A DNA stretch of 64,000 bases from Stieleria maiorica (lineage in GTDB: Bacteria > Planctomycetota > Planctomycetia > Pirellulales > Pirellulaceae): positions 9,057,121 to 9,121,120 of the forward strand of contig NZ_CP036264.1 in assembly GCF_008035925.1 (NCBI RefSeq), given 5' to 3'. The notes under the pieces are model-generated. The model worked only from the letters and a program-made list of their open reading frames with translations, was not told the DNA's origin and did no database searches. This document shows, piece after piece, positions 1 to 64,000 of this stretch; the first letter of the stretch is position 1; every line of letters begins with the position of its first letter. The translations under genes were made by a program, and so were the position numbers.

Positions 1-3
1 GGT

Positions 4-62
4 TCCATCGAATGGAGAGTGCGTTTCAAAATCTTCTTACCTCCAAAATCTTCTTACCTGAT
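4..62. repeat. Dispersed intergenic repeat, copy A
   Basis: About 60 bp that resembles 9112-9170: both begin TCCATCGAATGGA and then hold two spaced copies of a motif ending ATCTTCTTACC (reverse complement GGTAAGAAGAT). It looks like a short non-coding couplet repeat; no function is known to me. Confidence 0.6.
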
Positions 63-136
63 TCCCAACAAGTTTTTTAAGTGTGACCGTTCGAATTTGC
101 GCGAACCCGGCGATTCTAAGCCGCCCCGATTCCGCC

Positions 137-952
137 TCATCGGTCCGTCTCAGCGGACAATTCCACGACCGACAAAAGTGCCCGGTGATCCGAGGCCACG
201 GATTCGTCCAGAACCCGCGTCTCGATGACTTGCCAACGGCTCTGCGGACGATAGAGGATGAAATCAATTTGTCGCGTCGGATTTGCGACGGGAATCGTCG
301 GCAGTGCGACGTCGTTCACTCGCGTCCAGTGCGTTTCCAACCGCGTCAGTGTACGGCTGCCTGCAACATCGTTCAAATCACCCATCAACAGCATGGGCTG
401 TTCGTCGGACGTTTTTCCTCGATCCGCGATCCACTGCTCGATCGCCGCCGCCGACGCGAACCGTTCCCGGTCGTCGCGGCGATGATCAAAGTGTGTCGCC
501 CACACCACAATCGGCGTCGTCGCCGACGGCACCTGAATTTCCGCTTCGATCACGCCACGTTGCTCGCCATCGTCGATGTTCGGCAGCAGGCGATTCTGGT
601 GGCGAAGAATCGGGAACCGTGACAGGACCGCGTTCCCGTAGTGTCCACCCTGTAAATCGATGTTCGCACCAAAGACGACGTCCATCTTCGTCAATCGAGC
701 CAGCTCACGCGGTTGGTCGACCGAGCCGCTGCGGCTGACGTTTTGATCGACTTCTTGCAACGCGACGATGTCCGGATTGACGGACGAGATCACCCGCGCG
801 ATCCGCTCCACGTCCAGCTTTCCGTCCACACCCTCGCCATGGTGAATGTTGTAGCTGAGCACGCGCAATCGAACGGGATCGGCAGCTGTTGCATCCGTCG
901 CAACCAGCCCTACCGCGCAAACGGCAATCAGAAGGAGTCGAATTCGGAACAT
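137..952 (-). CDS. Secreted endonuclease/exonuclease/phosphatase-family protein
   Basis: A 271-residue protein with a hydrophobic signal peptide (MFRIRLLLIAVCAVGL, cleavage near ATAA). The mature part carries endonuclease/exonuclease/phosphatase (DNase I-like) hallmarks: SYNIHHG, the metal-binding ALQEVD, GDLNDV, and SDHRALL at the C terminus with the catalytic Asp-His. The family cleaves phosphodiester bonds in nucleic acids or phospholipids and sugar phosphates; the substrate here cannot be read. Export suggests a periplasmic or extracellular phosphodiesterase. A start six codons upstream (970) is possible, but the chosen ATG sits directly before the signal peptide. No clear ribosome binding site is visible. 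It is a single minus-strand gene, separated from the next by repeats. Confidence 0.85.
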   Translation of the reverse strand: MFRIRLLLIAVCAVGLVATDATAADPVRLRVLSYNIHHGEGVDGKLDVERIARVISSVNPDIVALQEVDQNVSRSGSVDQPRELARLTKMDVVFGANIDLQGGHYGNAVLSRFPILRHQNRLLPNIDDGEQRGVIEAEIQVPSATTPIVVWATHFDHRRDDRERFASAAAIEQWIADRGKTSDEQPMLLMGDLNDVAGSRTLTRLETHWTRVNDVALPTIPVANPTRQIDFILYRPQSRWQVIETRVLDESVASDHRALLSVVELSAETDR

Positions 953-971
953 CTCGGGATTTAAAAACAAT

Positions 972-1077
972 GCCAGCGGGACGCGTCAGCGAGCGGCCCG
1001 TGTAAGGACGGTGTATCGAGGAAGATGGCAGAATGATGGAGCAGAATTGCCAGCGGGACGCGTTAGCGAGCGGCCCG
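972..1077. repeat. Direct repeat pair in intergenic region
   Basis: Two 29-bp copies at 972-1000 and 1049-1077, differing at one base and sharing GCCAGCGGGACGCGT and GCGAGCGGCCCG. Between them lies a GGCAGAATGAT couplet (1027-1037). Part of the dispersed intergenic repeat families of this chromosome. Confidence 0.75.
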
Positions 1078-1197
1078 GGTATGGAAGGCATGTCGAGGGA
1101 GTTGGCAAAACGATGGGGGAAAAACAATGGGAGATGATAGTCGGGGCAACAAAGCAACGGCAGTCACTAAAGCGATTCGACGGACCGGCCACGCCCC

Positions 1198-1225
1198 CAT
1201 CATTCTGCCCCCATCATTCTGCCCC
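1198..1225. repeat. ATCATTCTGCCCC couplet
   Basis: Two adjacent copies of ATCATTCTGCCCC (reverse complement GGGGCAGAATGAT). The same couplet occurs at 9001-9026 and 13487-13512, always between genes. Role unknown. Confidence 0.7.
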
Positions 1226-1239
1226 ACTCCAAAACCCCA

Positions 1240-2019
1240 TCAAAAGTCCGTCTCCGCTTCATCAAGCACCAATTCTTTGATCCAAGCATTGCGATAGCGC
1301 ACATCATGGCCTTCGCATTGAAGCTTCAATCCTTGCGGTGAATCGGTGATGCCGAATCCGTTGTCATTCCCGCCGTCGACCCCAGAATTCGGACCGCCCC
1401 AGACTTTATTGATCGTTTGATTGACGTGCACCTTCTGGCCGTTGAAGTACATCGTCACCATCGGTTTCTCCACCAACTTGCCGTCCTTGAAACGCGCGGC
1501 GCGAAAGACGATGTCGTACGCGTTCCATTTTCCGATCCCGTTGTAGGCGTGGTAGGGCGACTCGGTTTCATTGATCACCGCCCCCATGCCGTGTTTCGAT
1601 TTGTCACCGTCGAGCACCTGAATCTCGAATCGGTTCTGCAGATACACGCCGCTGTTGCCGCCGGGTTTCATGATCAGGAATTCGATGTGCAATCGGAAAT
1701 CCCGGTACGGCTTTTTGGTCACGATGTCGGCCGTGCCATATTTACCACCGTCAGCCGCCCGGTCATCGGTCATCACACTGGTCCCCTCGTCGACCGGGTC
1801 ATCGACGATTTTCCATTTGATCGGCAACGAGGAACTGAACCGCGGACCTTCCCAGTACGTCCACTTTTCGTCCAGCATTTGGCGAGTGCCATCGATGATG
1901 ACCTCCGCACCGTCAATCGGCTTTGCGCCAACACCGACGTGTTCGGCAGGGTCGGCGGACCAACCGACCGAGGCGGGTAACAACAGGGAGAAAAACAGCA
2001 TCGCGTGAAAGGATTTCAT
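1240..2019 (-). CDS. DUF1080 (3-keto-disaccharide hydrolase-type) secreted protein
   Basis: A 259-residue protein starting MKSFHAMLFFSLLLP, a signal peptide ending near GWSA. The body matches the DUF1080 (3-keto-disaccharide hydrolase, laminin-G/concanavalin-like) family common in planctomycetes: the FLIMKPGGNSGVYLQNRFEIQVLD block around residues 120-145 and the QGLKLQCEGHDVRYRN ending are characteristic. Members act on periplasmic glycans or oxidised disaccharides. The reading frame stays open upstream to 2169, but the ATG at 2019 is the one preceding a signal peptide, and the upstream stretch overlaps the divergent gene's leader. It is divergent from the beta-propeller gene at 2188. Substrate unknown. 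Confidence 0.85.
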   Translation of the reverse strand: MKSFHAMLFFSLLLPASVGWSADPAEHVGVGAKPIDGAEVIIDGTRQMLDEKWTYWEGPRFSSSLPIKWKIVDDPVDEGTSVMTDDRAADGGKYGTADIVTKKPYRDFRLHIEFLIMKPGGNSGVYLQNRFEIQVLDGDKSKHGMGAVINETESPYHAYNGIGKWNAYDIVFRAARFKDGKLVEKPMVTMYFNGQKVHVNQTINKVWGGPNSGVDGGNDNGFGITDSPQGLKLQCEGHDVRYRNAWIKELVLDEAETDF

Positions 2020-2187
2020 GATGAAGTGCGAGGGTGGAATGGCAGGAGGGAAATCGTGAAGGGGCGTCATTCTACTACGTTCCGCGAGCACCGGGCACCG
2101 ATTTTGCGTTCCGATCGGCCAGCCACTAAACTTTGCCCTGCGTTCGGCGTCCGTCTTCTGATCCAGCATCCAACCGGGCCACGTCCA

Positions 2188-3471
2188 ATGAGTCGCTTCA
2201 GAGTCGTATTTTTCAGTGCAGCGTTTTTCGGCTTCGTCTGTTTATGCCAGGTCTTGATTTGCGGAGGCGAGGCGACGGCGGGCGACTGGTCGCAGTTCCG
2301 CGGAACCAACGTCGACGGTGTGGCGTCAACGGGCGACTATCCGACCGAGTGGTCGGCTACCGAAAACGTGCGTTGGTCCGTCGCCTTGCCCCAACCCGGC
2401 AACGGCAGCCCGATCGTGGTCGACGGGAACGTGTTCGTCTGCAGCGTCGAAGACCCCAAAGGCCTCGCCCGCAGTCTGCTTTGTTTCGACGCCGACAACG
2501 GCCGTCAACGTTGGTCTCGGACCGTGACGCTGGCCGAAGAAATGCCGACCCACAAGACCAACCCCTACGCCGGCGGAACACCGGCCAGTGATGGGAAACG
2601 CGTCGTCGTCTGGCACGCCACCGCTGGCTTGCACGCGTACAACATGAACGGCGACCCACTTTGGTCGCGCGACTTGGGCGAGTTTCGACACATGTGGGGT
2701 TATGGTTCCAGCCCGATCATCGTCGGCGATCGCGTGATCTTGAACTCGGGGCCGGGCAAGCAAGTTTTCGTCGCGGCATTCGACGTCGAGTCGGGGGAAA
2801 CGCTGTGGCGACACGATGAACCGGTCGCCGGGGACGGCGAGCGGAACGCCGAAGGGAAATACATGGGCACCTGGTCAACGCCCGTGCCGATCCAGCGCGA
2901 CGGACGTCCGTTGGTCGTCGTCGCGATGCACGAACGCATCTTGGCCCTCGATGTCCAAACCGGCGATGTCGAGTGGTTCTTTCGCGTTAAAAGCGATCGC
3001 GGCGACTTGGCCTACAGTTCGCCGATCATCGAAGGCAACCTCTGCGTGTTCAATGCCGGATTCAAAGGCCCGACGATGGCGTTTGAAATGAAAGGCCAAG
3101 GCGACATCACCGGCCAGCAAGTTTGGCGGATCGAAAACAATCCCCAATCCATCGGCACCGGCGTCATTCGCAACGGATTTGTTTATCGCTTGGGCGCCGG
3201 ACCCAACCTGATCGAATGCCTGGACCTGAAATCGGGAAAGACGCAGTGGCAACAACGCAACAAAGCCGCGTTCTGGGGCTCCATCGCAGTCGCTGATCAG
3301 ACCGCCTACGCCACCGACCAATCCGGCAACACGATCGTGTTTCGGCTATCACCGGACGAGTTTGTTCCGATCGCACAGAACCCGCTGGACGATTCCAGCA
3401 ACGCGACTCCGGCGCTGGCCGCCGGCAGCATCTACTTGCGGACGAATCAAAAACTGTGGTGCGTCGAGTGA
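2188..3471 (+). CDS. Secreted PQQ-like beta-propeller repeat protein
   Basis: A 427-residue protein with a signal peptide (MSRFRVVFFSAAFFGFVCL, cleavage near ATAG) followed directly by DWSQFRG, the usual start of planctomycete PQQ-like propellers. Repeats of the type LLCFDADNGRQRW, LHAYNMNGDPLWS, AFDVESGETLWRH and LALDVQTGDVEWFF mark the quinoprotein/WD-like blades. These proteins are typically exported. Many planctomycete copies are not shown to bind PQQ, and no dehydrogenase active-site set is visible, so a binding or scaffold role is as likely as an oxidoreductase. The ATG at 2188 was chosen over upstream frames because it begins the signal peptide. Confidence 0.85.
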   Translation: MSRFRVVFFSAAFFGFVCLCQVLICGGEATAGDWSQFRGTNVDGVASTGDYPTEWSATENVRWSVALPQPGNGSPIVVDGNVFVCSVEDPKGLARSLLCFDADNGRQRWSRTVTLAEEMPTHKTNPYAGGTPASDGKRVVVWHATAGLHAYNMNGDPLWSRDLGEFRHMWGYGSSPIIVGDRVILNSGPGKQVFVAAFDVESGETLWRHDEPVAGDGERNAEGKYMGTWSTPVPIQRDGRPLVVVAMHERILALDVQTGDVEWFFRVKSDRGDLAYSSPIIEGNLCVFNAGFKGPTMAFEMKGQGDITGQQVWRIENNPQSIGTGVIRNGFVYRLGAGPNLIECLDLKSGKTQWQQRNKAAFWGSIAVADQTAYATDQSGNTIVFRLSPDEFVPIAQNPLDDSSNATPALAAGSIYLRTNQKLWCVE

Positions 3472-3510
3472 TCGAGGTGACATTTCCTATTCGCTGCCGG
3501 GCCGGCGCCG

Positions 3511-4128
3511 ATGCCTGATCCCACCGACGTCACCCGCTGGATCGACCAAGTCAAAGACGGCAACTCCGTCGCGGCGGTCGAATTGTGGCATCACTACTAC
3601 GACCGCCTGATCCGGGCCGTTCGTAACCGCCTGCGCGGACAAAACCGCGGCGCGTCGGATGAAGAAGACATCGTCGTCAGCGTGTTCGAAAGCTTCTACC
3701 GGGCGGCAGGCCAAGGCCGGTTTCCCGAAATGTCCGATCGTGACGACCTCTGGCGGCTGTTGCTGAAGATGTCGGCGCGAAAAGTGATCGATAAACGAAG
3801 ACGCGAACAGCGGCAACGCAGGGGCGATGGCAATCAGCCCCGTTCGCTGGCGGCAAATCGCGGCGACGAAGACGCCATCATCGACGTGATCGGCGACGAA
3901 CCGACCCCGGAAATGGTCGCAATGATGGCCGAATCCCTCCAACGTCTGCTTTCACATCTCGGTGAAGGTCAGATGCGGGAGATTGCGGTCGGAAAAATGG
4001 AAGGCTTCTCCAACGCCGAACTCGCCACGCGATTGAACTGTTCCGAGCGGACGATCGAACGCCGACTGCACCTGATCCGCGAAACCTGCCAGCAGCAGTT
4101 GATGGACGAGGATGAATCGGCACACTGA
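3511..4128 (+). CDS. ECF-like RNA polymerase sigma factor
   Basis: A 205-residue sigma-70 family protein of the ECF type used widely by planctomycetes. Region 2 is seen in residues 10-95 (GASDEEDIVVSVFESFYRAA, then a basic region at KVIDKRRREQRQRR), and region 4 near the C terminus has a helix-turn-helix (FSNAELATRLNCSERTIERRLHLIR). It should direct core RNA polymerase to a dedicated promoter set. No anti-sigma factor lies next to it; control may come from the downstream DUF1549 operon or a distant kinase. It starts 40 bp after the beta-propeller gene and may share its transcript. The region between sigma 2 and 4 is longer than in classical ECFs. Confidence 0.88.
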   Translation: MPDPTDVTRWIDQVKDGNSVAAVELWHHYYDRLIRAVRNRLRGQNRGASDEEDIVVSVFESFYRAAGQGRFPEMSDRDDLWRLLLKMSARKVIDKRRREQRQRRGDGNQPRSLAANRGDEDAIIDVIGDEPTPEMVAMMAESLQRLLSHLGEGQMREIAVGKMEGFSNAELATRLNCSERTIERRLHLIRETCQQQLMDEDESAH

Positions 4129-4521
4129 GACCGACCCGCCATCGTGCGTCAGGGAGTGTTGGAAAAGAAGAAGAAATGGTCAAAAAATGCAGCATGGGCG
4201 TCCACATAACTTACGAAACCCTCCTGGCAGGGAGGGTCGATTCGAATTGTCTGAGTGAACCCGCACCACAACGAGCCATCCCAGGTGAACTCAGTCTTTA
4301 TCGGCCCGCGTTTGCCCCCATTTTTTGACCAACCCATTTTTTGACCAACCCATTTTTTGACCAGCATCTTCCGACCTCCCTATCACTTGGCCACCGTTTC
4401 TTCTGACCGCCTCCCCCAACCGCCGAAAGCCCCCCCAACTCACGCCGAAACAACTATCCTATCGAAAGGCTCCACAACTCCCCCCGATCCACGCGATCTC
4501 GAAGCGAACGGCGAAGTCTTC
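4129..4521. other. Intergenic region with hairpin and 16-bp tandem repeat
   Basis: No gene is supported here. A perfect hairpin ACCCTCC/GGAGGGT lies at 4218-4237. A tandem repeat of period 16 (CCCATTTTTTGACCAA), nearly three copies, occupies 4317-4362. The rest presumably holds the promoter of the downstream DUF1549 gene. Confidence 0.6.
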
Positions 4522-7311
4522 ATGAGTGCAATCCGGAAAGAAGTTCTGCAGCGATCTTGTTTAGCTGTGATCGCGCTGTCCGCTTCTCTCTGCCTCGCCC
4601 TGCAAGTCACCAGCGCCGACGTCGCGGCGATTGATTTCCAACGCGACATCGAGCCGATCTTCCAGAACCATTGCATCGACTGCCATGGCCCGGACGAGCA
4701 GGCCAATCAGTTCCGACTCGACCGACTGGCCAACCTGCTTTCCGGCGGCAACTCTGGCGAACCGGCCGTCGTGCCGGGCAATGCAGACGCCAGTTACCTG
4801 TTGCGTCTGATCAAACACGAAGAACCCGACCGGGAAATGCCGCCCGACGGCCAGTTGTCTTCCGACGAAATCGAATTGATCCGGCGTTGGATCGCCGACG
4901 GCGCGAGGACGCCGCCCAGTTACGGTCCGGCAAAGGAAACGATTCAGCTGGACCATTGGTCATTCCGCCCCCTTCGTCGCCCCCACGTCCCGGCCGGCAA
5001 CAGCGCCGCGATCGATCGGCTGATCCGCCGCAAGCTTGCCGACAGCGGCTTGCAACCGTCACCGATCGCCGATCGTCGCGTCTTGATTCGCCGGCTTTCG
5101 CTGGTGATGACAGGGCTGCCGCCGACACCCGATGACGTCGCCGAGTTCCTTCACGACGACCGCCCCGACGCCTGGCAACGACTCGTTGACCGGACCCTCA
5201 GCAGCGAACAATACGGTCAGCGATGGGCCAGTCACTGGTTGGACCTGGTGCGTTTCGGCGAGACCAATGGGTTCGAAACCAATCGCGAACGCCCCGACGC
5301 ATGGCACTATCGCGACTGGGTCATCGATTCATTGAACGAAGACATACCCTACGACCAGTTCGTCCGCCAGCAGATCGCCGGCGACACCTTGGGCGTCGAC
5401 GTCGGCACGGGATTCCTGGTCGCCGGACCGCACGACATCGTCAAAGGCCAGGATCCCAAACTTGGTCTTGTTCAACGCATGAACGAACTCGACGACATGA
5501 TCAACACGACCGGCACCGCCTTTCTCGGGCTGACGACCGGCTGTGCCCGTTGCCACAACCACAAGTTCGATCCGATCAGCCAACGCGATTATTACGCCAT
5601 GCAAGCCGTCTTCGCCGGCGTGCACCACGGCAACCGGTCGTTGCCACCCTCACGGGAAACGAAACAGGAACTAGCAGCACTTGATGCCGAGATTGACGAC
5701 CTGACCGCGAAACTGAAACGCTTTCTTCCCGGCGAATCAAGTTCCCCGTCAACTCCTCGACCGGCCGTCAATTCCGTCCGGAACGAAGAACGATTCGAAC
5801 CGCGCTTGGTGTACCGGGTACGATTCACCATTCAAAAGACATCGGGCTCACAAGCCTGTATCGATGAACTGGAGATCTACTCCGGCGATCAAAACGTCGC
5901 CCTGGCAAGCTCCGGCGCCAAAGCGACTTCATCGGGCGACTTCAAGCATCCGCTGCACAAGCTGCGTCACATCAACGACGGACAATACGGCAACGCACGC
6001 AGTTGGATCGTCGATTCGGTTTCCGGAGGCTGGGTGCAGATTGAGCTCGCGAAACCGACGATGATTGACCGCATCGTCTGGGGACGCGACCGCCAGAAGA
6101 AATACTCCGATCGTTTGGCGACCGTCTATCACATCGAAGCTGCCGACGAGGAAAACAACTGGATGCGACTGGCGTCCTCCGACGATCGACAGCCCTTCAA
6201 AGGGGGCGGGCCTGACACGCCGACTTATCAATTCGAGCACCTGCCCGAGGGCGATGCGGCGCAGGGCCGCGCCTGGCTGGACCGTCTCCGTCAGACGCGG
6301 TCGGAAAAGTCGTCGCTCGAAACGGCTGCACAGGTCTACGCCGGAACGTTTTCCAATCCTGGCAAAACCTATCGTTTGTACCGTGGCGAACCCGACGCGC
6401 CTCGAGAAGCCGTCGGCCCCGATACGATCCAGGTGTTCGGATCGCTGAACCTGAACGAAGATGCCCCCGAACAGTCTCGTCGCCTGGCCTTGGCCGACTG
6501 GATCACCGACGCCGACAATCCGCTCACGCCCCGTGTGATCGTCAATCGGATTTGGCAATTCCATTTCGGTACCGGTATCGTCGACACACCCAGCGACTTC
6601 GGCCACAACGGCACCCGCCCCAGCCATCCCGAATTGCTGGATTGGCTGGCCAGCGAGCTGATTGAACATGATTGGTCACTCAAGCACATCCATCGCCTGA
6701 TCTTAAACTCCCATACCTGGCGGCAGAGCAATCGGCCGGTCGCTTTAGCGATGACCGTCGATGCCGATTGTCGACTGCTGTGGCGATTCCCGCCACGCCG
6801 CTGCGATGCCGAAACGATCCGCGACTCTATCCTGACCGTCAGCGGATCGCTTCGTCGTGATGCCGTGGGCGGCCCCGGATTCAGCGCCTTTGCAGTCCAA
6901 CTGGAAAACGTGCGCCATTACCATCCCAAACAAAACTTCGGTCCCGACGACTGGCGACGGATGATCTACATGACCAAAGTGAGGCAGGAGAAAGATCAGG
7001 TGTTCGGCGTCTTTGATTGCCCCGACGCCAGCATGGTCGTTCCCCGGCGGAGTCGGTCGACGACGCCGCTGCAAGCACTGAACCTGCTCAACAGCCGATT
7101 CGTCATGCAGCAAGCGAGCCTCTTTGCAAAACGGCTCGAACGCGAAACCGAGTCGACGTCGCAACAAGTCATGCTCGCTTGGCAATGGTGCTTCGGACGG
7201 CCACCGAGCGACGAAGAGTTATCCGAAAGCATCGCGTTCATCGGCCAAGAAGGGCTGACGCAATTCGCCCGCGCGCTGCTGAACTCCAACGAGTTTGTGT
7301 TGATTCCCTAA
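4522..7311 (+). CDS. PSCyt1 / DUF1549 / DUF1553 planctomycete c-type cytochrome protein
   Basis: A 929-residue exported protein. After an N-terminal signal ([14 protein letters not shown]) comes a planctomycete cytochrome-C domain with the haem motif CIDCHG near residue 50 and a distal Met region (EMPPDG). DUF1549 follows at about residues 160-370 ([46 protein letters not shown] with a second CxxCH). An inserted F5/8-type C (discoidin-like) carbohydrate-binding domain lies at about 425-580, and DUF1553 at about 640-925 ([29 protein letters not shown]). The family pairs with DUF1501 genes and is linked to polysaccharide use in planctomycetes; exact chemistry is unproven. The frame is open upstream to 4357, but the ATG at 4522 gives the signal peptide. 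Confidence 0.9.
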
Positions 7312-7321
7312 TCGAGTTCCC

Positions 7322-8776
7322 ATGAAACCCGTTCCAGACCGACGACAGTTTCTCTCGCAGACCGCCAGCGGTTTGGGAAGCATCGCGCTGGCGAGTCTAC
7401 TGCAACAGCACCTTGCCGCCGACGTCGCTCCGATCCGCCCCCAAATCGACCCTTCGCGTCCCTTCGCCGCGCGGCCGACGCATCATCCGCCGGCGGCGAA
7501 AAACGTCCTCGTCATCTTTTGCTCCGGGGCATGCAGCCAAGTCGATACGTTCGACTACAAGCCCGAACTCATCAAACGCCACGGCCAGCCGATGCCCGGC
7601 GCCGAGCAACTGGTCACCTTCCAAGGCCAACAGGGCATGCTGACCCGCAGCCCGTGGGAATTCAAACCACGTGGTGAGTCCGGGAAAATGGTTTCCGACC
7701 TCGTGCCGCAACTGGGCGCGTTGGCCGACGACATGTGCTTCATCCACTCGCTGACCGGCAAAACCAACACGCACGGCCCGGGCGAAAACTTCATGTCCAC
7801 CGGCTACACGCTGGACGGTTTTCCCAGCATGGGCGCCTGGACCACGTGGGCGTTGGGAACCGAAAACGAAAACCTGCCCGCCTACGTCGCCATCGCCGAT
7901 CCCCGCGGGACGCCGCAATCAAGCGTCAACAATTGGGGGCCGGGATTCCTGCCCGCAGCCTTCCAAGGGACTGAGTGGAGTGCGAACAAGCCGCTGGGCA
8001 ACTTGACGATTCCCGCGGGCACGAGCAAGAAAACGGATCGCGCGACCCGTCGGTTTTTGAAACGGATGAACGAGCGACATTTGCAACAGTTCCCGGGCGA
8101 TGCCGAACTCGCCGCGCGAATCTCCAGCTATGAACTCGCCGCGAAAATGCAGCTGTCCGTCCCCGAGGTCACCGACCTGTCCAGCGAGTCCAAGGCGACA
8201 CTCCGCGAATACGGTGCCGACGACCCGGAGAACACGTTGAAAGCGCAATTCGCCAAGAACTGCATCCTCGCCCGGCGTCTGATCGAAAAAGGCGTGCGGT
8301 TCGTCCAATTGTTCAACGGCGCCTATCAAACCGGCGGCGAAGGCGTCAGCAATTGGGACGGTCACAAAAAGATTCACGAGCAATACAGCAAACACGGCCC
8401 GGTGCTCGACCAGCCCTGTGCCGCACTGCTTCGCGATTTAAAACGACGCGGACTCTTGGAAGACACGTTGGTGGTGTGGACCACCGAATTCGGCCGGATG
8501 CCGACGTTTCAAAAAGGAGCCAGCGGACGCGACCACAACCCCGACGGGTTCACCGCCTGGATGATGGGGGCCGGAGTCAAAGCGCCGTTCAGTTACGGTG
8601 CCAGCGATGAATTCGGGTACAAGGCCGTGGAAAACGTCACCACCGTCTACGATTTCCACGCCACGATCCTGCACCTGCTGGGGCTCGACCACCGTCGGCT
8701 GACGTTCTATCACAATGGATTCGAGCGCCGTCTGACCGATGTCCACGGCGACGTCATCCGCCCGATTTTGGCGTGA
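7322..8776 (+). CDS. DUF1501 Tat-exported protein
   Basis: A 484-residue DUF1501 protein. It opens with a twin-arginine signal ([22 protein letters not shown]). Typical blocks are [23 protein letters not shown], the [12 protein letters not shown] stretch and [12 protein letters not shown], with [15 protein letters not shown] near the end, related to the alkaline-phosphatase/sulfatase fold. It begins 10 bp after the DUF1549/DUF1553 gene and forms the standard planctomycete operon with it; the two products probably act together outside the cytoplasm. The enzymatic reaction is not established for the family. Confidence 0.92.
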
Positions 8777-9286
8777 GGCAGCGAGGAGACTCCCCACCAA
8801 GCTGAGACAAAACCTTCCCTGGAAGCGAGCATCGAGCGCAGCGAGGGGAGGGTCGACTGCCTCGTGCCCTGCCTCCGCCCCTGGTTGCACAAAACCAATC
8901 AATCCACTGCGTCTCGAATTTCAGGTCGGGTCTCTAGACGGTTTCTGTTCCCGATGTTGATCGTAGGTTCAGCCGCCTGGCGCCAGCCTCCACGCCCCAC
9001 ATCATTCTGCCCCGTATCATTCTGCCATCCCTCTGCTGATCTCCCACCGACGTGACAGGACACCTTCGTCTGGTGGAGAGGTAGGAAGATTTTGGAGGCG
9101 GAATCATTTGCTCCATCGAATGGACGGGGATTTCACCATTTTCTTACCCCGAAAATCTTCTTACCAGAATCTCCCAATCGCACAACCGCTTGCGCGAACC
9201 GACTGATGGCCGTGCCACGGATCGAAGCAAGCAAGCCAAGCAAGCCCTTCGTTGCCCGATCGCCGGCCGGCGTCTACAGTTGCCCC
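8777..9286. other. Intergenic region with dispersed repeats
   Basis: No gene is supported in these 510 bases. They hold an ATCATTCTGCC couplet (9001-9026) and, at 9112-9170, the second copy of the repeat seen at 4-62. The dnaE2 frame is open upstream from 9092 through this repeat, but nothing in that extension resembles a polymerase N terminus. Confidence 0.55.
9112..9170. repeat. Dispersed intergenic repeat, copy B
   Basis: Same layout as 4-62: TCCATCGAATGGA, then two TTCTTACC motifs (reverse complement GGTAAGAAGATTTT and GGTAAGAAAATG). Confidence 0.6.
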
Positions 9287-12200
9287 ATGCGCTACGTCGA
9301 ACTCCACTGCAAAAGCAACTTCTCGTTCCTGTGCGGAGCCTCCCATCCGGACGAGCTTGTCACCCGGGCAGCGGATCTCGGCTATGACGGAATCGCGTTG
9401 ACCGATTCGGAAACGCTCGCCGGTGTGGTGCGTGGATTCGGTGCCGCCCGCGACCTGGATTTCAAATACATCGTCGGTGCCGAAGTTCACCCGCTCGACG
9501 CACCATCGATGGTTTTGTGGCCGACCGATCGGGCCGCCTATGGACGTCTCTGCCAACTGCTCTCGCGGGGGCGATTGCGCTGCGAGAAAGGCCACTGCCA
9601 ACTGCACTGGTCTGACATCGTTGAATTCAGCGAAGGCATGATCGCCGGCGTGTTTTCACCGCCCCCTACCAGGGCGTCAGAATCTGCACCGGACGACGCC
9701 CCCGAACGCCCGGACCTGAATCTCGAATTCCTCCGCGATGACTTTCGCAAACAGTTCGGCGATTCCGGCTACCTGCTGTGTTCGCTGCATCACGGCGTGG
9801 ATGATCGCGACCTGCTTTGTCAAATGCACACGCTGTCGCTGCAATCCGGCGTCCCCTTGGTGGCGTCGGGGAACGTTTACTATCACACGCCCGATCGCAT
9901 GTTGATGCACGACTGCGTGACCGCCATCCGCAACGGCGGAACCATCGACCAAGTGCACGAACAACGCTTCGCCAACAGCCAGCACCATCTGCGACCGCTT
10001 GCGGAAATCGCCGCGTTGTTTCGCGACGTTCCCGAAGCCATCGAGCGAACGGTGCAGATCGCCCGGCAGTGCACATTCAGTTTGTCCGAGCTGCGTTATG
10101 AGTATCCCCAAGAGATCGCTCCGCCGGGGATGACGCTGGTGGAACATCTCAAGCGTCTGACATGGGAAGGTGCCAAGCAACGATGGCCCGGCGGCGTTCC
10201 GCAGCGAGTCATCGAACTGTTGAAGCACGAAATCGAACTGATCCAGGAATTGCACTACGAAGCGTATTTCCTGACCGTCTGGGACATGGTGCGTTTTGCC
10301 CGCAGCCGAAACATCTTGTGCCAGGGCCGCGGCAGCGCCGCCAACTCGACCGTCTGCTATTGCCTGGGAATCACCAATGTCGATCCCAGCCAAACGGACT
10401 TGCTGTTCGAACGCTTCATCAGCCGCGAACGCAACGAAGCCCCCGACATCGACGTCGACTTTGAACACCAACGACGCGAAGAGGTGTTGCAGTACTTGTA
10501 TGACAAATACGGTCGCGACCGAGCCGGGATGACGGCCACCGTCACGACCTATCGCGGCAAGAGTGCGATCCGTGAAGTCGGAAAGGCGCTCGGTTTGTCC
10601 GCCGACCTGATCGATTCGCTGTCCAAAATTGCAGGCAGTTATCGTGCCGACGACGCGCTGCCGACCGGGATGGCCGAATGTGGTTTGGATCCCGAATCCC
10701 CGCTCGGCCAGCGTTTCAGCTACCTCGTCCGCACCTTGATGGGATTTCCGCGTCACCTGTCCCAGCACGTCGGCGGCATGGTCATGTCTGCGGGACTTCT
10801 TTGTGAATTGTGCCCGATCGAAAACGCCGCCATGCCGGGGCGGACGGTGATCCAGTGGGACAAAGACGACTTGGATGAATTGGGGATTCTGAAAGTCGAT
10901 GTGCTCGCACTGGGCATGTTGTCGGCGATCCATCGCTGCTTTGACTTGGTCGCCGATCACTACGGCGACACTTGGTCGCTGTCCACGCTGCCTCACGGTG
11001 ACACGCCGACCTATGACATGATCTGTCGCGCCGACACGATGGGCGTCTTTCAGATCGAAAGCCGCGCCCAAATGAGCATGCTGCCGCGTCTGCGACCGCG
11101 CTGCTTTTATGACTTGGTGATCGAAGTCGCGATCGTCCGCCCCGGTCCGATTCAAGGCGACATGGTTCACCCGTTTCTCAAGGCCCGCGAAAACCCCGAT
11201 GCAGTCGTCTACCCCAACGACGCCATACGCGAGGTCTTGAAAAGAACGCTCGGCGTCCCGATCTTTCAAGAGCAAGCGATGCGGCTGGCCGTCGTCGCCG
11301 CGGGATTCACGCCTGGCGAAGCCGACCAGCTCCGCCGCGCGATGGCCGCTTGGCGACGCCCCGGCGTGATCGACAAATTTCGGATCAAGCTGCTCGAAGG
11401 GATGCAGAAAAACGGGCTGACCGGAAAGTTCGCCGAACAGGTCTTCAACCAGATTCGCGGCTTCGGCGAATACGGCTTTCCCGAATCCCACGCCGCTAGC
11501 TTCGCGCTGCTGGTTTACGCGTCGTGTTACCTGAAGTGCCATTACCCGGCCGCGTTTTGCTGCGCACTGCTGAACAGCCAACCGATGGGGTTTTACGCAC
11601 CGGCGCAACTGATCACCGACGCCAAGAACCACGGCGTGCGAATCCTGGCCGTGGACGTCAATCACAGCGATTGGGAATCGACGCTCGAGCCCGACCCCAA
11701 TCGCAGCGGGCCGGCGATTCGCTTGGGGCTGGGCACGGTGCGTGGGATGCGCGCCGAAGCGGCCGACCAGATCGTCGCGGCGCGGCGGCAGGGTGGCCCG
11801 TTTCGCGAAATCACCGAACTCGGGCGACGCGCCGGAATCGGCCAGCCCGTGATCTCGCTGCTAGCTGATGCCGACGCACTGTCCAGTATCGCGGGCGACC
11901 GCCGCGCGGCCATCTGGCAATCGCTCGGGCAATCCGGCAAGCCCGGCGAGGCGCCGCTGCTGGACGACGTCGATGACGATGAAACTCTGCCCGAGGACTT
12001 GATCCCGATGTCGCCGCTGGAAGAGGTCTACGCCGATTACAACACGACGGGATTGAGTCTCAAAGCCCATCCGATGTCGTTCGTCCGCGAAGAACTCAAT
12101 CAGATGCGCTGCGTGACGTCCGCGCAATTGCCGGACCTGCGCGACGGCCGTCACGTCCGCATCGCCGGACTGGTCCTGTTGCGACAACGCCCAGGAACCG

Positions 12201-12430
12201 CCAAAGGGATCACGTTCGCGACTTTGGAAGACGAAACGGGAACCGTCAACCTGGTGATTTTCCCCAAGGTCTGGGAGCGGTTTTTCAAGGTTGCCAAGAC
12301 CAGCAACGCCTGGCTGGTCGACGGAAAACTGGAAAACCGCAGCGGCGTCGTTCACGTGATCACCGGCCGCATCACCGACCTGTCCTCTCAAGTCAGCGGC
12401 TTGCAACTCCGCAGCCGAGACTTCCACTAG
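9287..12430 (+). CDS. dnaE2: Error-prone DNA polymerase III alpha-type subunit DnaE2
   Basis: A 1047-residue DnaE2, the usual length for the family. An N-terminal PHP domain starts [21 protein letters not shown]. The palm holds [15 protein letters not shown] with the catalytic aspartates, followed by [17 protein letters not shown]. The diagnostic DnaE2 block [35 protein letters not shown] comes next, then HhH and OB domains ([27 protein letters not shown]). DnaE2 carries out translesion synthesis in the SOS response, normally with ImuA and ImuB. Neither imuA, imuB nor lexA lies beside it here. The ATG at 9287 was chosen because the upstream extension is repeat sequence. Confidence 0.95.
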   Translation: [1047 protein letters not shown]

Positions 12431-12433
12431 CCA

Positions 12434-12483
12434 GCCCGACGTGTCAGCGAGGGACGTTCCGTGGCCCCTCGCTGATCCGACGG
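12434..12483 (+). terminator. Hairpin downstream of dnaE2
   Basis: Inverted repeat TCAGCGAGGG (12443-12452) with CCCTCGCTGA (12466-12475) just after the dnaE2 stop, flanked by CCCGACG/CCGACGGG. No U-tract follows, so it may be a dispersed palindrome rather than a true intrinsic terminator. Confidence 0.5.
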
Positions 12484-12537
12484 GCCTCGCATGATCGCAT
12501 CGACTTCGGAACGCGCCAAATACCGAATCAACTCCCG

Positions 12538-13338
12538 CTACAGCACCGACTCCGCCACGATCCGCTTGCGGAACGGCAGGCACGTCTCCACGTACCATTC
12601 CGAAGTGCCGCGGTCCTTGTGCACCAGGTACTCCAAAACGATCCGCAATTTGTACGCGCTGTCAGTGTGGTCGGTTGCCAAAACCACTTCGGCCTTTTGG
12701 CGTCCATAATGACTGAAGATTCGCACCGGCCGCAGCAACACCCACTCCTGGTCCAACGGATACTTGACGAGTTCCTTGACCGTCGACACGTCATCCTCCT
12801 CTCCTGGAGGCGAAAATTCCTCGCCGCGCTCCTGGGCTTCCCGCATTTGACGCTCCATCTTCAACCGCTCCAGCTCGTAGGTTTCTTCCAGCGGCATCGT
12901 CACCAAGTAGCGGTTGACATAGCTCTTTTGAAGCTCCTTCGCATAGATCTCGTTCCCGCTGCTGGCCACCCTCAGAAACTGACGCGCGAAGTATTCCGCT
13001 TGGCTGCCCAACGTGTCTCGCTTGAACGCGTATCGCCCGACACCCCAGGTGCCGAACAACACCGCCACCAAGATTCCGATTCGCGCGGCCGTGGTGCCGA
13101 CCGGCAACGACTGCGAATCACTTTTTCGCAGCGCAAACATCCCGAACAGCACGGCCGCGATCGCGAAGCCGACCATCGGGATGGCAACGATCGTGAATCC
13201 GCTTAGTAGCGACAACAGCAGCGCGATGAAACCAGAAATCCGCAGCGGAGAATCGTCGACTTCGGCTTCATAGCCGGCCTCGCTGCTCATCACAGCACCG
13301 AGGGTACGCGGTGGAGTCGTTTCGGTCGTCATCGGCAA
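12538..13338 (-). CDS. Two-helix membrane protein of unknown function
   Basis: A 266-residue protein. Residues 30-110 hold two or three hydrophobic segments (ISGFIALLLSLLSGFTIVAIPMVGFAIAAVLFGMFALRK, then IGILVAVLFGTWGVGRYAF), a DUF4190-like layout. The C-terminal half is soluble and partly charged (EETYELERLKMERQMREAQERGEEF, probable helix) and ends in a beta-rich part. It is probably an inner-membrane protein with a periplasmic or cytoplasmic tail. I do not recognise a specific family. The start is MPM at 13338; MTT at 13332 is equally possible. It is convergent with dnaE2. Confidence 0.7.
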   Translation of the reverse strand: MPMTTETTPPRTLGAVMSSEAGYEAEVDDSPLRISGFIALLLSLLSGFTIVAIPMVGFAIAAVLFGMFALRKSDSQSLPVGTTAARIGILVAVLFGTWGVGRYAFKRDTLGSQAEYFARQFLRVASSGNEIYAKELQKSYVNRYLVTMPLEETYELERLKMERQMREAQERGEEFSPPGEEDDVSTVKELVKYPLDQEWVLLRPVRIFSHYGRQKAEVVLATDHTDSAYKLRIVLEYLVHKDRGTSEWYVETCLPFRKRIVAESVL

Positions 13339-13486
13339 AGAAAAAGTGCAATGCGATAGGAATACCAGCCAATAACTGGCCCGAGAGGCCCGGCCGGGAG
13401 GGAAATCGTGGTCGAAACATTACGCCTCCGATCGGCATCCGGTTTGCCCGCCACCCCCAAGAATTCACAAAAAACTCTCCTGCCCC

Positions 13487-13512
13487 ATCATTCTGCCCCG
13501 AATCATTCTGCC
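13487..13512. repeat. ATCATTCTGCC couplet
   Basis: Two spaced copies, ATCATTCTGCCCC and ATCATTCTGCC, as at 1198-1225 and 9001-9026. Confidence 0.65.
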
Positions 13513-13547
13513 ATCCTCCAAACCTTCCCCCCCGCAACAGAAAACCG

Positions 13548-14771
13548 CTACGCCGCCCGCTGCCGCGATTCCAGCCCGGCCGCCGGCGACAACAACTCCA
13601 GAATCTTCTCCGCCGCTCGATCGGTCGCCCCCGGCTTGGCGTATCGTTCCTGCAATCCCGCCAACTGCCGTCGCTTTTGCCCCAAGTAGTCTGCATCGCA
13701 CAGCATCCGCCCGACCGTGGCCGCTAAAAAACCCTTCGCCTTGGCCGGGTTGCCCACCGAGACGATTTCAGGAAACACCCGCTCGCCGGTGTTTTCGCTA
13801 TCGGCCGCTTCGGGCATCAGATTGGGCAGCGTCATGCTGTCGACTTTGACGACGCATTTTCCGAAGGCGTACAAAAACCGGCCGACGCGGTAGATGACGG
13901 CCGCCGGAGTTTGCCGCGCCATCAATTCCAAGCTGACCGACCCACTGACCATCATCGCGCAGGTCGCATGTTCGACGACCTCGCTGGTCGCGCCCAGGTA
14001 AAAGTCGATCGGTAGGGTCTGGCCTGACGCCTCCGTTTTGGCCGCCGCCGTCGCCTTGCAGAACTCAAAATGCTTCTCACGGTACGCGGCCACCGCGAAC
14101 CGGGCGTCGGGGTTGGCGGCAGCCAGTTCCGCGATCGCGTCGAGCATCACCGGCCAGTTTCGATGGACTTCATGAGTCCGAGAGCCGGGCAGCACGGCCA
14201 CCGTTTGCGGCGTTGGCGCGGCCGCCTGCAAAGATTGCATCAGCGCTTGGTCCAGCGAAGACTCGCTGACGGCGTCAAAAAACGGGTGGCCGACGAAGGT
14301 GGTGGGGATCCCGTGGCCGCTGAAATACTGCTCCTCGATCGGCAGCACGGCCAGGACGTGGTCCACCGTCGCCTTCATTTTCTTGATCCGCCAGCCGGCC
14401 CAAGCCCACAGTTGCGGCGGGCAGAAATAGATCACCGGGATGCCGTACTTCTTGGCCCGCTTGGCGATGTGCCAGTTAAACCCCGGAAAATCGACCAGCA
14501 CGACCGCATCGACTCCGCCGGCAGCGAAAATCGCCTCGGCCTGGTCCGCGAAACCGAAGAACTCCCGCAGTTTCGGCAGCACTTCCAGAATCCCGACGAC
14601 GGCATGCTCGGTCAAATCCAAGTCGACGTCGCAGCCGGCCCGCCGCATTTCCTGGCCGCCGAACCCGCGGATCGTCAATTCCGGCAGTCGGTCCTTGAGA
14701 GCACGAATCAACCGAGCCGCATGCTGATCGCCACTGGGCTCACCGACCGAAAAGAAGAGTGTCTTATTCAT
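13548..14771 (-). CDS. lpxB: Lipid-A-disaccharide synthase LpxB
   Basis: A 407-residue GT19 glycosyltransferase that joins UDP-2,3-diacylglucosamine to lipid X (2,3-diacylglucosamine 1-phosphate) to give the lipid A disaccharide at the inner membrane. Family motifs: FFSVGEPSGDQHAA at the N terminus, VLVDFPGFNWHIAKRAKKYGIPVIYFCPPQLWAW at about 95-130, VGHPFFD near 165, LPGSRTHEVHRNWP near 200, and SGSVSLELMARQTPAAVIYR near 290. The presence of LpxB indicates lipid A synthesis and therefore an outer membrane. It is a monocistronic minus-strand gene. The start ATG is the first Met before the conserved SVGEPSGD. Confidence 0.95.
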   Translation of the reverse strand: MNKTLFFSVGEPSGDQHAARLIRALKDRLPELTIRGFGGQEMRRAGCDVDLDLTEHAVVGILEVLPKLREFFGFADQAEAIFAAGGVDAVVLVDFPGFNWHIAKRAKKYGIPVIYFCPPQLWAWAGWRIKKMKATVDHVLAVLPIEEQYFSGHGIPTTFVGHPFFDAVSESSLDQALMQSLQAAAPTPQTVAVLPGSRTHEVHRNWPVMLDAIAELAAANPDARFAVAAYREKHFEFCKATAAAKTEASGQTLPIDFYLGATSEVVEHATCAMMVSGSVSLELMARQTPAAVIYRVGRFLYAFGKCVVKVDSMTLPNLMPEAADSENTGERVFPEIVSVGNPAKAKGFLAATVGRMLCDADYLGQKRRQLAGLQERYAKPGATDRAAEKILELLSPAAGLESRQRAA

Positions 14772-15730
14772 TCACCCCAAATAGTCCAAATCGCCCCACC
14801 AAGTCAACAGAACTCGCCCCACCTCTCCCGGTACGACGGCCTTCCGTTTCCCTGTACGACGGCCCTTCCGGGCGGTCGCCATTCGGTTCGAGCGAAGCGA
14901 GGGGAAAACATACCAAGCAAAGACGAAACTCACCCTGGCAGAGGCCTTGCGTTTTAGAAGTCTCTGACTGTTCGGGGTTTTTGCAAATATCTCTAGCGGC
15001 CCCGAACCATATGGAGGTTGATAGCCCACCGATAGCAGCGCGAAGCCACGGATCCCAGGCCGCATCCCATCCGTGGGTTCGCGCTGCTATCCGTGGGCTT
15101 TTTCGGTTCCTCCAGTCCTCCTACCTGAACGGACCACCTCAATGCAAGCTTGCTGCCAAGGGGAGTGAAACGCCTAAACGCCTGGTATCTCTGAGGTTAA
15201 AAACCGCACGACCATCTGTCATGGAGCGTCGGTTCGTGATGTTTGACTGATTTCATGCCACAGCGAGTTCCCCAGCGGCTCGTCCCCGGACATCGGCATC
15301 CACCCAACTCAGCCCGGCTCCCTTCCCCCGGCTTTGCGGGGGAGAAGGGCTGGGGATGAAGGGGCCAGCGGCCTGGAAAAGCGGCCGAAACCGGTCGCCC
15401 ACTCCTCGCCCCCGTCGCAACCACCCACCGAGCAGAACCACCGAGCAGAAGCACCGATCACGTTGAAGAGCCAAGGCACCAAGTGCCAGCCCGGCCCGGA
15501 AGGCGTCGAAGCCCAGCCCCGTCGGTGCCGAACATCGATGCAACAACCCCGATCCACCGCCGCAGGGGTGCCAATTTCGGCGGGGTGTTTCAGCCGGAAG
15601 AACCGTCAAAACCGGTCGAAAAGCGAACCTGGAAACGATTTTCGCGGTCTGGGGCAACAGATCTTGTCAGTGAAAAGTCGAGAAACTAAACTTCGCGACC
15701 CACCGGGAGAAAACGCCCGGCGGCCCCCAA
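14772..15730. other. Long intergenic region between lpxB and tRNA-Asn
   Basis: About 960 bases without a convincing gene. It contains a 31-bp-arm palindrome (15023-15099) and a GC-rich hairpin at 15320-15348 (CCTTCCCCCGG/CGGGGGAGAAGG) of a kind scattered through planctomycete intergenic DNA. The open frames present are compositional and have no recognisable protein features. Confidence 0.5.
15023..15099. repeat. Large near-perfect palindrome
   Basis: Inverted repeat with 31-bp arms at 15023-15053 and 15069-15099, 29 of 31 positions matching, around a 15-base loop. The core GATAGCAGCGCGAA pairs with TTCGCGCTGCTATC. The right arm runs into GCTTTTT, so a transcript from the left would end in a strong hairpin plus a short U-tract; the size suggests a dispersed palindromic element that can also act as a terminator. 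Confidence 0.75.
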
Positions 15731-15803
15731 TCCCCTGTAGCTCAGTTGGTAGAGCAGGCGGCTGTTAACCGCCTTGTCGCAGGTTCGAGTCCTGCCGGGG
15801 GAG
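15731..15803 (+). tRNA. tRNA-Asn (anticodon GTT)
   Basis: A complete cloverleaf. The acceptor stem TCCCCTG pairs with CGGGGGA (one T-G wobble); the D-arm is GCTC/GAGC. The anticodon stem GGCGG/CCGCC has loop CTGTTAA giving anticodon GTT. The T-arm GCAGG/CCTGC has loop TTCGAGT, and the discriminator is G. CCA is not encoded. It lies at the border between core chromosome and accessory DNA, and tRNA 3' ends are common integration sites; whether this one is used here cannot be told without the right end of the element. Confidence 0.95.
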
Positions 15804-15840
15804 CTTTTGGAAAAACTACGGAACTAAGTACCGTCCAGTT

Positions 15841-15878
15841 AACGCCCGCAAGGCCCAATCCGGCCCGCGGGCGTTTCT
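15841..15878 (+). terminator. Rho-independent terminator of tRNA-Asn
   Basis: Stem AACGCCCGC (15841-15849) with GCGGGCGTT (15867-15875) followed by T-rich sequence, 38 bases after the tRNA. Confidence 0.75.
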
Positions 15879-15953
15879 CGTTTCGGCCCCGATTTTCGCG
15901 GTGTCACGTGACTTCTCGCCGGCCGGCTACCTCTCGCGCGTCCGCGAGCTGTC

Positions 15954-16222
15954 ATCTCTGAGACAAGCGTGAAACCCAAGATCGCACTCGAATCCCCGCC
16001 GAGACCGCCAAAACATCTCATTCTCTCTGTATCACAAGCCCAATAGGGTTAACGCCAGATCTCTCTTTGATGCACCGGGCCAACCTGCTCGCCGGTGCCC
16101 CTCGCAAACCTCTCCCAAATACAGCCAAGAGATTCGAGAGAGACCGCGCGAGGTATCGCGTTCATCGCTCCGATGTGGGGACATCTCTGAGATAAACCTT
16201 GGCAAGTGAGAGATCTCTGAGA
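15954..16222. promoter_or_regulatory. Repeated ATCTCTGAGA boxes upstream of the phosphoesterase operon
   Basis: Three exact copies of ATCTCTGAGA at 15954-15963, 16183-16192 and 16213-16222, plus looser relatives (AGATCTCTC near 16058, GAGATTCGAGAGAG near 16128). Each is a near-palindrome ATCTC-T-GAGA(T). They fill the otherwise gene-free stretch between tRNA-Asn and the phosphoesterase gene, and the last two lie within about 110 bp of its start. An operator role is inference. Confidence 0.45.
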
Positions 16223-16293
16223 GAGCCGATACTGACCTCCATAGTGAATCCCCATGGTTGAACCACTTCGTTCGTCACGGTGTCTTAGGCGGT

Positions 16294-17142
16294 ATGAGAA
16301 TTACATCAATTCAACGCGAACTGGTTCGGGAGATTCCCTTCCTGAATGCTGGCCGAGGGCCGGGCGGTTTCTACAGAGACTCGCTGCCGGTCCACCATGG
16401 ATTCGTGGATGAGCTGCCAGAGGGAATGTCAGCGATCGTCGCCACTGCTGATCTGCAAGGACGCGAGACTTTCGAATCGGCTGGCGGCAAACCACTTCGT
16501 CTTCTCGGTGAAGTCCTGCCGACGATCCTTGCCCATGAGATAATTCCAAATCTCGGCCTCGCCGACGGGCGGATTGGCGTGTTTCTGGCCGGCGACTTCT
16601 ATACGGACCCCGCACTCGATAAGCGTGGCGGATCCGGTGACGTAACTTCCGTTTGGAATGCGTTTGCCGACGAGTTCGATTGCATCGTTGGCGTCGCCGG
16701 CAACCACGACCTGTTCGGCGACGCAGCAACTCGTCCCCGATTCACTGGCCCAGTTCATTTTCTCGATAACGACACAGTCAACATCGATGAACTGCCGATC
16801 GCAGGGCTGAGCGGCATTCCGGGCAATCCAAGACGCCCGTGGCGTCGCACAGAAGATGACTTCGTCGAAGCACTTGAACAGCTGCTCTGCGACTCGCCGG
16901 CGATTGTGGTCATGCACGAGGGACCAGATTTACCCGAGCTCGGTTTCCGGGGGTCGCCTAAAATAAGGCACGTATTGGAGCGTTCCGAATCAACGCTCGT
17001 TGTTCGTGGGCACGCGCACTGGAACCAACCTTTCGCAGAACTCTCAAACGGGACTCAGGTACTCAACGTCGACGCAAGAGTCGTCATCCTGACAATGGAT
17101 CAATCATCAGGGTCCTTAGACGGACGGATTCATGAAACATAA
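16294..17142 (+). CDS. Calcineurin-like metallophosphoesterase, first gene of a two-gene module
   Basis: A 282-residue protein (start MRITSIQRE; an upstream ATG-less extension to 16258 is possible). It shows the metal-binding motifs of calcineurin-like phosphoesterases: GDFYTD near residues 100-105, GNHD at about 136-139 and GHAHW at about 239-243, with VVMHEGPD between them. The usual N-terminal DxH is replaced by ATADLQG, so one metal ligand differs from the textbook set. The family hydrolyses phosphodiesters of nucleic acids or nucleotides. It overlaps the next gene by 11 bp, so the two are very probably co-translated, and it begins an accessory block right after tRNA-Asn. Role in defence is inference. 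Confidence 0.8.
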   Translation: MRITSIQRELVREIPFLNAGRGPGGFYRDSLPVHHGFVDELPEGMSAIVATADLQGRETFESAGGKPLRLLGEVLPTILAHEIIPNLGLADGRIGVFLAGDFYTDPALDKRGGSGDVTSVWNAFADEFDCIVGVAGNHDLFGDAATRPRFTGPVHFLDNDTVNIDELPIAGLSGIPGNPRRPWRRTEDDFVEALEQLLCDSPAIVVMHEGPDLPELGFRGSPKIRHVLERSESTLVVRGHAHWNQPFAELSNGTQVLNVDARVVILTMDQSSGSLDGRIHET

Positions 17143-19402
17143 GAAACGTCAACACCAGCCGAAGCGGAAAAGGCGAAAATCCAATCGCTCCAGCATTGAC
17201 ACTGAGGCGACGACTCAAGACGAGTCGCCGTCGATATTTGAAATGACCGAATCAGAAGTTGACGCATTCATTGCCTCGAATGCCCAGGCGATAGAGGAGA
17301 TCATCAGTCGATACGATCCATTTGAGCTGATTGCGGCCTTTCGTACTATGGAAGTTGCAGTTGACCCGGACAACTATTCTGAATCGACGCATGCGGGGCA
17401 AGCCGCTGCTGTGGAATACGTGGCGTCCTTAGCCGCCAAACAATCCTATGTCGAGCGTCCCAAGCGTTTTTTTGATCCGAGCGAATTAGGCGGGCTACGC
17501 GGTCTTTCTCATTACTCGTTAGCACTGACGCAACACAAATATCAACTCAAAGCCGCCCGTGCATCATCCGACAGGAATCTCGCCTGGATCAGCGCAGCCA
17601 TGGCGACAAACAGTCTCTTGGTCCGTGGGCACGCATACCCACACCACCTTTTCGATATCCTGAAGGGTCTCGCTAACACAGTTGATGCCGTCGTTTTTGA
17701 GGTGTTAGGTTTTAGCCTAACGGATGCGATCGAGATCGACGACGCAATCTTTCAACTTGAGATCGTCCGATCGGAGGCTCACATTGACGGATTGGATGGA
17801 CTCCGAAGCAAGCTAACGGCATTCGCCCAGGGACAAATTTCGCGTGAGCAATTCGGCGAGATGTATTCGGCTGATGCGCCCATTCTTGACCATCTAAACG
17901 ATGAATCTTGGGAAGAAACGATCGAGCAGTTCGTCGTCCACAACAATGTGTACAACTGCGGAGCCATCAGCACGTTTTCGGCCGAAGATATTGACGAGCA
18001 CACTGACATCGACTCAGATCGGATCAAGGCGTTTCTTAGATGCTTTACTGTCGAGTTTGGGGAAGTCAATTCAGACTTCGCGCAACCATCACCAACCACA
18101 CCGTTTCTCAACAGGCCGTATCTTGGCTCTGGCGACAAATTCACACGTGTGAACAGTGATGCGTACAGTTATCTCTTGCCGCGAATCGATGGATTGATGA
18201 ACGCGGACAAAAACGACGCAAGTTCGCCGAAGCAGTGGAAGCGGTATCACACGAAGCGAGATGCCTACCTCGAGACAAAGACGATTGAATTGTTCAAACG
18301 AATGATGCCATCGGCCTTGGCGGAACATTCGCTCAAATACCCCAACTCTGATGACCCGAAAGATGGCACGACGGAACTCGATGGTCTAGTGGTCCATGAC
18401 AACAACTTTCTGCTGATCGAAGCTAAGGCCGCCACCATTTCTGAGCCTACTCGGCGAGGATCGGATTTGAAACTCCAGGCCGACGCGAAGAAGACGATCG
18501 ACAAGGCAACTGAACAAGCGGAGAGAGCGGCGAACTTCATATTACAGCACGACGATCGAGTTGTTTTCACAAGAAAGGACGGATCAGAACTTTCGATTGA
18601 ACTTCCGCCAGTGAAGCATATTTATCGCATTGCTGTAACGCTGGACCATATGGATGCAGTGCTAGTTAACACCGGCATCGCTATCGAAGCAGGTCTCATG
18701 CCAAGCGTTGAAAACTATTGGAGCGTAGGTCTACGAGACCTAATCGTTTTCGCTGACTTGATTCAGTGCCCGACTGAACTACTGCACTACATCAGTCGAC
18801 GGAATCACCTGTTCAAGAAATACCCAATGATTGTGACCGATGAGATCGATCTTCTTGGAAACTACATCAGTAACCAGCGTCTGTATTTCGACAATGTTGT
18901 GAAGCAGGAGGGCGCTGTCATCACACTCGTTTCACATTCGGACGAAATTGACAATTACTACTATTTCGAGCAAGGCGTGCGCACGAAGGAAACAGACAAG
19001 CCACACCTCAGCTTTCCGGTCCCAATTGAAAAACTACTCGAGTCACTTGAAGCTGATCCAAAACCGTGTTACTCAGAAGCCAGCATGCGGATCTTATCGA
19101 TGTCGGGAGATGCGCATGATGAATTTTCAAAAGGAATCTCAGCCTGCATTGAGCGCTGCAGCGATCGAAACACTCATAGCTCCGTCGGTATGGGGCTCGA
19201 CAACTCGAGTTACGGAATAACGTATTTTGTGTTTCCAGACTGTGAAACAGAGAAGATCAAGCACACGGTCGGATTCTACCTGAAGGAGAAACAGCGGCGC
19301 ACAAACGCAGGCTCATGGGTTGCTGTAGCAACGCTTTTGTCGAAGCCGTACAAAGTCCATTCAGTGGGAATGATCTCGAATAATACAGATCGCAACTACT
19401 AA
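17132..19402 (+). CDS. Large PD-(D/E)XK nuclease-like protein, partner of the phosphoesterase
   Basis: A 756-residue protein with a very basic N terminus (MKHKKRQHQPKRKRRKSN). Most of it is unrecognised. Around residues 410-435 it has a restriction-type nuclease core: TTELDGLVVHD followed by NFLLIEAKA, giving Asp417 and Glu430-x-Lys432, preceded by a helix containing E (YLETKTIELFKR, near 380) and followed by a long helix (KKTIDKATEQAERAANFI), the arrangement of NERD/VRR-like nucleases. Base composition is more AT-rich than the core genes. It starts inside the phosphoesterase gene (11-bp overlap). No terminator of its own is obvious before the convergent tuf terminator. A nucleic-acid-targeting defence protein is a reasonable guess only. 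Confidence 0.7.
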   Translation: MKHKKRQHQPKRKRRKSNRSSIDTEATTQDESPSIFEMTESEVDAFIASNAQAIEEIISRYDPFELIAAFRTMEVAVDPDNYSESTHAGQAAAVEYVASLAAKQSYVERPKRFFDPSELGGLRGLSHYSLALTQHKYQLKAARASSDRNLAWISAAMATNSLLVRGHAYPHHLFDILKGLANTVDAVVFEVLGFSLTDAIEIDDAIFQLEIVRSEAHIDGLDGLRSKLTAFAQGQISREQFGEMYSADAPILDHLNDESWEETIEQFVVHNNVYNCGAISTFSAEDIDEHTDIDSDRIKAFLRCFTVEFGEVNSDFAQPSPTTPFLNRPYLGSGDKFTRVNSDAYSYLLPRIDGLMNADKNDASSPKQWKRYHTKRDAYLETKTIELFKRMMPSALAEHSLKYPNSDDPKDGTTELDGLVVHDNNFLLIEAKAATISEPTRRGSDLKLQADAKKTIDKATEQAERAANFILQHDDRVVFTRKDGSELSIELPPVKHIYRIAVTLDHMDAVLVNTGIAIEAGLMPSVENYWSVGLRDLIVFADLIQCPTELLHYISRRNHLFKKYPMIVTDEIDLLGNYISNQRLYFDNVVKQEGAVITLVSHSDEIDNYYYFEQGVRTKETDKPHLSFPVPIEKLLESLEADPKPCYSEASMRILSMSGDAHDEFSKGISACIERCSDRNTHSSVGMGLDNSSYGITYFVFPDCETEKIKHTVGFYLKEKQRRTNAGSWVAVATLLSKPYKVHSVGMISNNTDRNY

Positions 19403-19432
19403 GACGCATAGGATGGTGGGAAGGCTGACAAA

Positions 19433-19466
19433 AACGCCCGCGACGGATCTCTCCGCCGCGAGCGTT
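19433..19466 (-). terminator. Intrinsic terminator of the tuf gene
   Basis: On the minus strand AACGCTCGCG pairs with CGCGGGCGTT (one mismatch) and is followed by TTTTTG, 30-60 bases after the tuf stop. It may also serve the convergent nuclease gene. Confidence 0.8.
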
Positions 19467-19493
19467 GTGCAATGCTATCCAATTGTCGCCGAT

Positions 19494-20696
19494 CTAGCCG
19501 ACGACGCGTGTCACCACGCCCGATCCGACGGTCCGGCCGCCTTCTCGGATGGCGAAGCGGTCGCCGTCAGCGACTGCAATCGGTTGCTTCAACGTGACTT
19601 TCAACTGCACGCCATCGCCGGGCATCGCCATGTCGACTCCGCCCAGCACGTTCGCGCTACCTGTCACGTTCGTGGTTCGGAAGAAGAACTGAGGAGCATA
19701 GCCATCAAAGAACGGCGTGTGCCGGCCTCCTTCCTCCTTTTTCAGCACGTACACTTCGGCCTCGAATTCGCGATGCGGAGTCAACGTTCCCGCCGTCGCC
19801 AAAACTTGACCTTTGGTGATGTCACTGTGAGCCGTCTTGCGAAGCAACACACCAACGTTGTCACCAGCGCGTCCGGCCTCCAAGACTTCGCCGAACGATT
19901 CCACTTGAGTGATCACATCCGTCGTGGTCGCGGATCTCAGTCCGAGGATCTCGACACTGTCTCCGGCGCGAACCATTCCCTGCTCAATCTTCCCAGTCAC
20001 GACGGTGCCGCGGCCGGCGATCGAATAAACGTTCTCAATCGGCATCAAGAACGGCTTGTCGGTCAAACGAACAGGATCAGGAACCCAGCGGTCCAGTGCA
20101 TCTAACAGCCGCTCAATGCACTCGATTGCCTCTTGATTCGTGGGGTTGTCATGCGCTTGTTTGGCCGAACCGCGAATGACCGGAGTCCTTTCACCGTCGT
20201 AACCGTACTCGCTGAGCAACTCGCGCAAATCCAATTCGACGAGCTCGAGCAATTCGGCGTCTTCGACCAGGTCGCACTTATTCATGAACACGACCAAGTG
20301 CGGCACGCCAACCTGTCGGGCCAGCAACAAGTGCTCGCGAGTCTGTGGCATCGGACCATCAGCTGCAGACACCAACAACACCGCGCCGTCCATTTGAGCC
20401 GCACCAGTGATCATGTTCTTGATGTAATCGGCGTGACCGGGACAGTCGATGTGGGCGTAGCTTCGGGCAGCGGTTTCGTACTTCACATGCGAAGCGATCA
20501 CCGTCACGGTCTTGTTCTTGTCACGAACAATGCCGCCTTTCGCGATCGATTCGTACGACTTGTACTTGGCCAGTCCCTTCTCGGATTGAACTCGCAACAG
20601 GGCAGAAGTCAGTGTCGTTTTGCCGTGGTCGATGTGACCGATCGTGCCGACGTTGACCGACACCTTGCCATTTCGCGTCATTTCGTTCTGAACCAT
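19494..20696 (-). CDS. tuf: Elongation factor Tu
   Basis: A 400-residue translational GTPase that delivers aminoacyl-tRNA to the ribosome. G-motifs: GHIDHGKT (G1), DCPGHADY (G3), NKCD (G4), GSA (G5). [29 protein letters not shown] and the C-terminal [11 protein letters not shown] are typical EF-Tu blocks. Switch I differs from the enterobacterial form: where E. coli has RGITI this protein has KTVTV, keeping the Mg-binding Thr. From memory, planctomycete EF-Tu shares this change, so it may be a lineage trait. The start was chosen at ATG 20696, 10 bases after AAGGAG. The gene stands alone, with its own terminator, away from secE/nusG/rpsG genes, beside accessory genes. Confidence 0.93.
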
Positions 20697-20745
20697 AGCT
20701 CGCAAACTCCTTGGTAAAGGAAACGTTTCGCACCGATCGCCAGCG

Positions 20746-20766
20746 GCCGAGGTGAGCAGCCTCGGC
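20746..20766 (-). promoter_or_regulatory. Hairpin in the tuf 5' leader
   Basis: Perfect stem GCCGAGG/CCTCGGC with a 7-base loop, 50 bases upstream of the tuf start on the transcribed strand. It could stabilise or regulate the leader; on the plus strand it is followed by CTTTTTG and looks like a weak terminator. Confidence 0.4.
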
Positions 20767-20847
20767 AACCTTTTTGCCCTGCGTGAGCGCCAGATGAACG
20801 GAAACGAAGAAACAGGAAAACGCCGTCAACCACGAACCAACAATCCA

Positions 20848-20885
20848 CAAAAAAAGCCCGCCAAGTGAATCACCGGGCGGGCTTT
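20848..20885 (-). terminator. Intrinsic terminator between RlaP operon and tuf
   Basis: On the minus strand AAAGCCCGCC pairs with GGCGGGCTTT and is followed by a run of seven T. It would end transcripts coming from the two nucleotidyltransferase genes and insulates tuf from them. The 230 bases between it and 21117 hold no supported gene. Confidence 0.8.
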
Positions 20886-21116
20886 GTGAATCGTTTTGAA
20901 CTTAGACTTCAACCACGACGCACCATCCCCGCCTCGCCGTCGAATGACGAGTCGGTCGTTGATGATGTTGATGTTGTGGTGAAAGTAGTCATTGGGTTTC
21001 CAGAATTGACGGACCGAAGCAGAGACACCCTTTCGAAGGATTGGTTCGCCTTTTTTCGTATTGGACGAGGCGAAGAGTCCCAGCGTAAGAGATTCGTCGC
21101 CTCATCCACTACGATT

Positions 21117-21881
21117 TCATCGCAAACGCAGTTGAACGAGAAGATCGTTCAATTCATCGCGGCCCGACGGCATCTCGGGAAGCTTGCTGGCTTCGTAGGC
21201 GCCCTCAAGTTGCGCGGTGAGTCGCTCGTACTCTCGGGTGTGGAAATCCAGATCGGCAGCTTGAAGCGTTCCTTTCTCGGGTCCGCAACGCTTGCGGTCC
21301 ACGAGCTCGTCGATGTACGAGAGCTTTGCCGACTCGTTCAGTGTGATCAGGTTGGCTTCGACTTTGCCGGTGCGCATCAGGTGGATGCCCGTCAGCAGCA
21401 CGCGATACACGTACAGCAGCGGCTTGACGCGCGGCGGTGACTCCTTGGCGAAGAGCTTCCACTGGGTCGCGGCAAATCCGAGATAGTGATGTGCGTGATG
21501 ACGCGTAATGCAGTTCTTGGCGATCGACTTGAGTTCCTCGTGCTCGGGAGTGCTGTACACCACCAGCGGCGAGAAGATTTGCTCCAGCACGTACCCGTTC
21601 CGCTTCAGCATTAACCGGAAAAACTTTTCAGCGTCGTGGGTGACGAGGTCAATTTCCAGACCGTCGTAGATGCCCTCTTTCTCCACGGTTTGATCACCTT
21701 CATCGAGTCCGACAACGGTCTCTAGTGGCAGCGTATGAACGCCACGGAGATCGAAGTCGGAATCGGGTGAAGGGAAACCATAGAGATGGGCTCCGCTGAT
21801 GGTCGCGAAAAGCAGCGGGTATGGATGCGACTCGACGTGCTGCATCATCTTCGCGTGGTCGATCGTGCTGGCGTCGCTCAT
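21117..21881 (-). CDS. RlaP-type nucleotidyltransferase (short paralog)
   Basis: A 254-residue DNA-polymerase-beta-like nucleotidyltransferase of the RlaP/PF10127 type. The active-site block is G30-AHLYGFPSPDSDFDLRG, with the Gly-(Ser)...SD-x-D pattern supplying the metal-binding Asp42 and Asp44. A second block, LKRNGYVLEQIFSPLVV, and the helical LLYVYRVLLTGIHLMRTGKVEANL segment are typical. RlaP proteins are named for association with RNA ligases in RNA-repair loci and are thought to add nucleotides to RNA ends. It overlaps the upstream paralog by 4 bp (ATGA), so the two are translationally coupled. No ligase gene is adjacent. Confidence 0.8.
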   Translation of the reverse strand: MSDASTIDHAKMMQHVESHPYPLLFATISGAHLYGFPSPDSDFDLRGVHTLPLETVVGLDEGDQTVEKEGIYDGLEIDLVTHDAEKFFRLMLKRNGYVLEQIFSPLVVYSTPEHEELKSIAKNCITRHHAHHYLGFAATQWKLFAKESPPRVKPLLYVYRVLLTGIHLMRTGKVEANLITLNESAKLSYIDELVDRKRCGPEKGTLQAADLDFHTREYERLTAQLEGAYEASKLPEMPSGRDELNDLLVQLRLR

Positions 21882-23044
21882 GGCAATGACTCCTCCATCG
21901 CTCGCCGGCGTGCGTCGACCAGGAATGCGTTGGCACGCTCGTAGTCGGGACGGTCCGGTAGCTTCGTTGTTTGGAACGCATACTCAAAATCGCTTTGCAG
22001 TTCCTTCCGCCACGAGTCTGCTTCGGCGAACGGCATTTCACCTCGTTTGATCGTCAACAATCGATCTCGATACTGGCCAACGTCCACCATCATCTCACCT
22101 GAACGCAAGACGTGGGTTCCAGACAGCAGCAACCGAATCAAGTGCATCACGTGCTTCCACTTCACACGCCCCTGATTGCGGATGTCGGTTTGCATCTTTT
22201 TGAACTGTGATGCCACGTATCCGGAGAAAGTCTGGAAGATGAGCTTTGAGAGGAATGCAGGTCGCATCTCGAGCAGTTCTTCGCCCAGCGGAGTCGCCGA
22301 CTCAACGATTGGGGAATAGAGGCACTCGAGCACATTCGGGTTCGCCTTCAACGCGAGCACAATGAACTTCTGCAGCTCCCAGTAAACCTCCTGTGTCTCA
22401 TCATTTTCCAATTGCTCAGGAACCCCGAATAACGACCAGTGTAGGTCAGCCGCCGGTAGGTAGATTCCGCGGCGATCGGTATCCGACGCTTCGTCTTCCA
22501 GTCCGTAAGCCCGCGATCCGATCACGCAGCGATAGATCACGCGATCGTACAAGCCCGAACTCATCAGCGGCGCGTCGTTATCACGGATGCTGTTTGATTT
22601 GAATTCCGCCAGCCGAACAAGTTGGTCGTGATGGATCGGAGCCTCGAAACCGTCACTGAACTTCACGCGATAAGCGTGGGTGCGATCGACTGGCGACCGG
22701 ACGATCACACCGACAGCGCCCGCCGGGTGCGCAATGCGATCGTTTGCCGCCATGACTTCTTTCTGAGCGACCACCTGCGTGCCGACACTGTAGATAAGCG
22801 AGTTTTCCGTCACCGAAGTGTTTCCGTTGAAATCGATTTCGATAAAGTTTCTGCCAACAAATGTTCCCACGCGTTCAGATCCGTCTGCCTCGACTCGAAG
22901 GAAGAGATCTCGGTTTCCAGCAATCGCATGGAAATGTGGAAATGGCAGAGAATTCAAATACGCCGTCAGTCGTTCCCGCCCCTTCTCCGTGCCGACCTCA
23001 GCAATTGCCTCCGCCAGACTCTTCGGCTTGGAAGCTTCGGTCAC
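21878..23044 (-). CDS. RlaP-type nucleotidyltransferase with N-terminal extension
   Basis: A 388-residue protein if it starts at the GTG at 23044, which has AAGGAT eight bases before it; this is preferred over an upstream ATG at 23095 without a ribosome site. The nucleotidyltransferase core begins near residue 165 with IGSRAYGLEDEASDTDRRG (Ser177, Asp188 and Asp190 as expected metal ligands), then NVLECLYSPIVE and the LIRLLLSGTHVLRSGEMMVD helix. The first 160 residues form an extra region including an SH3/KOW-like strand set (GAVGVIVRSPVDRTHAYRVKFSDGFEAP) that could bind RNA or a partner. It is first gene of the minus-strand pair and divergent from the PARG-like gene. Confidence 0.8.
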   Translation of the reverse strand: MTEASKPKSLAEAIAEVGTEKGRERLTAYLNSLPFPHFHAIAGNRDLFLRVEADGSERVGTFVGRNFIEIDFNGNTSVTENSLIYSVGTQVVAQKEVMAANDRIAHPAGAVGVIVRSPVDRTHAYRVKFSDGFEAPIHHDQLVRLAEFKSNSIRDNDAPLMSSGLYDRVIYRCVIGSRAYGLEDEASDTDRRGIYLPAADLHWSLFGVPEQLENDETQEVYWELQKFIVLALKANPNVLECLYSPIVESATPLGEELLEMRPAFLSKLIFQTFSGYVASQFKKMQTDIRNQGRVKWKHVMHLIRLLLSGTHVLRSGEMMVDVGQYRDRLLTIKRGEMPFAEADSWRKELQSDFEYAFQTTKLPDRPDYERANAFLVDARRRAMEESLP

Positions 23045-23199
23045 CGATAGGATCCTTATAGAGCGTGAAAAGCGGAAACTGACTGAACGACACAATAGAG
23101 ACAGATTTTAGCTGGATTGGTTCTGCCGGAGCGAACCGAAACATCGAGGCACGTGTCCTGTCATGATTTAAAGGAGAATCCCGCAGGGAGGAATTCACC

Positions 23200-24009
23200 A
23201 TGACACTGAAACAACTCGCACAAGAAACACTCGACCTGATCGAGGCGGGCGAATACCAAGCGGATGGTCAGACCGTGAGGTTTACCGAGCAGCAAGAGTC
23301 CGCCGTCCGTGGCACACGCCTCTACCGACCCGATGAAATCACTGCGTTTTCCGCGTCCCCAGCCGATGAGAACCAAACGATTCGCGTGGTGGACGGGACG
23401 ACTCAAATCGTAGCCCAGACCTTGGCCGCACAAGGCGATGTTGCGCTGTTGAACTTCGCATCGGCCCGAAACCCCGGCGGCGGATTTTTGAATGGTGCGA
23501 AGGCACAGGAAGAGGATCTCTGTCGCTGCAGCGGTTTGTATCCGTGTTTGATCCAGTGCATGGACTACTACGAGACCAACCGTGCCCAGTCATCGCTGCT
23601 CTACACCAACCACATGATCTTCAGTCCGTCGGTTCCCTTCTTCAAGACACGTGGTACCGGCGACATGCTTGCCGAGCCGTTCTTTGCCTCGGTGCTCACC
23701 GCCCCCGCGCCGAATAGTGGCCCGTTCTTGCGAGGCAACCCAGACGCTACCGAAGAGCTCAAGCAAACGTTCGAGCGACGCTGGCGGAATGTACTACGCA
23801 TCACCCGAGACCAGGGATTCAAACGCCTGCTCCTCGGTGCCTGGGGATGCGGGGCTTTCGGAGGTGATCCAGTGATGGCTTCACGGACGGCGAAATCGGC
23901 GATCGAGAAGGACGGAGGCGGAATCGACGAGATCGTCTTCGCGATCCCCGGCAAAGGCCGGCAAAGCAAAGCCAACCTGGACGCGTTCCGCGATACCTTT
24001 GGCGTCTAG
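23200..24009 (+). CDS. Microbial PARG-like macrodomain protein (TIGR02452 type)
   Basis: A 269-residue ADP-ribose-hydrolase-like protein. Residues 91-105 read NPGGGFLNGAKAQEE, the GGG-x7-QEE signature of bacterial-type poly(ADP-ribose) glycohydrolases, followed by DLCRCSGLYPCLIQ typical of the TIGR02452 family; VLLNFA- and LLLGAWGCGAFGGDP-type macrodomain blocks flank it. It should remove ADP-ribose from proteins or nucleic acids. Strong ribosome site GGAGG 8 bases before the ATG. It is divergently transcribed from the two RlaP genes across a 155-bp spacer and followed after 24 bp by an exonuclease gene, suggesting a shared function in RNA or ADP-ribose processing. Confidence 0.85.
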   Translation: MTLKQLAQETLDLIEAGEYQADGQTVRFTEQQESAVRGTRLYRPDEITAFSASPADENQTIRVVDGTTQIVAQTLAAQGDVALLNFASARNPGGGFLNGAKAQEEDLCRCSGLYPCLIQCMDYYETNRAQSSLLYTNHMIFSPSVPFFKTRGTGDMLAEPFFASVLTAPAPNSGPFLRGNPDATEELKQTFERRWRNVLRITRDQGFKRLLLGAWGCGAFGGDPVMASRTAKSAIEKDGGGIDEIVFAIPGKGRQSKANLDAFRDTFGV

Positions 24010-24033
24010 CAATCACACAACAAAGAAGAACCG

Positions 24034-24597
24034 ATGGCAAGAAAACTAGATCAGATTCTGGTAGTCGACGTTGAGTCGACGTGTTGGGATGGCCCGCCGC
24101 CCGAAGGCGAAGAGAGCGAGATCATCGAGATCGGTTTGTGCGTGGTCGACGTTGGCAAACTCGAGCGAATGAGCAAGCACAGTCTTCTCGTCCGTCCCGA
24201 ACGATCCACGATCAGTCCGTTCTGCACGGAACTTACAACTCTGACGCCGGACATGTTCGAAGCAGCGGGATCACTCCGCGAAGCGGTCAAACGATTGAAG
24301 CAGGAGTTCGATTCGAAAGACCGACTGTGGGCCAGCTGGGGAGACTACGATCGTCGCCAGTTCGAGCGAGTTTGTTCGGCGGCAGGCGTCGGTTACCCCT
24401 TTGGGATCACGCATCTGAATGTCAAATCGCTGTTCGCGGTATCGCTTGGCCTGAAACACGAGGTCGGTCTCGACGGAGCGTACGACATGCTGAACCTTCC
24501 GATGGAAGGCACCCACCACCGGGGAGACGACGACGCCTGGAACATTGCCGGTATTCTTTGCCGATTGCTCGGCGCCGCGAGAGCTACGAAGCCATAG
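24034..24597 (+). CDS. DEDDh 3'-5' exonuclease, ERI-1/KapD-like
   Basis: A 187-residue exonuclease of the RNase T/ERI-1 type. The first acidic pair is Asp12-x-Glu14 in ILVVDVEST; the middle Asp is in WASWGDYDRRQF, and the last motif is HHRGDDDAWNIAGIL with the His-x4-Asp arrangement of the DEDDh class. The insertion CWDGPPPEGEESEIIEIG is characteristic of ERI-1/KapD proteins. It probably trims RNA 3' ends or single-stranded DNA. It follows the PARG-like gene by 24 bp and likely shares its transcript; together with RlaP nucleotidyltransferases this suggests trimming and rebuilding of RNA ends. Confidence 0.88.
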   Translation: MARKLDQILVVDVESTCWDGPPPEGEESEIIEIGLCVVDVGKLERMSKHSLLVRPERSTISPFCTELTTLTPDMFEAAGSLREAVKRLKQEFDSKDRLWASWGDYDRRQFERVCSAAGVGYPFGITHLNVKSLFAVSLGLKHEVGLDGAYDMLNLPMEGTHHRGDDDAWNIAGILCRLLGAARATKP

Positions 24598-24619
24598 CCG
24601 CAAGTTCGACGAATCTCGT

Positions 24620-24648
24620 TCGTCGGCCCAGACGTGAACCGGGTAGGT
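24620..24648 (+). promoter_or_regulatory. TCGTCGGC-N9-AACCGGGTAGGT element, copy 1
   Basis: One of three spaced repeats (others 32045-32073, 53141-53169) with identical TCGTCGGC and AACCGGGTAGGT blocks nine bases apart. It lies 96 bp before the GTG of the next gene; all three precede plus-strand genes of the element. A promoter for an element-specific sigma factor or a recombination site are both possible. Confidence 0.5.
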
Positions 24649-24743
24649 AAGTCTCATCGGCTGTTAACTTCTTCTCCGTTGGCTTTGGCTGGGCGAGCAT
24701 CGCAGGCACTTGGCGCGGATTGTTTCCACTTGAGGAGCATTCT

Positions 24744-24977
24744 GTGTCATCGCTTTATCTCACCGAAGACCTATCTGCTGGCGAGCTCTCCGCTGAGCAG
24801 CGTGAACAACGTGTCGTCGAAATCCTGGCGATCGGACTGATGCGTCTGAATCGCCGAGCCGGTTTGTCCAAAGCAACTGAGCGGGATGGTTCCACTTCTT
24901 TGCCAATCTCTGGCGACTCCGCCGCATCTCGGCTTGAGTCTCTTCCGGATTCTGGGCTGACTGTTCCCAACCGTTAA
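24744..24977 (+). CDS. Small protein, tandem paralog 1, upstream of recombinase block
   Basis: A 77-residue protein from a GTG at 24744, preceded by TGAGGAG. The centre (REQRVVEILAIGLMRLNRRAGLS) and the tail (SGDSAASRLESLPDSGLTV) recur in the next gene, so the two are tandem duplicates. No family recognised; the helical RRVVEILxIxLxRLN core may be a short oligomerisation or DNA-binding helix. Small genes of this kind sit before DUF2924 and large serine recombinases in planctomycete elements. Confidence 0.55.
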   Translation: MSSLYLTEDLSAGELSAEQREQRVVEILAIGLMRLNRRAGLSKATERDGSTSLPISGDSAASRLESLPDSGLTVPNR

Positions 24978-25009
24978 CCCGTTTCAGATTTCCGCAAACG
25001 AGACTACCG

Positions 25010-25309
25010 ATGCAACGAGACACCGAACCCGATCCTGCCATCCACCGACATTCCGTCCATCAAGTGCGTCAACAACTCGAAGGAGCAGGCGAAGAGACCG
25101 AACAACCGATCGATCAGAACACGGCCGATCAGCATCAACGCCGCGTTGTTGAAATTCTCGGGATCGCACTGGCCCGATTGAACGGTCGCGGCGGGTTGAG
25201 CAATTCGACTGAACCAAACGGAACCAAACCATCGGAAACATCTGGCGACTCTTCCGCATCTCGGTTTGAGTCTTCTCGCGACTCCGGGCTGACTGTCCAC
25301 AACGGTTAA
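25010..25309 (+). CDS. Small protein, tandem paralog 2
   Basis: A 99-residue protein starting at the ATG at 25010. The segment HQRRVVEILGIALARLNGRGGLS and the C-terminal SGDSSASRFESSRDSGLTV match the upstream paralog at protein and DNA level. Its N terminus (about 40 residues, rich in Glu and Gln) is unique. Function unknown. Confidence 0.55.
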   Translation: MQRDTEPDPAIHRHSVHQVRQQLEGAGEETEQPIDQNTADQHQRRVVEILGIALARLNGRGGLSNSTEPNGTKPSETSGDSSASRFESSRDSGLTVHNG

Positions 25310-25343
25310 CGCACCCGAGATTCTCGAGAAGGAGACCCAACCA

Positions 25344-25838
25344 ATGGCACTCAACGTGACCAGGGAGGTTCGGAAGATGGAGAAATGCTCCGTCCGCGAC
25401 CTTCGCAAACAGTACGCCGAAGTCTTCGGCGAAGCGACCAATGCGTCCAACAAAGATTGGCTGATTAAGCGTATCGCTTGGCGGATGCAATCGAACAAAG
25501 AAGGCGACATTTCCAAGCGGGCTCGGCAGCGAGCGTTGGAGATCGCATGCGATTCTGACGTACGCATGTCGCCTCCGCCGGAGATGCCCAAGCCGAAGCC
25601 TCCACCGGACCGAAAGTTGACGGAGGAATTCAGACCGTCGATCGACAAGCGTCTTCCGCCACCCGGAAACCTCATCACCCGCAAATACAAGGGAAAACTG
25701 CACATCTGCAAAGTTCGCCAAGACGGTTTTGAGTACGACGGCGAATTCTACAAGTCACTGACCGCAGTGGCGAAAGCGATCACCGGCCAGCACTGCAGCG
25801 GCTACGCATTCTTCAACATTCAAAAGGCGGACTCGTGA
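25344..25838 (+). CDS. DUF2924 protein, recombinase partner
   Basis: A 164-residue DUF2924 protein: SVRDLRKQYAEVFGEATNASNKDWLIKRIAWRMQSN at the N terminus is the family signature, with a proline-rich linker in the middle and GKLHICKVRQDGFEYDGEFYKSLTAVAKAITGQHCSGYAFF at the end, the usual C-terminal module. DUF2924 genes almost always precede a large serine recombinase, as here, with the stop overlapping the recombinase GTG. It probably acts as a directionality or DNA-binding cofactor; this is inference. Good ribosome site GAAGGAG. Confidence 0.85.
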   Translation: MALNVTREVRKMEKCSVRDLRKQYAEVFGEATNASNKDWLIKRIAWRMQSNKEGDISKRARQRALEIACDSDVRMSPPPEMPKPKPPPDRKLTEEFRPSIDKRLPPPGNLITRKYKGKLHICKVRQDGFEYDGEFYKSLTAVAKAITGQHCSGYAFFNIQKADS

Positions 25839-27400
25839 AAAAGACCGAAACCAAGAAAACGATCCACTGCGCGATCTACACGCGGAAATCGACTGACGAA
25901 GGACTCGACCAGGAGTTCAACTCGCTCGATGCCCAACGTGCGTCGGCCGAGAATTTCATTGCTAGTCAAGCAAGTGAAGGTTGGGTCGCACTGCCGGCTC
26001 AATACGACGACGGCGGTTTCACCGGCGGGAACATGGACCGGCCGGCGCTCAAGCAGTTGATGGCGGATATCGATAAGGGCAAGATCGACTGTGTGGTCGT
26101 CTACAAAGTCGACCGTCTCAGTCGGTCGTTGCTCGACTTCTCTCGCATGATGGACGAATTCGAGCAAAAGAAGGTGTCGTTCGTTTCGGTCACTCAGCAG
26201 TTCAACACGACCTGCAGCATGGGACGACTGACGCTGAATATCCTTCTCTCCTTTGCCCAGTTCGAACGCGAAATCATCTCGGAGCGAACGAGGGACAAGA
26301 TCGCCGCGGCACGTCGCCGAGGCAAGTGGTCGGGTGGGATGCCAGTGCTTGGCTACACGGTTCCGGAGGGCACGACCAAACTGGTGGTTGATCCATTGGA
26401 GGCCGAGCGTGTGCGAGCCATCTTCGATCTATACCTCGAACGCAAGTCATTGCTGGGAGTCGTCGCAGAACTGGATCGCCGCTGCTGGGTTGCCAAACAG
26501 TGGACAACGCGGAAGGGCACTCAGCGTGGAGGCCGGCCGTTCTGCAAGACGAGTTTGCATCGCCTGCTGACGAACGTGACCTACCTCGGGAAGCTGAGGT
26601 ACAAGGACGAGATCCACGAGGGCGAACACGATGCGATCGTCGACGAGGATGTCTGGAAGAAGGTGCAAGCCTTGATGAACCGCAACGGACGATCCGGCGG
26701 CGGCGAGGTGAAAAACAAGTTCGGCGCATTGCTACGCGGACTGCTTCGCTGCAAACCCTGCGATTGCACCATGATTCCTTCGCATTCGACGAAGCCAAGC
26801 GGCAAACGATATCGCTACTACGTCTGCGCCATGGCACAAAAACGAGGCTGGGCGAATTGTCCAACCAAGTCGGTGCCGGCCGGCGAGATCGAACGCTTCG
26901 TCGTCGACCAGATTCGTTGCATCGGCCGCGATTCGGACCTGGCTCGAAAAGTGATGGAACAAGCCGAAGTTGAATCGCGGACTCAAATTGCCGCGTTGGC
27001 CAATGAAGAACACCTGCTGCTAAAGAATCTCGGTCTCTGGCAAACGCAACTCGGTGAAGTTCTCCGCAAGCTGCCAGCGATGGGCGAGGATTCGGTGATG
27101 CTGGGGATTTTGGCTGATCTACAGGACCGAATCCGCGAAGGCGAAAAGCGACTCACTGCGATTCGGATTGAATCGGATCAACTTGCCCGATCCAAGGTCG
27201 ATCCAGATTCGGCAACCGAGACGTTAGCGCACTTCGATGATCTCTGGGAATCGCTTGTCCCCAGAGAACAAGCCGAATTGATTCAGATGCTGATCCAATC
27301 GATCGAGTACGACGGCGAGGCCGGAAAGATCTCGATCGCGTTTCATCCTTCAGGAATTGGAGTGATTGAACAACGGTTGCTTGCGGGGGCTGCCGAATGA
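25835..27400 (+). CDS. Large serine recombinase (probable integrase)
   Basis: A 521-residue serine recombinase. The resolvase catalytic domain starts CAIYTRKSTDEGLDQEFNSLDAQR (nucleophile Ser in RKS) and continues with VVYKVDRLSRSLLDFSRMM and LLSFAQFERE. A recombinase domain follows (GYTVPEG, RVRAIFDLYL), then a zinc ribbon (LLRCKPCDCTMIPS plus a second Cys pair near YYVCAM and WANCPTK) and a coiled-coil tail. These enzymes integrate and excise phages and islands at att sites. The GTG at 25835 overlaps the DUF2924 stop, and the stop overlaps the next gene's ATG; the three form one operon. It is the likely integrase of the prophage. Confidence 0.92.
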   Translation: MKKTETKKTIHCAIYTRKSTDEGLDQEFNSLDAQRASAENFIASQASEGWVALPAQYDDGGFTGGNMDRPALKQLMADIDKGKIDCVVVYKVDRLSRSLLDFSRMMDEFEQKKVSFVSVTQQFNTTCSMGRLTLNILLSFAQFEREIISERTRDKIAAARRRGKWSGGMPVLGYTVPEGTTKLVVDPLEAERVRAIFDLYLERKSLLGVVAELDRRCWVAKQWTTRKGTQRGGRPFCKTSLHRLLTNVTYLGKLRYKDEIHEGEHDAIVDEDVWKKVQALMNRNGRSGGGEVKNKFGALLRGLLRCKPCDCTMIPSHSTKPSGKRYRYYVCAMAQKRGWANCPTKSVPAGEIERFVVDQIRCIGRDSDLARKVMEQAEVESRTQIAALANEEHLLLKNLGLWQTQLGEVLRKLPAMGEDSVMLGILADLQDRIREGEKRLTAIRIESDQLARSKVDPDSATETLAHFDDLWESLVPREQAELIQMLIQSIEYDGEAGKISIAFHPSGIGVIEQRLLAGAAE

Positions 27401-27834
27401 ATTCGCCAATCATCTACGAAGCTGAGCTGACCTTTGAACGTCGTGGAGCCGGAGCGCGAAGAGTCGCAACGGGCGACAAGCCGGACGAAGACGAACTGCC
27501 AGTCGGACGTCTGATGAAAGTCACCAAGTTGATGGCATTGGCGATTCGGTTTGAGGAATTGATCGCCGACGGTGTTGTTACGGACTACGCCGAGCTCGCG
27601 CGGCTCAGCCTCGTCTCCCGAGCACGTGTGACGCAGATCATGAACCTGCGATTGCTCGCTCCAGACATCCAAGAAGCCATTCTGTTCGCCCCGGAAATTC
27701 GCAAGGGTCGCGATCCAATTTCCGTTCGCGACATGCAACCGATCGCTCTTACTGCAAACTGGAAACACCAGCGAGACATGTGGCGGGAACTTTCCTCTCG
27801 ACTGGGACCAAACGTGTCCACTGACTCCCAATAA
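27397..27834 (+). CDS. Helix-turn-helix protein co-transcribed with the recombinase
   Basis: A 145-residue protein with a ParB/KorB-like helix-turn-helix (DYAELARLSLVSRARVTQIMNLRLLAPDIQEAILF) in the middle. ATGA overlap with the recombinase gene means coupled translation. Proteins of this type follow large serine recombinases in many elements and may steer integration or excision. The last codons contain one copy of a 16-bp repeat (27806-27821) that recurs at the end of the following gene. Confidence 0.75.
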   Translation: MNSPIIYEAELTFERRGAGARRVATGDKPDEDELPVGRLMKVTKLMALAIRFEELIADGVVTDYAELARLSLVSRARVTQIMNLRLLAPDIQEAILFAPEIRKGRDPISVRDMQPIALTANWKHQRDMWRELSSRLGPNVSTDSQ

Positions 27835-27918
27835 TCGCCGGCATCGCTGCTTTCGTTAATGCCAGCAATCTCGATTGCCGGCTGAAGATCGTTTCCCGCT
27901 TCCAGGATGGAGTGACAG

Positions 27919-28263
27919 ATGACCCCGCAAACTTTTGGTGCCCAAATCCGCATTCGCCGCCTTGAGAAACACCTCGAACTGGCCCAACTCGCCGAGCAAC
28001 TTTGGATTTCGCCGCAGCACCTGGCCTCGTTAGAACATTGTGAGTTCGAGGAGGGCGATGACGACCTGATTGAGAAGCTGGACGACATTCTCGATTCCCC
28101 TCCGTGGGATCGCTTGGCCTTCGATGGCTTCCGACAACTTTTCCCCGAACGATCAACGCCTGAGGATCTAGCGTTCGTCGCTGCACTCGGAACTTCATCC
28201 AAGAATTCACCGCTTTTCTTTTCGCCGCGTGACCAAACGTGTCCACCCCTATCGCAATGCTAG
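27919..28263 (+). CDS. XRE-type helix-turn-helix regulator
   Basis: A 114-residue protein whose first 60 residues form a Cro/C1-type helix-turn-helix (FGAQIRIRRLEKHLELAQLAEQLWISPQHLASLEHCEF). The remainder (EEGDDDLIEKLDDILDS...) is acidic and unrecognised. It is a candidate lysogeny or element regulator given its place after the integrase operon. The 16-bp sequence GACCAAACGTGTCCAC near its 3' end (28231-28246) also occurs 90 bp upstream of its start. Confidence 0.7.
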   Translation: MTPQTFGAQIRIRRLEKHLELAQLAEQLWISPQHLASLEHCEFEEGDDDLIEKLDDILDSPPWDRLAFDGFRQLFPERSTPEDLAFVAALGTSSKNSPLFFSPRDQTCPPLSQC

Positions 28264-28479
28264 CAACTCCGGCGACGGGGCTGGGTGAATCGGTAGGACG
28301 CCCAAACGGATCGCTCGAACAGCAGGCCACGGACGAGCGGAACGGAGACCAAATTGGAACGGTGGTGGAATCCGCCATCGCCTAGCCCCGTCGCACTTTC
28401 AATCAGCCATTCGGAATGGAACTGACCATTTTCCCCATGGACGCTTTATGACCTGTTCGTGATCCGCTTTGGACAATCG

Positions 28480-29685
28480 ATGCACACGCTCAACTATCAA
28501 CGATTTACCAACTTGCCATTCTTGCTATCGATCAAACCACAACGGCTTCGGGAATTCCTGGAGCCGTTTCGTGATTACCTTTCCGAGAAGCAATTGCATC
28601 CAGACCAGAACGCTCTTCCCCACAAGGATTACGTGCAGAAGCTCTCGGAAGTGTTTGCTTCTCCGGAAGCAGATACGCCATCGCCCCTTCTGGATGCTCT
28701 GCATATCGTCAACGGCTTGACGGGCCGCGCTACGGTCGATTTGTTGTTCGATCAAATCGACGGACTGATCGACACGTTTCAAAACGAAGACGATCCATTC
28801 CCCGGGGACGTGGCCATCGAAGCGTTTCTCCGCGATCGTGATCGAGCGGAACGAATGCTCAGCCACCATTCCGCGCAATCCCGACGAGCGTTCACTTCGT
28901 TTCAGTCGCAGTCGTCATCGCCGCCAAAACTTATGGCCGATCTCGCGATGGGAACTCGTGCCTTGACCCGAGACCTCGACCAATGGTTCTATCGACGCGG
29001 TTGCGGCCGAGGAGCGTCAGCGCAGTGCAACCAGAACGATGGTTCGCTGTATGTCTTAGTGAGTCATGGCACGCCGATGCGTCGGTTGGACGTGCTCGAA
29101 CAGGGATTGCCGGATTCGCTCATTTGTCGGCCGCTGAAGCATGACGTTGCTGTGTTCGACAAATTGATTGGCGAGCTCCGAATCAATGCAGAAACAATTC
29201 CGCAACGCGAGATTTATCGGCGTTTGATCGGCAAGCATTTATTCGGCAACGAAGAGATGTTTCCTCCAGGTGAGAAATTCACTCTGGGTCCGCTTCTGGA
29301 ATACGGCGAGGCCTCACTGTCAGTCGCGATGATCGAAGAGCTGACGAGTGTTGAATGTCATTCGGTCAAGATGTTACTGCCGGGGCACAAACCCGAAGAG
29401 CTGACCTCGCGACGGCAAGATGTATTGGAAGTCTTGGAGCAAAGAATGAAATGGCTCGCTAGGCAAGGCTACGAGGACATTCGTTTGACAGAAGCGAAGT
29501 TCAATTTGTTGTTCGCATCCAGTCGGCGATCTCGAGTCGTGACGATCAAACCTCCCAATGTGGCAATCTACAGTCGCGATGGCGATAGCGAAATCGTTGA
29601 ACGATTCCTTCGCGACCGAGGCTTTATCACCGAGCAAGACTGGCAGCCCTATGCGATCGATGGAGCCGTTCTGGCGGGCAGCTAG
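28480..29685 (+). CDS. Unrecognised protein, first of a pair
   Basis: A 401-residue protein (a GTG at 28459 would add seven residues). No domain is recognised. Visible features: VQKLSEVFASPEADTPSPLLDALHIVNGL near residue 55 and DQIDGLIDTFQNEDDPFPGDVAIEAFLRDRDRAERML; it is soluble and rich in charged helices. The stop overlaps the next gene by tens of bases, so the two are co-expressed. It lies between the integrase operon and the sigma gene and is probably a conserved cargo pair of planctomycete elements. Confidence 0.65.
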   Translation: MHTLNYQRFTNLPFLLSIKPQRLREFLEPFRDYLSEKQLHPDQNALPHKDYVQKLSEVFASPEADTPSPLLDALHIVNGLTGRATVDLLFDQIDGLIDTFQNEDDPFPGDVAIEAFLRDRDRAERMLSHHSAQSRRAFTSFQSQSSSPPKLMADLAMGTRALTRDLDQWFYRRGCGRGASAQCNQNDGSLYVLVSHGTPMRRLDVLEQGLPDSLICRPLKHDVAVFDKLIGELRINAETIPQREIYRRLIGKHLFGNEEMFPPGEKFTLGPLLEYGEASLSVAMIEELTSVECHSVKMLLPGHKPEELTSRRQDVLEVLEQRMKWLARQGYEDIRLTEAKFNLLFASSRRSRVVTIKPPNVAIYSRDGDSEIVERFLRDRGFITEQDWQPYAIDGAVLAGS

Positions 29686-30682
29686 GCGTTGTCGAAACGG
29701 GACGACGCTTGCTCATTGGCGTCAAATGCTCGGCGACGAGTTGCCATTCTTCGAGCATCTCTTGTTGGCGACGGACCAGCTCGGCAGCCATATCCCGAGT
29801 CCAACCTGCGGATGGACTTGGTGGGAGGTCGAGGTCTGCGATCAGCAGTCCATCTACGCAACGAACAAAGCGACGATGGAAACCCAAACGTTGCCTCGAC
29901 GCGACGCCGTCGTCTTTCGTGTCAATATTCCGCTGATCTTTCGCAGTATCTGCCGGGCGGCCGACTGGCAATGGGACTATCACGAGGTTCGAGCGGCCGA
30001 AGGGCTATCTCGGATCGCGATCGATTCACTCTCGCCAAGTGTCCAGCTTTCAATCTTCTATGCGAGCAGTGGCTTGGACGCTTCGCTGGCTTATCTCGCA
30101 GCTGTCAGCAATAAACCATGCGTCATCTTTCGAAGCAGCGGTGGGGATCTCGATGCAAACTCGCAATTGATGCTGCAACGGATGCAATCGATTGAATTCG
30201 CGTTGCCGCTATGCACCGAACTCGACGATCGAGGCATCGTCGCGCTCAACGATTCCGCGCTGCAGCGTTTAACGGACTTCCGCCGACAACACAGTCCGCC
30301 ACCGGAACCCAACCCGCAAAACAGAGGTCTCGACGTTCCGGCTGGAACAACCTGGAACTCAGTCCAGATTCGCTTCATCGATTACGAGACCATTCGCGTT
30401 AGCGTGCCAGGCTCGTCCGGCATCATTCACTACACACAACTTGGAATGGCAAACAGTCGTAACGCCAAACCCGTTAAGCAGTGGCAATTGCTCCGCACCT
30501 ACGCCGACAACCACGGGGTCTTAACTTGGCGAGACAGCGGCGCCGCTCAGAATGTCAAAAAGCAAACGCAGGAGCTCAACAAAAAGCTAATCGCATGGCT
30601 GGGCATTGAGGGGACGCCAATCGAATACGACAGATCCATCAAGGGATACCGCACCGTCTTCGGGATCAATACAGACGGTTAG
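29651..30682 (+). CDS. Unrecognised protein, second of a pair
   Basis: A 343-residue protein starting at ATG 29651 (ATG at 29660 also possible), overlapping the previous gene by 35 bp. No family recognised. Aromatic block GWTWWEVEVCDQQSIY near residue 50; a helical middle; the C-terminal 110 residues (FIDYETIRVSVPGSSGIIHYTQLGM ... WQLLRTYADNHGVLTWRDSG ... NKKLIAWLGIEGTPIEYDR) look like a winged-helix DNA-binding module with a response-regulator-like C-terminal hairpin (IKGYRTVF). Possibly a regulator acting on the palindromic boxes just downstream; this is inference. Confidence 0.6.
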   Translation: MRSMEPFWRAARRCRNGTTLAHWRQMLGDELPFFEHLLLATDQLGSHIPSPTCGWTWWEVEVCDQQSIYATNKATMETQTLPRRDAVVFRVNIPLIFRSICRAADWQWDYHEVRAAEGLSRIAIDSLSPSVQLSIFYASSGLDASLAYLAAVSNKPCVIFRSSGGDLDANSQLMLQRMQSIEFALPLCTELDDRGIVALNDSALQRLTDFRRQHSPPPEPNPQNRGLDVPAGTTWNSVQIRFIDYETIRVSVPGSSGIIHYTQLGMANSRNAKPVKQWQLLRTYADNHGVLTWRDSGAAQNVKKQTQELNKKLIAWLGIEGTPIEYDRSIKGYRTVFGINTDG

Positions 30683-30687
30683 TGATC

Positions 30688-30820
30688 GTGAAATTTCGCC
30701 GATACGAATTCGAAAACTCGGAGAAAAATCGAGTTTCATTTTCTTCGGCGATTCGTTTTCAACTCAACGATTGTTCATCGTACTCAGAGCGAAATTTCAG
30801 GCGGCCTGCGAAATTTCGCC
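30688..30820. promoter_or_regulatory. Three GCGAAATTTCGC-type palindromic boxes
   Basis: Copies at 30688-30700 (GTGAAATTTCGCC), 30789-30801 (GCGAAATTTCAGG) and 30808-30820 (GCGAAATTTCGCC). The last is a perfect 12-bp palindrome. They sit in the 260-bp gap upstream of the 108-residue protein and sigma genes and look like operators. The regulator is not identified. Confidence 0.5.
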
Positions 30821-30942
30821 AGTAAGGGACGACAGGCTCAGTTGATTCAAACATCGACGCAACATCGGACATGATCCGGGTGAGCCAACCCATCTGGCCT
30901 GTCGTTGGTCGCCGCGGATCCATCCGTTAAGGAGATCCCACG

Positions 30943-31269
30943 ATGGAACTCGTTCACAAATCGTCCCTTTCGCTCCAACGCCAACTTCTGGTCGAAACGC
31001 TTCAGCGAATCAATTTTGGTCGGCTAGAGCACATCCGATTTCGCAGCGGCCAACCAGAACTGCATGACGAGTCCAAGATCGTCCGCGAACACAAGTTTTT
31101 GGCGGAGAACGGTCCACGACCAGAATCGGACAAGTCCGACTTCACGCTGAAGCGTCCGCTTGTCGAGCTGTTCCAGTACTTCGATCAACGGGGCGACGGC
31201 GAAATCGATGTCCTCGAGGTGAAACACGGCTTGCCGTTTCGCATGATTGTCGTCGAACCGGCGGCTTAA
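30943..31269 (+). CDS. Small unrecognised protein upstream of the sigma gene
   Basis: A 108-residue soluble protein with a good ribosome site (AAGGAGATC before the ATG). It starts MELVHKSSLSLQRQLLVETLQRINFGRL and ends in a beta-type tail GEIDVLEVKHGLPFRMIVVE. No family recognised. A terminator-like hairpin separates it from the sigma gene. Confidence 0.6.
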   Translation: MELVHKSSLSLQRQLLVETLQRINFGRLEHIRFRSGQPELHDESKIVREHKFLAENGPRPESDKSDFTLKRPLVELFQYFDQRGDGEIDVLEVKHGLPFRMIVVEPAA

Positions 31270-31330
31270 CTCAGACCTCAATTCCAACCGTTCTTACAAC
31301 ACTTACCTGACATTCTGCCGGCCGCAAAGC

Positions 31331-31388
31331 GGAGGCGATTGTGGGCGACACCAATCCAAATTGGTGCGACGCAATTGCCTCCGTTTTT
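31331..31388 (+). terminator. Terminator/attenuator before the element sigma gene
   Basis: Outer stem GGAGGCGATTG (31331-31341) with CAATTGCCTCC (31372-31382), inner stem CACCAAT/ATTGGTG, then GTTTTTC. It lies 60 bp before the sigma-factor GTG and so could end the upstream transcript or attenuate sigma expression. Confidence 0.65.
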
Positions 31389-31447
31389 CGTTGGCAGCAT
31401 CGTTTGGTCGCCCACGCCTCGGCTTGTCTCCGGCAAGGAGATATTCC

Positions 31448-32062
31448 GTGACTCAATCCATTTCAAACTTCAATCCGTTCGAAGACACATTCACACGCAG
31501 GCTGGTCCAACGCAAAGCCAATCAATTGATCGGCAAGTATGGCTACACCGAGATCGACCGCGACGATCTTCAGCAGAACATGTACCTGCGAGTGCTTCAG
31601 AGCCTGCGGTCATACGATCCCAATGAAGGTCACCAAAACAAGTTCATCACCGCGGTGGTCGAGCGATACGTGGCGAACATCGTTCGCGATCGCTGTGCCG
31701 AGAAGCGATGTGACGCAGACACCGTGTTACTAAGCACGCCGTTGTCCGAAGCTGACGGCGAGTCGATCCGCGTCACTCACACACTCTCCGGTTCTTCCAA
31801 TGATCGTCACACCGGTCGATCGCGACGCTCGGATACCGAAATCTCGCAGTTGCGATTGGACATCCAGGCGGTCATCGATGAATTGCCGACCGACTGGCAA
31901 CAAATCGTCGAACTACGCAAATCATTTTCGATTACCGAGATCGCGGAACAGATAGGCGTCGCACGAACGACGATTTCTGCGCGTTTCCAGAAGATTCGGG
32001 AGCGTTTCGCAGAGGCTGGTCTGGCCGATTATTTCCAAGCCACTTCGTCGGCTCGAACGTGA
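31448..32062 (+). CDS. Element-encoded sigma-70 family (ECF-like) sigma factor
   Basis: A 204-residue sigma factor from the GTG at 31448 (AAGGAGATATTCC before it). Region 2: IDRDDLQQNMYLRVLQSLRSYDPNEGHQNKFITAVVERYVANIVRDRCAEK. Region 4 with helix-turn-helix: LPTDWQQIVELRKSFSITEIAEQIGVARTTISARFQKIRERF. A sigma gene inside an integrated element suggests it switches on element promoters; candidates are the repeats at 24620, 32045 and 53141 or the 20-bp repeat in front of the 42-46.6 kb genes. It is immediately followed by the replication module. Confidence 0.85.
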   Translation: MTQSISNFNPFEDTFTRRLVQRKANQLIGKYGYTEIDRDDLQQNMYLRVLQSLRSYDPNEGHQNKFITAVVERYVANIVRDRCAEKRCDADTVLLSTPLSEADGESIRVTHTLSGSSNDRHTGRSRRSDTEISQLRLDIQAVIDELPTDWQQIVELRKSFSITEIAEQIGVARTTISARFQKIRERFAEAGLADYFQATSSART

Positions 32063-32073
32063 ACCGGGTAGGT
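32045..32073 (+). promoter_or_regulatory. TCGTCGGC-N9-AACCGGGTAGGT element, copy 2
   Basis: Overlaps the last codons of the sigma gene and precedes the replication operon by 70 bp. 27 of 30 bases match the copy at 24620. Confidence 0.5.
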
Positions 32074-32142
32074 CTATTCCCGGCGGCGGCTCGGTGTCCG
32101 TGTCGACCGGCAATAAGCAGCACACATTCACTAGGAGCCTAT

Positions 32143-32373
32143 ATGCCGGAACAGGCACTCGACATCGATCGCCGCGTCCGTCTTTCGATTGCGGTCGGTC
32201 GGTACGTTCGGTCAGCCAACCGTTTCAATGAGGTTTCGCGTGAATTCACTGAAGCATGCGACTCGCTGCGGAAACAGCTCGGACCTAGTCAACGGTTCGT
32301 CACGCAAGCCGACTTCAAGCACTACCTCGTGTCCAGTGATCGCGCAGGCAACCTTAACGTCGAAACCATCTAA
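32143..32373 (+). CDS. Small protein heading the replication operon
   Basis: A 76-residue protein starting MPEQALDIDRRVRLSIAVGRYV, helical and charged; no family recognised. It follows the repeat at 32045-32073 and an AGGAGCC ribosome site, and lies 48 bp before the Sak4-like ATPase gene, so it is probably the first gene of the replication transcript. Confidence 0.55.
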   Translation: MPEQALDIDRRVRLSIAVGRYVRSANRFNEVSREFTEACDSLRKQLGPSQRFVTQADFKHYLVSSDRAGNLNVETI

Positions 32374-32421
32374 TCTCTCTAAACATCCACTCACCCACTT
32401 GTCCAAGGAGTCCTCCAACCA

Positions 32422-33180
32422 GTGACCAACTTACTCGAAACCATCCAATCCGGCCGGCAAGCCAAACCGCCTCGTGTTTTGCTCTACGGCGTCGAAGGGA
32501 TCGGCAAATCAACCTTCGGCAGCCAAGCCCCCAAGCCCATCTTCATTCAAACCGAAGACGGGCTGGATGAGATCGAATGCGATCGATTTCCCTTGGCCAC
32601 CAGGTTCGACGATGTGATCGCAGCGTTGAAATCGCTCGTCAGCGAAAAGCACGATTACGAAACCGTCGTGATCGATTCGCTTGATTGGCTCGAACGACTC
32701 GTCTGGGACAAGCTCTGCCAGCAGTATGGCGTCGAATCGATCGAGAAGGTCGATGGCGGATACGCACGAGGCTACACCCACGCGCTGACGCTTTGGCGTG
32801 AAGTTCTCGACTTACTGAACGTACTTCGTTCTCGCGGGATGGTGATCGTGCTGATCGCCCACTCCAAGGTCGAGCGATTCGAGGATCCGGAAAGTCCCCC
32901 CTACGACCGCTATTCGCCGCGCCTACACAAACACGCCGCGGCCCTCATCAAGGAATGGTGCGACGCCGTCTTGTTTGCGACACGCAAGATGCGAACTCAA
33001 ACGGAAGAAGCCGGTTTCAATCGCAAACGCACGGTGGCTCACGCGATCGGTAAGGACGGTGGCGAGCGAGTGATGCGTGCCTATGGTTCGCCGAGCTGCG
33101 TCGCCAAAAACCGCTACGGCATCTCCGAGGAACTCTCCCTTTCCTGGCCCGCGTTCATGTCTGCCATGACCGCCAACTGA
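32422..33180 (+). CDS. Sak4-like RecA-type ATPase (phage recombinase)
   Basis: A 252-residue P-loop ATPase from a GTG with AAGGAG ahead. Walker A GVEGIGKST at about residue 26, the AAA_24/Sak4 sequence PIFIQTEDGLDEIECDRF, Walker B-like YETVVIDSLDWLERLVWDKL, and MVIVLIAHSKVERFEDPESPPYDRYSPRLHKHAAALIKEW, all typical of Sak4 phage single-strand annealing or RecA-like proteins. It works with the ssDNA-binding protein encoded next in phage recombination and replication. Confidence 0.85.
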   Translation: MTNLLETIQSGRQAKPPRVLLYGVEGIGKSTFGSQAPKPIFIQTEDGLDEIECDRFPLATRFDDVIAALKSLVSEKHDYETVVIDSLDWLERLVWDKLCQQYGVESIEKVDGGYARGYTHALTLWREVLDLLNVLRSRGMVIVLIAHSKVERFEDPESPPYDRYSPRLHKHAAALIKEWCDAVLFATRKMRTQTEEAGFNRKRTVAHAIGKDGGERVMRAYGSPSCVAKNRYGISEELSLSWPAFMSAMTAN

Positions 33181-33229
33181 ACCAAGTCCCAGTCTCGATC
33201 TTCCCTTCCACTCAACCAAGGACCTAACC

Positions 33230-33712
33230 ATGGCAAACCTCCAAGGCTTTGATGCCAACACCGTCGAACCCGCCGATGATCTCGAACCGATCCCCGCAGG
33301 CAAGTACGTCGCCGTCGTCACCGATAGCGAAGTGAAGCCGACCAAATCGGGGACGGGATCGTATCTTCAGCTCACCTTCCAGATCATCGAAGGCGAATAC
33401 GCCAATCGGCTGCTGTGGGTGCGACTCAATCTCGACAATCCCAATGGAACGGCCGTCGAGATTGCTCGGCGAGAACTGTCTTCGATCTGTCGCGCCGTTG
33501 GCGTGCTGACTCCGAATGATTCCACCGACCTCCACAACCTTCCTTGTTTCATTCACGTTCGTGTCAAACGCCGATCGGATACCGGCGAAATGCAGAACGA
33601 AGTGAAGGGGTATTCGCGGCGCGACGCCTCTGCTCAGCCGGTTGCGGCGAGCCAAGTCGCCTCTTCAACGCCGGATGCTACCGGTGCCGATGCCCCGCCT
33701 TGGAAACGATAG
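33230..33712 (+). CDS. DUF669 single-stranded DNA-binding-like protein
   Basis: A 160-residue DUF669 protein: IPAGKYVAVVTDSEVKPTKSGTGSYLQLTFQIIEGEYANRLLWVRLNLDNPN is the family core with an OB-like fold, and the C terminus (DAPPWKR) resembles the acidic/aromatic tip of phage SSBs. It follows the Sak4-like gene, the usual pairing in phages, and probably coats ssDNA for annealing. Confidence 0.85.
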   Translation: MANLQGFDANTVEPADDLEPIPAGKYVAVVTDSEVKPTKSGTGSYLQLTFQIIEGEYANRLLWVRLNLDNPNGTAVEIARRELSSICRAVGVLTPNDSTDLHNLPCFIHVRVKRRSDTGEMQNEVKGYSRRDASAQPVAASQVASSTPDATGADAPPWKR

Positions 33713-33816
33713 CCGCGGCTTCTCTTGAAATCGTTCCAAGGCAATCAGACGCCCGGCTGGCAAGGGAATGCCGGCTGGGCGTTTTCTTTTTGAAGACGCG
33801 GAAAAACCACGAAGCA

Positions 33817-34338
33817 ATGCACCAACTGACTCTTCCCTATCCGCCCTCGGTCAACACCTATTGGCGGCACGTCGGCCCTCGAGTGCTTATCAGCAAGCAC
33901 GGACGGCAATACCGCACCGAGGTTTGCAATCAACTGCGTACCAAACGCATCAAGCCGATCGAGGGCGATTTGATCGTCGACATCACGATCAATCCGCCAG
34001 ACCGTCGGCGACGTGATGTTGACAACGTCTTGAAAGCACTGCTTGATTCGCTGCAGTTCGCCGGTGCGTTCGAGGACGACAGCCAAATCGTGCGGCTGAC
34101 AATCGAAAAGCACGAACCGTTGCCGAAAGACGGCAAAGCGACCGTTCGCATCCAAGCATTGCCGGCGGACATGGAATTGATCGATGCGCGGACGTGCCTG
34201 CGTTGCGGATACGTTTTCGATTCAGAAGGTCCCCATAACCGCATCTGCAATGTCTGCACGATGATCAACCGTGGGCTTCCGGAATGTATGCCCGTCGTCC
34301 GCGGGCTCAAGCGTCACAACGGCAAGGTGATCCGATGA
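33817..34338 (+). CDS. RusA-type Holliday junction resolvase with C-terminal zinc ribbon
   Basis: A 173-residue protein. Residues 1-115 are RusA: LPYPPSVNTYWRH, DLIVDITINPPDRRRRDVDNVLKALLDSLQFAGAFEDDSQIVRL, with the DxD-type Asp residues of the dimeric resolvase. The last 50 residues (CLRCGYVF ... HNRICNVCTMI) form a four-Cys zinc ribbon. RusA cuts four-way junctions in phage replication. Start ATG 33817. The stop overlaps the helicase ATG (ATGA). Confidence 0.85.
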   Translation: MHQLTLPYPPSVNTYWRHVGPRVLISKHGRQYRTEVCNQLRTKRIKPIEGDLIVDITINPPDRRRRDVDNVLKALLDSLQFAGAFEDDSQIVRLTIEKHEPLPKDGKATVRIQALPADMELIDARTCLRCGYVFDSEGPHNRICNVCTMINRGLPECMPVVRGLKRHNGKVIR

Positions 34339-35996
34339 AGCTGCGCGGCTACCAACAAGCCGCGGTGGATGCGGTCTACGATCACTTGCGAAATCGAAAT
34401 GATAATCCTGTCGCGGTACTGCCGACCGGCGCGGGCAAATCGCTGGTTCTGGCGAAGATTGCTTCCGACGCGGTATCGCGATGGAGTGGTCGTGTTTTAA
34501 TCCTCGCCCACGTGAAAGAGCTACTCGAGCAGGACGCCGACAAGGTCCGCTGTCTGTGCCCCGAGATCAAGGTTGGCCTGTATTCCGCTGGCCTGAAAAA
34601 GCGAGACACCAACACACCGATACTCGTTGCCGGCATTCAGAGTATCTACAAACGTGCCTGCGATCTTGATCCCTTCGATCTGATCGTTGTCGATGAAGCC
34701 CATCTGATCAGCAAGAAGGGCGATGGGATGTATCGGCAGTTTCTCGCGGATTGCAAAGTCATCAATCCGCACGTTCGTGTGATCGGCTTGACGGCTACTC
34801 CGTTTCGCCTCGACTCGGGCATGATCTGTTCGCAAGACCATTTTCTAAATCATGTCTGCTACGAGATCGGGATCAAAGAACTGATCCGCGACGGATTCCT
34901 TTGTCCGTTGATCTCAAAGGCCGGCGTCAATAGTGCTGACTTCTCTGGGGTACATGTCCGAGCCGGCGAGTTCGTGTCCGACGAAGTCGATCGGCTTGCC
35001 GGCGAGCAATCTCTCGTCTCGGCTGCCTGCGCCGAAATCGTGGAACTCTCGTCCGATCGTCGAGCGGTTTTGATCTTCGCCACCAGCGTTGCACACGGTC
35101 AGCAAGTCGTCGAAACGCTTCGGACGAATCACGGGATCGAATGTGGATTCGTCACGGGGCAAACGCCGGCGGCGGAACGGGATGAAGTGCTGGCCCGCTT
35201 CCGTGGTGATGAATGTGACTCTCTATTCGGTCGGGAACCGTTGCGATATCTCTGCAACGTCAACGTGCTGACGACCGGGTTCGACGCGCCTCGTGTGGAT
35301 TGCGTGGTGATGCTGCGTCCGACCATGTCACCCGGACTGCTATATCAATGCGTGGGGCGAGGCTTTCGGCTGCACCCCAACAAACAGAATTGCCTGGTTC
35401 TCGACTTCGGCGGCAACATAGAACGCCACGGTCCAATCGACCAAATCAAGCCAAAGGAAAAGCAGACGCGAACGGGTCAGTTGCCGCCCGCCAAAGAGTG
35501 CGAGAAGTGTCACGCTTTGGTCGCGTGCGGCTATGCAAACTGTCCGGAATGCGGCCATCCATTTCCACCGCCTGAACGCGAATCGCACGAAGCACAAGCG
35601 AGCGAGGCCGGGGTGCTTTCGGGCGAAGTCACCGACACTGAATACGATGTCCATGATGTGGTATATCGCATTCACCGAAAACGGGATGCCGAGGAGGATG
35701 CACCTCGCTGCCTGCGCGTCGACTATATGATCGGACTTGATCACTGGCAAAGTGAGTTCATTTGTATCGAGCATTCTGGCTTCGCGAGACGCAAAGCCGA
35801 AACCTGGTGGCGAGAACGATGCCTCGATCCCTGTCCGGAGAACGCAGACGAGGCTCTCGAACTGGCCGATGCCGGACTACTTGCAGCCACTGAAGCCATC
35901 ACTGTCCGCTCGATCGCCGGCGAGCGTTACGATCGCATCATCAAGTATCGCTTGTCCGAAGTCCCGAACTCTGCTCTTGAGGAGGCACCGTTTTAG
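34335..35996 (+). CDS. Superfamily 2 DEAH-type helicase
   Basis: A 553-residue helicase. LRGYQQAAVDAVYDHL (Q-like motif), PTGAGKS (I), VVDEAHLI (II, DEAH), GLTATPFR (III), then RecA domain 2 with VLTTGFDAPRVDCVVMLRPTMSPGLLYQCVGRGFRLHP (V/VI). A four-Cys zinc ribbon (ECEKCHALVACGYANCPECGHPF) follows and the last 130 residues are an unassigned accessory region. It likely unwinds phage DNA forks or recombination intermediates. Overlaps RusA upstream and the primase gene downstream. Confidence 0.88.
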   Translation: MKLRGYQQAAVDAVYDHLRNRNDNPVAVLPTGAGKSLVLAKIASDAVSRWSGRVLILAHVKELLEQDADKVRCLCPEIKVGLYSAGLKKRDTNTPILVAGIQSIYKRACDLDPFDLIVVDEAHLISKKGDGMYRQFLADCKVINPHVRVIGLTATPFRLDSGMICSQDHFLNHVCYEIGIKELIRDGFLCPLISKAGVNSADFSGVHVRAGEFVSDEVDRLAGEQSLVSAACAEIVELSSDRRAVLIFATSVAHGQQVVETLRTNHGIECGFVTGQTPAAERDEVLARFRGDECDSLFGREPLRYLCNVNVLTTGFDAPRVDCVVMLRPTMSPGLLYQCVGRGFRLHPNKQNCLVLDFGGNIERHGPIDQIKPKEKQTRTGQLPPAKECEKCHALVACGYANCPECGHPFPPPERESHEAQASEAGVLSGEVTDTEYDVHDVVYRIHRKRDAEEDAPRCLRVDYMIGLDHWQSEFICIEHSGFARRKAETWWRERCLDPCPENADEALELADAGLLAATEAITVRSIAGERYDRIIKYRLSEVPNSALEEAPF

Positions 35997-38185
35997 TGTC
36001 GAGCGTTCGGGAACAGGTCGCCATCTATCGCCAGCGAGGCTGGTACTGTGTGCCACTGCGCCCACGGTCGAAATCGCCTGCTCGCCGCGACTGGACGAAA
36101 CTGCGTTTGCAACCCGGAGTCTTTCCCGAGAATTCGAACATTGGCATCATCCTTGGCGAACCCTCGGGCTGGCTTGTCGACGTCGACCTGGATTGCCCTG
36201 AGGCAATTGAACTTGCCGACCAGTTCCTACCGCCGACCACAGCGATCACCGGCCGTCCTTCGTCGGCAAGATCACACCGATGGTACATCGCTGTGGGAGC
36301 AAGCACCGAAAAGCACACCGACGGCGCCGGGGCGATGATCGTCGAGCTACGGTCAACTGGTGCACAGACGGCGGTCGGCCCCAGCATCCATCCCAGCGGT
36401 GAAGAATATGACCGACTCGATGACGAACCGGCGAACGTTCCCGCTCCAATGCTGGCTGCCTGCGTGAAAGCTCTTGCTTATGCCGTGATCGTGCGACGTG
36501 GGGGAAGCGTTATCGCGGATAAGCCAACAGCGCCGCCCGTCTCGCCGACTGACGCGACCGATGTCGAAACCCGAGCTATCGCCTACCTCGCCGCCATGCC
36601 GCCGGCAGTCTCGGGCAGTGGCGGTCACTCGCAAACCTACGCCGCGGCGACGGCACTCGTTCACGGCTTCGGGATCGCCCCAGATCGTGCGTTGGCAATC
36701 CTCGCCGCCGAATACAACCCTCGATGCAATCCGCTCTGGTCGGAAAAAGAGCTCCGACACAAAGTCAATCAAGCGGCAACCAAACCGCATGATCGACCGT
36801 TCGGATGGCTGCGGGATGAATCATTGATAGAACCGCCGGTTGATCCAGTCGACCTCAGCGCATTTATGACGAAGCCGATGGTGGTTGCGTCACTCGATGA
36901 GAAGCCTGGATCGAAGCTCACGACGACGCTCGATCCAGGACATCTTCCCGAGCGACTGTTCGAAGTGCCTGGATTCGTTCGTCGCGTCATGGATTTCACG
37001 CTTGCCAACGCACCGTATCCAAATGTCGGCCTGGCGTTCTGCGGCGCGATGGCGTTGCAGTCCTTCCTAGCCGGGCGAAAGGTTGCAACAACCGGCGACC
37101 TAAGAACCAACATCTATCTGCTCGCCCTCGCAGGCAGTGGGACAGGCAAGGAGTTTCCTCGAAAGGTCAACTCGCAAGTTCTGTTTCAGATCGGTGAATC
37201 CAAGTCGATCGGCGACAAGTTTGCTTCCGGGGAAGGCATCCAGGACGCCTTGGCACGATCCGGCAAGATGCTGTTCCAGAACGACGAGATGGACGGCGTG
37301 CTGCGCCAGATCAATCTGGACCGCGACAATAGTCGTGAATCCATCCCGAATATTCTGCTCACGCTCTACACATCAGCCGGCGATGTCTATCCGCTCCGCG
37401 TGAAGGCAAATCAGAAGGACGCCATCCACGTCGATCAACCGCACCTGACATTATTTGGTACCGCGACGCCGCAGCATTTCTACGAATCGCTCTCGAAGCG
37501 AATGCTGACCAACGGATTCTTCGCTCGCCTGAACATCATCGATGTCGGAAAACGCGGCAAGGGTCAGACACCCGGATCTGCCCGCAACCTACCCGATGCC
37601 ATTCTTGACGTTGCGAAATGGTGGGCCGACTTCGAGCCCGGCGGCGGCAATTTCATGAGTGTGCATCCGAAACCGAGCTGCGTACCGTTCACCGGCGATG
37701 CCGAGGCCGCCATCACCGAACTTCGTGAGCAAACGGAAGTCGAGTACGACAAAGCGGACGACGCTGGTGACGAGGTCGCCAGGACCGCATGGAGCCGCAC
37801 CTGCGAGCATGCCAAGAAGCTGGCGTTGATCTACGCCTGCAGCGAGAACCACGTCGAACCAAAAATCACACTTGCTGCAGTTCGTTGGGCCAGCGAGTTC
37901 GCGCTGCACCAAGCCCGCCGGCAACTCTACCTCGCATCGGTCCACGTCGCCGAGAACCCGTTCCACGCAGAATGCCTGCGGCTTAAGAAACGGCTCGCCG
38001 ATCGTCCCGATCGTACGATGGCACGTCGGGAAATCATGCGGTCAATGACGCTCAAGGCACATGACTTCGACCAAGTCATCCTGACGCTCATGCAACAAGA
38101 AGAAATCGAACCGGTCACTATCCAAACCAAAACGAAACCGGCTCAGGGATACCGTCTGATCGAGCTAACGGAAATACGTCAATAA
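35996..38185 (+). CDS. Prim-pol / DUF3987 replication protein
   Basis: A 729-residue protein from a GTG overlapping the helicase stop. The N terminus (about residues 1-170) is a bifunctional primase-polymerase domain: GWYCVPLRPRSKSPARRDWTKL, IGIILGEPSGWLVDVDLDCPEAIELA with the catalytic DVDLD, and SSARSHRWYIAVG. A primase C-terminal-like segment (YNPRCNPLWSEKELRHKVNQA) links to a DUF3987-type helicase-like part (GKEFPRKVNSQV, FQNDEMDGVLRQINLDRDNSR, KRMLTNGFFARLNIID). It is the likely initiator/primase of the element; the adjacent TGACGGAT array would be its target. Confidence 0.85.
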   Translation: MSSVREQVAIYRQRGWYCVPLRPRSKSPARRDWTKLRLQPGVFPENSNIGIILGEPSGWLVDVDLDCPEAIELADQFLPPTTAITGRPSSARSHRWYIAVGASTEKHTDGAGAMIVELRSTGAQTAVGPSIHPSGEEYDRLDDEPANVPAPMLAACVKALAYAVIVRRGGSVIADKPTAPPVSPTDATDVETRAIAYLAAMPPAVSGSGGHSQTYAAATALVHGFGIAPDRALAILAAEYNPRCNPLWSEKELRHKVNQAATKPHDRPFGWLRDESLIEPPVDPVDLSAFMTKPMVVASLDEKPGSKLTTTLDPGHLPERLFEVPGFVRRVMDFTLANAPYPNVGLAFCGAMALQSFLAGRKVATTGDLRTNIYLLALAGSGTGKEFPRKVNSQVLFQIGESKSIGDKFASGEGIQDALARSGKMLFQNDEMDGVLRQINLDRDNSRESIPNILLTLYTSAGDVYPLRVKANQKDAIHVDQPHLTLFGTATPQHFYESLSKRMLTNGFFARLNIIDVGKRGKGQTPGSARNLPDAILDVAKWWADFEPGGGNFMSVHPKPSCVPFTGDAEAAITELREQTEVEYDKADDAGDEVARTAWSRTCEHAKKLALIYACSENHVEPKITLAAVRWASEFALHQARRQLYLASVHVAENPFHAECLRLKKRLADRPDRTMARREIMRSMTLKAHDFDQVILTLMQQEEIEPVTIQTKTKPAQGYRLIELTEIRQ

Positions 38186-38441
38186 TCCGTCAGTATCCGT
38201 CAACCGATTCTGACGCATTCGGCGTGCGGCTGTGAACTTGGGCAAGCAATCCAGTCGAATCCGTCAAGAAACGTCAGCCGACCAACTGACGGATCTCTGA
38301 CGGATTGAAACCGAACAAGAGTCTCTTAATAGATAGAAAAACTCTCTCTTTCTATGAATACGTCAGTGTGTCAGCCCTGTGCCCCCGCGATTCGTCTGCG
38401 CACGCATGAGGGGGCAGCCCGACGGATCTCCCCTGACGGAT
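38184..38441. repeat. Iteron-like TGACGGAT array, candidate replication origin
   Basis: Directly after the primase gene: six exact copies of TGACGGAT or its complement at 38185-38192, 38195-38202, 38259-38266, 38287-38294, 38298-38305 and 38434-38441, plus partial copies (GACGGAT at 38421, TGACG at 38211). The first three are in one orientation and the later ones in the other, around an AT-rich stretch (38313-38360) that contains ATAGAAA/TTTCTAT. No gene is supported between 38186 and 38553. Confidence 0.5.
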
Positions 38442-39261
38442 TAGGTACTTCCCGACAATCGGTTCTCTGGTCAGGGCCGCGGGAACAGCCGCCTTATTGG
38501 GCACAGTTTGTTTTGCTTGTCCGAATGCACAAATGCCCGGTATGCTTAGGAGATCAACCCTCAAGATTTGCCTTCTCAAAATGATGCTTTACCTCGTCGA
38601 TGACTTCTTCAGGAGATGGTGGCTCTCCAGCGTTTGCGACATGTAGTCGATGAAGAACCTCGATGTAACTCATCCCAATCGTCGTAGCAAGTGTGCCTGC
38701 CACTGCTCCGGTTATCGCGCCGCCTGCTACTGTGCCAACACCAGGTATGAACTTCAACAGCGAGCCGACAATCAAAGGAGCCGTAAGTGCAGCAGTTGGA
38801 GCTCCAACGACTGACCCTACCAAAGTAGCGAGAAAGCCTTCCGAAAATGACAATCCATAAGTTGTTGATATTCCCGCAAACATTGCGATGTAGATAGCTG
38901 ATATCCCTGCAGTATCTGCAAGTGGAATCGGTGATGCACCCACGCCCATCGCTGAGGCTGCAAATCCCATCACGATCTTTCGAGATCGTATACGCTTCAA
39001 CTCAAGGTCCGCTTTCTGGGCACCGACGAACGCACGACGCTGCCCTTCTGGAAAAACCTCAAGAGTATGTTGAACTAACTCAACGAGACCCATTGGTTCA
39101 AGTGTGTGCCCATCATCAAACACTTCACGCATTGCACGTACGCGAACCACGTTACTGGTCTTCGGAAGTAACTCTTGAACCGTTGCGCGAAAGCCATTGT
39201 CTGCCCTACACTTTGTGATGACGCCAACGACGGGGACATATTCCGCCAACATTTCAACTAG

Positions 39262-40197
39262 GCTCTGTTTGAAAACTGGTGTTGGCTGTTTCGCCTTGAT
39301 CTGCGATGTTTCCTTGATCGCCGATCAAGGAGGAATCGATGGCGCGACACAGTCTATCCAACGATCAATGGGAATGTATTAAGGACCTGTTCCCGGAACG
39401 CAAAGCAACTGGGCGGCCACCAACAGACGCGCGGGTTGCCTTCAATGGTATCCTTTGGATTCTCCGCACGGGTTCGCCGTGGCGAGATTTGCCTGAAGAG
39501 TTTGGCCATTGGAGAACGATCTACGGGTTGTTCGACAAGTGGAATGGCGATGGCACACTCGACGCGATTCTCGACCGTCTTCGCACGGCCCATATCGATG
39601 GCGAGGTGATCGACAATGACCTTTGGTGCATCGACGGAAGCGTCACTCGTGCACATCGTTGTGCCGGAGGGGGTGGAAAAAAGGGGATCCGAACGAACCA
39701 GCTGACCATGCGTTAGGACGATCCCGCGGGGGATTTTCGACGAAGATTCATCTTTTGGTCGACGGGCTGGGCCATCTCCTTGCCTTTGTTATCACTGGTG
39801 GCCAAGCACACGAGGCAACCGCGTTTGAGGCGGTTCTCCATGCAGCTGACGAGAATCTTCGTGACGGCAAAGGCGATCCAATCGCATGGCCTGTGAACTT
39901 GGCTGGCGACAAAGGTTATCGGGCGGCGTGGATCGACGAGCATCTTGCGGAGCTTGGCATTCATCCTGTCATTCCCTGCAAGTCGAATGAAGACCGGGAC
40001 GCACGCGGAATCGAGTTTGATCGCGAGAGCTATCGCAATCGCAACATTGTCGAACGATCGATCGGTTGGTTGAAGGAATGCCGTCGCGTCTTCTCCCGTT
40101 TCGAGAAAACAGCCATCAACTATTGCGGTATGATCAAGATGGCGATGATTGAGCGATTCCTGAAAACTACATGTCAGTAGGCGTTTTCAAACAGAGC
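39262..40197 (+). mobile_element. IS5-family (IS427-like) insertion sequence, 936 bp
   Basis: Perfect 15-bp terminal inverted repeats GCTCTGTTTGAAAAC at both ends, flanked by a CTAG duplication (39258-39261 and 40198-40201), the target preference of the IS427 group. It contains a two-frame transposase. It has inserted into the GTPase gene. Perfect ends and an intact target duplication point to a recent insertion. Confidence 0.92.
39339..40180 (+). CDS. IS5-family DDE transposase (two frames, -1 frameshift)
   Basis: Frame A (39339-39716) encodes the N-terminal helix-turn-helix and first catalytic Asp (LSNDQWECIKDLFPERKATGRPPTD ... LWCIDGSVTRAHR). Frame B (to 40180) continues with the second Asp (LAGDKGYRAAW) and Glu (NRNIVERSIGWLKECRRVFSRFEK). 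The frames join at an A-rich slippery run GGAAAAAAGGGG near 39674-39685 by a -1 shift, the usual translational control of this IS group. The DDE triad is complete, so the transposase may be active. Confidence 0.88.
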
Positions 40198-40715
40198 CTA
40201 GATCTGATTCTGCGTCTTCAACCCGGCGCAAATCTTCAGAGACGCATACCCAAGCTACATGAATGTGCTCTTTTTGATCTCGCTGCGAGCAGCGCTGCCG
40301 TACAAACTCGTGAAGTGAACTTAGAGTTTCAGAAAAATCTGCCAACTCTAAACCGCGAGTGTCGAAAATGGTGAGTGGGATGTCCTCTCGAAAAATCTCT
40401 CTCGTGTTCTGAGTGACAGGCCGACCATGACCTACGGTTGCAAAGTTGCCCTGAAAAATTGAATTAATGAGAGTGCTCTTTCCAACACCTGATCGTCCCG
40501 CAATAAGAACATTCGCGTGACCGCGTTCACGCAATGCCTCTTCGGCTGCTTTCTGAATTAGATTGCCAATTTCCATTTTCATATTCTCTAGGTCTGAAAT
40601 TAAGGTCGAAATATAGACCAACTATTTTTTGTCTGCCATCCAGGTACCCAACCAGCCACCCAACCACCGACCGAACCCTTCCGTTTCTCTCCTCGCCTTG
40701 GAAGGGCCAGTGCAT

Positions 40716-42026
40716 ATGCAGGTCGAAATGTGGTCGCTTGATAGAATTAAGCCTTACGAAAAGAACCCCCGAATCAATGACGACGCGGTTGCTCCGGTCG
40801 TCCAGTCCATCAACGAGTTCGGTTTCCGGCAGCCGATCGTTGTCGATCCCGACGGCGTCATTATCGTTGGCCATACCCGTTGGAAAGCCGCCAAGCAACT
40901 GAACCTCGCCGAGGTGCCAGTTCACGTTGCGACAGACCTTGAGCCGGAGGCGGTGAAGGCTTATCGCATCGCCGACAACCGCACCGGCGAGAACGCTGAG
41001 TGGGACTTCGATCTGCTCCCGCTCGAAATCGGCGAACTGCAGCACGTTGGATTCGATTGCGAATTGCTAGGTTTCAACAGCGACGAGCTGGCCAAGCTCC
41101 TCGATCCAGGTGTTGAACCGGGGCTCACCGATCCCGACGACATCCCAGAACCTCCCGACGATCCGGTCACGCAACCCGGCGACCTTTGGATCCTCGGCGA
41201 CCACCGATTGCTGTGCAGCGACTCGACCAGCGTGGAAGACCTCGACCGGCTGTTGAATGGTGCGAAGATTCAACTGTGCAATACAGATCCGCCGTACAAC
41301 GTGAAGGTTGAACCGCGCAGCAAGAACGCGATCGCCGCCGGCAACAGCTCCTTTGAGGCCGGCAAAGGCAAATCGAAAGACGGTCCGAAGAAGATGCGAG
41401 CTAAGGATCGGCCGCTCGCAAACGACTTCGTTTCGGACGAAGAGTTCAACCGGTTGCTCGAAGCCTGGTTCGGCAACATCGCTCGCGTTCTCGAACCCGG
41501 CCGCAGCTTCTACATCTGGGGAGGCTTCTCCAATATCGCAAACTATCCGCCTGTGCTGGCCAAGGCCGGGTTGTATTTCTCGCAGGCGATCATCTGGGAC
41601 AAGATGCATCCCGTGATGACTCGCAAGGACTTCATGGGCGCTCACGAATGGGCGTTCTACGGCTGGAAAGAAGGCGCCGGCCACAAGTTCTTTGGACCGA
41701 ACAATGCGACGGACTTGTGGCACGTCAAGAAGATTCCGCCACAGCAGTTGGAACACCTCACCGGCAAACCGGCCGAACTCGCGGTGATGGCGATGCAGTA
41801 TTCATCGCGGCGCGGCGACAACGTCCTCGATCTCTTTGGCGGCAGCGGTTCGACGTTGATCGGCGCCGAGCAGACAGGCCGCAAAGCGTTTTTGATGGAA
41901 CTCGATCCGCCGTACTGCGACGTGATTGTGGATCGCTATCAGCGGTTCACCGGCAAAGCCGCGGTGCTCGAGCGGACCGGCAAGTCACCGATCCCCGTCG
42001 GTGCTCGCGAGGAGAACATGCGATGA
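40716..42026 (+). CDS. ParB-domain DNA adenine/cytosine-N4 methyltransferase
   Basis: A 436-residue protein. A ParB-type nuclease-like domain leads (PYEKNPRINDDAVAPVVQSINEFGFRQPIVVDPDGVIIVGHTRWKAAKQL). A methyltransferase follows with NTDPPYNV (motif IV, DPPY) and, near the end, DLFGGSGSTLIGAEQTGRKAFLMELDPPYCDVIVDRY (motifs I to III; AdoMet-binding). The order IV before I marks a beta-class enzyme. It probably methylates phage DNA to evade host restriction. Start ATG 40716 after GGAAGGG; a TTG at 40629 is less likely. Divergent from the broken GTPase gene. Confidence 0.88.
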   Translation: MQVEMWSLDRIKPYEKNPRINDDAVAPVVQSINEFGFRQPIVVDPDGVIIVGHTRWKAAKQLNLAEVPVHVATDLEPEAVKAYRIADNRTGENAEWDFDLLPLEIGELQHVGFDCELLGFNSDELAKLLDPGVEPGLTDPDDIPEPPDDPVTQPGDLWILGDHRLLCSDSTSVEDLDRLLNGAKIQLCNTDPPYNVKVEPRSKNAIAAGNSSFEAGKGKSKDGPKKMRAKDRPLANDFVSDEEFNRLLEAWFGNIARVLEPGRSFYIWGGFSNIANYPPVLAKAGLYFSQAIIWDKMHPVMTRKDFMGAHEWAFYGWKEGAGHKFFGPNNATDLWHVKKIPPQQLEHLTGKPAELAVMAMQYSSRRGDNVLDLFGGSGSTLIGAEQTGRKAFLMELDPPYCDVIVDRYQRFTGKAAVLERTGKSPIPVGAREENMR

Positions 42027-42065
42027 GCGGAGCGATCAAACCTTTCTGTGTCGCCACATGTCTTC

Positions 42066-42096
42066 GTAGAAGTAAATGTGCTCTGCATTTAACTAC
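42066..42096. terminator. Convergent hairpin between methyltransferase and minus-strand array
   Basis: Stem GTAG/CTAC and TAAATG/CATTTA around loop TGCTCTG, where the plus-strand operon meets the minus-strand genes. It overlaps the stop codon of the 42093 gene. Stem strength is moderate. Confidence 0.4.
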
Positions 42097-42353
42097 CGGG
42101 CAAGCCGATCCAATTCCGATTCGTCTTTCAACACCTCGGTTTGCCGACTGGTCGCGAAATACTCAGGCTCAGCGGGGCGAGGTTGAAGCGATCGCAGTTC
42201 GCCGCCTTCAATCAACTCGATGGCTTCGTCCGGATCTAAGTACCCATCGACCAGAATTGGTAGGACGTGTTCCGGGTAGCCATCAAAGTGCAAGTACGTG
42301 GCGAGGATTCCTCGATCGTAAGTCTGCGTGGCAATTATTGCTCGTGTGGACAT
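42093..42353 (-). CDS. Small phage protein (86 residues)
   Basis: Starts MSTRAIIATQTYDRGILATYLHFDGYPEHVLPILVDGYLDPDEAIELIEGGELRSL, a compact fold with the pattern of small phage proteins found with amidoligase genes; function unknown. Ribosome site AGGAAA before the ATG. Last gene of a three-gene unit driven by the promoter-like repeat at 42878. Confidence 0.65.
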   Translation of the reverse strand: MSTRAIIATQTYDRGILATYLHFDGYPEHVLPILVDGYLDPDEAIELIEGGELRSLQPRPAEPEYFATSRQTEVLKDESELDRLAR

Positions 42354-42356
42354 GGT

Positions 42357-42602
42357 TCAGTTTCCTTGGCTTGACGAATTGGATTTGGAACTGCCGCCGG
42401 AATGCCGTTCGACTCGATCCGGCGGAATGGAAAGCATCAGTGACCGGCCGTTGTCCCAGTCGACATCGAGTTGCAACCAATCGTGTTGCGGATAAACGCC
42501 GGCAACCGTTCCTGTCGTGCCGGCTGGGATCGGATCGGGGTCATCGCCCATCTCGATCAGTCGGACGCGGTCGCCCGCCTTGAGGTTGCATTTACGTTTC
42601 AT
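42357..42602 (-). CDS. DUF4314-like small protein
   Basis: An 81-residue protein with KAGDRVRLIEMGDDPDPIPAGTTGTVAGVYPQHDWLQLDVDWDNGRSLML, the DUF4314/SH3-like barrel common in phages. The ATG at 42602 overlaps the upstream gene's TGA (TGATG), so translation is coupled. Function unknown; the fold often binds other proteins. Confidence 0.75.
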   Translation of the reverse strand: MKRKCNLKAGDRVRLIEMGDDPDPIPAGTTGTVAGVYPQHDWLQLDVDWDNGRSLMLSIPPDRVERHSGGSSKSNSSSQGN

Positions 42603-42835
42603 CAATTACGGACTCCATTGGTTTCGTCGAGTAGCGTTGCGACTTCGGATAGCTGAGCGTTGATGAGGTTGACCGCTCGAACGTGATGCCAACGCAGGTC
42701 TTTGGAATCAGGTCGCTGCATGCGATCGAGTTGCAATTCAATGTGTCGCAGCAAGTCGCGAGCGATTTGGTGACCGTTCTCATAAGCCGGGGCCGGCTCG
42801 ATCGGCCGAGGATTGAGTGTTTGAACTTTGTTCAT
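42602..42835 (-). CDS. Small helical protein, first of a three-gene unit
   Basis: A 77-residue protein (MNKVQTLNPRPIEP ... DLLRHIELQLDRMQRPDSKDLRWHHVRAVNLINAQLSEVATLLDE), mainly helical. No family recognised. It starts 43 bp downstream of the conserved 20-bp repeat at 42878-42897. Confidence 0.65.
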   Translation of the reverse strand: MNKVQTLNPRPIEPAPAYENGHQIARDLLRHIELQLDRMQRPDSKDLRWHHVRAVNLINAQLSEVATLLDETNGVRN

Positions 42836-42877
42836 TCGGGGTCTCCGTGTTCGTAGAAAGAAATGGCGTTTGCGTTA

Positions 42878-42897
42878 ACACACATGAGCCATGCGTT
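42878..42897 (-). promoter_or_regulatory. Promoter-like repeat, copy 1
   Basis: Exact ACACACATGAGCCATGCGTT (plus strand). On the transcribed minus strand it follows a CTTGCTG-like block and lies 43 bp before the start at 42835. First of five identical copies. Confidence 0.6.
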
Positions 42898-43031
42898 CGC
42901 CAACACAGCAAGCGAACATTGGAAAACAGGCGGAGAGATTCGCCATGTTTTTCGGCTTCAAGAAATCGCGGCCGTCGTTGCCGCGTGTGGCCTCGTGAAA
43001 TCGCGGGACCAAGTAGCCGACCAACGACAAA

Positions 43032-43059
43032 ACGCCCGACCGTGGCCAACGTCGGGCGT
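43032..43059 (-). terminator. Terminator of the 43099-43827 genes
   Basis: Stem ACGCCCGAC/GTCGGGCGT, followed by TTTTG on the minus strand, about 40 bases after the stop at 43099. Confidence 0.75.
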
Positions 43060-43098
43060 GTGTGGCGAAGTGTTCGCCGGGGATAGAAGGTGTTGAAG

Positions 43099-43329
43099 TT
43101 AGAAAGAGAGGGGGACCAAGACGTGCGAGTTCCGGCCGACCACCGAGAATTCTTCGCCGGCGGTTGTTTTGGCGATGATCGTGTCGCCGCGTCGAACCAG
43201 GTGTTCCACCGTGCCGCGTTCAAAGCGGTCGCCATTGGCGGTCCGCAGTTCGTATCCCATGTCGGGTTCCGGCGTTGCCGTTTCCCCTTCCGCAAGGTCC
43301 TCGATTTGTCGAACGCCTCCGATAAACAT
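43099..43329 (-). CDS. Small phage protein (76 residues)
   Basis: MFIGGVRQIEDLAEGETATPEPDMGYELRTANGDRFERGTVEHLVRRGDTIIAKTTAGEEFSVVGRNSHVLVPLSF-type beta-rich protein; no family recognised. It starts 12 bp after the HARE-HTH gene and probably shares its transcript. Confidence 0.6.
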   Translation of the reverse strand: MFIGGVRQIEDLAEGETATPEPDMGYELRTANGDRFERGTVEHLVRRGDTIIAKTTAGEEFSVVGRNSHVLVPLSF

Positions 43330-43341
43330 CTCGCTGGCCTC

Positions 43342-43827
43342 CTAAGTGCGAACCGTGAACCGGCCGCGTTCCGTCTTCACGAATCGGCTTTCGTCGCCTT
43401 TCGCCAAGTCACGAAGGATCGCCGAGTACAACGTCGCGTGAGGAGTCTTTCCGCCGGGGCTTTCCCAAAGATTCTGGTCGACCATCGCAGCGATCATTTC
43501 CTGCGTGTTCATCGGCTCGCCGGCGGATTCCAAAACCTGCAAGGCGGCTTTCACGCAGGAAAGCTTTTTCTCGCCGACGGTGCTGGTGTCGGACTTCTTC
43601 TTGGCGACTCGCTTCTTTGCTCGCGTGGCGGGCTCCGCAGCCGCTTCTGTCGTCCGGGCCGGTCCTTGCAACCGACCGGCCGTCTTGATGCGGACCTTCT
43701 TATTCGTCGAGAGGTTGGTTGCGTCCCAACCTCCCGATGTGTTCTCTGCGTCGATCCGCACAACGACCTTCTTGTTTGTCACCTTGGCGTAGTACTCGCC
43801 ACCGATCTTTACATCTGCCTTCTTCAT
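43342..43827 (-). CDS. HARE-HTH domain protein
   Basis: A 161-residue protein. The N terminus (MKKADVKIGGEYYAKVTNKKVVVRIDAENTSGGW) is a small beta domain; a basic linker (RAKKRVAKKKSD) follows; the C-terminal 75 residues (LSCVKAALQVLESAGEPMNTQEMIAAMVDQNLWESPGGKTPHATLYSAILRDLAKG) are a HARE-HTH/winged-helix domain linked with DNA modification and restriction proteins. Start ATG 43827. A probable DNA-binding regulator or modification reader of the element. Confidence 0.75.
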   Translation of the reverse strand: MKKADVKIGGEYYAKVTNKKVVVRIDAENTSGGWDATNLSTNKKVRIKTAGRLQGPARTTEAAAEPATRAKKRVAKKKSDTSTVGEKKLSCVKAALQVLESAGEPMNTQEMIAAMVDQNLWESPGGKTPHATLYSAILRDLAKGDESRFVKTERGRFTVRT

Positions 43828-43897
43828 TCGTCCGTCTCCAATGCTTGGGTTCGTGTGGTTGGCTGCCATCGTCAGGCCGCGGGAACCGCCCGCGACG

Positions 43898-43934
43898 ACG
43901 CCGGCCCGATTCAATCGAGGAAAGGGGCCGGCGT
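43898..43934 (-). terminator. Terminator of the 43948 gene
   Basis: Stem ACGCCGGCCC/GGGCCGGCGT directly after the stop of the 43948-44190 gene. Confidence 0.7.
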
Positions 43935-43947
43935 TTCGGCTTTCGGT

Positions 43948-44190
43948 TCAAACCACTACGCCAAGGCTGCTCTTGCGAAGCAGGTCGTACATTTGCAGGA
44001 AAAGAAAGTGTTCGTCGAGCAGCGGTCCGGCGTTGCCGCCTTGGTCGGCGTCGGCTTTCTCCAAAGCGTCGGCCAGCGGTTTCAAGTTGTCGGCAATGCG
44101 GTAGTAGCTCTCGCGAATCTCTTGGTAGGTCGTCGGGTCGAGTTGTTGCATGGCGCTGCGAAGGTCGGCGGTCTTGATTTCTTTGGCCAT
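43948..44190 (-). CDS. Small helical phage protein (80 residues)
   Basis: MAKEIKTADLRSAMQQLDPTTYQEIRESYYRIADNLKPLADALEKADADQ..., all helical; no family recognised. A monocistronic unit: repeat promoter copy 2 is 53 bp upstream and its own terminator lies just downstream. Confidence 0.65.
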   Translation of the reverse strand: MAKEIKTADLRSAMQQLDPTTYQEIRESYYRIADNLKPLADALEKADADQGGNAGPLLDEHFLFLQMYDLLRKSSLGVVV

Positions 44191-44242
44191 GGTTTTGTCT
44201 CCGGTAGAAGGTCGTGGTTCTTGGTTCGCCCTGTCGGCGTTA

Positions 44243-44262
44243 ACACACATGAGCCATGCGTT
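44243..44262 (-). promoter_or_regulatory. Promoter-like repeat, copy 2
   Basis: Exact 20-bp copy, 53 bp before the start at 44190. Flanking CACATCAAGCGAA on the plus strand is shared with the other copies. Confidence 0.6.
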
Positions 44263-44292
44263 TCGCAGCACATCAAGCGAAGTCCGGCAGCA

Positions 44293-44331
44293 ATTCGCAG
44301 TCTTTTGAAAGGTTCTTCAAGGACTGCGAAT
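44293..44331 (-). terminator. Terminator of the 44353 gene
   Basis: Inverted repeat ATTCGCAGTC/GACTGCGAAT just after the stop at 44353; the ATTCGCAG arm is part of the conserved flank of the promoter repeat. Confidence 0.65.
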
Positions 44332-44352
44332 AATGCCGCTACTCAGGCGATG

Positions 44353-44571
44353 TCAGTCTGCCATGTTGCGGCGAAGTTTCGCGGCCAGCCCGTCGATGGC
44401 GTCGTGCAGGTCATCGAGTTCGCCAAAGACACGATCGAACTTTGCGTCGTCGGACGCCGCAGCAAGCGGCAAGTCCTTGACCGCAGCGTGCAACTCTTCA
44501 ATCAACTCGAGCGTTTGCGTGTGCAGGTAAAGAAGGTCTGCGGAAGTTGGGCGGGCAGTTGCGTTGGCCAT
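44353..44571 (-). CDS. Small helical phage protein (72 residues)
   Basis: MANATARPTSADLLYLHTQTLELIEELHAAVKDLPLAAASDD... ends LHDAIDGLAAKLRRNMAD. Helical, acidic; no family recognised. A monocistronic unit with repeat promoter copy 3 at 44 bp upstream and its own terminator. Confidence 0.65.
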   Translation of the reverse strand: MANATARPTSADLLYLHTQTLELIEELHAAVKDLPLAAASDDAKFDRVFGELDDLHDAIDGLAAKLRRNMAD

Positions 44572-44614
44572 GGTGGTGTCTTCGTTGGGGAAGGAAATGA
44601 AACCCGTATCGGTG

Positions 44615-44634
44615 ACACACATGAGCCATGCGTT
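44615..44634 (-). promoter_or_regulatory. Promoter-like repeat, copy 3
   Basis: Exact 20-bp copy, 44 bp before the start at 44571. Confidence 0.6.
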
Positions 44635-44758
44635 TTCACACACAGCAAGCGAAGTTTGGAGAGAATCTGCTGTCTTTTTGCAGCTTTTGGTTGGCCGGCG
44701 ACGTTCGGCGCAAGACGCCGTTCCATGGGCATGCGGCAAACAACCCGCAAACAAGAGA

Positions 44759-44789
44759 ACGCCGCGACAGGTTGCGAACGTCGCGGCGT
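44759..44789 (-). terminator. Terminator of the 44816 gene
   Basis: Stem ACGCCGCGAC/GTCGCGGCGT with an 11-base loop just after the stop at 44816. Confidence 0.75.
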
Positions 44790-44815
44790 GTGGGCGAAAG
44801 AGTTCGCTTTACGAA

Positions 44816-45028
44816 CTAGCTGCCGTTGTCTTCCGGCTCATTGGATTCAAGCAATTCCTCAAGTCGCGCGGCGTAGTGGCGAAGCGTTCCGACGTGATCC
44901 CAACCGATCCGTGTTTCGCAATCCGGAGCCGGTTGGTCTTCAATCATCTGCCGGACGGCTTCCGCCGCTTGCACCGCTTGAGCATGGGCGGCGATATAGG
45001 CTTCTTCAAGGGTCTGCTGTTGATTCAA
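44816..45028 (-). CDS. Small helical phage protein (70 residues)
   Basis: MNQQQTLEEAYIAAHAQAVQAAEAVRQMIEDQ ... LRHYAARLEELLESNEPEDNGS. Helical and acidic. It lacks the promoter repeat, so it may be read from copy 4 through the 45101 gene or from its own promoter. Confidence 0.6.
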   Translation of the reverse strand: MNQQQTLEEAYIAAHAQAVQAAEAVRQMIEDQPAPDCETRIGWDHVGTLRHYAARLEELLESNEPEDNGS

Positions 45029-45061
45029 GGTTTATCCTCATCTCTGGTGAAAGAGCCGGCC

Positions 45062-45083
45062 GGCGGCGCGATCGCGCGCCGCC
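45062..45083 (-). terminator. Hairpin after the 45101 gene
   Basis: GC-rich near-palindrome GGCGGCGCG/CGCGCCGCC, 20-40 bases after the stop at 45101. Confidence 0.5.
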
Positions 45084-45100
45084 AGCGTGTTGATTCGTGT

Positions 45101-45376
45101 TTAGCAATCGCGGCAGGTTTCCCATGCCCGCTTGCTGCCGTAGCAAAGCTGCCCGCCTTCGACGATGTAAACCATCGCGTCTTCGGCGACGTCTTGGTCA
45201 TCCGCGAATTCGTGCGGATCGTCGTGCTCCGCTTCGTTCATTTCCGCGCCGCTCGTTACGCCGGCGATGCGGTTTTCAAAGGGCCAGTTCTGTTGCGTCA
45301 TCAACCGCACTTCGCAGTCTTCGCCGTGCTCGTCGCGATACTCTTCAAGCAAGCCGATCAGTTCGCCGAGGGTCAT
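45101..45376 (-). CDS. Small acidic phage protein (91 residues)
   Basis: Starts MTLGELIGLLEEYRDEHGEDCEVRLMTQQNWPFENRIAGV and continues through an Asp/Glu-rich middle to VYIVEGGQLCYGSKRAWETC. The first 40 residues resemble small phage proteins with an EYR..G.D.EVR motif. Unit with promoter copy 4, 44 bp upstream. Function unknown. Confidence 0.65.
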   Translation of the reverse strand: MTLGELIGLLEEYRDEHGEDCEVRLMTQQNWPFENRIAGVTSGAEMNEAEHDDPHEFADDQDVAEDAMVYIVEGGQLCYGSKRAWETCRDC

Positions 45377-45419
45377 GTTTGTTTCTCCGTTGGGGTGAAT
45401 GAAAAACCGTCTTCCGATG

Positions 45420-45439
45420 ACACACATGAGCCATGCGTT
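45420..45439 (-). promoter_or_regulatory. Promoter-like repeat, copy 4
   Basis: Exact 20-bp copy, 44 bp before the start at 45376, with the AGTAATTCGCAG flank seen also at copy 5. Beyond it, 45505-45535 and 45571-45601 form an imperfect direct repeat (GACRTCGCCCACAAAC). Confidence 0.6.
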
Positions 45440-45614
45440 TCCGAACTCAGCAAGCGCATCCAGCCAGTAATTCGCAGGGTTTTTCCATGTTTCAACGGTT
45501 CGCCGACGTCGCCCACAAACCGCCCCTGTCGCGACAGCGATATTGATGGCCACCTACGTTTGACCTACCCGACATCGCCCACAAACGGCGAGTGTCGCGG
45601 CCACAAAACAAGGA

Positions 45615-45640
45615 AACGCCGCGGGGTAGTTCGCGGCGTT
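45615..45640 (-). terminator. Terminator of the amidoligase gene
   Basis: Stem AACGCCGCG/CGCGGCGTT with an 8-base loop, then TTTCC on the minus strand, 25 bases after the stop. Confidence 0.75.
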
Positions 45641-45664
45641 TGGTGGGCAAGTGTTGGCCGGCAA

Positions 45665-46522
45665 TCAACTTGCCTGGTCGTATTTGCGGGCCAAGTCGAG
45701 AAGCTTCTTTTTGACCGGGCGAAAGTCGCATCCGTTTTCGCCGGTGGTCAGTTCGCCGAATCGTCTGTTGCGAAGCTCGCCCTTGTACCAACCCTTCGTC
45801 CAACCCAGCCGGTAGAAGAGCCGGTTCAATTCCGTTTCACCGTGGCCGGCGTCCGGTCGGTCCCAGCAAGATTTCGTTCCCGGCTTCTTCGCGTAGTCCC
45901 AGCCCGCACATCGTTTTTGGTTCATCGCGAGTTCGGCCAAGCCCAGGATCATTTGGATGTAGCCGATCAATTTGGTTTTGTTAAGCGTTCCGGCGAAGGC
46001 CCGGATCTCAATCCGTTGTCGCCCGCGAGCCAGGTGCGTCAGGTTCAAGAGATGGTAGCGGTCGGCCTCGCAGCGTGTCTTCGCCGCGTCCTTGTTGCCG
46101 TAGGTTTTGATTTGCTTCGCCCATTGGTTTCGTTCCCGGCGTCGCGTTCCGGTCGATGCGTAGATGGCCTTTTCGTGGTTGGCGATCAAGGAAATCAGTC
46201 GGGCCAAGGCCGCCGCGTCGCCGTTCCAAGAAATGGTGATGTGCAGCCCGCAAGATTCGTTGACCCGGGCGCCGCGTTCTTTGATCGCGTCGACCGCGGT
46301 CTCGACGTTTTGCAGACCCTCGCGTCCGCGAAGGACCGGTGAAACAAACTCGCAAGGTTTGCGGCCGGCCGGCGTGCGGATGCTGCCGTCGCGTTCCGCC
46401 TTCCAACCCGCGGGTAGCCAGGAAACCGGAAGGCCGTTGTGGTAGCCGCCAATCGGCGTACGGTCGTGTCCGGGCATGTGGGTTTCGATTTCGATACCGA
46501 AGGCGATGTCGTTGGCGTGCAT
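45665..46522 (-). CDS. Putative amidoligase
   Basis: A 285-residue protein of the phage/defence-associated amidoligase family (COOH-NH2 ligase, glutamine-synthetase-like fold). Features: FGIEIETHMPGHDRTPIGGYH at the N terminus, ERDGSI, CEFVSPVLRG, NESCGLHITISW and RQRIEIRAFAGTLN, which supply the metal and ATP-binding acidic residues. These enzymes form peptide-like bonds and are often found with small cyclotransferase or peptidase genes, possibly modifying peptides or cell-wall cross-links. Start ATG 46522, 40 bp after promoter repeat copy 5; a longer frame through the repeat exists but is not needed. Confidence 0.85.
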   Translation of the reverse strand: MHANDIAFGIEIETHMPGHDRTPIGGYHNGLPVSWLPAGWKAERDGSIRTPAGRKPCEFVSPVLRGREGLQNVETAVDAIKERGARVNESCGLHITISWNGDAAALARLISLIANHEKAIYASTGTRRRERNQWAKQIKTYGNKDAAKTRCEADRYHLLNLTHLARGRQRIEIRAFAGTLNKTKLIGYIQMILGLAELAMNQKRCAGWDYAKKPGTKSCWDRPDAGHGETELNRLFYRLGWTKGWYKGELRNRRFGELTTGENGCDFRPVKKKLLDLARKYDQAS

Positions 46523-46561
46523 GTTTGTGTCTCCGAAAAGCGTGGAATTCGTTTTGCGTTG

Positions 46562-46581
46562 ACACACATGAGCCATGCGTT
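46562..46581 (-). promoter_or_regulatory. Promoter-like repeat, copy 5
   Basis: Exact 20-bp copy, 40 bp before the amidoligase start. Confidence 0.6.
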
Positions 46582-46771
46582 TTGAGACACCTCAAGCGAA
46601 GTTCGAAAGTAATGTTCCAGTAATTCGCAGCTTTCTTTTCTTGCCCACAGGCGGCCAGTTTTGGCCCCACGTCGCCGCCGAAAACATGCGGCCGCGGACC
46701 GCAAACATGCACATGCTCGCGACAGTCGCCGACGTGTTTGCGCAGTCGCAATCCCACCCACGGAGCCCGCC

Positions 46772-46978
46772 ATGGAAGGCAGTAACGAAGAACTGAACCC
46801 GAATGCGATGACCGCCGAACAAACGGCCGCGCTGTTCTCCAAGTTGCGCCAGCGAAAGGTCCCAGTTGCCGAGATTGAAGCCGATATCGAGGCCGGTGCG
46901 CCGACGAACGCCGCCGGTCGCTTGAACCTGTTGAACTACACTGCATGGATGCTGAAGGAGGCCGGTCGTGGCGAATGA
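46772..46978 (+). CDS. Small protein preceding the terminase (possible small-subunit-like)
   Basis: A 68-residue protein MEGSNEELNPNAMTAEQTAALFSKLRQRKVPVAEIEADIEAGAPTNAAGRLNLLNYTAWMLKEAGRGE-like, with a helix-turn-helix-like pattern (SKLRQRKVPVAEIEADIEAGAPT). It overlaps the terminase GTG by 11 bp. Position suggests a small terminase or DNA-binding partner; not proven. Confidence 0.65.
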   Translation: MEGSNEELNPNAMTAEQTAALFSKLRQRKVPVAEIEADIEAGAPTNAAGRLNLLNYTAWMLKEAGRGE

Positions 46979-49235
46979 TCCGCGCAAACTAAAGCCCAGT
47001 GAGTGCTGCCGGCTACTCAACTCGACGCCGCTCGGTACCGTCATCAATGAACGGCAATTGCATCGGCACCGAGTCGAAGCGGGTAACCGCATCGGAGACG
47101 GCCGGCATGTTGATCTACTGGCGTACGCCGATTGGCTGCATGAGAAACGGCACACACCGAAACCGGTTTCCGATGTCGATCCGTATGCAAAGCTCAAAGA
47201 GAGTGCCCGCGCACGCAACGCCGCCATCGCTCTTGCCGGTCGCGATATCGGAGAATTGCCGGCGGTCGAGAATGCTGAACGCAAAGCTGCGGCTGCCGGT
47301 TCATTCCGAGCATTCTGCGAGGCGTACTTCCGCTTGACGTTTCATCTCTCATGGTCGCCGGACCATTTGAAGGTGATCAACAAGATCGAGGAAGCCGTCA
47401 TTCGTGGCGGCCTTTTCTCGCTCGCCATGGCTCGCGGCTCCGGCAAAAGTTCGCTCGCCGAAGTCGCTTGCATCTGGGCGGTGCTGAACGGGTATCGGGA
47501 CTTCGTTTGTTTGATCGGCAGCGACGAAGGACACTCCTGCGACATGCTCGACTCGATCAAGACCGAACTCGATAGTAACGATCTGCTTGCCGCCGACTAC
47601 CCGGAAGTCTGCTTTCCGATCCAGGCCCTCGATGGAATCGCTAACCGAGCAAACGGGCAGCTCTTCGAAGGTAAGCGAACACAGATCGGATGGACCGCCA
47701 AAGAAATCGTCCTGCCAACCATCGCCGGCAGTAAAGCCAGTGGCGCGATCATCAAGGTCGCCGGGCTAACCGGTCGCATCCGCGGCATGAAGTTCAAGCG
47801 TCCGGACGGCAAAACGGTCCGACCGTCCTTAGTCGTCCTCGATGACCCGCAAACCGACGAATCCGCTCGATCGCTGTCGCAATGCGCCAACCGCGAAGCA
47901 ATCCTCGCCGGCGCGGTGCTCGGACTGGCAGGCCCCGGCAAGAAAATCTCCGGCATCATGCCCTGCACGGTCATTCGTCCTGGCGACATGGCCGACAATA
48001 TTCTCAACCGTGACCTTCACCCGGAATGGAACGGCGAGCGGACTCGCATGGTCAATACGTTTCCGGCCAACGAAACGCTCTGGCAGCGCTACGCCGAAAT
48101 CCGTGCAGAAGGTCTACGTGCCGGGGATGGCGGAGCGGCCGGCACAGAATTCTATCGTCAGAACCGTGAAGCCATGGATGCCGGCGCAGACGTCTCATGG
48201 AAAGAACGCTTCAACCACGATGAACTATCGGCGATCCAACATGCGATGAACTTGAAGCTTCAGGACGAAGCCGCCTTCTTCGCCGAATACCAAAACGAAC
48301 CGCTTCCGGAAGAAACCGTCGGCGCCGATCAACTGACCGCGGACCAAGTCGCCGCCAAAATCAATAACATGCCGCGGAACCGAGTCCCGATCGCCGGCAA
48401 TCATCTAACAGCGTTCATCGACGTCCAAGGCAAACTACTCTTTTACGTCGTCGCCGCTTGGGAAGACGATTTCACTGGCTACATCGTCGATTACGGAACC
48501 TACCCCGATCAACAACGAACCTACTTCACGCTCCGCGACGCGCGCTACACGTTGGCTACGGCCGCCGAAGGAACCGGACTCGAAGGCAGCATCTACGCCG
48601 GCCTCGAATCTTTGACGAACGAGCTACTTGGTCGCGAGTGGCAACGCGATGACGGCGCCGCCATGAAAATCGGTCGCTGCTTGATCGATGCCAACTGGGG
48701 ACACTCGACCAACGTCGTATACCAATTCTGCCGGCAAAGCTCCCACGCTTCGATCCTGTTGCCATCGCACGGCCGGTTCGTCGGCGCCTCGTCCAACCCC
48801 TTCAGCGAATACAAACGCCGGCCCGGTGATCGCGTTGGACTCAACTGGCGAGTCCCAACCATCCACGGAAAACGAGCCATCCGCCACGTGATCTACGACA
48901 CGAACTGGTGGAAGTCTTTCACGCATGCGCGGCTAGCCGTAGCCATGGGCGACCGAGGCTGCCTTTCCATCTTCGGTGACCGCCCCGACCAACACCGCAT
49001 GTTCGCCGAGCAAGTCACCGCCGAGTACTACGTCCACACCGAAGGCCGCGGCCGAACGGTCGACGAATGGAAGGCCCGCCCCGAACAACCCGACAACCAC
49101 TGGTTCGACTGCCTCGTCGGCTCCGCGGTCGCAGCATCAATGCAAGGCGCGTTACTTTTTGGTACCGATATGTTGACTTTACCAAAACGCGAACGCGTCA
49201 GCTTTCGGGATCTACAGCGGAGGAAACGCAGCTAG
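46968..49235 (+). CDS. Phage terminase large subunit
   Basis: A 755-residue terminase from a GTG preceded by GAAGGAGG. The N-terminal 95 residues form a DNA-binding-like module. ATPase: MARGSGKSSLAEVACIW (Walker A) and LVVLDDPQTDESARS (Walker B), with a coupling segment near ISGIMPCTV. The nuclease half has acidic motifs around AFIDVQGKLLFYVVAAWEDD, LIDANWGHSTNVVY and HWFDCLVGSA, the RNase H-like set. GpA/lambda-like type. It packages phage DNA into proheads. Late-gene operon start; the next phage gene in order is 4 kb away because of inserted cargo. Confidence 0.9.
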   Translation: MANDPRKLKPSECCRLLNSTPLGTVINERQLHRHRVEAGNRIGDGRHVDLLAYADWLHEKRHTPKPVSDVDPYAKLKESARARNAAIALAGRDIGELPAVENAERKAAAAGSFRAFCEAYFRLTFHLSWSPDHLKVINKIEEAVIRGGLFSLAMARGSGKSSLAEVACIWAVLNGYRDFVCLIGSDEGHSCDMLDSIKTELDSNDLLAADYPEVCFPIQALDGIANRANGQLFEGKRTQIGWTAKEIVLPTIAGSKASGAIIKVAGLTGRIRGMKFKRPDGKTVRPSLVVLDDPQTDESARSLSQCANREAILAGAVLGLAGPGKKISGIMPCTVIRPGDMADNILNRDLHPEWNGERTRMVNTFPANETLWQRYAEIRAEGLRAGDGGAAGTEFYRQNREAMDAGADVSWKERFNHDELSAIQHAMNLKLQDEAAFFAEYQNEPLPEETVGADQLTADQVAAKINNMPRNRVPIAGNHLTAFIDVQGKLLFYVVAAWEDDFTGYIVDYGTYPDQQRTYFTLRDARYTLATAAEGTGLEGSIYAGLESLTNELLGREWQRDDGAAMKIGRCLIDANWGHSTNVVYQFCRQSSHASILLPSHGRFVGASSNPFSEYKRRPGDRVGLNWRVPTIHGKRAIRHVIYDTNWWKSFTHARLAVAMGDRGCLSIFGDRPDQHRMFAEQVTAEYYVHTEGRGRTVDEWKARPEQPDNHWFDCLVGSAVAASMQGALLFGTDMLTLPKRERVSFRDLQRRKRS

Positions 49236-49414
49236 CAGCGGGACATCCGGTCGATGAAGCCGGAGTCGCGTCGGTCAGTTCGCATACGCGAGTTCTCGCA
49301 CGTTGAAATCTGCATCAAACGAAGGAACCTCGGCCACGAAAAAACTTGGCCATAATCACGCAGGACAGGGACCAAGTTCCAAGTTTTGTCGACGATCTTT
49401 TTGGGATCAGGCAT
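49232..49414 (-). pseudogene. hsdM 5' remnant
   Basis: The frame starting at the ATG at 49414 opens MPDPKKIVDKTWNLVPVLRD, which resembles the N terminus of type I restriction methylases (KIVxKxWNxxxVLRDDG), and then diverges into unrelated sequence after about 25 residues. The ATG overlaps the stop of the AAA gene (TAATG), so it was translationally coupled to it in the source locus. Reads as a truncated hsdM start at the cargo edge. Confidence 0.5.
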
Positions 49415-50871
49415 TAATTCGATTTCACATGAAGAGCTATACCATCCGCAAGCTCCTGACACGCTTCGGCAATCTCAGCTTCTACGCTGACGATAATCCT
49501 GAGTAACACAGCTAACAGTCGTTCGTAGCTGATCCCGAGTCGCGAGGCCAAATCGCAAAACCAGTCGTGGTGATCGAAGCCGTTAATTGACGCGAGGATG
49601 GCGTTGACAGTCGCTGCATCCGAATCGAGTGCTTCGGCGATCTGGGCTTTCTTTGATTCGCAATACTGCCACAAGAACTCCTCTGGCGCGAGGTTCGATG
49701 GCAGAAACTCCACCGGACGCTTCACACCGTCCAAAATGTCAAAATTCCCCCGTTCATTTCCATCCAAGAGGCAAAGGATATTTAAGAATTCAACGGGCGG
49801 AAACACTTTTCCATTCGCACACACGACATCGTTTGAGCCGACATCTTTGAAAACGACGTTGCTTAACACATCCGGTCGATATCGCCTCAGAATCTCTTTG
49901 CCCAGCTCTCGAGCACATCGGTCTTCTACTAGGACAAGCAGTTCAGCTCTGACATCTACTCCGAGTGTCATGCCAAGAAGAGAATTATTCGGCGACTGTG
50001 TTACGTCTACGTTGTTTCCATTCCTCACAAACAAACGCAAACACTCTTTAGGTACATGAGAAATTATTTCGGTAGAGTGTGTTGTTACGATACTGCATAC
50101 TCGTGATTCACATTGCTCCGCCAGACAATCCATTAGTGCTCGTTGAGAATGCCCGGTTGTATGTGTTTCGGGCTCTTCTAGAAGGACAACGCAAGGATGT
50201 TGGATACGATCAAAATGCCACCACATCAAGAATAGAGCACCTTCGCCTGCTCCCATTTCCTCAAACTTGTACTGCGTTCCGTTGACTTTTACCTCAACGT
50301 AAGGAAACGTAGGTAGGCCAGCAAAATCCTCAATCTCATAAACAAGACACTCTGAGTAGGTCTTTTGCGTGAGATACGATAGACGATTTAGGTCTCCTGG
50401 ATTTAAGACACGCGGGTCGACTGCGTCCAAAACTTCTTGCCAGTTTTCTTCGTTTCGCACGAGGTTCTTGATCCTAAACCATTCCTCACCCGCATCAATT
50501 CGGTAGACCGGAAACTCAATGTCATCTGGCTTGGTATGAATCCCCGTGTCCAATTTGAAATTGTGCTGATTTCCATTTGATACAGCGAGCGATAGCTCGA
50601 TCTTGCAGGAACCATGACGAGATTTTGACCGAGTTGCCGCGTTCTCAAAATCAATGCATAGACGACATGCAGTCAAGAGAGTTGATTTGCCGACGCCGTT
50701 CGCGCCACAAATTACGGTTAACACTGGATGCAGCGGAATTTTCCCGTCGCCAAGACCGAGCAAACCAGAATACTCAAGTGAAATCAGGCGCAATGGCCTG
50801 TTGTTCCTGGGCGCGACGACGCGTCTCCAGTGGTCAGAGGCACGTATGCGTTTCACGCTAAATGCCCCCAT
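49414..50871 (-). CDS. AAA/ABC-type ATPase with TOPRIM-like C terminus (OLD-like)
   Basis: A 485-residue ATPase. N-terminal part: LRLISLEYSGLLGLGDGKIPLHPVLTVICGANGVGKSTLLTACRL (Walker A), then a long helical insertion, FEEMGAGEGALFLMWWHFD (signature-like), CVVLLEEPETH (Walker B) and VTTHSTEII. The C-terminal part has LLVLVEDRCARELGKEIL and later FLNILCLLDGNERG, a Glu ... Asp-x-Asn layout like OLD-family TOPRIM nucleases, though one acidic position is changed. Overlaps the DUF262 gene by 19 bp. It is AT-richer than flanking phage genes. Probable two-gene defence module with DUF262. Confidence 0.8.
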   Translation of the reverse strand: MGAFSVKRIRASDHWRRVVAPRNNRPLRLISLEYSGLLGLGDGKIPLHPVLTVICGANGVGKSTLLTACRLCIDFENAATRSKSRHGSCKIELSLAVSNGNQHNFKLDTGIHTKPDDIEFPVYRIDAGEEWFRIKNLVRNEENWQEVLDAVDPRVLNPGDLNRLSYLTQKTYSECLVYEIEDFAGLPTFPYVEVKVNGTQYKFEEMGAGEGALFLMWWHFDRIQHPCVVLLEEPETHTTGHSQRALMDCLAEQCESRVCSIVTTHSTEIISHVPKECLRLFVRNGNNVDVTQSPNNSLLGMTLGVDVRAELLVLVEDRCARELGKEILRRYRPDVLSNVVFKDVGSNDVVCANGKVFPPVEFLNILCLLDGNERGNFDILDGVKRPVEFLPSNLAPEEFLWQYCESKKAQIAEALDSDAATVNAILASINGFDHHDWFCDLASRLGISYERLLAVLLRIIVSVEAEIAEACQELADGIALHVKSN

Positions 50872-52040
50872 TCGCTTTCCTCAAGTAGCGCGTGCAGCAG
50901 ATCACTCGTGTCGGATTCCTCGTCGGCGAGATACTCCTTTAAGTGGCCCTCAAGGTCCGTGAATGCCGGATGATTGAACTTTATGCACCTGCTGCTCGAC
51001 ACGATTGAAAGGTTGAGCCAGAGAAAAAAGTCGCGACCCACCACAGACGAAACATCAGATACGCGCGAAGAACTGCGATCGTAGTACATCTGTACAAGCG
51101 GAAAGAACTTGTCTAAAGGTAACGTTGTTCCTTTGGCAGTTTCGATGGAATGTGGTAGCTCTTCAAGCTTAATCCGACGGAACGATTCGACCATCGGAAC
51201 ACTCTCTGACAGTAATTCGATAGTTGCTGGTTCATCATAGACTGCTGAGTTCACAGATAGCCAAAACCAGCTATAGAGCGTTGCCTTGTTTAGCTTCACC
51301 TTTGACCCCCAGTTCTCTGCGCTCCTGGCAAAACACCTGACACCAAGAGCGCTGCGATCCATCGTTTCAGCAGAAAACGGCTCTCTTGACCTATACTTGT
51401 CAGCAAGTTGGCCGCTAGACATTTTCTCTCGGATTGTTCGCCATTCAACACTAAGGCAGAGTTTCGCTACGACGTCGTCGTAAGACATTCTTGAGTTGCT
51501 AAATCCAATTGGTGCACCAGCAAACAGATCTACGATTTCCTTAACTTGGTCGCGTACGGGGCCAAAGAATGCGTTTCGTTGTTCGGCAGACGTCAGCGCA
51601 ACGGCCTGATTCAACCGAAAGAACAACTCGGCAGGTTCATCCGGCAGGAAATCAACGATCCGAAACATGCGAATTGTGAATTGCCCGAATTGTCGCCGAC
51701 TATCCGGGGGCAGTTGGTCGTACGTCAATCCGTCTAACGATGCTATTCGCTCATCGTATGGTTCCGTGTGGCCGTTGACCGGAAAGTGGCCGTCTACAAA
51801 ATCGCATATCGCCACGAGTCGTTGTTGACCGTCCAGAACGTCGGTTTTCTTACTGCCAAAATGCTCAACAAGGTGGATTGGCGGTACATGCCAATCACGA
51901 AGCACGCTATCCACCAGCTTTTGCTGTTTGATAACGCTCCAGACTTCACCTCGTTGGAAGTCCGGTTGAAGGTCAATGTCTCCATGCCTGATACGACCAA
52001 CAATGGTCTGAATATCAGGGTCGGACGGTAATAATCTCAT
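50853..52040 (-). CDS. DUF262 (GmrS-like, ParB-fold) protein
   Basis: A 395-residue protein with the DUF262 core: IVGRIRHGDIDLQPDFQRGEVWSVIKQQKLVDSVLRDWHVPPIHLVEH and the nucleotide-binding DVLDGQQRLVAI, plus FFRLNQAVALTSAEQRNAFF. There is no DUF1524 HNH domain, so it is not a complete GmrSD enzyme; the partner AAA protein may supply the effector. DGQQR proteins bind NTPs. First gene of the minus-strand pair; the start ATG at 52040 has only weak ribosome site sequence (GAGAGATTAAGAA). Confidence 0.85.
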   Translation of the reverse strand: MRLLPSDPDIQTIVGRIRHGDIDLQPDFQRGEVWSVIKQQKLVDSVLRDWHVPPIHLVEHFGSKKTDVLDGQQRLVAICDFVDGHFPVNGHTEPYDERIASLDGLTYDQLPPDSRRQFGQFTIRMFRIVDFLPDEPAELFFRLNQAVALTSAEQRNAFFGPVRDQVKEIVDLFAGAPIGFSNSRMSYDDVVAKLCLSVEWRTIREKMSSGQLADKYRSREPFSAETMDRSALGVRCFARSAENWGSKVKLNKATLYSWFWLSVNSAVYDEPATIELLSESVPMVESFRRIKLEELPHSIETAKGTTLPLDKFFPLVQMYYDRSSSRVSDVSSVVGRDFFLWLNLSIVSSSRCIKFNHPAFTDLEGHLKEYLADEESDTSDLLHALLEESEWGHLA

Positions 52041-52125
52041 TTCTTAATCTCTCAATTTGCAAACAACTTGCGTTGCGGCGTTTGACATGCATCCTGTTTC
52101 AGGCAAATGGTCACAGAAAGCTGAC

Positions 52126-52467
52126 TTAAGGATCGTCTGCCACAGTTGGTTTGATCGGCGAAGGTTCACTTTCAAGTATTTTTTCACATTGTTTGATCGC
52201 TGTGAGCCGCTCTTCAACGACGCGTACGATTTCGAACTGCTCATCCACTGGCGATAAGGGAAAGTCGAAACCTGCAATGCGGCCTGCGCCTATGTGGGCA
52301 ATGCTGAAGGTAATGTAGTCGATCTTCTGAAAACGCTGGTTCTTCAGGTGCGCCAAAGAGACCTGCAGCGCGAAGTCCCGACTGACACCTTTGTGTGCCG
52401 TGCGTGCGATTCCGGCGTCATGCGTGATCATACGGAAGATCGATGGTTTTAGGTTTAGAGAAAACAT
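52126..52467 (-). pseudogene. hsdS C-terminal remnant
   Basis: 113 codons that end in the standard conserved tail of type I restriction specificity subunits: IGAGRIAGFDFPLSPVDEQFEIVRVVEERLTAIKQCEKIL. Upstream, one conserved-looking helix (FSLNLKPSIFRMITHD) remains, but no complete target-recognition domain; a frame change near 52480 separates it from further weakly similar sequence (52487-52672). It looks like a broken hsdS left from a type I restriction locus. Confidence 0.6.
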
Positions 52468-52668
52468 TGTATCGCGGTGGATCTCGTCATGCTGCCAAGC
52501 GAAGACCTGCAGCTGGTGCCTTCTTCAAGACCGAAACAACTTCTGAGATTAACGAGACCGAAGGGTTAAAGTTTATTGGCCCTACTGAGCTCCGGCGGCC
52601 GACTCCGGGGGACACGCGTCGTACCCTATTCTCGAAAATCTGAAAACGCCGTTTCCAGAGTGTGGCTT

Positions 52669-52962
52669 TCACATTAATGCGACACTGTCGATCTTTTCCT
52701 GCATCGATTGTTCCCGATCCGTGCGCGTACCAACTTTGATGCTAGTCGTGATTCGCGGTGCGCCCATCGCGTGAACAAGTTCGTGGCAAAGCTTGATTGC
52801 GGCGAACACTTCGTCCCAATCGCCTTCGATGTTGGTTCCGTACGCATGAAGTTGGTGCTCCAGTCCTGCTTCCTGAAGCACATTCTGGCATTCAGCGACG
52901 TATTTGCTGACAGAAACGCCCACGCCCATTGGAACGACGCACAGATCTACGATGACTTTCAT
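52669..52962 (-). CDS. MTH1187-family thiamine-binding protein
   Basis: A 97-residue protein: KVIVDLCVVPMGVGVSVSKYVAECQNVL and HAYGTNIEGDWDEVFAAIKLCHELVHAMGAPRITTSIKVGTRTDRE match the DUF77/MTH1187 family (YqgV-like), ferredoxin-like tetramers that bind thiamine or its pyrimidine. It is an ordinary chromosomal gene family, unexpected between phage terminase and portal genes. No TPP riboswitch is visible upstream. The frame is open for about 90 codons upstream without any start codon. Confidence 0.82.
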   Translation of the reverse strand: MKVIVDLCVVPMGVGVSVSKYVAECQNVLQEAGLEHQLHAYGTNIEGDWDEVFAAIKLCHELVHAMGAPRITTSIKVGTRTDREQSMQEKIDSVALM

Positions 52963-53209
52963 CTGACATGTCTCGGAACAAGTTGAATTTGTGTTGAGAC
53001 CATGATTTTGGACGCGAGTAGTGGAGGCGGCAAGGCGTTTAACGCTCTCGTACGCATTCGGATGATCCGTCGCTGTGCGGTTTTTATAGTTCCCAATGCG
53101 TGTGGGAATGCTGTTAGGTCCCGAAAATCTTAGGACAACATCGTCGGCAAGGGATTCAACCGGGTAGGTGTATTCGCAGAAGAAACATGTCTTTCCTAGT
53201 GAGACTTCT
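52963..53209. other. Cargo/phage junction with open frame lacking a start
   Basis: No complete gene. On the minus strand the thiamine-binding frame remains open from about 53235 and reads protein-like (TCFFCEYTYPVESLADDVVL, then NYKNRTATDHPNAYESVK), but has no ATG, GTG or TTG before 52962. It may be a truncated gene end fused by the insertion. The plus strand holds copy 3 of the AACCGGGTAGGT repeat. Confidence 0.4.
53141..53169 (+). promoter_or_regulatory. TCGTCGGC-N9-AACCGGGTAGGT element, copy 3
   Basis: Same blocks and same nine-base spacing as at 24620 and 32045; 41 bp before the GTG of the resumed late operon. Supports a promoter role. Confidence 0.5.
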
Positions 53210-53407
53210 GTGGCGGATGACCTTCAAGATGAGATTCGTGAGAACGCCTCGGGGCCGGCGAAGGCTTCGGGTGATGCTGGGTCGGTGGAACAGCACAAGC
53301 TGACCGATCAGATTGCGGCGGACAAACATCTCGCCGGCAAAAATGCCGTTGCCAAGCCGCATCGTGGGCTTCGCTTTAACAAGATCGTGCCGCCGGCGGC
53401 TGGCTGA
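53210..53407 (+). CDS. Small head-tail or scaffold-associated phage protein
   Basis: A 65-residue protein from the GTG at 53210: ADDLQDEIRENASGPAKASGDAGSVEQHKLTDQIAADKHLAGKNAVAKP... It has the form of gpW-like or small connector proteins that precede lambda-type portal genes. No better assignment. It is the first phage gene after the cargo. Confidence 0.6.
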   Translation: MADDLQDEIRENASGPAKASGDAGSVEQHKLTDQIAADKHLAGKNAVAKPHRGLRFNKIVPPAAG

Positions 53408-53467
53408 TCGTTCTTTCGATCTCCCATCCACAAGGGCTGCCGGGGACGGCAACAGGAAACAGCACGG

Positions 53468-54961
53468 ATGCTGAAACGTTTGTCAGGGATCATCGAGCAA
53501 TTGCGCGGCGGAGGACTCCATCGCTCCGTCGCCTCTGGACGCTCGCCCCGGCAGCCCTTCTTTTCTCGCCTGCGTGCCAAATACGACGCAGCAAACACGA
53601 CACTCGACAATCTCAAACATTGGTCGCGAGCTGACGGACTGTCAGCCTCCGCAGCGAACAGTCCCGATGTCCGACGAACACTTCGCAATCGATCGCGCTA
53701 CGAAGTCGCCAACAACAGCTACGCACGTGGTATCACACTGACACTCGCCAACGATGTCGTTGGTACCGGACCGCGACTGCAGATGCTCACCGCAGATGAT
53801 GCGGCGAATCGGTTTGTCGAGGCAGAGTTCTTCGCTTGGTGCGAAGCGGTCGGTCTTTCGGAAAAGCTGCGAACCATGCGATTGGCTCGGGTCGCAGATG
53901 GTGAATCGTTCGGGTTGCTTACGAGCAATGGGCGACTGGAGACTCCGGTGAATCTGGATCTGCGTCTGATCGAAGCCGATCAAGTTGCTTCGCCGACGCT
54001 CGCACCCGACACACGTCGCTACCTCGATGGCATCCAATTCGACGCCGACGGCAATCCGATCACATACGACGTCTTGAAGAACCATCCAGGCGATGGCTTC
54101 TTTATCCTTGATGATGAATACGACACGGTGCCGGCCGCCGACGTCGTCCACTATTATCGCTGCGATCGCCCCGGACAGATTCGCGGCATCCCAGACATCA
54201 CGCCGGCATTACCACTTTTCGCACAACTGAGACGATTCACCCTTGCGGTGCTCGCCGCAGCGGAAACGGCAGCTGAATTCGCTGGCATTCTCTACACGGA
54301 TGCACCCGCGAATGGCGAAGCAGATGCGGCCGAACCCTTTGAGCCGATCGAGCTTGAAAAACGGATGCTGCTGACGATGCCCGGCGGATGGAAGATGGCT
54401 CAAATGAAGAGTGAGCAGCCATCGACCACATACGCGGAGTTCAAGAAAGAAATCCTCAACGAGATCGCGCGTTGCTTGAACATGCCGTTCAATGTCGCTG
54501 CTGGGAATTCGTCGGGCTACAACTACGCCAGCGGGCGACTCGACCATCAAACCTATTTCAAATCGATTCGTGTCGAGCAGTCGCAACTCGCTCGCGTGGT
54601 GCTCGACCGCATCCTGCACGCTTGGCTTCGCGAAGCCATTCTCATCGAGGGCTATCTGCCCAATTCGCTTCGCACGCTCGACTCCACGTTCGAGCACCAA
54701 TGGTTCTGGGACGGACACGAACATGTCGATCCCGCCAAAGAAGCCAATGCCCAAAAGATCCGTCTCGCCAGTCATACGACAACTCTGGCTATCGAATTTG
54801 CGCGGCAGGGGCGTGACTGGGAGACGGAACTCAAACAACGTGCGAAGGAAATCGCCCAGATGCGTGACCTCGGTCTGACGATCGAGTCCGAAACTGATTC
54901 TTCATCCGAACCCGAAGTCACGGAAGACCATGCCGAAGACGCTGAACCCCAAACCGCTTGA
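53468..54961 (+). CDS. Lambda-type phage portal protein
   Basis: A 497-residue portal of the PF05136 type: LRARSRYEVANNSYARGITLTLANDVVGTGPRLQM-like N-terminal block, IDVVHYYR-type centre (AADVVHYYRCDRPGQIRGIPDITPAL), and LNEIARCLNMPFNVAAGNSSGYNYASGRLDHQTYF. Forms the dodecameric ring at one vertex through which DNA is packaged. It overlaps the capsid gene by 32 bp and lies 61 bp after the small gene. Confidence 0.92.
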   Translation: MLKRLSGIIEQLRGGGLHRSVASGRSPRQPFFSRLRAKYDAANTTLDNLKHWSRADGLSASAANSPDVRRTLRNRSRYEVANNSYARGITLTLANDVVGTGPRLQMLTADDAANRFVEAEFFAWCEAVGLSEKLRTMRLARVADGESFGLLTSNGRLETPVNLDLRLIEADQVASPTLAPDTRRYLDGIQFDADGNPITYDVLKNHPGDGFFILDDEYDTVPAADVVHYYRCDRPGQIRGIPDITPALPLFAQLRRFTLAVLAAAETAAEFAGILYTDAPANGEADAAEPFEPIELEKRMLLTMPGGWKMAQMKSEQPSTTYAEFKKEILNEIARCLNMPFNVAAGNSSGYNYASGRLDHQTYFKSIRVEQSQLARVVLDRILHAWLREAILIEGYLPNSLRTLDSTFEHQWFWDGHEHVDPAKEANAQKIRLASHTTTLAIEFARQGRDWETELKQRAKEIAQMRDLGLTIESETDSSSEPEVTEDHAEDAEPQTA

Positions 54962-56957
54962 AGCGGAAGCCGAATCCGTCCCCAGTTCGCTGCGTATCGT
55001 CTGCGATGATGCCGCGACGATCACGCTCGCAGCGGCTGATCCGCCGATCGAAGGCGACGACAAGCCGGCGCTTCGCAAGTTTTCGATGGTGGCTTACACA
55101 GGCGGCGCGATGAGATTGGGCGGTTGGCCTTATCCAGTTGTCGTTGACTTGGCTGGTCTCCGTGTGACTCGAAAGTCACGCCCGATTCTGAAAGACCATG
55201 ACCGAGGAGCAATCGTCGGTCACACCGACGACATCAAGATCAGCGATCGATCACTTGAGGTTGCAGGTGTCATCTCGGGAGTCGGCGCGACGGCTCAGGA
55301 AGTGATTGCAACCAGTGAAAACGGTTTCCCTTGGCAGGCGTCGCTCGGAGCCAGTGCCGACAAGGTTGTCTTCATTCCAGAAGGCAAAACAGCCAAAGCC
55401 AATGGGCGTGATCACAACGGCCCACTCTACATTGCTCGCAAGTCCACCCTTGGCGAAGTCTCCTTTGTCGCTCTCGGTGCTGACGACAACACCGAAGCTC
55501 GCGTTGCCGCCGGCCAAGCCGATGAGGACGATCCGGAAACCGGCGATGACGAAACCGCCGTCAACCTCGAACCTGTCAACGCGAGTCTCGAAATGACCAC
55601 GAAGCCGAAAGCCAAACCACAATCTCAATCGCTTTCGGCCGTCGAACAGATGCGTGCCGAGGCCGCCGCCGAATCACGTCGTATCGCCGGCATTCGCAAA
55701 CTCTGCGGCGACAAGCATCCCACCATCGAAGCCGACGCGATCGAGCAAGGCTGGTCGGTCACGAAAACGGAGCTCACCGTGTTACGCAGCGAACGCCCCA
55801 AAGCTCCCGATCAATCGCAACACTCGCCAAGATACAACCGCGAAGTCCTCGAAGCGGCCGCTTGTTTGTCGGTTGGTATCGACGAAAAGACACTGCTCGC
55901 CAGCTATGGCGAGCGAACACTCGAAGCCGCCAACCCACTCCGCCACATTGGACTGAAGGAATTGGTCGCTGAGTGTGCTCGCAGCGAAGGCATTGATGTG
56001 CCGCGCGTCTTCGGCGACGGCACCGAAACCATCCGCGCCGGTTTCTCATCCATGAGCCTGCCGAGCATCATGGAAAACGTCATGAACAAGACGTTGCTCG
56101 CGGCTTACCAGAACACTCCGATTGCCGCTTTCGATCTTTGCAGTGTCGGCACCGTCTCCGACTTCAAAGAGGTGTCACGCTATCGCTTGCTTGGCACCGG
56201 CGGCTTTGAACAGGTTGCTCCCGACGGCGAGTTGAAGCATGGCAAACTGTCGGACCAGAAGTTCACGAACAAGGCCGACACCTACGGTCAGATCCTCACA
56301 CTGACTCGGCACGACATCATCAACGATGATCTCAACGCTTTCATGGACATCCCACGCCAAATGGGACGTAGCGGCGCTGAGTCGATCGATGACCTGTTCT
56401 TCACGCTGCTGCTGAAGAATTCTGGCTTCTTCTCGTCGGGTAACGCGAACTTGCTGGAAGGGGTCGACACCAAGTTCGGGCCAGACAGCCTCACCGTTGC
56501 CAAGACGACCTTCCGCAAGCAGAAGGCTGGCCCGGGCGGCAAGCCGAAAGACCAGAAGCCGATCAACATTCGTCCCGAGTACCTGGTTGTGCCGGTCGAA
56601 CTGGAAACCGAAGCGGAACTGTTGATGGGCTCGGCCCAGCTGATGATCGACGCGCAAGGGTCCCCGACCAAAATTCCGGTCGACAACCCGCACCGCAACA
56701 AATACCGCATCATTTCAACGCCGCATCTGTCGGACTCGTACTACCAAGGTGCGTCTAGCACAGCCTGGTATCTGTTCGCCAATCCGCGAGTCCTGCCGGC
56801 GTTCGAGATCGTGTTCCTCAACGGCCGCCGCACGCCGGTGATCGAACGTGTCGAGATGCCGCCGAACACGCTCGGCATGGGCTTCCGCTCCTACATCGAC
56901 TTCGGCGTCAACAGCCAAGACCACCGCGCAGCGGTGAAAGTCACCGGCGAAGCGTAA
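54930..56957 (+). CDS. Prohead protease fused to major capsid protein
   Basis: A 675-residue fusion. Residues 1-200 are a U35-type prohead protease (VTRKSRPILKDHDRGAIVGHTDDIKISDRSLEVAGVISG, the WQASLGASADKVVFIPEGK and LGEVSFVALGADDN blocks; His and Ser catalytic candidates visible). A scaffold-like acidic/helical linker follows (about 200-340; QMRAEAAAESRRIAGIR). The capsid fold then fills the rest (FSSMSLPSIMENVMNKTLLAAYQ, TLTRHDIINDDLNAFMDIPRQMG, KYRIISTPHLSDS), Mu gpT/HK97-like. Protease, scaffold and shell are made as one chain and presumably self-cleaved during maturation. Confidence 0.88.
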   Translation: MPKTLNPKPLEAEAESVPSSLRIVCDDAATITLAAADPPIEGDDKPALRKFSMVAYTGGAMRLGGWPYPVVVDLAGLRVTRKSRPILKDHDRGAIVGHTDDIKISDRSLEVAGVISGVGATAQEVIATSENGFPWQASLGASADKVVFIPEGKTAKANGRDHNGPLYIARKSTLGEVSFVALGADDNTEARVAAGQADEDDPETGDDETAVNLEPVNASLEMTTKPKAKPQSQSLSAVEQMRAEAAAESRRIAGIRKLCGDKHPTIEADAIEQGWSVTKTELTVLRSERPKAPDQSQHSPRYNREVLEAAACLSVGIDEKTLLASYGERTLEAANPLRHIGLKELVAECARSEGIDVPRVFGDGTETIRAGFSSMSLPSIMENVMNKTLLAAYQNTPIAAFDLCSVGTVSDFKEVSRYRLLGTGGFEQVAPDGELKHGKLSDQKFTNKADTYGQILTLTRHDIINDDLNAFMDIPRQMGRSGAESIDDLFFTLLLKNSGFFSSGNANLLEGVDTKFGPDSLTVAKTTFRKQKAGPGGKPKDQKPINIRPEYLVVPVELETEAELLMGSAQLMIDAQGSPTKIPVDNPHRNKYRIISTPHLSDSYYQGASSTAWYLFANPRVLPAFEIVFLNGRRTPVIERVEMPPNTLGMGFRSYIDFGVNSQDHRAAVKVTGEA

Positions 56958-57020
56958 TCCCTGGCGGCCTTGTCTTTCCCGAAGTAGCAAATTACGCGAT
57001 TAAATTTATTTGAGGTTCCT

Positions 57021-57353
57021 ATGTCTGCAGCAGAGTTTGTTCACGATGGATCGGCCATCGATCACACACCCGTCGCCGACCTTGCAACAGGAGAGATCGT
57101 GGTGCAGGGCGATCTTGTCGGCATTACCCGGCGTGCAATCAAAGCGGACACGCTCGGATCGATTGCCGTTGAGGGTGTTTTTGACGTGCCCAAAGATCCT
57201 GTCGCTGCGGTTGCCTTCACCGCCGGCCAAAAGGTTTACGTTGACGGAAGCAATGAGCCGCAGACGACAGCGACCGGAAACAAGCTACTCGGCAAGGCGG
57301 TGTTGGCGGCTGCAGCCGGCGATGAAAGCGTGCGTGTCCGGCTGAGCCAATAG
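57021..57353 (+). CDS. DUF2190 capsid decoration-like protein 1
   Basis: A 110-residue DUF2190 protein (AAEFVHDGSAIDHTPVADLATGEIVVQGDLVGITRRAI ... GVFDVPKDPVAAVAFTAGQKVYVD), a beta-barrel family found right after phage capsid genes, thought to stabilise or decorate the capsid. Paralog of the next gene. Confidence 0.85.
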   Translation: MSAAEFVHDGSAIDHTPVADLATGEIVVQGDLVGITRRAIKADTLGSIAVEGVFDVPKDPVAAVAFTAGQKVYVDGSNEPQTTATGNKLLGKAVLAAAAGDESVRVRLSQ

Positions 57354-57373
57354 CGATAGGACGCTGACACGCG

Positions 57374-57700
57374 ATGCCCGCAGCCTTCCTGCACAACGGA
57401 TCGACCGTTGACTTCGTCCCTGCTGCGGACGTGCCCGCCGGTTCGATCGTTGTATTGGAGGAACTTGTTGGTGTTAGCAGATTCTTCGTTGCCGCAGGTC
57501 GTACCGGCGCGATCGCTGTCCGCGGTGTCTTTGACGTTTTGAAAGATCCGTCGACCGACATCGCCGTCGGTACGCGACTTTATTGGTCGACCGTCAGTTG
57601 GCATGTGGTCAAGACGGCCAGCGAACACCCGCTGCTTGGTAAGTCGATTTTGCCGGCGGCCCCGGGCAGTTCTTACGTTCGCGTTCTGCTGACGCAATAG
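57374..57700 (+). CDS. DUF2190 capsid decoration-like protein 2
   Basis: A 108-residue paralog of the upstream gene (AAFLHNGSTVDFVPAADVPAGSIVVLEELVGVSRFF ... GVFDVLKDPSTDIAVGTRLYW). Two tandem copies suggest a heteromeric or redundant decoration protein. Confidence 0.85.
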   Translation: MPAAFLHNGSTVDFVPAADVPAGSIVVLEELVGVSRFFVAAGRTGAIAVRGVFDVLKDPSTDIAVGTRLYWSTVSWHVVKTASEHPLLGKSILPAAPGSSYVRVLLTQ

Positions 57701-57729
57701 TCCTCGAGCCCATTGAAGAGGAAAGCCGA

Positions 57730-58344
57730 GTGAAAGGTTTTCAGCATGCGATTGCCGCTGCATTTTTGCTTCTACTCCTGACGGGATGTTTGCCGGAGCA
57801 GTCAGTACGGGTCCGTCCTCTACCTGCACCACCGGCGGAACGACCTGTCGCCAATCTTCCGCCGCAGCTGCACCAACGCAACTGGACTGGCCGGCTGAAT
57901 CAAGGCAGCTGCGTCCATGCGTCGCTGGTCAATCACCTGCGTTGGCTCAACGAATACGAGCTTGGCGAACGCTGGCGCGCGACCTACAGCGATGGCGAGT
58001 GGGACACGCGGCTGCGAAACCGACTCGATGCTGCCGACATCGACTACAGCTACACGGTCAAAGCCGACCCGAGGTTTCTGGACTGGGCCAATGCAACGCG
58101 TCGCGGCGCGATTCTGTGGTGGAAGCCGGCTCACTGTTGCACCTTCGTCGGCTGGGTCGAACGCAACGGTCAACAGTACGCCGCGATTCTTGACAACAAC
58201 TATCCCGGCAGGTTTGAACTCACCCCGCGAGAACAATTCGTACGACTCTGGGCGGGCTACGGCGGATTTGCCCTGACCGTCATGGAAGACCCGGCCAGTT
58301 CCTTGCCCTACCGAAGTTACGAAATTCTCGACGGTGCGTATTAA
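57730..58344 (+). CDS. Lipoprotein with papain-like (C39-type) cysteine peptidase fold
   Basis: A 204-residue protein from a GTG. The start VKGFQHAIAAAFLLLLLTGC has a lipobox, so it would be an exported lipoprotein. After a short linker, RLNQGSCVHASLVNHLRWL supplies the catalytic Cys in a papain-like context and ILWWKPAHCCTFVGWV the His, with Asn/Asp in LDNNYPG. A secreted cysteine peptidase encoded between head genes is unusual; it could act at the cell surface during lysis, superinfection exclusion or entry. Good coding frame, 30 bp after DUF2190. Confidence 0.7.
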   Translation: MKGFQHAIAAAFLLLLLTGCLPEQSVRVRPLPAPPAERPVANLPPQLHQRNWTGRLNQGSCVHASLVNHLRWLNEYELGERWRATYSDGEWDTRLRNRLDAADIDYSYTVKADPRFLDWANATRRGAILWWKPAHCCTFVGWVERNGQQYAAILDNNYPGRFELTPREQFVRLWAGYGGFALTVMEDPASSLPYRSYEILDGAY

Positions 58345-58405
58345 GTCGAGCGTCGTGCAACCAACGATCGGCAATACACTTTTTCTGCTTGGAGCAACGT
58401 GAAAT

Positions 58406-59434
58406 ATGAAGGATGAAATTCGGATCCGGCTGAGCGTCGGCCTGATCGTTGTCGCGGTGCTGCATGCGGTCCTGCTCGGTGCAGTATTCTCTGCGCTGCA
58501 TCGGACACCCAAGCCACAGCCGAAAGACGAGTGGCAACTACCGACAGCGCGGCCGACTCCACAAGTTGGACGGCAAATCGAAAAGCTGCCCGAACCGGCT
58601 CAGGTGAACCTGGAAGCTCAAGGCGAACTCAAACAGCAATCTGGCTATTGCCCGCCGTCTTGTCCACCGGTTGTTCGGCCCACGATTCGACCGTATCGCG
58701 TCGTTCCCACCAGGCCGGCCGTTAAGCCATCCACTCCCACGCCGTCGACCGTGCCTGCGCCCACCGTGCCGGCGCCGATCATTGTCACGCCCTCCAATCC
58801 AAGCGGTAGCGCGGTTCCCGAGACTACGTCGAAACGATACCAGATCGCTTTGTTCGTCGGCAATGACGCAAGGAGCCAGCAGTTGCTGGACTGGTTCAAT
58901 GAGGATGCCAAGCTCTCGAAACTCCGGCAAAGCTGCGAGTTCCAGGTTTACACCCAGAGCAACGCTCTCTACAAGACCCGCTTTGCCGACATCGTTCCCG
59001 CCAGCCAGTTCCCTGTCGTTCTTTTCCAGGATTCAAGCGGCGGTCATGTTCACGCGGCTGGCTACACGATGTTGCCATCGACTCCGGCAGAACTCTATGA
59101 CGATCTGCGTTACGGCTACGAACTCTATCAGCAAACGCGGCAAGCTCAGAAGACTGGTGCCCTCAAGTCGCGTGGCTATTCCTGGGACTCAGCAATCTCG
59201 CCAACGCTCCAACTCTCTCCCGAAGATTGCCCAGACGGCTATTGTCCGATCGAACCGACCGAGCCCACATGGCGGCCCTTCGATCGAGACCGTGATCGCG
59301 AGCCACTGTTTGACCGTGATTCCGACGGCCGAAAAGCCCTGATTTGGGCAGGTGCTGGCGAATTGGCGACGCTCGCGTTGATTGTCGTCGCGGTCATTCT
59401 GCTCGGATTCATTCTCATCAAGCGAGGCATGTAA
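58406..59434 (+). CDS. Bitopic membrane protein with proline-rich linker
   Basis: A 342-residue protein with an N-terminal transmembrane helix (LSVGLIVVAVLHAVLLGAVF), a proline-rich segment (residues 45-130, PTRPAVKPSTPTPSTVPAPTVPAPII), a thioredoxin-like middle (YQIALFVGNDARSQQLLDWF ... FPVVLFQDSSGG), a Cys-containing EDCPDGYCPIEP stretch and a second C-terminal helix (LATLALIVVAVILLGFILI). No family recognised. Position among head genes suggests a phage-encoded envelope protein. Confidence 0.65.
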   Translation: MKDEIRIRLSVGLIVVAVLHAVLLGAVFSALHRTPKPQPKDEWQLPTARPTPQVGRQIEKLPEPAQVNLEAQGELKQQSGYCPPSCPPVVRPTIRPYRVVPTRPAVKPSTPTPSTVPAPTVPAPIIVTPSNPSGSAVPETTSKRYQIALFVGNDARSQQLLDWFNEDAKLSKLRQSCEFQVYTQSNALYKTRFADIVPASQFPVVLFQDSSGGHVHAAGYTMLPSTPAELYDDLRYGYELYQQTRQAQKTGALKSRGYSWDSAISPTLQLSPEDCPDGYCPIEPTEPTWRPFDRDRDREPLFDRDSDGRKALIWAGAGELATLALIVVAVILLGFILIKRGM

Positions 59435-59439
59435 GGCTC

Positions 59440-59718
59440 ATGATTCTTGGAATTGCAACTGTTGTCGTCCTGGTGCTCGTTGCCGTGGCCTTGCTGCCGA
59501 CAAAGAAACGCGACCGAGATGGTAACAATCTCAACTTCACCCAGCCGTTCGTCCGGCCGACCAACTTCCGGCAACAACAGCTCAACGAAGAAGCCGAGGC
59601 GATTGCCGACGAATATCAAAGGCGGGCCGACGACGCGTGGCGTGAAGAGTTGGGCGAGAAGGCAGCGACGCTGCTCAAGTCGAAGCCCGCAACCACATCA
59701 CGGTCTTCCAAATCGTGA
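59440..59718 (+). CDS. Small membrane-anchored protein
   Basis: A 92-residue protein: N-terminal helix MILGIATVVVLVLVAVALLP, then a charged, helical tail (NEEAEAIADEYQRRADDAWREELGEKAATLLKS). It follows the previous membrane protein by 5 bp and overlaps the head-tail gene start. The trio of envelope proteins at 57.7-59.7 kb is unusual for a head operon. Confidence 0.65.
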   Translation: MILGIATVVVLVLVAVALLPTKKRDRDGNNLNFTQPFVRPTNFRQQQLNEEAEAIADEYQRRADDAWREELGEKAATLLKSKPATTSRSSKS

Positions 59719-60095
59719 GCGACCTGCTGCAGCGTGGTCAAGCCTGGCTGTCGGACAATCTGACCAAGCACGCATCACGATTGGTGACTTATCAACGCGA
59801 CGAGCTATCCGTCGAGTTGGCGGCCACGATCGGAAAGTCGGAATACGAGCAGGACGACGGCGAAGGGATTATCACCCGCGCTCAAGTCCGTGACTTTTTG
59901 ATCAATTCCAAAGACCTGCTCAGCAGCGACATCGGCACCTGGCCTCGCCGTGGTGACCGCATTCTTGAAACGGACGGTGATACGACGTTCGTTTACGAGT
60001 TGATGTCAATCGGCAATGAACCGCCGTGGCGATACAGCGATCCCTTTCGGGTCAAACTCCGCATCCACACCAAACTGGTCGATACCCTTTCATGA
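59715..60095 (+). CDS. Head-tail connector / adaptor protein
   Basis: A 126-residue protein from a GTG (overlapping the upstream stop): LVTYQRDELSVELAATIGKSEYEQDDGEGIITRAQVRDFLINSKDLL ... RGDRILETDGDTTFVYELMS, a beta-rich pattern typical of head-tail adaptors (HK97 gp6/gpFII-like). Position between head and tail genes supports this. Confidence 0.75.
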   Translation: MSDLLQRGQAWLSDNLTKHASRLVTYQRDELSVELAATIGKSEYEQDDGEGIITRAQVRDFLINSKDLLSSDIGTWPRRGDRILETDGDTTFVYELMSIGNEPPWRYSDPFRVKLRIHTKLVDTLS

Positions 60096-60535
60096 CCGCG
60101 ACTCCCGCCACCATCATACAAATCGCCGAGAGCGTTGTCGCCGAAATCAACGCCGGCGACTTCAGCAAAACGAATCTGGCGGCCCAACGACTCTACGTTC
60201 CCAACTTCGATCTCGAGGACATGAAGGAATTGCGAGTCACCGTGGTGCCGCGCGAAGTGGAGTACTTACCGCTTGACCGAGCCAGCAACAAATTTCATGC
60301 CACGATCGACGTGGCGGTCCAGAAGAAGTTTTCCAAAGGCGACGCCAAAGAGATCGACCCACTCGTCTTCTTCGTCGAGGAATTGGCCGACTACTTCCGC
60401 CTCAAGCGACTCAACTCGTTCGTCGCCGCCCGATGCGTGAAAGTCGAAAACGCGGTGCTGTACTCGGTCGAACACTGGACGCAACTGAACCAATTCACCA
60501 GTCTGCTGACGCTCACCTTTGAATTGGCGAAGTGA
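60092..60535 (+). CDS. Tail completion / tail terminator-like protein
   Basis: A 147-residue protein from the ATG at 60092 (ATGA overlap with the previous gene). Helical N terminus and mixed fold (VVAEINAGDFSKTNLAAQRLYVPNFDLEDMKELRVTVVP ... VFFVEELADYFRLKRLNSFVAARCVKVENAV) as in phage tail completion proteins. Position before the gp10-like gene fits. Confidence 0.65.
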   Translation: MTATPATIIQIAESVVAEINAGDFSKTNLAAQRLYVPNFDLEDMKELRVTVVPREVEYLPLDRASNKFHATIDVAVQKKFSKGDAKEIDPLVFFVEELADYFRLKRLNSFVAARCVKVENAVLYSVEHWTQLNQFTSLLTLTFELAK

Positions 60536-61089
60536 TCCAGATCCGGACACGTGTCCGATTCAACCACGCCCAGCTTCAAAAGAAGGTCCAGGCCGCCAAC
60601 TTTCGATCGCTCGGGCACGCGGCCGGAACGATTCGACTGACTGCCAAACGGTCGATCCGCAAACGTAAGAAACCGTCCAGCCCCGGATCGCCACCTCACA
60701 CGCAGACCGGCATGCTTCGTCGCGTGATTCGCTACGAGGTAAATCGCGATCGCGAAGAAGCCGTCGTTGGGCCGGTCAACGAGATTGCTGGCCGACTTTG
60801 GAACCTGCACGAGTTCGGTGGCGTTTCCCACAAACGCCGCAAACTCAAACGCCATCGCTTCCGGGTTGGCCAGCACGGTCCGATCCGAGTCATCCGGCCG
60901 GGCACGTTTGCTCGGACGAGGTTGCTGACCGGAGCCCAAGCCAACCGTGCCACCCGACTGATCGAAGCAGAAAACGAGAGGCGCGGCGCTTCAAAGCCGC
61001 GTCGCTATCCCAAACGCCCATTTATGCGGCCCGCCCTCGAAGCCAATCAGTCACGCTTGCCCAAGTTTTGGCGTGACAGTGTGAAGTAA
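60532..61089 (+). CDS. HK97 gp10-like head-tail / tail protein
   Basis: A 185-residue protein from a GTG overlapping the previous stop: RKKPSSPGSPPHTQTGMLRRVIRYEV ... NEIAGRLWNLHEFGG ... YPKRPFMRPALEAN, the typical HK97 gp10 arrangement with the KRPFMRPAL block. Connects head and tail during assembly. Confidence 0.8.
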   Translation: MIQIRTRVRFNHAQLQKKVQAANFRSLGHAAGTIRLTAKRSIRKRKKPSSPGSPPHTQTGMLRRVIRYEVNRDREEAVVGPVNEIAGRLWNLHEFGGVSHKRRKLKRHRFRVGQHGPIRVIRPGTFARTRLLTGAQANRATRLIEAENERRGASKPRRYPKRPFMRPALEANQSRLPKFWRDSVK

Positions 61090-61104
61090 CTCGCGAGAAT
61101 CAAT

Positions 61105-61515
61105 ATGTCAGCAGAAGTAGTCCTCGGTCTCGACGCCGTCCTTACCATCGATGGTGCCGAGATCAAGAACGTCAAAGACCTGACCGTCAATCTTGAGAAG
61201 GCCGAGGCGGATGCATCAACGCGAGCCAACAACGGTTGGCGGGCCACCGTGGGGACGCTGAAGGATGCCTCGATCGAGTTCACCGTGCTCAACAAAAACG
61301 GCGATACCTCGTTCGGCATGCTGCAGGGACTGTGGAGCAGCGGCACACCCTGCGACGTCGATATCAGTGATGCCGGTGGTTCTCTCACGCTGACCTGCGA
61401 AGTCATGAACTTCAATGTCAACCAAAACCTTGAAGAGGTGGTCTCGGCAGACGTGACGCTTAAACCTACCCAATCGGCAACCGGTGGCGGAATCAACGTC
61501 CCGGTCGTTACCTAA
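61105..61515 (+). CDS. Phage major tail tube protein
   Basis: A 136-residue protein: ADLGLDAVLTIDGAEIKNVKDLTVNLEKAEADASTRANNGWRATVGTLKDASIEFTVL-type beta sandwich, with GGSLTLTCEVMNFNVNQNLEEVVSADVTLKPTQ at the end, the usual tail tube (TP901/gpV-like) layout. The tube gene sits just before the chaperone pair, as in siphophages. Confidence 0.85.
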   Translation: MSAEVVLGLDAVLTIDGAEIKNVKDLTVNLEKAEADASTRANNGWRATVGTLKDASIEFTVLNKNGDTSFGMLQGLWSSGTPCDVDISDAGGSLTLTCEVMNFNVNQNLEEVVSADVTLKPTQSATGGGINVPVVT

Positions 61516-61575
61516 GCATCGCAATCGCACTTCGGCTCTGCTTACTCGCTCCGAACTCTTCAACTCAATACACAC

Positions 61576-62091
61576 ATGCAGAAATTCATTGATCGCCGCG
61601 GCCGGGTTTGGATCGTCGATATCGACAACACGACGCTTCGCCGCGTAAAAACACTCACCGACGTTCGCTTGCTCGATGCGATCGATGGCGATTTGATCAA
61701 TCGGCTGGCAACCGATCCATTGCTGCTCGGCGACGTATTGTTCGCGATCTGCAAACCGCAGGCGGACCAGCAAGACGTTGACGATGAAGCGTTTGCTGAA
61801 GGCTTGGCGGGCGACGCGATCGATGAAGCTTGCAAGGCGGTCGTTGATGCGTTGGTGGCCTACTTCCCGGAGTCCCGTCGCCGTCTTCTACGGAAGGCGG
61901 CCGAGAAACAGCGGATGATCGAGACCCGGGGACTGGAAGCGATCGAACGGAGGCTGGACGATCCGACGCTGGTGGACTCGATCGTCAGCGATCTGGAACA
62001 AAAACTCGGGGTGCCGATGTCGAACGGATCGTCATCGAACTCGCCGGAATTGTCGGAGTCGACCCAGGACCGCTCACCCTCCGCCAACTAA
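61576..62091 (+). CDS. Tail assembly chaperone, G-like
   Basis: A 171-residue protein (MQKFIDRRGRVWIVDIDNTTLRRVKTLTDVRLLDAI ... VDALVAYFPESRRRLLRKAAEKQRMIETRGLEAIERRL). Tail assembly chaperones of this position coat the tape-measure protein. Its frame ends with an open -1 frame beneath it (see the 62097 entry), the lambda G/GT arrangement. Confidence 0.75.
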   Translation: MQKFIDRRGRVWIVDIDNTTLRRVKTLTDVRLLDAIDGDLINRLATDPLLLGDVLFAICKPQADQQDVDDEAFAEGLAGDAIDEACKAVVDALVAYFPESRRRLLRKAAEKQRMIETRGLEAIERRLDDPTLVDSIVSDLEQKLGVPMSNGSSSNSPELSESTQDRSPSAN

Positions 62092-62096
62092 TCCAA

Positions 62097-62303
62097 ATGG
62101 CCGACGCGCGTCGGCGACATGATTGGAACATCGCTTCAAGCGTGATGGCGCTGACTGCCGAGATCAACCGCGATCGTCGGCGCCGTCGCAAACCTTTCAA
62201 GCCCGACGACTTCAATCCATTGGTTCGGGTGACTACGAAGCCGGCTCCCATCACCGTGCCGCAACTGGCAAGCCTTCTCGGGAGACCGCTGAATCCCGCA
62301 TGA
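62097..62303 (+). CDS. GT-like extension of the tail chaperone (probable -1 frameshift product)
   Basis: 68 codons from an ATG at 62097 (MADARRRHDWNIASSVMALTAEINRDRRRRRKPFKPDD). The frame is open upstream to about 62000 and reads ADVERIVIELAGIVGVDPGPLTLRQLIQ, in the style of T-part extensions. The G frame is frame 1 and this is frame 0, so a -1 slip near the A5 run at 62000-62004 would fuse them. No separate ribosome site is clear, so the fused form is favoured over an independent start. Confidence 0.65.
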   Translation: MADARRRHDWNIASSVMALTAEINRDRRRRRKPFKPDDFNPLVRVTTKPAPITVPQLASLLGRPLNPA

Positions 62304-62307
62304 ACCC

Positions 62308-62607
62308 ATGAAAGTTCATATCGAACCGATCGCGGCATGCTTACGCGTCTGGTCCAAGCCAGACTCCGTTTACGGTGATCCCTACGACTGGTCAGCAACT
62401 TGCCGGTGGATCGACTGCGAAACGATGGAAGTCATCGGTGTTGATAAGCCGGTGACGAAAGCCATGTGCCATGCGATTCGCGATGAAGCTTGGAAGCTTG
62501 GCGTGAAAAAGGTCGGCTTCACCAGAATCCGCAATGGATCAAAACGAAGGTTCTGGATCGTCACTACCAACGGCAAAGACTGGTCGGTCTTGACAGAACG
62601 TCCATGA
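62308..62607 (+). CDS. Small tail-region protein (99 residues)
   Basis: MKVHIEPIAACLRVWSKPDSVYGDPYDWSATCRWIDCETMEVIGV ... GSKRRFWIVTTNGKDWSVLTERP. No family recognised; a compact beta-type protein between the chaperone and tape-measure genes. Confidence 0.6.
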   Translation: MKVHIEPIAACLRVWSKPDSVYGDPYDWSATCRWIDCETMEVIGVDKPVTKAMCHAIRDEAWKLGVKKVGFTRIRNGSKRRFWIVTTNGKDWSVLTERP

Positions 62608-62623
62608 AGAGATTTTACCACCC

Positions 62624-64000
62624 ATGTCGCAAGTCAGAGCCGGAGCCGCCTACGTCGAACTGCTGACCAAGGATGCAGCGTTCGTGAAGGGGCTTCGATC
62701 GGCTCAAAAGCGACTGCAATCGTTCGGGCAATCAACTCGCTTGCTCGGCACGAAACTCATGGGACTCGGCACCGCCGCGGCGGCCCCTCTGGGAGGTAGC
62801 GTTGCCATATTCTCCAACTTCGACGATGCCATGCGGGGTGTCGCGGCGATCACACAGGCGACGGAAACACAGCTGGAGTCGCTACGCAGTACCGCCAAAA
62901 AGCTTGGTGCAACAACCAGCTACTCTGCCAGCGAAGTTGCCTCCCTGATGACGGAACTCGGTCGTGCCGGTTTCAAGCCGGAACAGATCGAGAGAATGAC
63001 CGCCGCGGTGATGAATATGGCTCGCGCGACCGGCACCGATGCCACGCAGGCATCCGGCATCATGGCCGCCACCATCCGGCAATTTGGCATGGAAGCCGGC
63101 GAAGCAACTCGCGTTGCCGATGGATTGACCGCCGCGGCGAACAAGTCGTTCAACACGGTGGAGTCGCTCGGCGAAGCCTTGTCCTATGCCGGCCCCGTGG
63201 CCGCCGATGCCAACATGAGTCTGGAAGAAACTCTGGCGGTGCTTGGAACGCTTGGCAACATGGGCATCCAAGGCTCATCGGCCGGTAACGCGATGCGTCG
63301 CCTGCTGACGATCAGCGCTGCGGAATCGGAGAAGTTTCAAGCCGTCTTCGGTGTGGCAACCAAGGATGCCAAAGGAAACGCCCGATCGCTGGTCGACATC
63401 CTGGGCGAAGTCGCTGCGGCCACCGCGAACATGGGCACGGCCGAGAAGGCGGAAAAGCTCAACGAAGTCTTCGGGTTGCTGGGCATCACGGCCGCCAGTT
63501 CCATCGGGAAGTCGGTTGCTGATACGCGTGAGCTCTACCAAGAACTGCAGAACGCTGGCGGGATTGCGGCGAAGACATCCGAGGAAATGGAAGGCGGTCT
63601 GGGCGGCGCATTTCGGATTCTCAAGTCTTCGATCGAAGGCGTCGCCATCGCAATCGGTGAATCGCTCGAAGGCAGCGTCACCAACATGGTCAATGCGTTT
63701 AGCCGCGCTGCTTCAGGGGTGATCGAGTGGATCAATAAGAATCAAAAGATTGTCAAGATTGCGGCGGCAAGTGCGGTCGCCATCATCGGAATCGGCGCCG
63801 CACTGTTCACGCTTGGTTCGTTTGCCGCCGCGGCATCCTTCGCCGTTGGAGGCTTGGCCAGCATCTTTAGTTTCATTGGTGCCTCCATCGGCGTCATTGT
63901 CAGTGCCGTCGGGATGTTGTTCACACCGCTGGGGCTGGTCGTCGCTGCTATCGCGGCCCTCGGTGGCTATTTCCTGTATTCAACCGGCATCGCTGGCAAG
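62624..64000 (+). CDS. Phage tail tape-measure protein (partial, 3' end outside the window)
   Basis: 459 codons visible from the ATG at 62624; the frame continues past the window end. Start MSQVRAGAAYVELLTKDAAFVKGLRSAQKRLQSFG and the TP901-type block FDDAMRGVAAITQATETQLESLRSTAKKLGATTSYSASEVASLMTELGRAGFKPEQI, GIMAATIRQFGMEAGEATRVADGLTAAANKSFNTVESLGEAL are typical of tape-measure proteins that set siphophage tail length. Hydrophobic segments begin near residue 385 (AAASAVAIIGIGAALFTLGSF). Confirms a long-tailed phage. Confidence 0.9.
   Translation, partial: MSQVRAGAAYVELLTKDAAFVKGLRSAQKRLQSFGQSTRLLGTKLMGLGTAAAAPLGGSVAIFSNFDDAMRGVAAITQATETQLESLRSTAKKLGATTSYSASEVASLMTELGRAGFKPEQIERMTAAVMNMARATGTDATQASGIMAATIRQFGMEAGEATRVADGLTAAANKSFNTVESLGEALSYAGPVAADANMSLEETLAVLGTLGNMGIQGSSAGNAMRRLLTISAAESEKFQAVFGVATKDAKGNARSLVDILGEVAAATANMGTAEKAEKLNEVFGLLGITAASSIGKSVADTRELYQELQNAGGIAAKTSEEMEGGLGGAFRILKSSIEGVAIAIGESLEGSVTNMVNAFSRAASGVIEWINKNQKIVKIAAASAVAIIGIGAALFTLGSFAAAASFAVGGLASIFSFIGASIGVIVSAVGMLFTPLGLVVAAIAALGGYFLYSTGIAGK

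Follow-up and report, generated by a model that had tools for sequence, protein, structure and literature searches.

Putative phage-specific promoter elements of about 80 bp precede the cassettes of a prophage gene array in Stieleria maiorica and recur in sister phages of the Pirellulales

An element of about 80 bp, copied before the cassettes of a gene array in a Stieleria maiorica prophage, very probably represents a phage-specific promoter family. The element is marked by a 20-mer, which occurs in five exact copies in the window (the whole stretch of 64,000 nt analysed), with no further copy at ≤3 mismatches and 0.00 copies in shuffled sequences. With the same tolerance, the copies in the 9.9-Mb genome are the five of the array and none elsewhere, while relaxed matches in the host outside the array (7, versus 12 in a reversed control) stay at background level. 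The five exact repeats counted by an earlier, sequence-only reading are thus confirmed in both window and genome, and their presence in gene bodies elsewhere, which that reading had named as evidence against itself, was not observed. All copies lie on the minus strand: copy 1 at 46557–46637 (20-mer 46562–46581, TTG box 46593–46595, position 21 at 46560) before an amidoligase gene, copy 2 at 45415–45495 (20-mer 45420–45439) before gene 45101–45376, copy 3 at 44610–44690 (20-mer 44615–44634) before gene 44353–44571, copy 4 at 44238–44318 (20-mer 44243–44262) before gene 43948–44190, and copy 5 at 42873–42953 (20-mer 42878–42897) before gene 42602–42835. The 20-mer is separated from the minus-strand ATG by 39 nt (ATG at 46522), 43 nt (45376), 43 nt (44571), 52 nt (44190) and 42 nt (42835); given these gaps of 39–52 nt, the 40–53 bp estimated before is right within one base. 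What characterizes a shared promoter is found here, namely the same motif in a fixed geometry before several genes and rare elsewhere in phage and host. On the grounds of this comparative anatomy, the reading of the repeats as promoter-like is well supported, and the shared element would apparently turn the array genes on together.

Most genes of the array are small; they fall into five groups, each with one element copy in front and all on the minus strand. Unit 1 encodes a putative amidoligase of 285 aa (45665–46522; PF12224, Pfam E 6.7e-21) and is followed by a terminator-like hairpin with a T tract (45614–45641). In unit 2, a 91-aa protein without Pfam match (45101–45376; weak match to PHROG 6992) precedes a GC-rich hairpin with a poor T tract (45059–45086), a 70-aa ORF with a TTG start and without its own element (44816–45028; weak match to PHROG 14596) and a further terminator-like hairpin (44759–44789). 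Unit 3 is a 72-aa protein (44353–44571) and unit 4 opens with one of 80 aa (43948–44190), both without assigned function in the ORF list and Pfam scan. Between this gene and the next one of unit 4, a HARE-HTH domain protein (43342–43827; PF05066, Pfam E 4.1e-14), lies a type II hammerhead ribozyme (43857–43941; 45.8 bits, cut-off 37). The unit closes with a 76-aa protein (43099–43329), again without function assigned by the same means, and a terminator-like hairpin (43032–43059). Unit 5 comprises a 77-aa protein likewise without assigned function (42602–42835), a DUF4314 protein (42357–42602; PF14192, Pfam E 1.2e-12) and a member of the PHROG 1987 family (42093–42353; E 2.1e-12), a family without assigned function. 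The hairpins derive from a scan for stems plus T tracts with loops ≤14, which returned four intergenic sites (shuffle mean 0.15, maximum 1); a scan of both strands with loops ≤8 gave 10 sites versus 8.6 expected, which is not above chance. A fifth, weaker site of the former scan is seen within an ORF (42524–42498). The statement that most units end in a GC-rich terminator holds for units 1, 2 and 4 (3/5), as terminator-like hairpins, and fails for the other two, while the term moron describes the layout of the array.

The 20-mers form the core of the larger element, with a near-invariant stretch of 14 bp, CATGGCTCATGTG(T). Since exact patterns served to retrieve most loci (L006–L074 via the 20-mer, L075–L157 via CTTG plus a 13-mer), the constancy of these strings is partly so by construction. 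Less biased are 62 distinct copies retrieved with only the 20-mer as query, 137 degenerate neighbour rows from the same loci and the sigma-fetched loci L176, L238 and L240. One core-plus-box profile set contains only copies with ≤2 mismatches in core plus box, near-identical copies (>88% or >93%) were removed ahead of the counts, and the locus sets were drawn among the matches listed (of 96 stretches; of strict-pattern places). In the 62 copies the tetramer at −15 is CTTG in 52, CTGG in 9 and ATTG in 1, and in none of them is the box shifted by one base; the 15 nt between the CTTG box and the core are fixed in length and mostly variable in sequence. Further upstream, the fraction of A peaks at −21, −32, −43 and −52, and more weakly at −70, −80 and −90, with a power of 0.61–0.62 at a period of 10–10.5 against a shuffle maximum of 0.006. 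As for the five copies of the window, CTTG stands at constant spacing upstream of every 20-mer, extended to CTTGCTG in three, CTTGATG in one and CTTGAGG in one. Hence, of the CTTGCTG-like block proposed before, the CTTG and its fixed spacing are retained and CTTGCTG itself is limited to 3/5; what the copies share upstream is better described as a −35-like CTTG box with phased A-tracts than as CTTGCTG. The core also contains a CATG-GCT-CATG dyad, whose outer positions vary.

Downstream, 138 of 146 copies are followed by an ATG with a Shine-Dalgarno (SD) site and an ORF of ≥40 codons, compared with 66/459 random and 15/151 antisense controls; measured from where the 20-mer begins, the ATG lies at a median of 65 nt (quartiles 63–67.5). 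An A/C-rich composition, that of the leader, begins at position 20, and a pyrimidine–purine step occurs at 20/21 in 80% of 292 distinct copies. Ten variants have an extra base before CATGTG; in these the step is found at 21/22 in seven and at 20/21 in none.

The near-constant distance from element to ATG would also suit a regulatory RNA, that is, a conserved 5′ leader (a structure, a protein site or a leader ORF) controlling translation of the cassettes, and so would the local hairpins predicted in single copies (1/5 at z −2.6, the rest between −1.0 and +0.5) and the hammerhead ribozyme in the same array. Against it, in an ungapped alignment of 153 non-redundant copies, no column pair between −20 and 20 exceeds expected pairing by more than 0.10, and elsewhere there are no helices, only a few isolated outer pairs above expectation (−52/−48, 53/64). 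Moreover, phased A-tracts are a DNA feature and Rfam gave no match to the element. We therefore discarded an RNA hairpin, suggested by single folds and accompanied by neither covariation nor pairing excess around the core in the 153 copies, and consider the RNA explanation as a whole improbable. Two related candidates were also rejected: a leader peptide MAHVC (ATG GCT CAT GTG TGT), as many copies have an immediate TAA and natural one-base insertions shift the frame, and a hammerhead-like core within the element, for which inspection of the aligned copies by eye gave no match, the real hammerhead being a separate feature.

Returning to the promoter, its parts can be arranged in a tentative order. 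Farthest upstream, the helically phased A-tracts could act as an UP-element-like sequence or as curved DNA; the −35-like CTTG box and the 15-nt spacer would follow, and the unusual −10 region CATGGCTCATGTG(T) would stand in place of TATAAT. Transcription would start about 3–7 nt beyond the core, at or close to position 21 or 24, and yield an A/C-rich leader of about 40–45 nt bearing the SD site; transcription from the element, the exact −10 register and the start are inferred. RNA polymerase with a phage ECF-like sigma factor might read the element and so switch the cassettes on together. The earlier remark that the copies lack a usual −10/−35 pair proved accurate: a consensus scan for a sigma-70 TATAAT-like −10 with a TTGACA-like −35 at 16–18 nt found no minus-strand match, and, taking TTGNNN as the −35, CTCATG lies 17 nt after TTG. 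The −10 region bears no good likeness to any known consensus. A sigma-54 promoter, defined by GG-N10-GC, was rejected, since the GG of TGGC is followed by N10 and then mostly by T plus a pyrimidine (positions 19, 20). A search of the genome for a T7-like polymerase (PF00940) gave no match, and the control search likewise matched nowhere.

Known systems resemble the array in part. Lambdoid morons have individual host-type promoters; they share with these cassettes their own promoter and terminator and transcription against the neighbouring phage genes, unlike the single promoter family that here serves the whole array. T4-type phages reportedly carry mobile regulatory cassettes, the promoter early stem-loops of Arbiol and colleagues (2010), made of a host-type early promoter plus a stem-loop. 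These too are promoter-bearing intergenic repeats accompanying cassette shuffling, whereas in our element the promoter differs from the host type and a conserved stem is lacking. In phages phiEco32 and Salmonella 7-11, according to PMC4331800, a short non-TATAAT motif (consensus TAATGTATA for the phiEco32 sigma, core TGATGT in 7-11) is repeated before genes in the presence of a phage-encoded sigma, and the structural genes occupy one strand and other genes the opposite one, as in the present case. Compared with the short motifs described there, our element adds the fixed −35-like box, phased A-tracts and a longer constant core, and it precedes most cassettes of the array in phages with an integrase-type recombinase. 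TCATGTGTG agrees with the phiEco32 consensus TAATGTATA at 6/9 positions, a score reached by 2350 of 20000 shuffles, so that this likeness is a weak one, to be taken as a lead only. The Start Associated Sequences (SAS) of Cluster K mycobacteriophages are 13 bp long and located at the ribosome-binding site, and the extended form (ESAS) consists of 17-bp inverted repeats with a variable spacer (PMC3203893). Like our element, SAS/ESAS precede many gene families and are nearly absent from the host (Cluster K, PMC3203893; Cluster EF, PMC7302621); unlike them as there described, our element is located about 40 nt further upstream at fixed spacing and is without such inverted repeats.

Within the order Pirellulales, both prophages and viral contigs carry the element, with up to eleven copies per array, so that the 20-mer search in related prophages proposed by the earlier reading does recover it in sister phages. 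Of 396 Pirellulales genomes, 43 contain the strict pattern, against 0 for a reversed control; a sample of 196 genomes from elsewhere in the phylum contains none. Some single matches on viral contigs, for instance L126, may be chance for a 17-base pattern. Sister arrays differ in the content and order of their cassettes, drawn from 22 gene families, and retain the element. Such variation would also fit an integron-like recombination site for gain and loss of cassettes, with the promoter role secondary. However, the element keeps a set distance upstream of the ATG instead of marking the ends of genes, the shuffling could be accounted for by homologous recombination between repeats, and the sole recombinase among 20 Pfam-scanned window proteins, a serine recombinase at 25835–27400, is 15 kb off. 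This explanation thus appears very remote. An integron attC array, which requires folded sites at gene 3′ ends plus an integrase, was rejected, as the sites precede ATGs at fixed distance and have no conserved fold around the core.

Which factor would read the promoter is a matter of more balanced judgement. The window encodes a phage ECF-like sigma factor of 204 aa with a GTG start (31448–32062, plus strand), identified by Pfam and fold match: Sigma70_r4_2 scores 27 bits (cut-off 25.7) and region 2 scores 20.6 bits, below the cut-off of 24. In its family of 22 members, region 2 is found in 18 and region 4_2 in 4 at E 0.01. The PDB matches shown by the fold search are all named sigma factors, with a two-domain ECF-like fold, and a tblastn search against a phage collection that may lack phiEco32 matched only two Wolbachia phage records. 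That this sigma on RNA polymerase reads the element, and so switches on the cassettes together, has in our estimation about even chances. The sigma is present in 37/43 element-positive versus 6/37 element-negative genomes (p 2e-10), the latter hand-picked from 76 same-family genomes with complete ones favoured; one of these 37, G337, carries a variant element. It is usually encoded on the strand opposite to the nearest element, at a distance of 5–13 kb, and a sigma-guided look revealed variant elements in L176, L238 and L240, where the strict pattern found none. On the other side, the presence of sigma and that of AAA_24 go hand in hand across the 49 viral records, and sigma is as much a lineage core gene as AAA_24; lineage alone therefore explains much of the association. 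Viral records L190–L209 were chosen for carrying the sigma and are excluded from the association evidence. Furthermore, 21 aligned relatives (a 96% twin in G196 was left out) are 18–44% identical to the window sigma while the promoter core stays, a divergence that is surprising in a factor meant to read an invariant promoter alone.

Exceptions exist in both directions. Seven fetched element regions have no confident sigma (L170, L173, L179, L181, L215, L217, L218; the count omits L174, a 6.8-kb contig, and L178, fetched on the wrong side and replaced by L216). In L179 a weak match (E 0.16) lies where the sigma would be expected, and the matches in L181, L215 and L217 are at decoy level. Conversely, of eight stretches fetched for the reverse test, two have a variant element, five have none (L233, L234, L235 and two short contigs, L237 and L239, with <8 kb available towards the array) and L236 measures just 98 bases. 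The idea that a different repeated promoter takes its place near such sigma loci was rejected: eight sigma loci without the element contain no shared 9-mer before several genes at a like distance, and L233–L235 contain no promoter-like repeat family. As a lineage core gene, with about 20% identity against a kept core and exceptions both ways, the sigma remains a candidate. Its earlier nomination as reader is upheld insofar as it has a sigma fold, is associated with the element and led to the variants, and is weakened by its being a lineage core gene that diverges more.

It is quite possible, though we favour it less, that the promoter has another reader, either a second phage regulator, an activator or a repressor with its site in the core, or a host sigma, and that the phage sigma serves other promoters. 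The strong divergence of the neighbouring sigma proteins next to a constant core argues in this direction, as do the dyad in the core and the fact that, in single-linkage clusters, a ParB-methylase ORF cluster lies near the array in 36/37 regions and the sigma cluster in 32/37 (regions other than L174, L175, L177 and L180). The core is also more constant than sigma consensus sequences are known to be. On the other hand, the outer dyad positions are variable, the methylase gene is a positional neighbour of the array, and phages commonly carry such methylases; as the host has no copies of the element, a host regulon is improbable. We are more doubtful still about a composite view, in which the 14-bp core is read by more than the fast-diverging sigma: either the sigma would be joined on the phased, curved DNA by a DNA-binding phage regulator not yet recognised, or a divergent sigma family would share one strict promoter that keeps cassettes exchangeable, as a "regulatory currency".

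No described promoter of a planctomycete phage was found in the literature searched, including PMC11958385 in excerpt. The phages with the element span one bacterial order, and the element is an easily searched marker for these prophages. Together with the sigma factor it makes a defined candidate pair, testable in vitro, and confirmation would turn it into a ready-made part for gene expression in planctomycetes. The lineage also offers a natural experiment, in which the core is kept while the candidate sigma has fallen to about 20% identity, perhaps because the cassettes must work in any sister phage.

The sequence-only reading of this DNA had claimed five identical promoter-like repeats, and five exact copies of the 20-mer ACACACATGAGCCATGCGTT are indeed present in the window, where shuffled sequences are expected to contain none. 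Its minus-strand reading is AACGCATGGCTCATGTGTGT, whose first base we define as position 0 for all element coordinates. Allowing up to three mismatches adds no copy to these five, either in the window or in the 9.9-Mb genome, and the 13-base core occurs in the genome at the same five places only; relaxed matches outside the array number 7, below the 12 of the reversed control. The claimed placement ahead of an ATG holds for 5/5 copies, with a gap of 39-52 nt.

Of the 62 distinct copies retrieved via the 20-mer alone, 52 have the tetramer CTTG at -15, 9 have CTGG and 1 has ATTG; in none is this box shifted by one base. CTTG also occupies -15 in 257 of the 274 distinct cores from all loci collected by then, a count that is partly by construction, given the pattern-based retrieval. 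Within the 20-mer, CATGGCTCATGTGT is almost invariant, again partly by construction, and the initial four bases are variable; variant forms of the element are CATGGCTGATGTG and CATGGCTCCTGTG. The A-tracts upstream have their main peaks at -21, -32, -43 and -52 and lesser ones at -70, -80 and -90; their periodicity of 10-10.5 bp is much stronger than that of shuffles. In 153 non-redundant copies, no base-pairing excess above 0.10 over expectation was detected between columns -20 and 20, and the few isolated column pairs exceeding expectation outside this region form no helix. Taken together, the fixed spacing, the phased A-tracts and the lack of covariation favour a signal in the DNA over one in the RNA.

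Judged from its sequence, the element is probably a promoter. TTG at -14 to -12 would be the beginning of the -35 hexamer, and a 17-nt spacer counted from it would put CTCATG in the place of the -10 hexamer and the start near 21. Alternatively, CATGTG (11-16) would serve as the -10, moving the start nearer to 23-24. Of 292 distinct copies, 80% have a pyrimidine-purine step at 20/21; a second such step, at 23/24, is seen in 86%. The base composition is A/C-rich from position 20 onward. An additional base precedes CATGTG in ten distinct copies; the step lies at 21/22 in seven of them, at 20/21 in none, and at neither in the remaining three. These variants look as though -10 region and start were displaced jointly. 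In 138 of 146 copies the element precedes an ATG that has a Shine-Dalgarno-like site and opens an ORF of 40 codons or more, as compared to 66/459 random and 15/151 antisense controls; the median distance of this ATG from position 0 is 65 nt (quartiles 63-67.5). A second variant type, CTTG..GCTGGCTGACTGTTG, is possibly a second promoter class; it occurs together with the main element in ten stretches (L006, L009, L022, L033, L048, L063, L073, L090, L110, and L149). Its form, CTTG-N15-GCTGGCTGACTGTTG(A/G) or near, has a spacing identical to that of the main element. TCATGTGTG agrees at 6 of 9 letters with TAATGTATA, the consensus of the phiEco32 sigma factor (PMC4331800), but 2350 of 20000 shuffles do equally well.

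The pattern CTTG-N15-CATGGCTCATGTG was found in 43 of 396 Pirellulales genomes (41/253 among the good ones), in which its reversed control had no match, and in 96 viral-contig stretches. In a phylum sample of 199 genomes, two were positive, both from the window's own family, and 0/196 outside the order. A blastn search with one element copy at E 0.1 had no match in the phage collection.

The candidate reader proposed earlier, the phage sigma ORF (31448-32062, + strand), has a GTG start with a Shine-Dalgarno site. Against Pfam, Sigma70 region 4 is above the cut-off and region 2 below it; within the sigma family, region 2 is recognised at E 0.01 in 18 of 22 proteins. The AlphaFold model has two confident helical parts and a low-confidence linker (mean pLDDT 80, pTM 0.45). 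The PDB fold matches listed are by name all sigma factors or sigma-containing complexes, the best being of ECF type, and only 3 among them reach E 0.001. TM-scores of the listed full two-domain matches of ECF size are low (0.24-0.41), which freely placed domains would explain. Identity to 21 aligned relatives is 18-44%; in the phage collection, tblastn at E 0.001 returned only two Wolbachia phage records, at ~27% identity. Upstream lie two overlapping long ORFs on the + strand, 28459-29685, with no Pfam match, and 29558-30682, with low-identity relatives in 27/37 regions.

Sigma homologs (E 1e-5) are found in 37/43 element-positive genomes vs 6/37 of a chosen set of negatives (Fisher p 2e-10), and a profile search adds G097 and G078. 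One "negative" genome, G337, carries a variant element with a one-base insertion, 13 kb from a sigma gene. Variant elements were also reached from the sigma loci of G261 and G026; they lie about 4-9 kb off, on the opposite strand. The usual distance from sigma to the nearest element is ~5-13 kb on opposite strands, except in locus L182, where both share one strand. A confident sigma is absent from seven element-bearing regions, and the element from five sigma stretches (L233, L234, L235, L237, and L239, the last two being short contigs); repeats in L233 resemble, by eye, sulfatase genes. Among 49 viral records, sigma is present in 31 and the lineage core gene AAA_24 above cut-off in 33; the two with AAA_24 and no sigma both start <2 kb from AAA_24. 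Since sigma and AAA_24 co-occur in these records, sigma is a core gene and shared lineage also explains the association. We give even chances to direct reading of the element by sigma.

The window array is flanked by the terminase and by a ParB domain fused to a DNA methylase (40629-42026, + strand), whose ORF cluster is found in 36/37 regions compared. A GpA-type terminase is present in 45 of 49 element-bearing viral records of at least 25 kb. Overall, elements head 22 gene families (547 elements with a downstream ORF, redundant set), with up to eleven units per stretch and an amidoligase often first; sister arrays differ by gained or lost units. Terminator-like hairpins close 3/5 units in the window, and a small TTG-start ORF (44816-45028, - strand) lies between two terminator-like hairpins without its own element. 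Inside unit 4, a type II hammerhead ribozyme (43857-43941, - strand) above the Rfam cut-off precedes the HARE-HTH gene by ~30 nt, roughly where the promoter element stands at the units' first genes. Of 16 sister loci searched, a set that includes near-identical ones, 13 also have it above cut-off (L031, L047, L070, L071, L059, L066, and others).

Stem-loops at T4 early promoters are known repeats ahead of phage genes. Other kinds are the SAS/ESAS repeats, described for Cluster K mycobacteriophages (PMC3203893; PMC12699233) and for Cluster EF phages (PMC7302621), and the promoters that phage sigma factors read (PMC4331800). A search of the accessible literature on promoters of planctomycete phages, and on the core sequence, brought up nothing about this element. 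As far as its sequence tells, the element would resemble phage-sigma-factor promoters in its way of working; unlike those described in PMC4331800, it has a fixed two-box build, phased A-tracts and a constant core, and stands before exchangeable cassettes.
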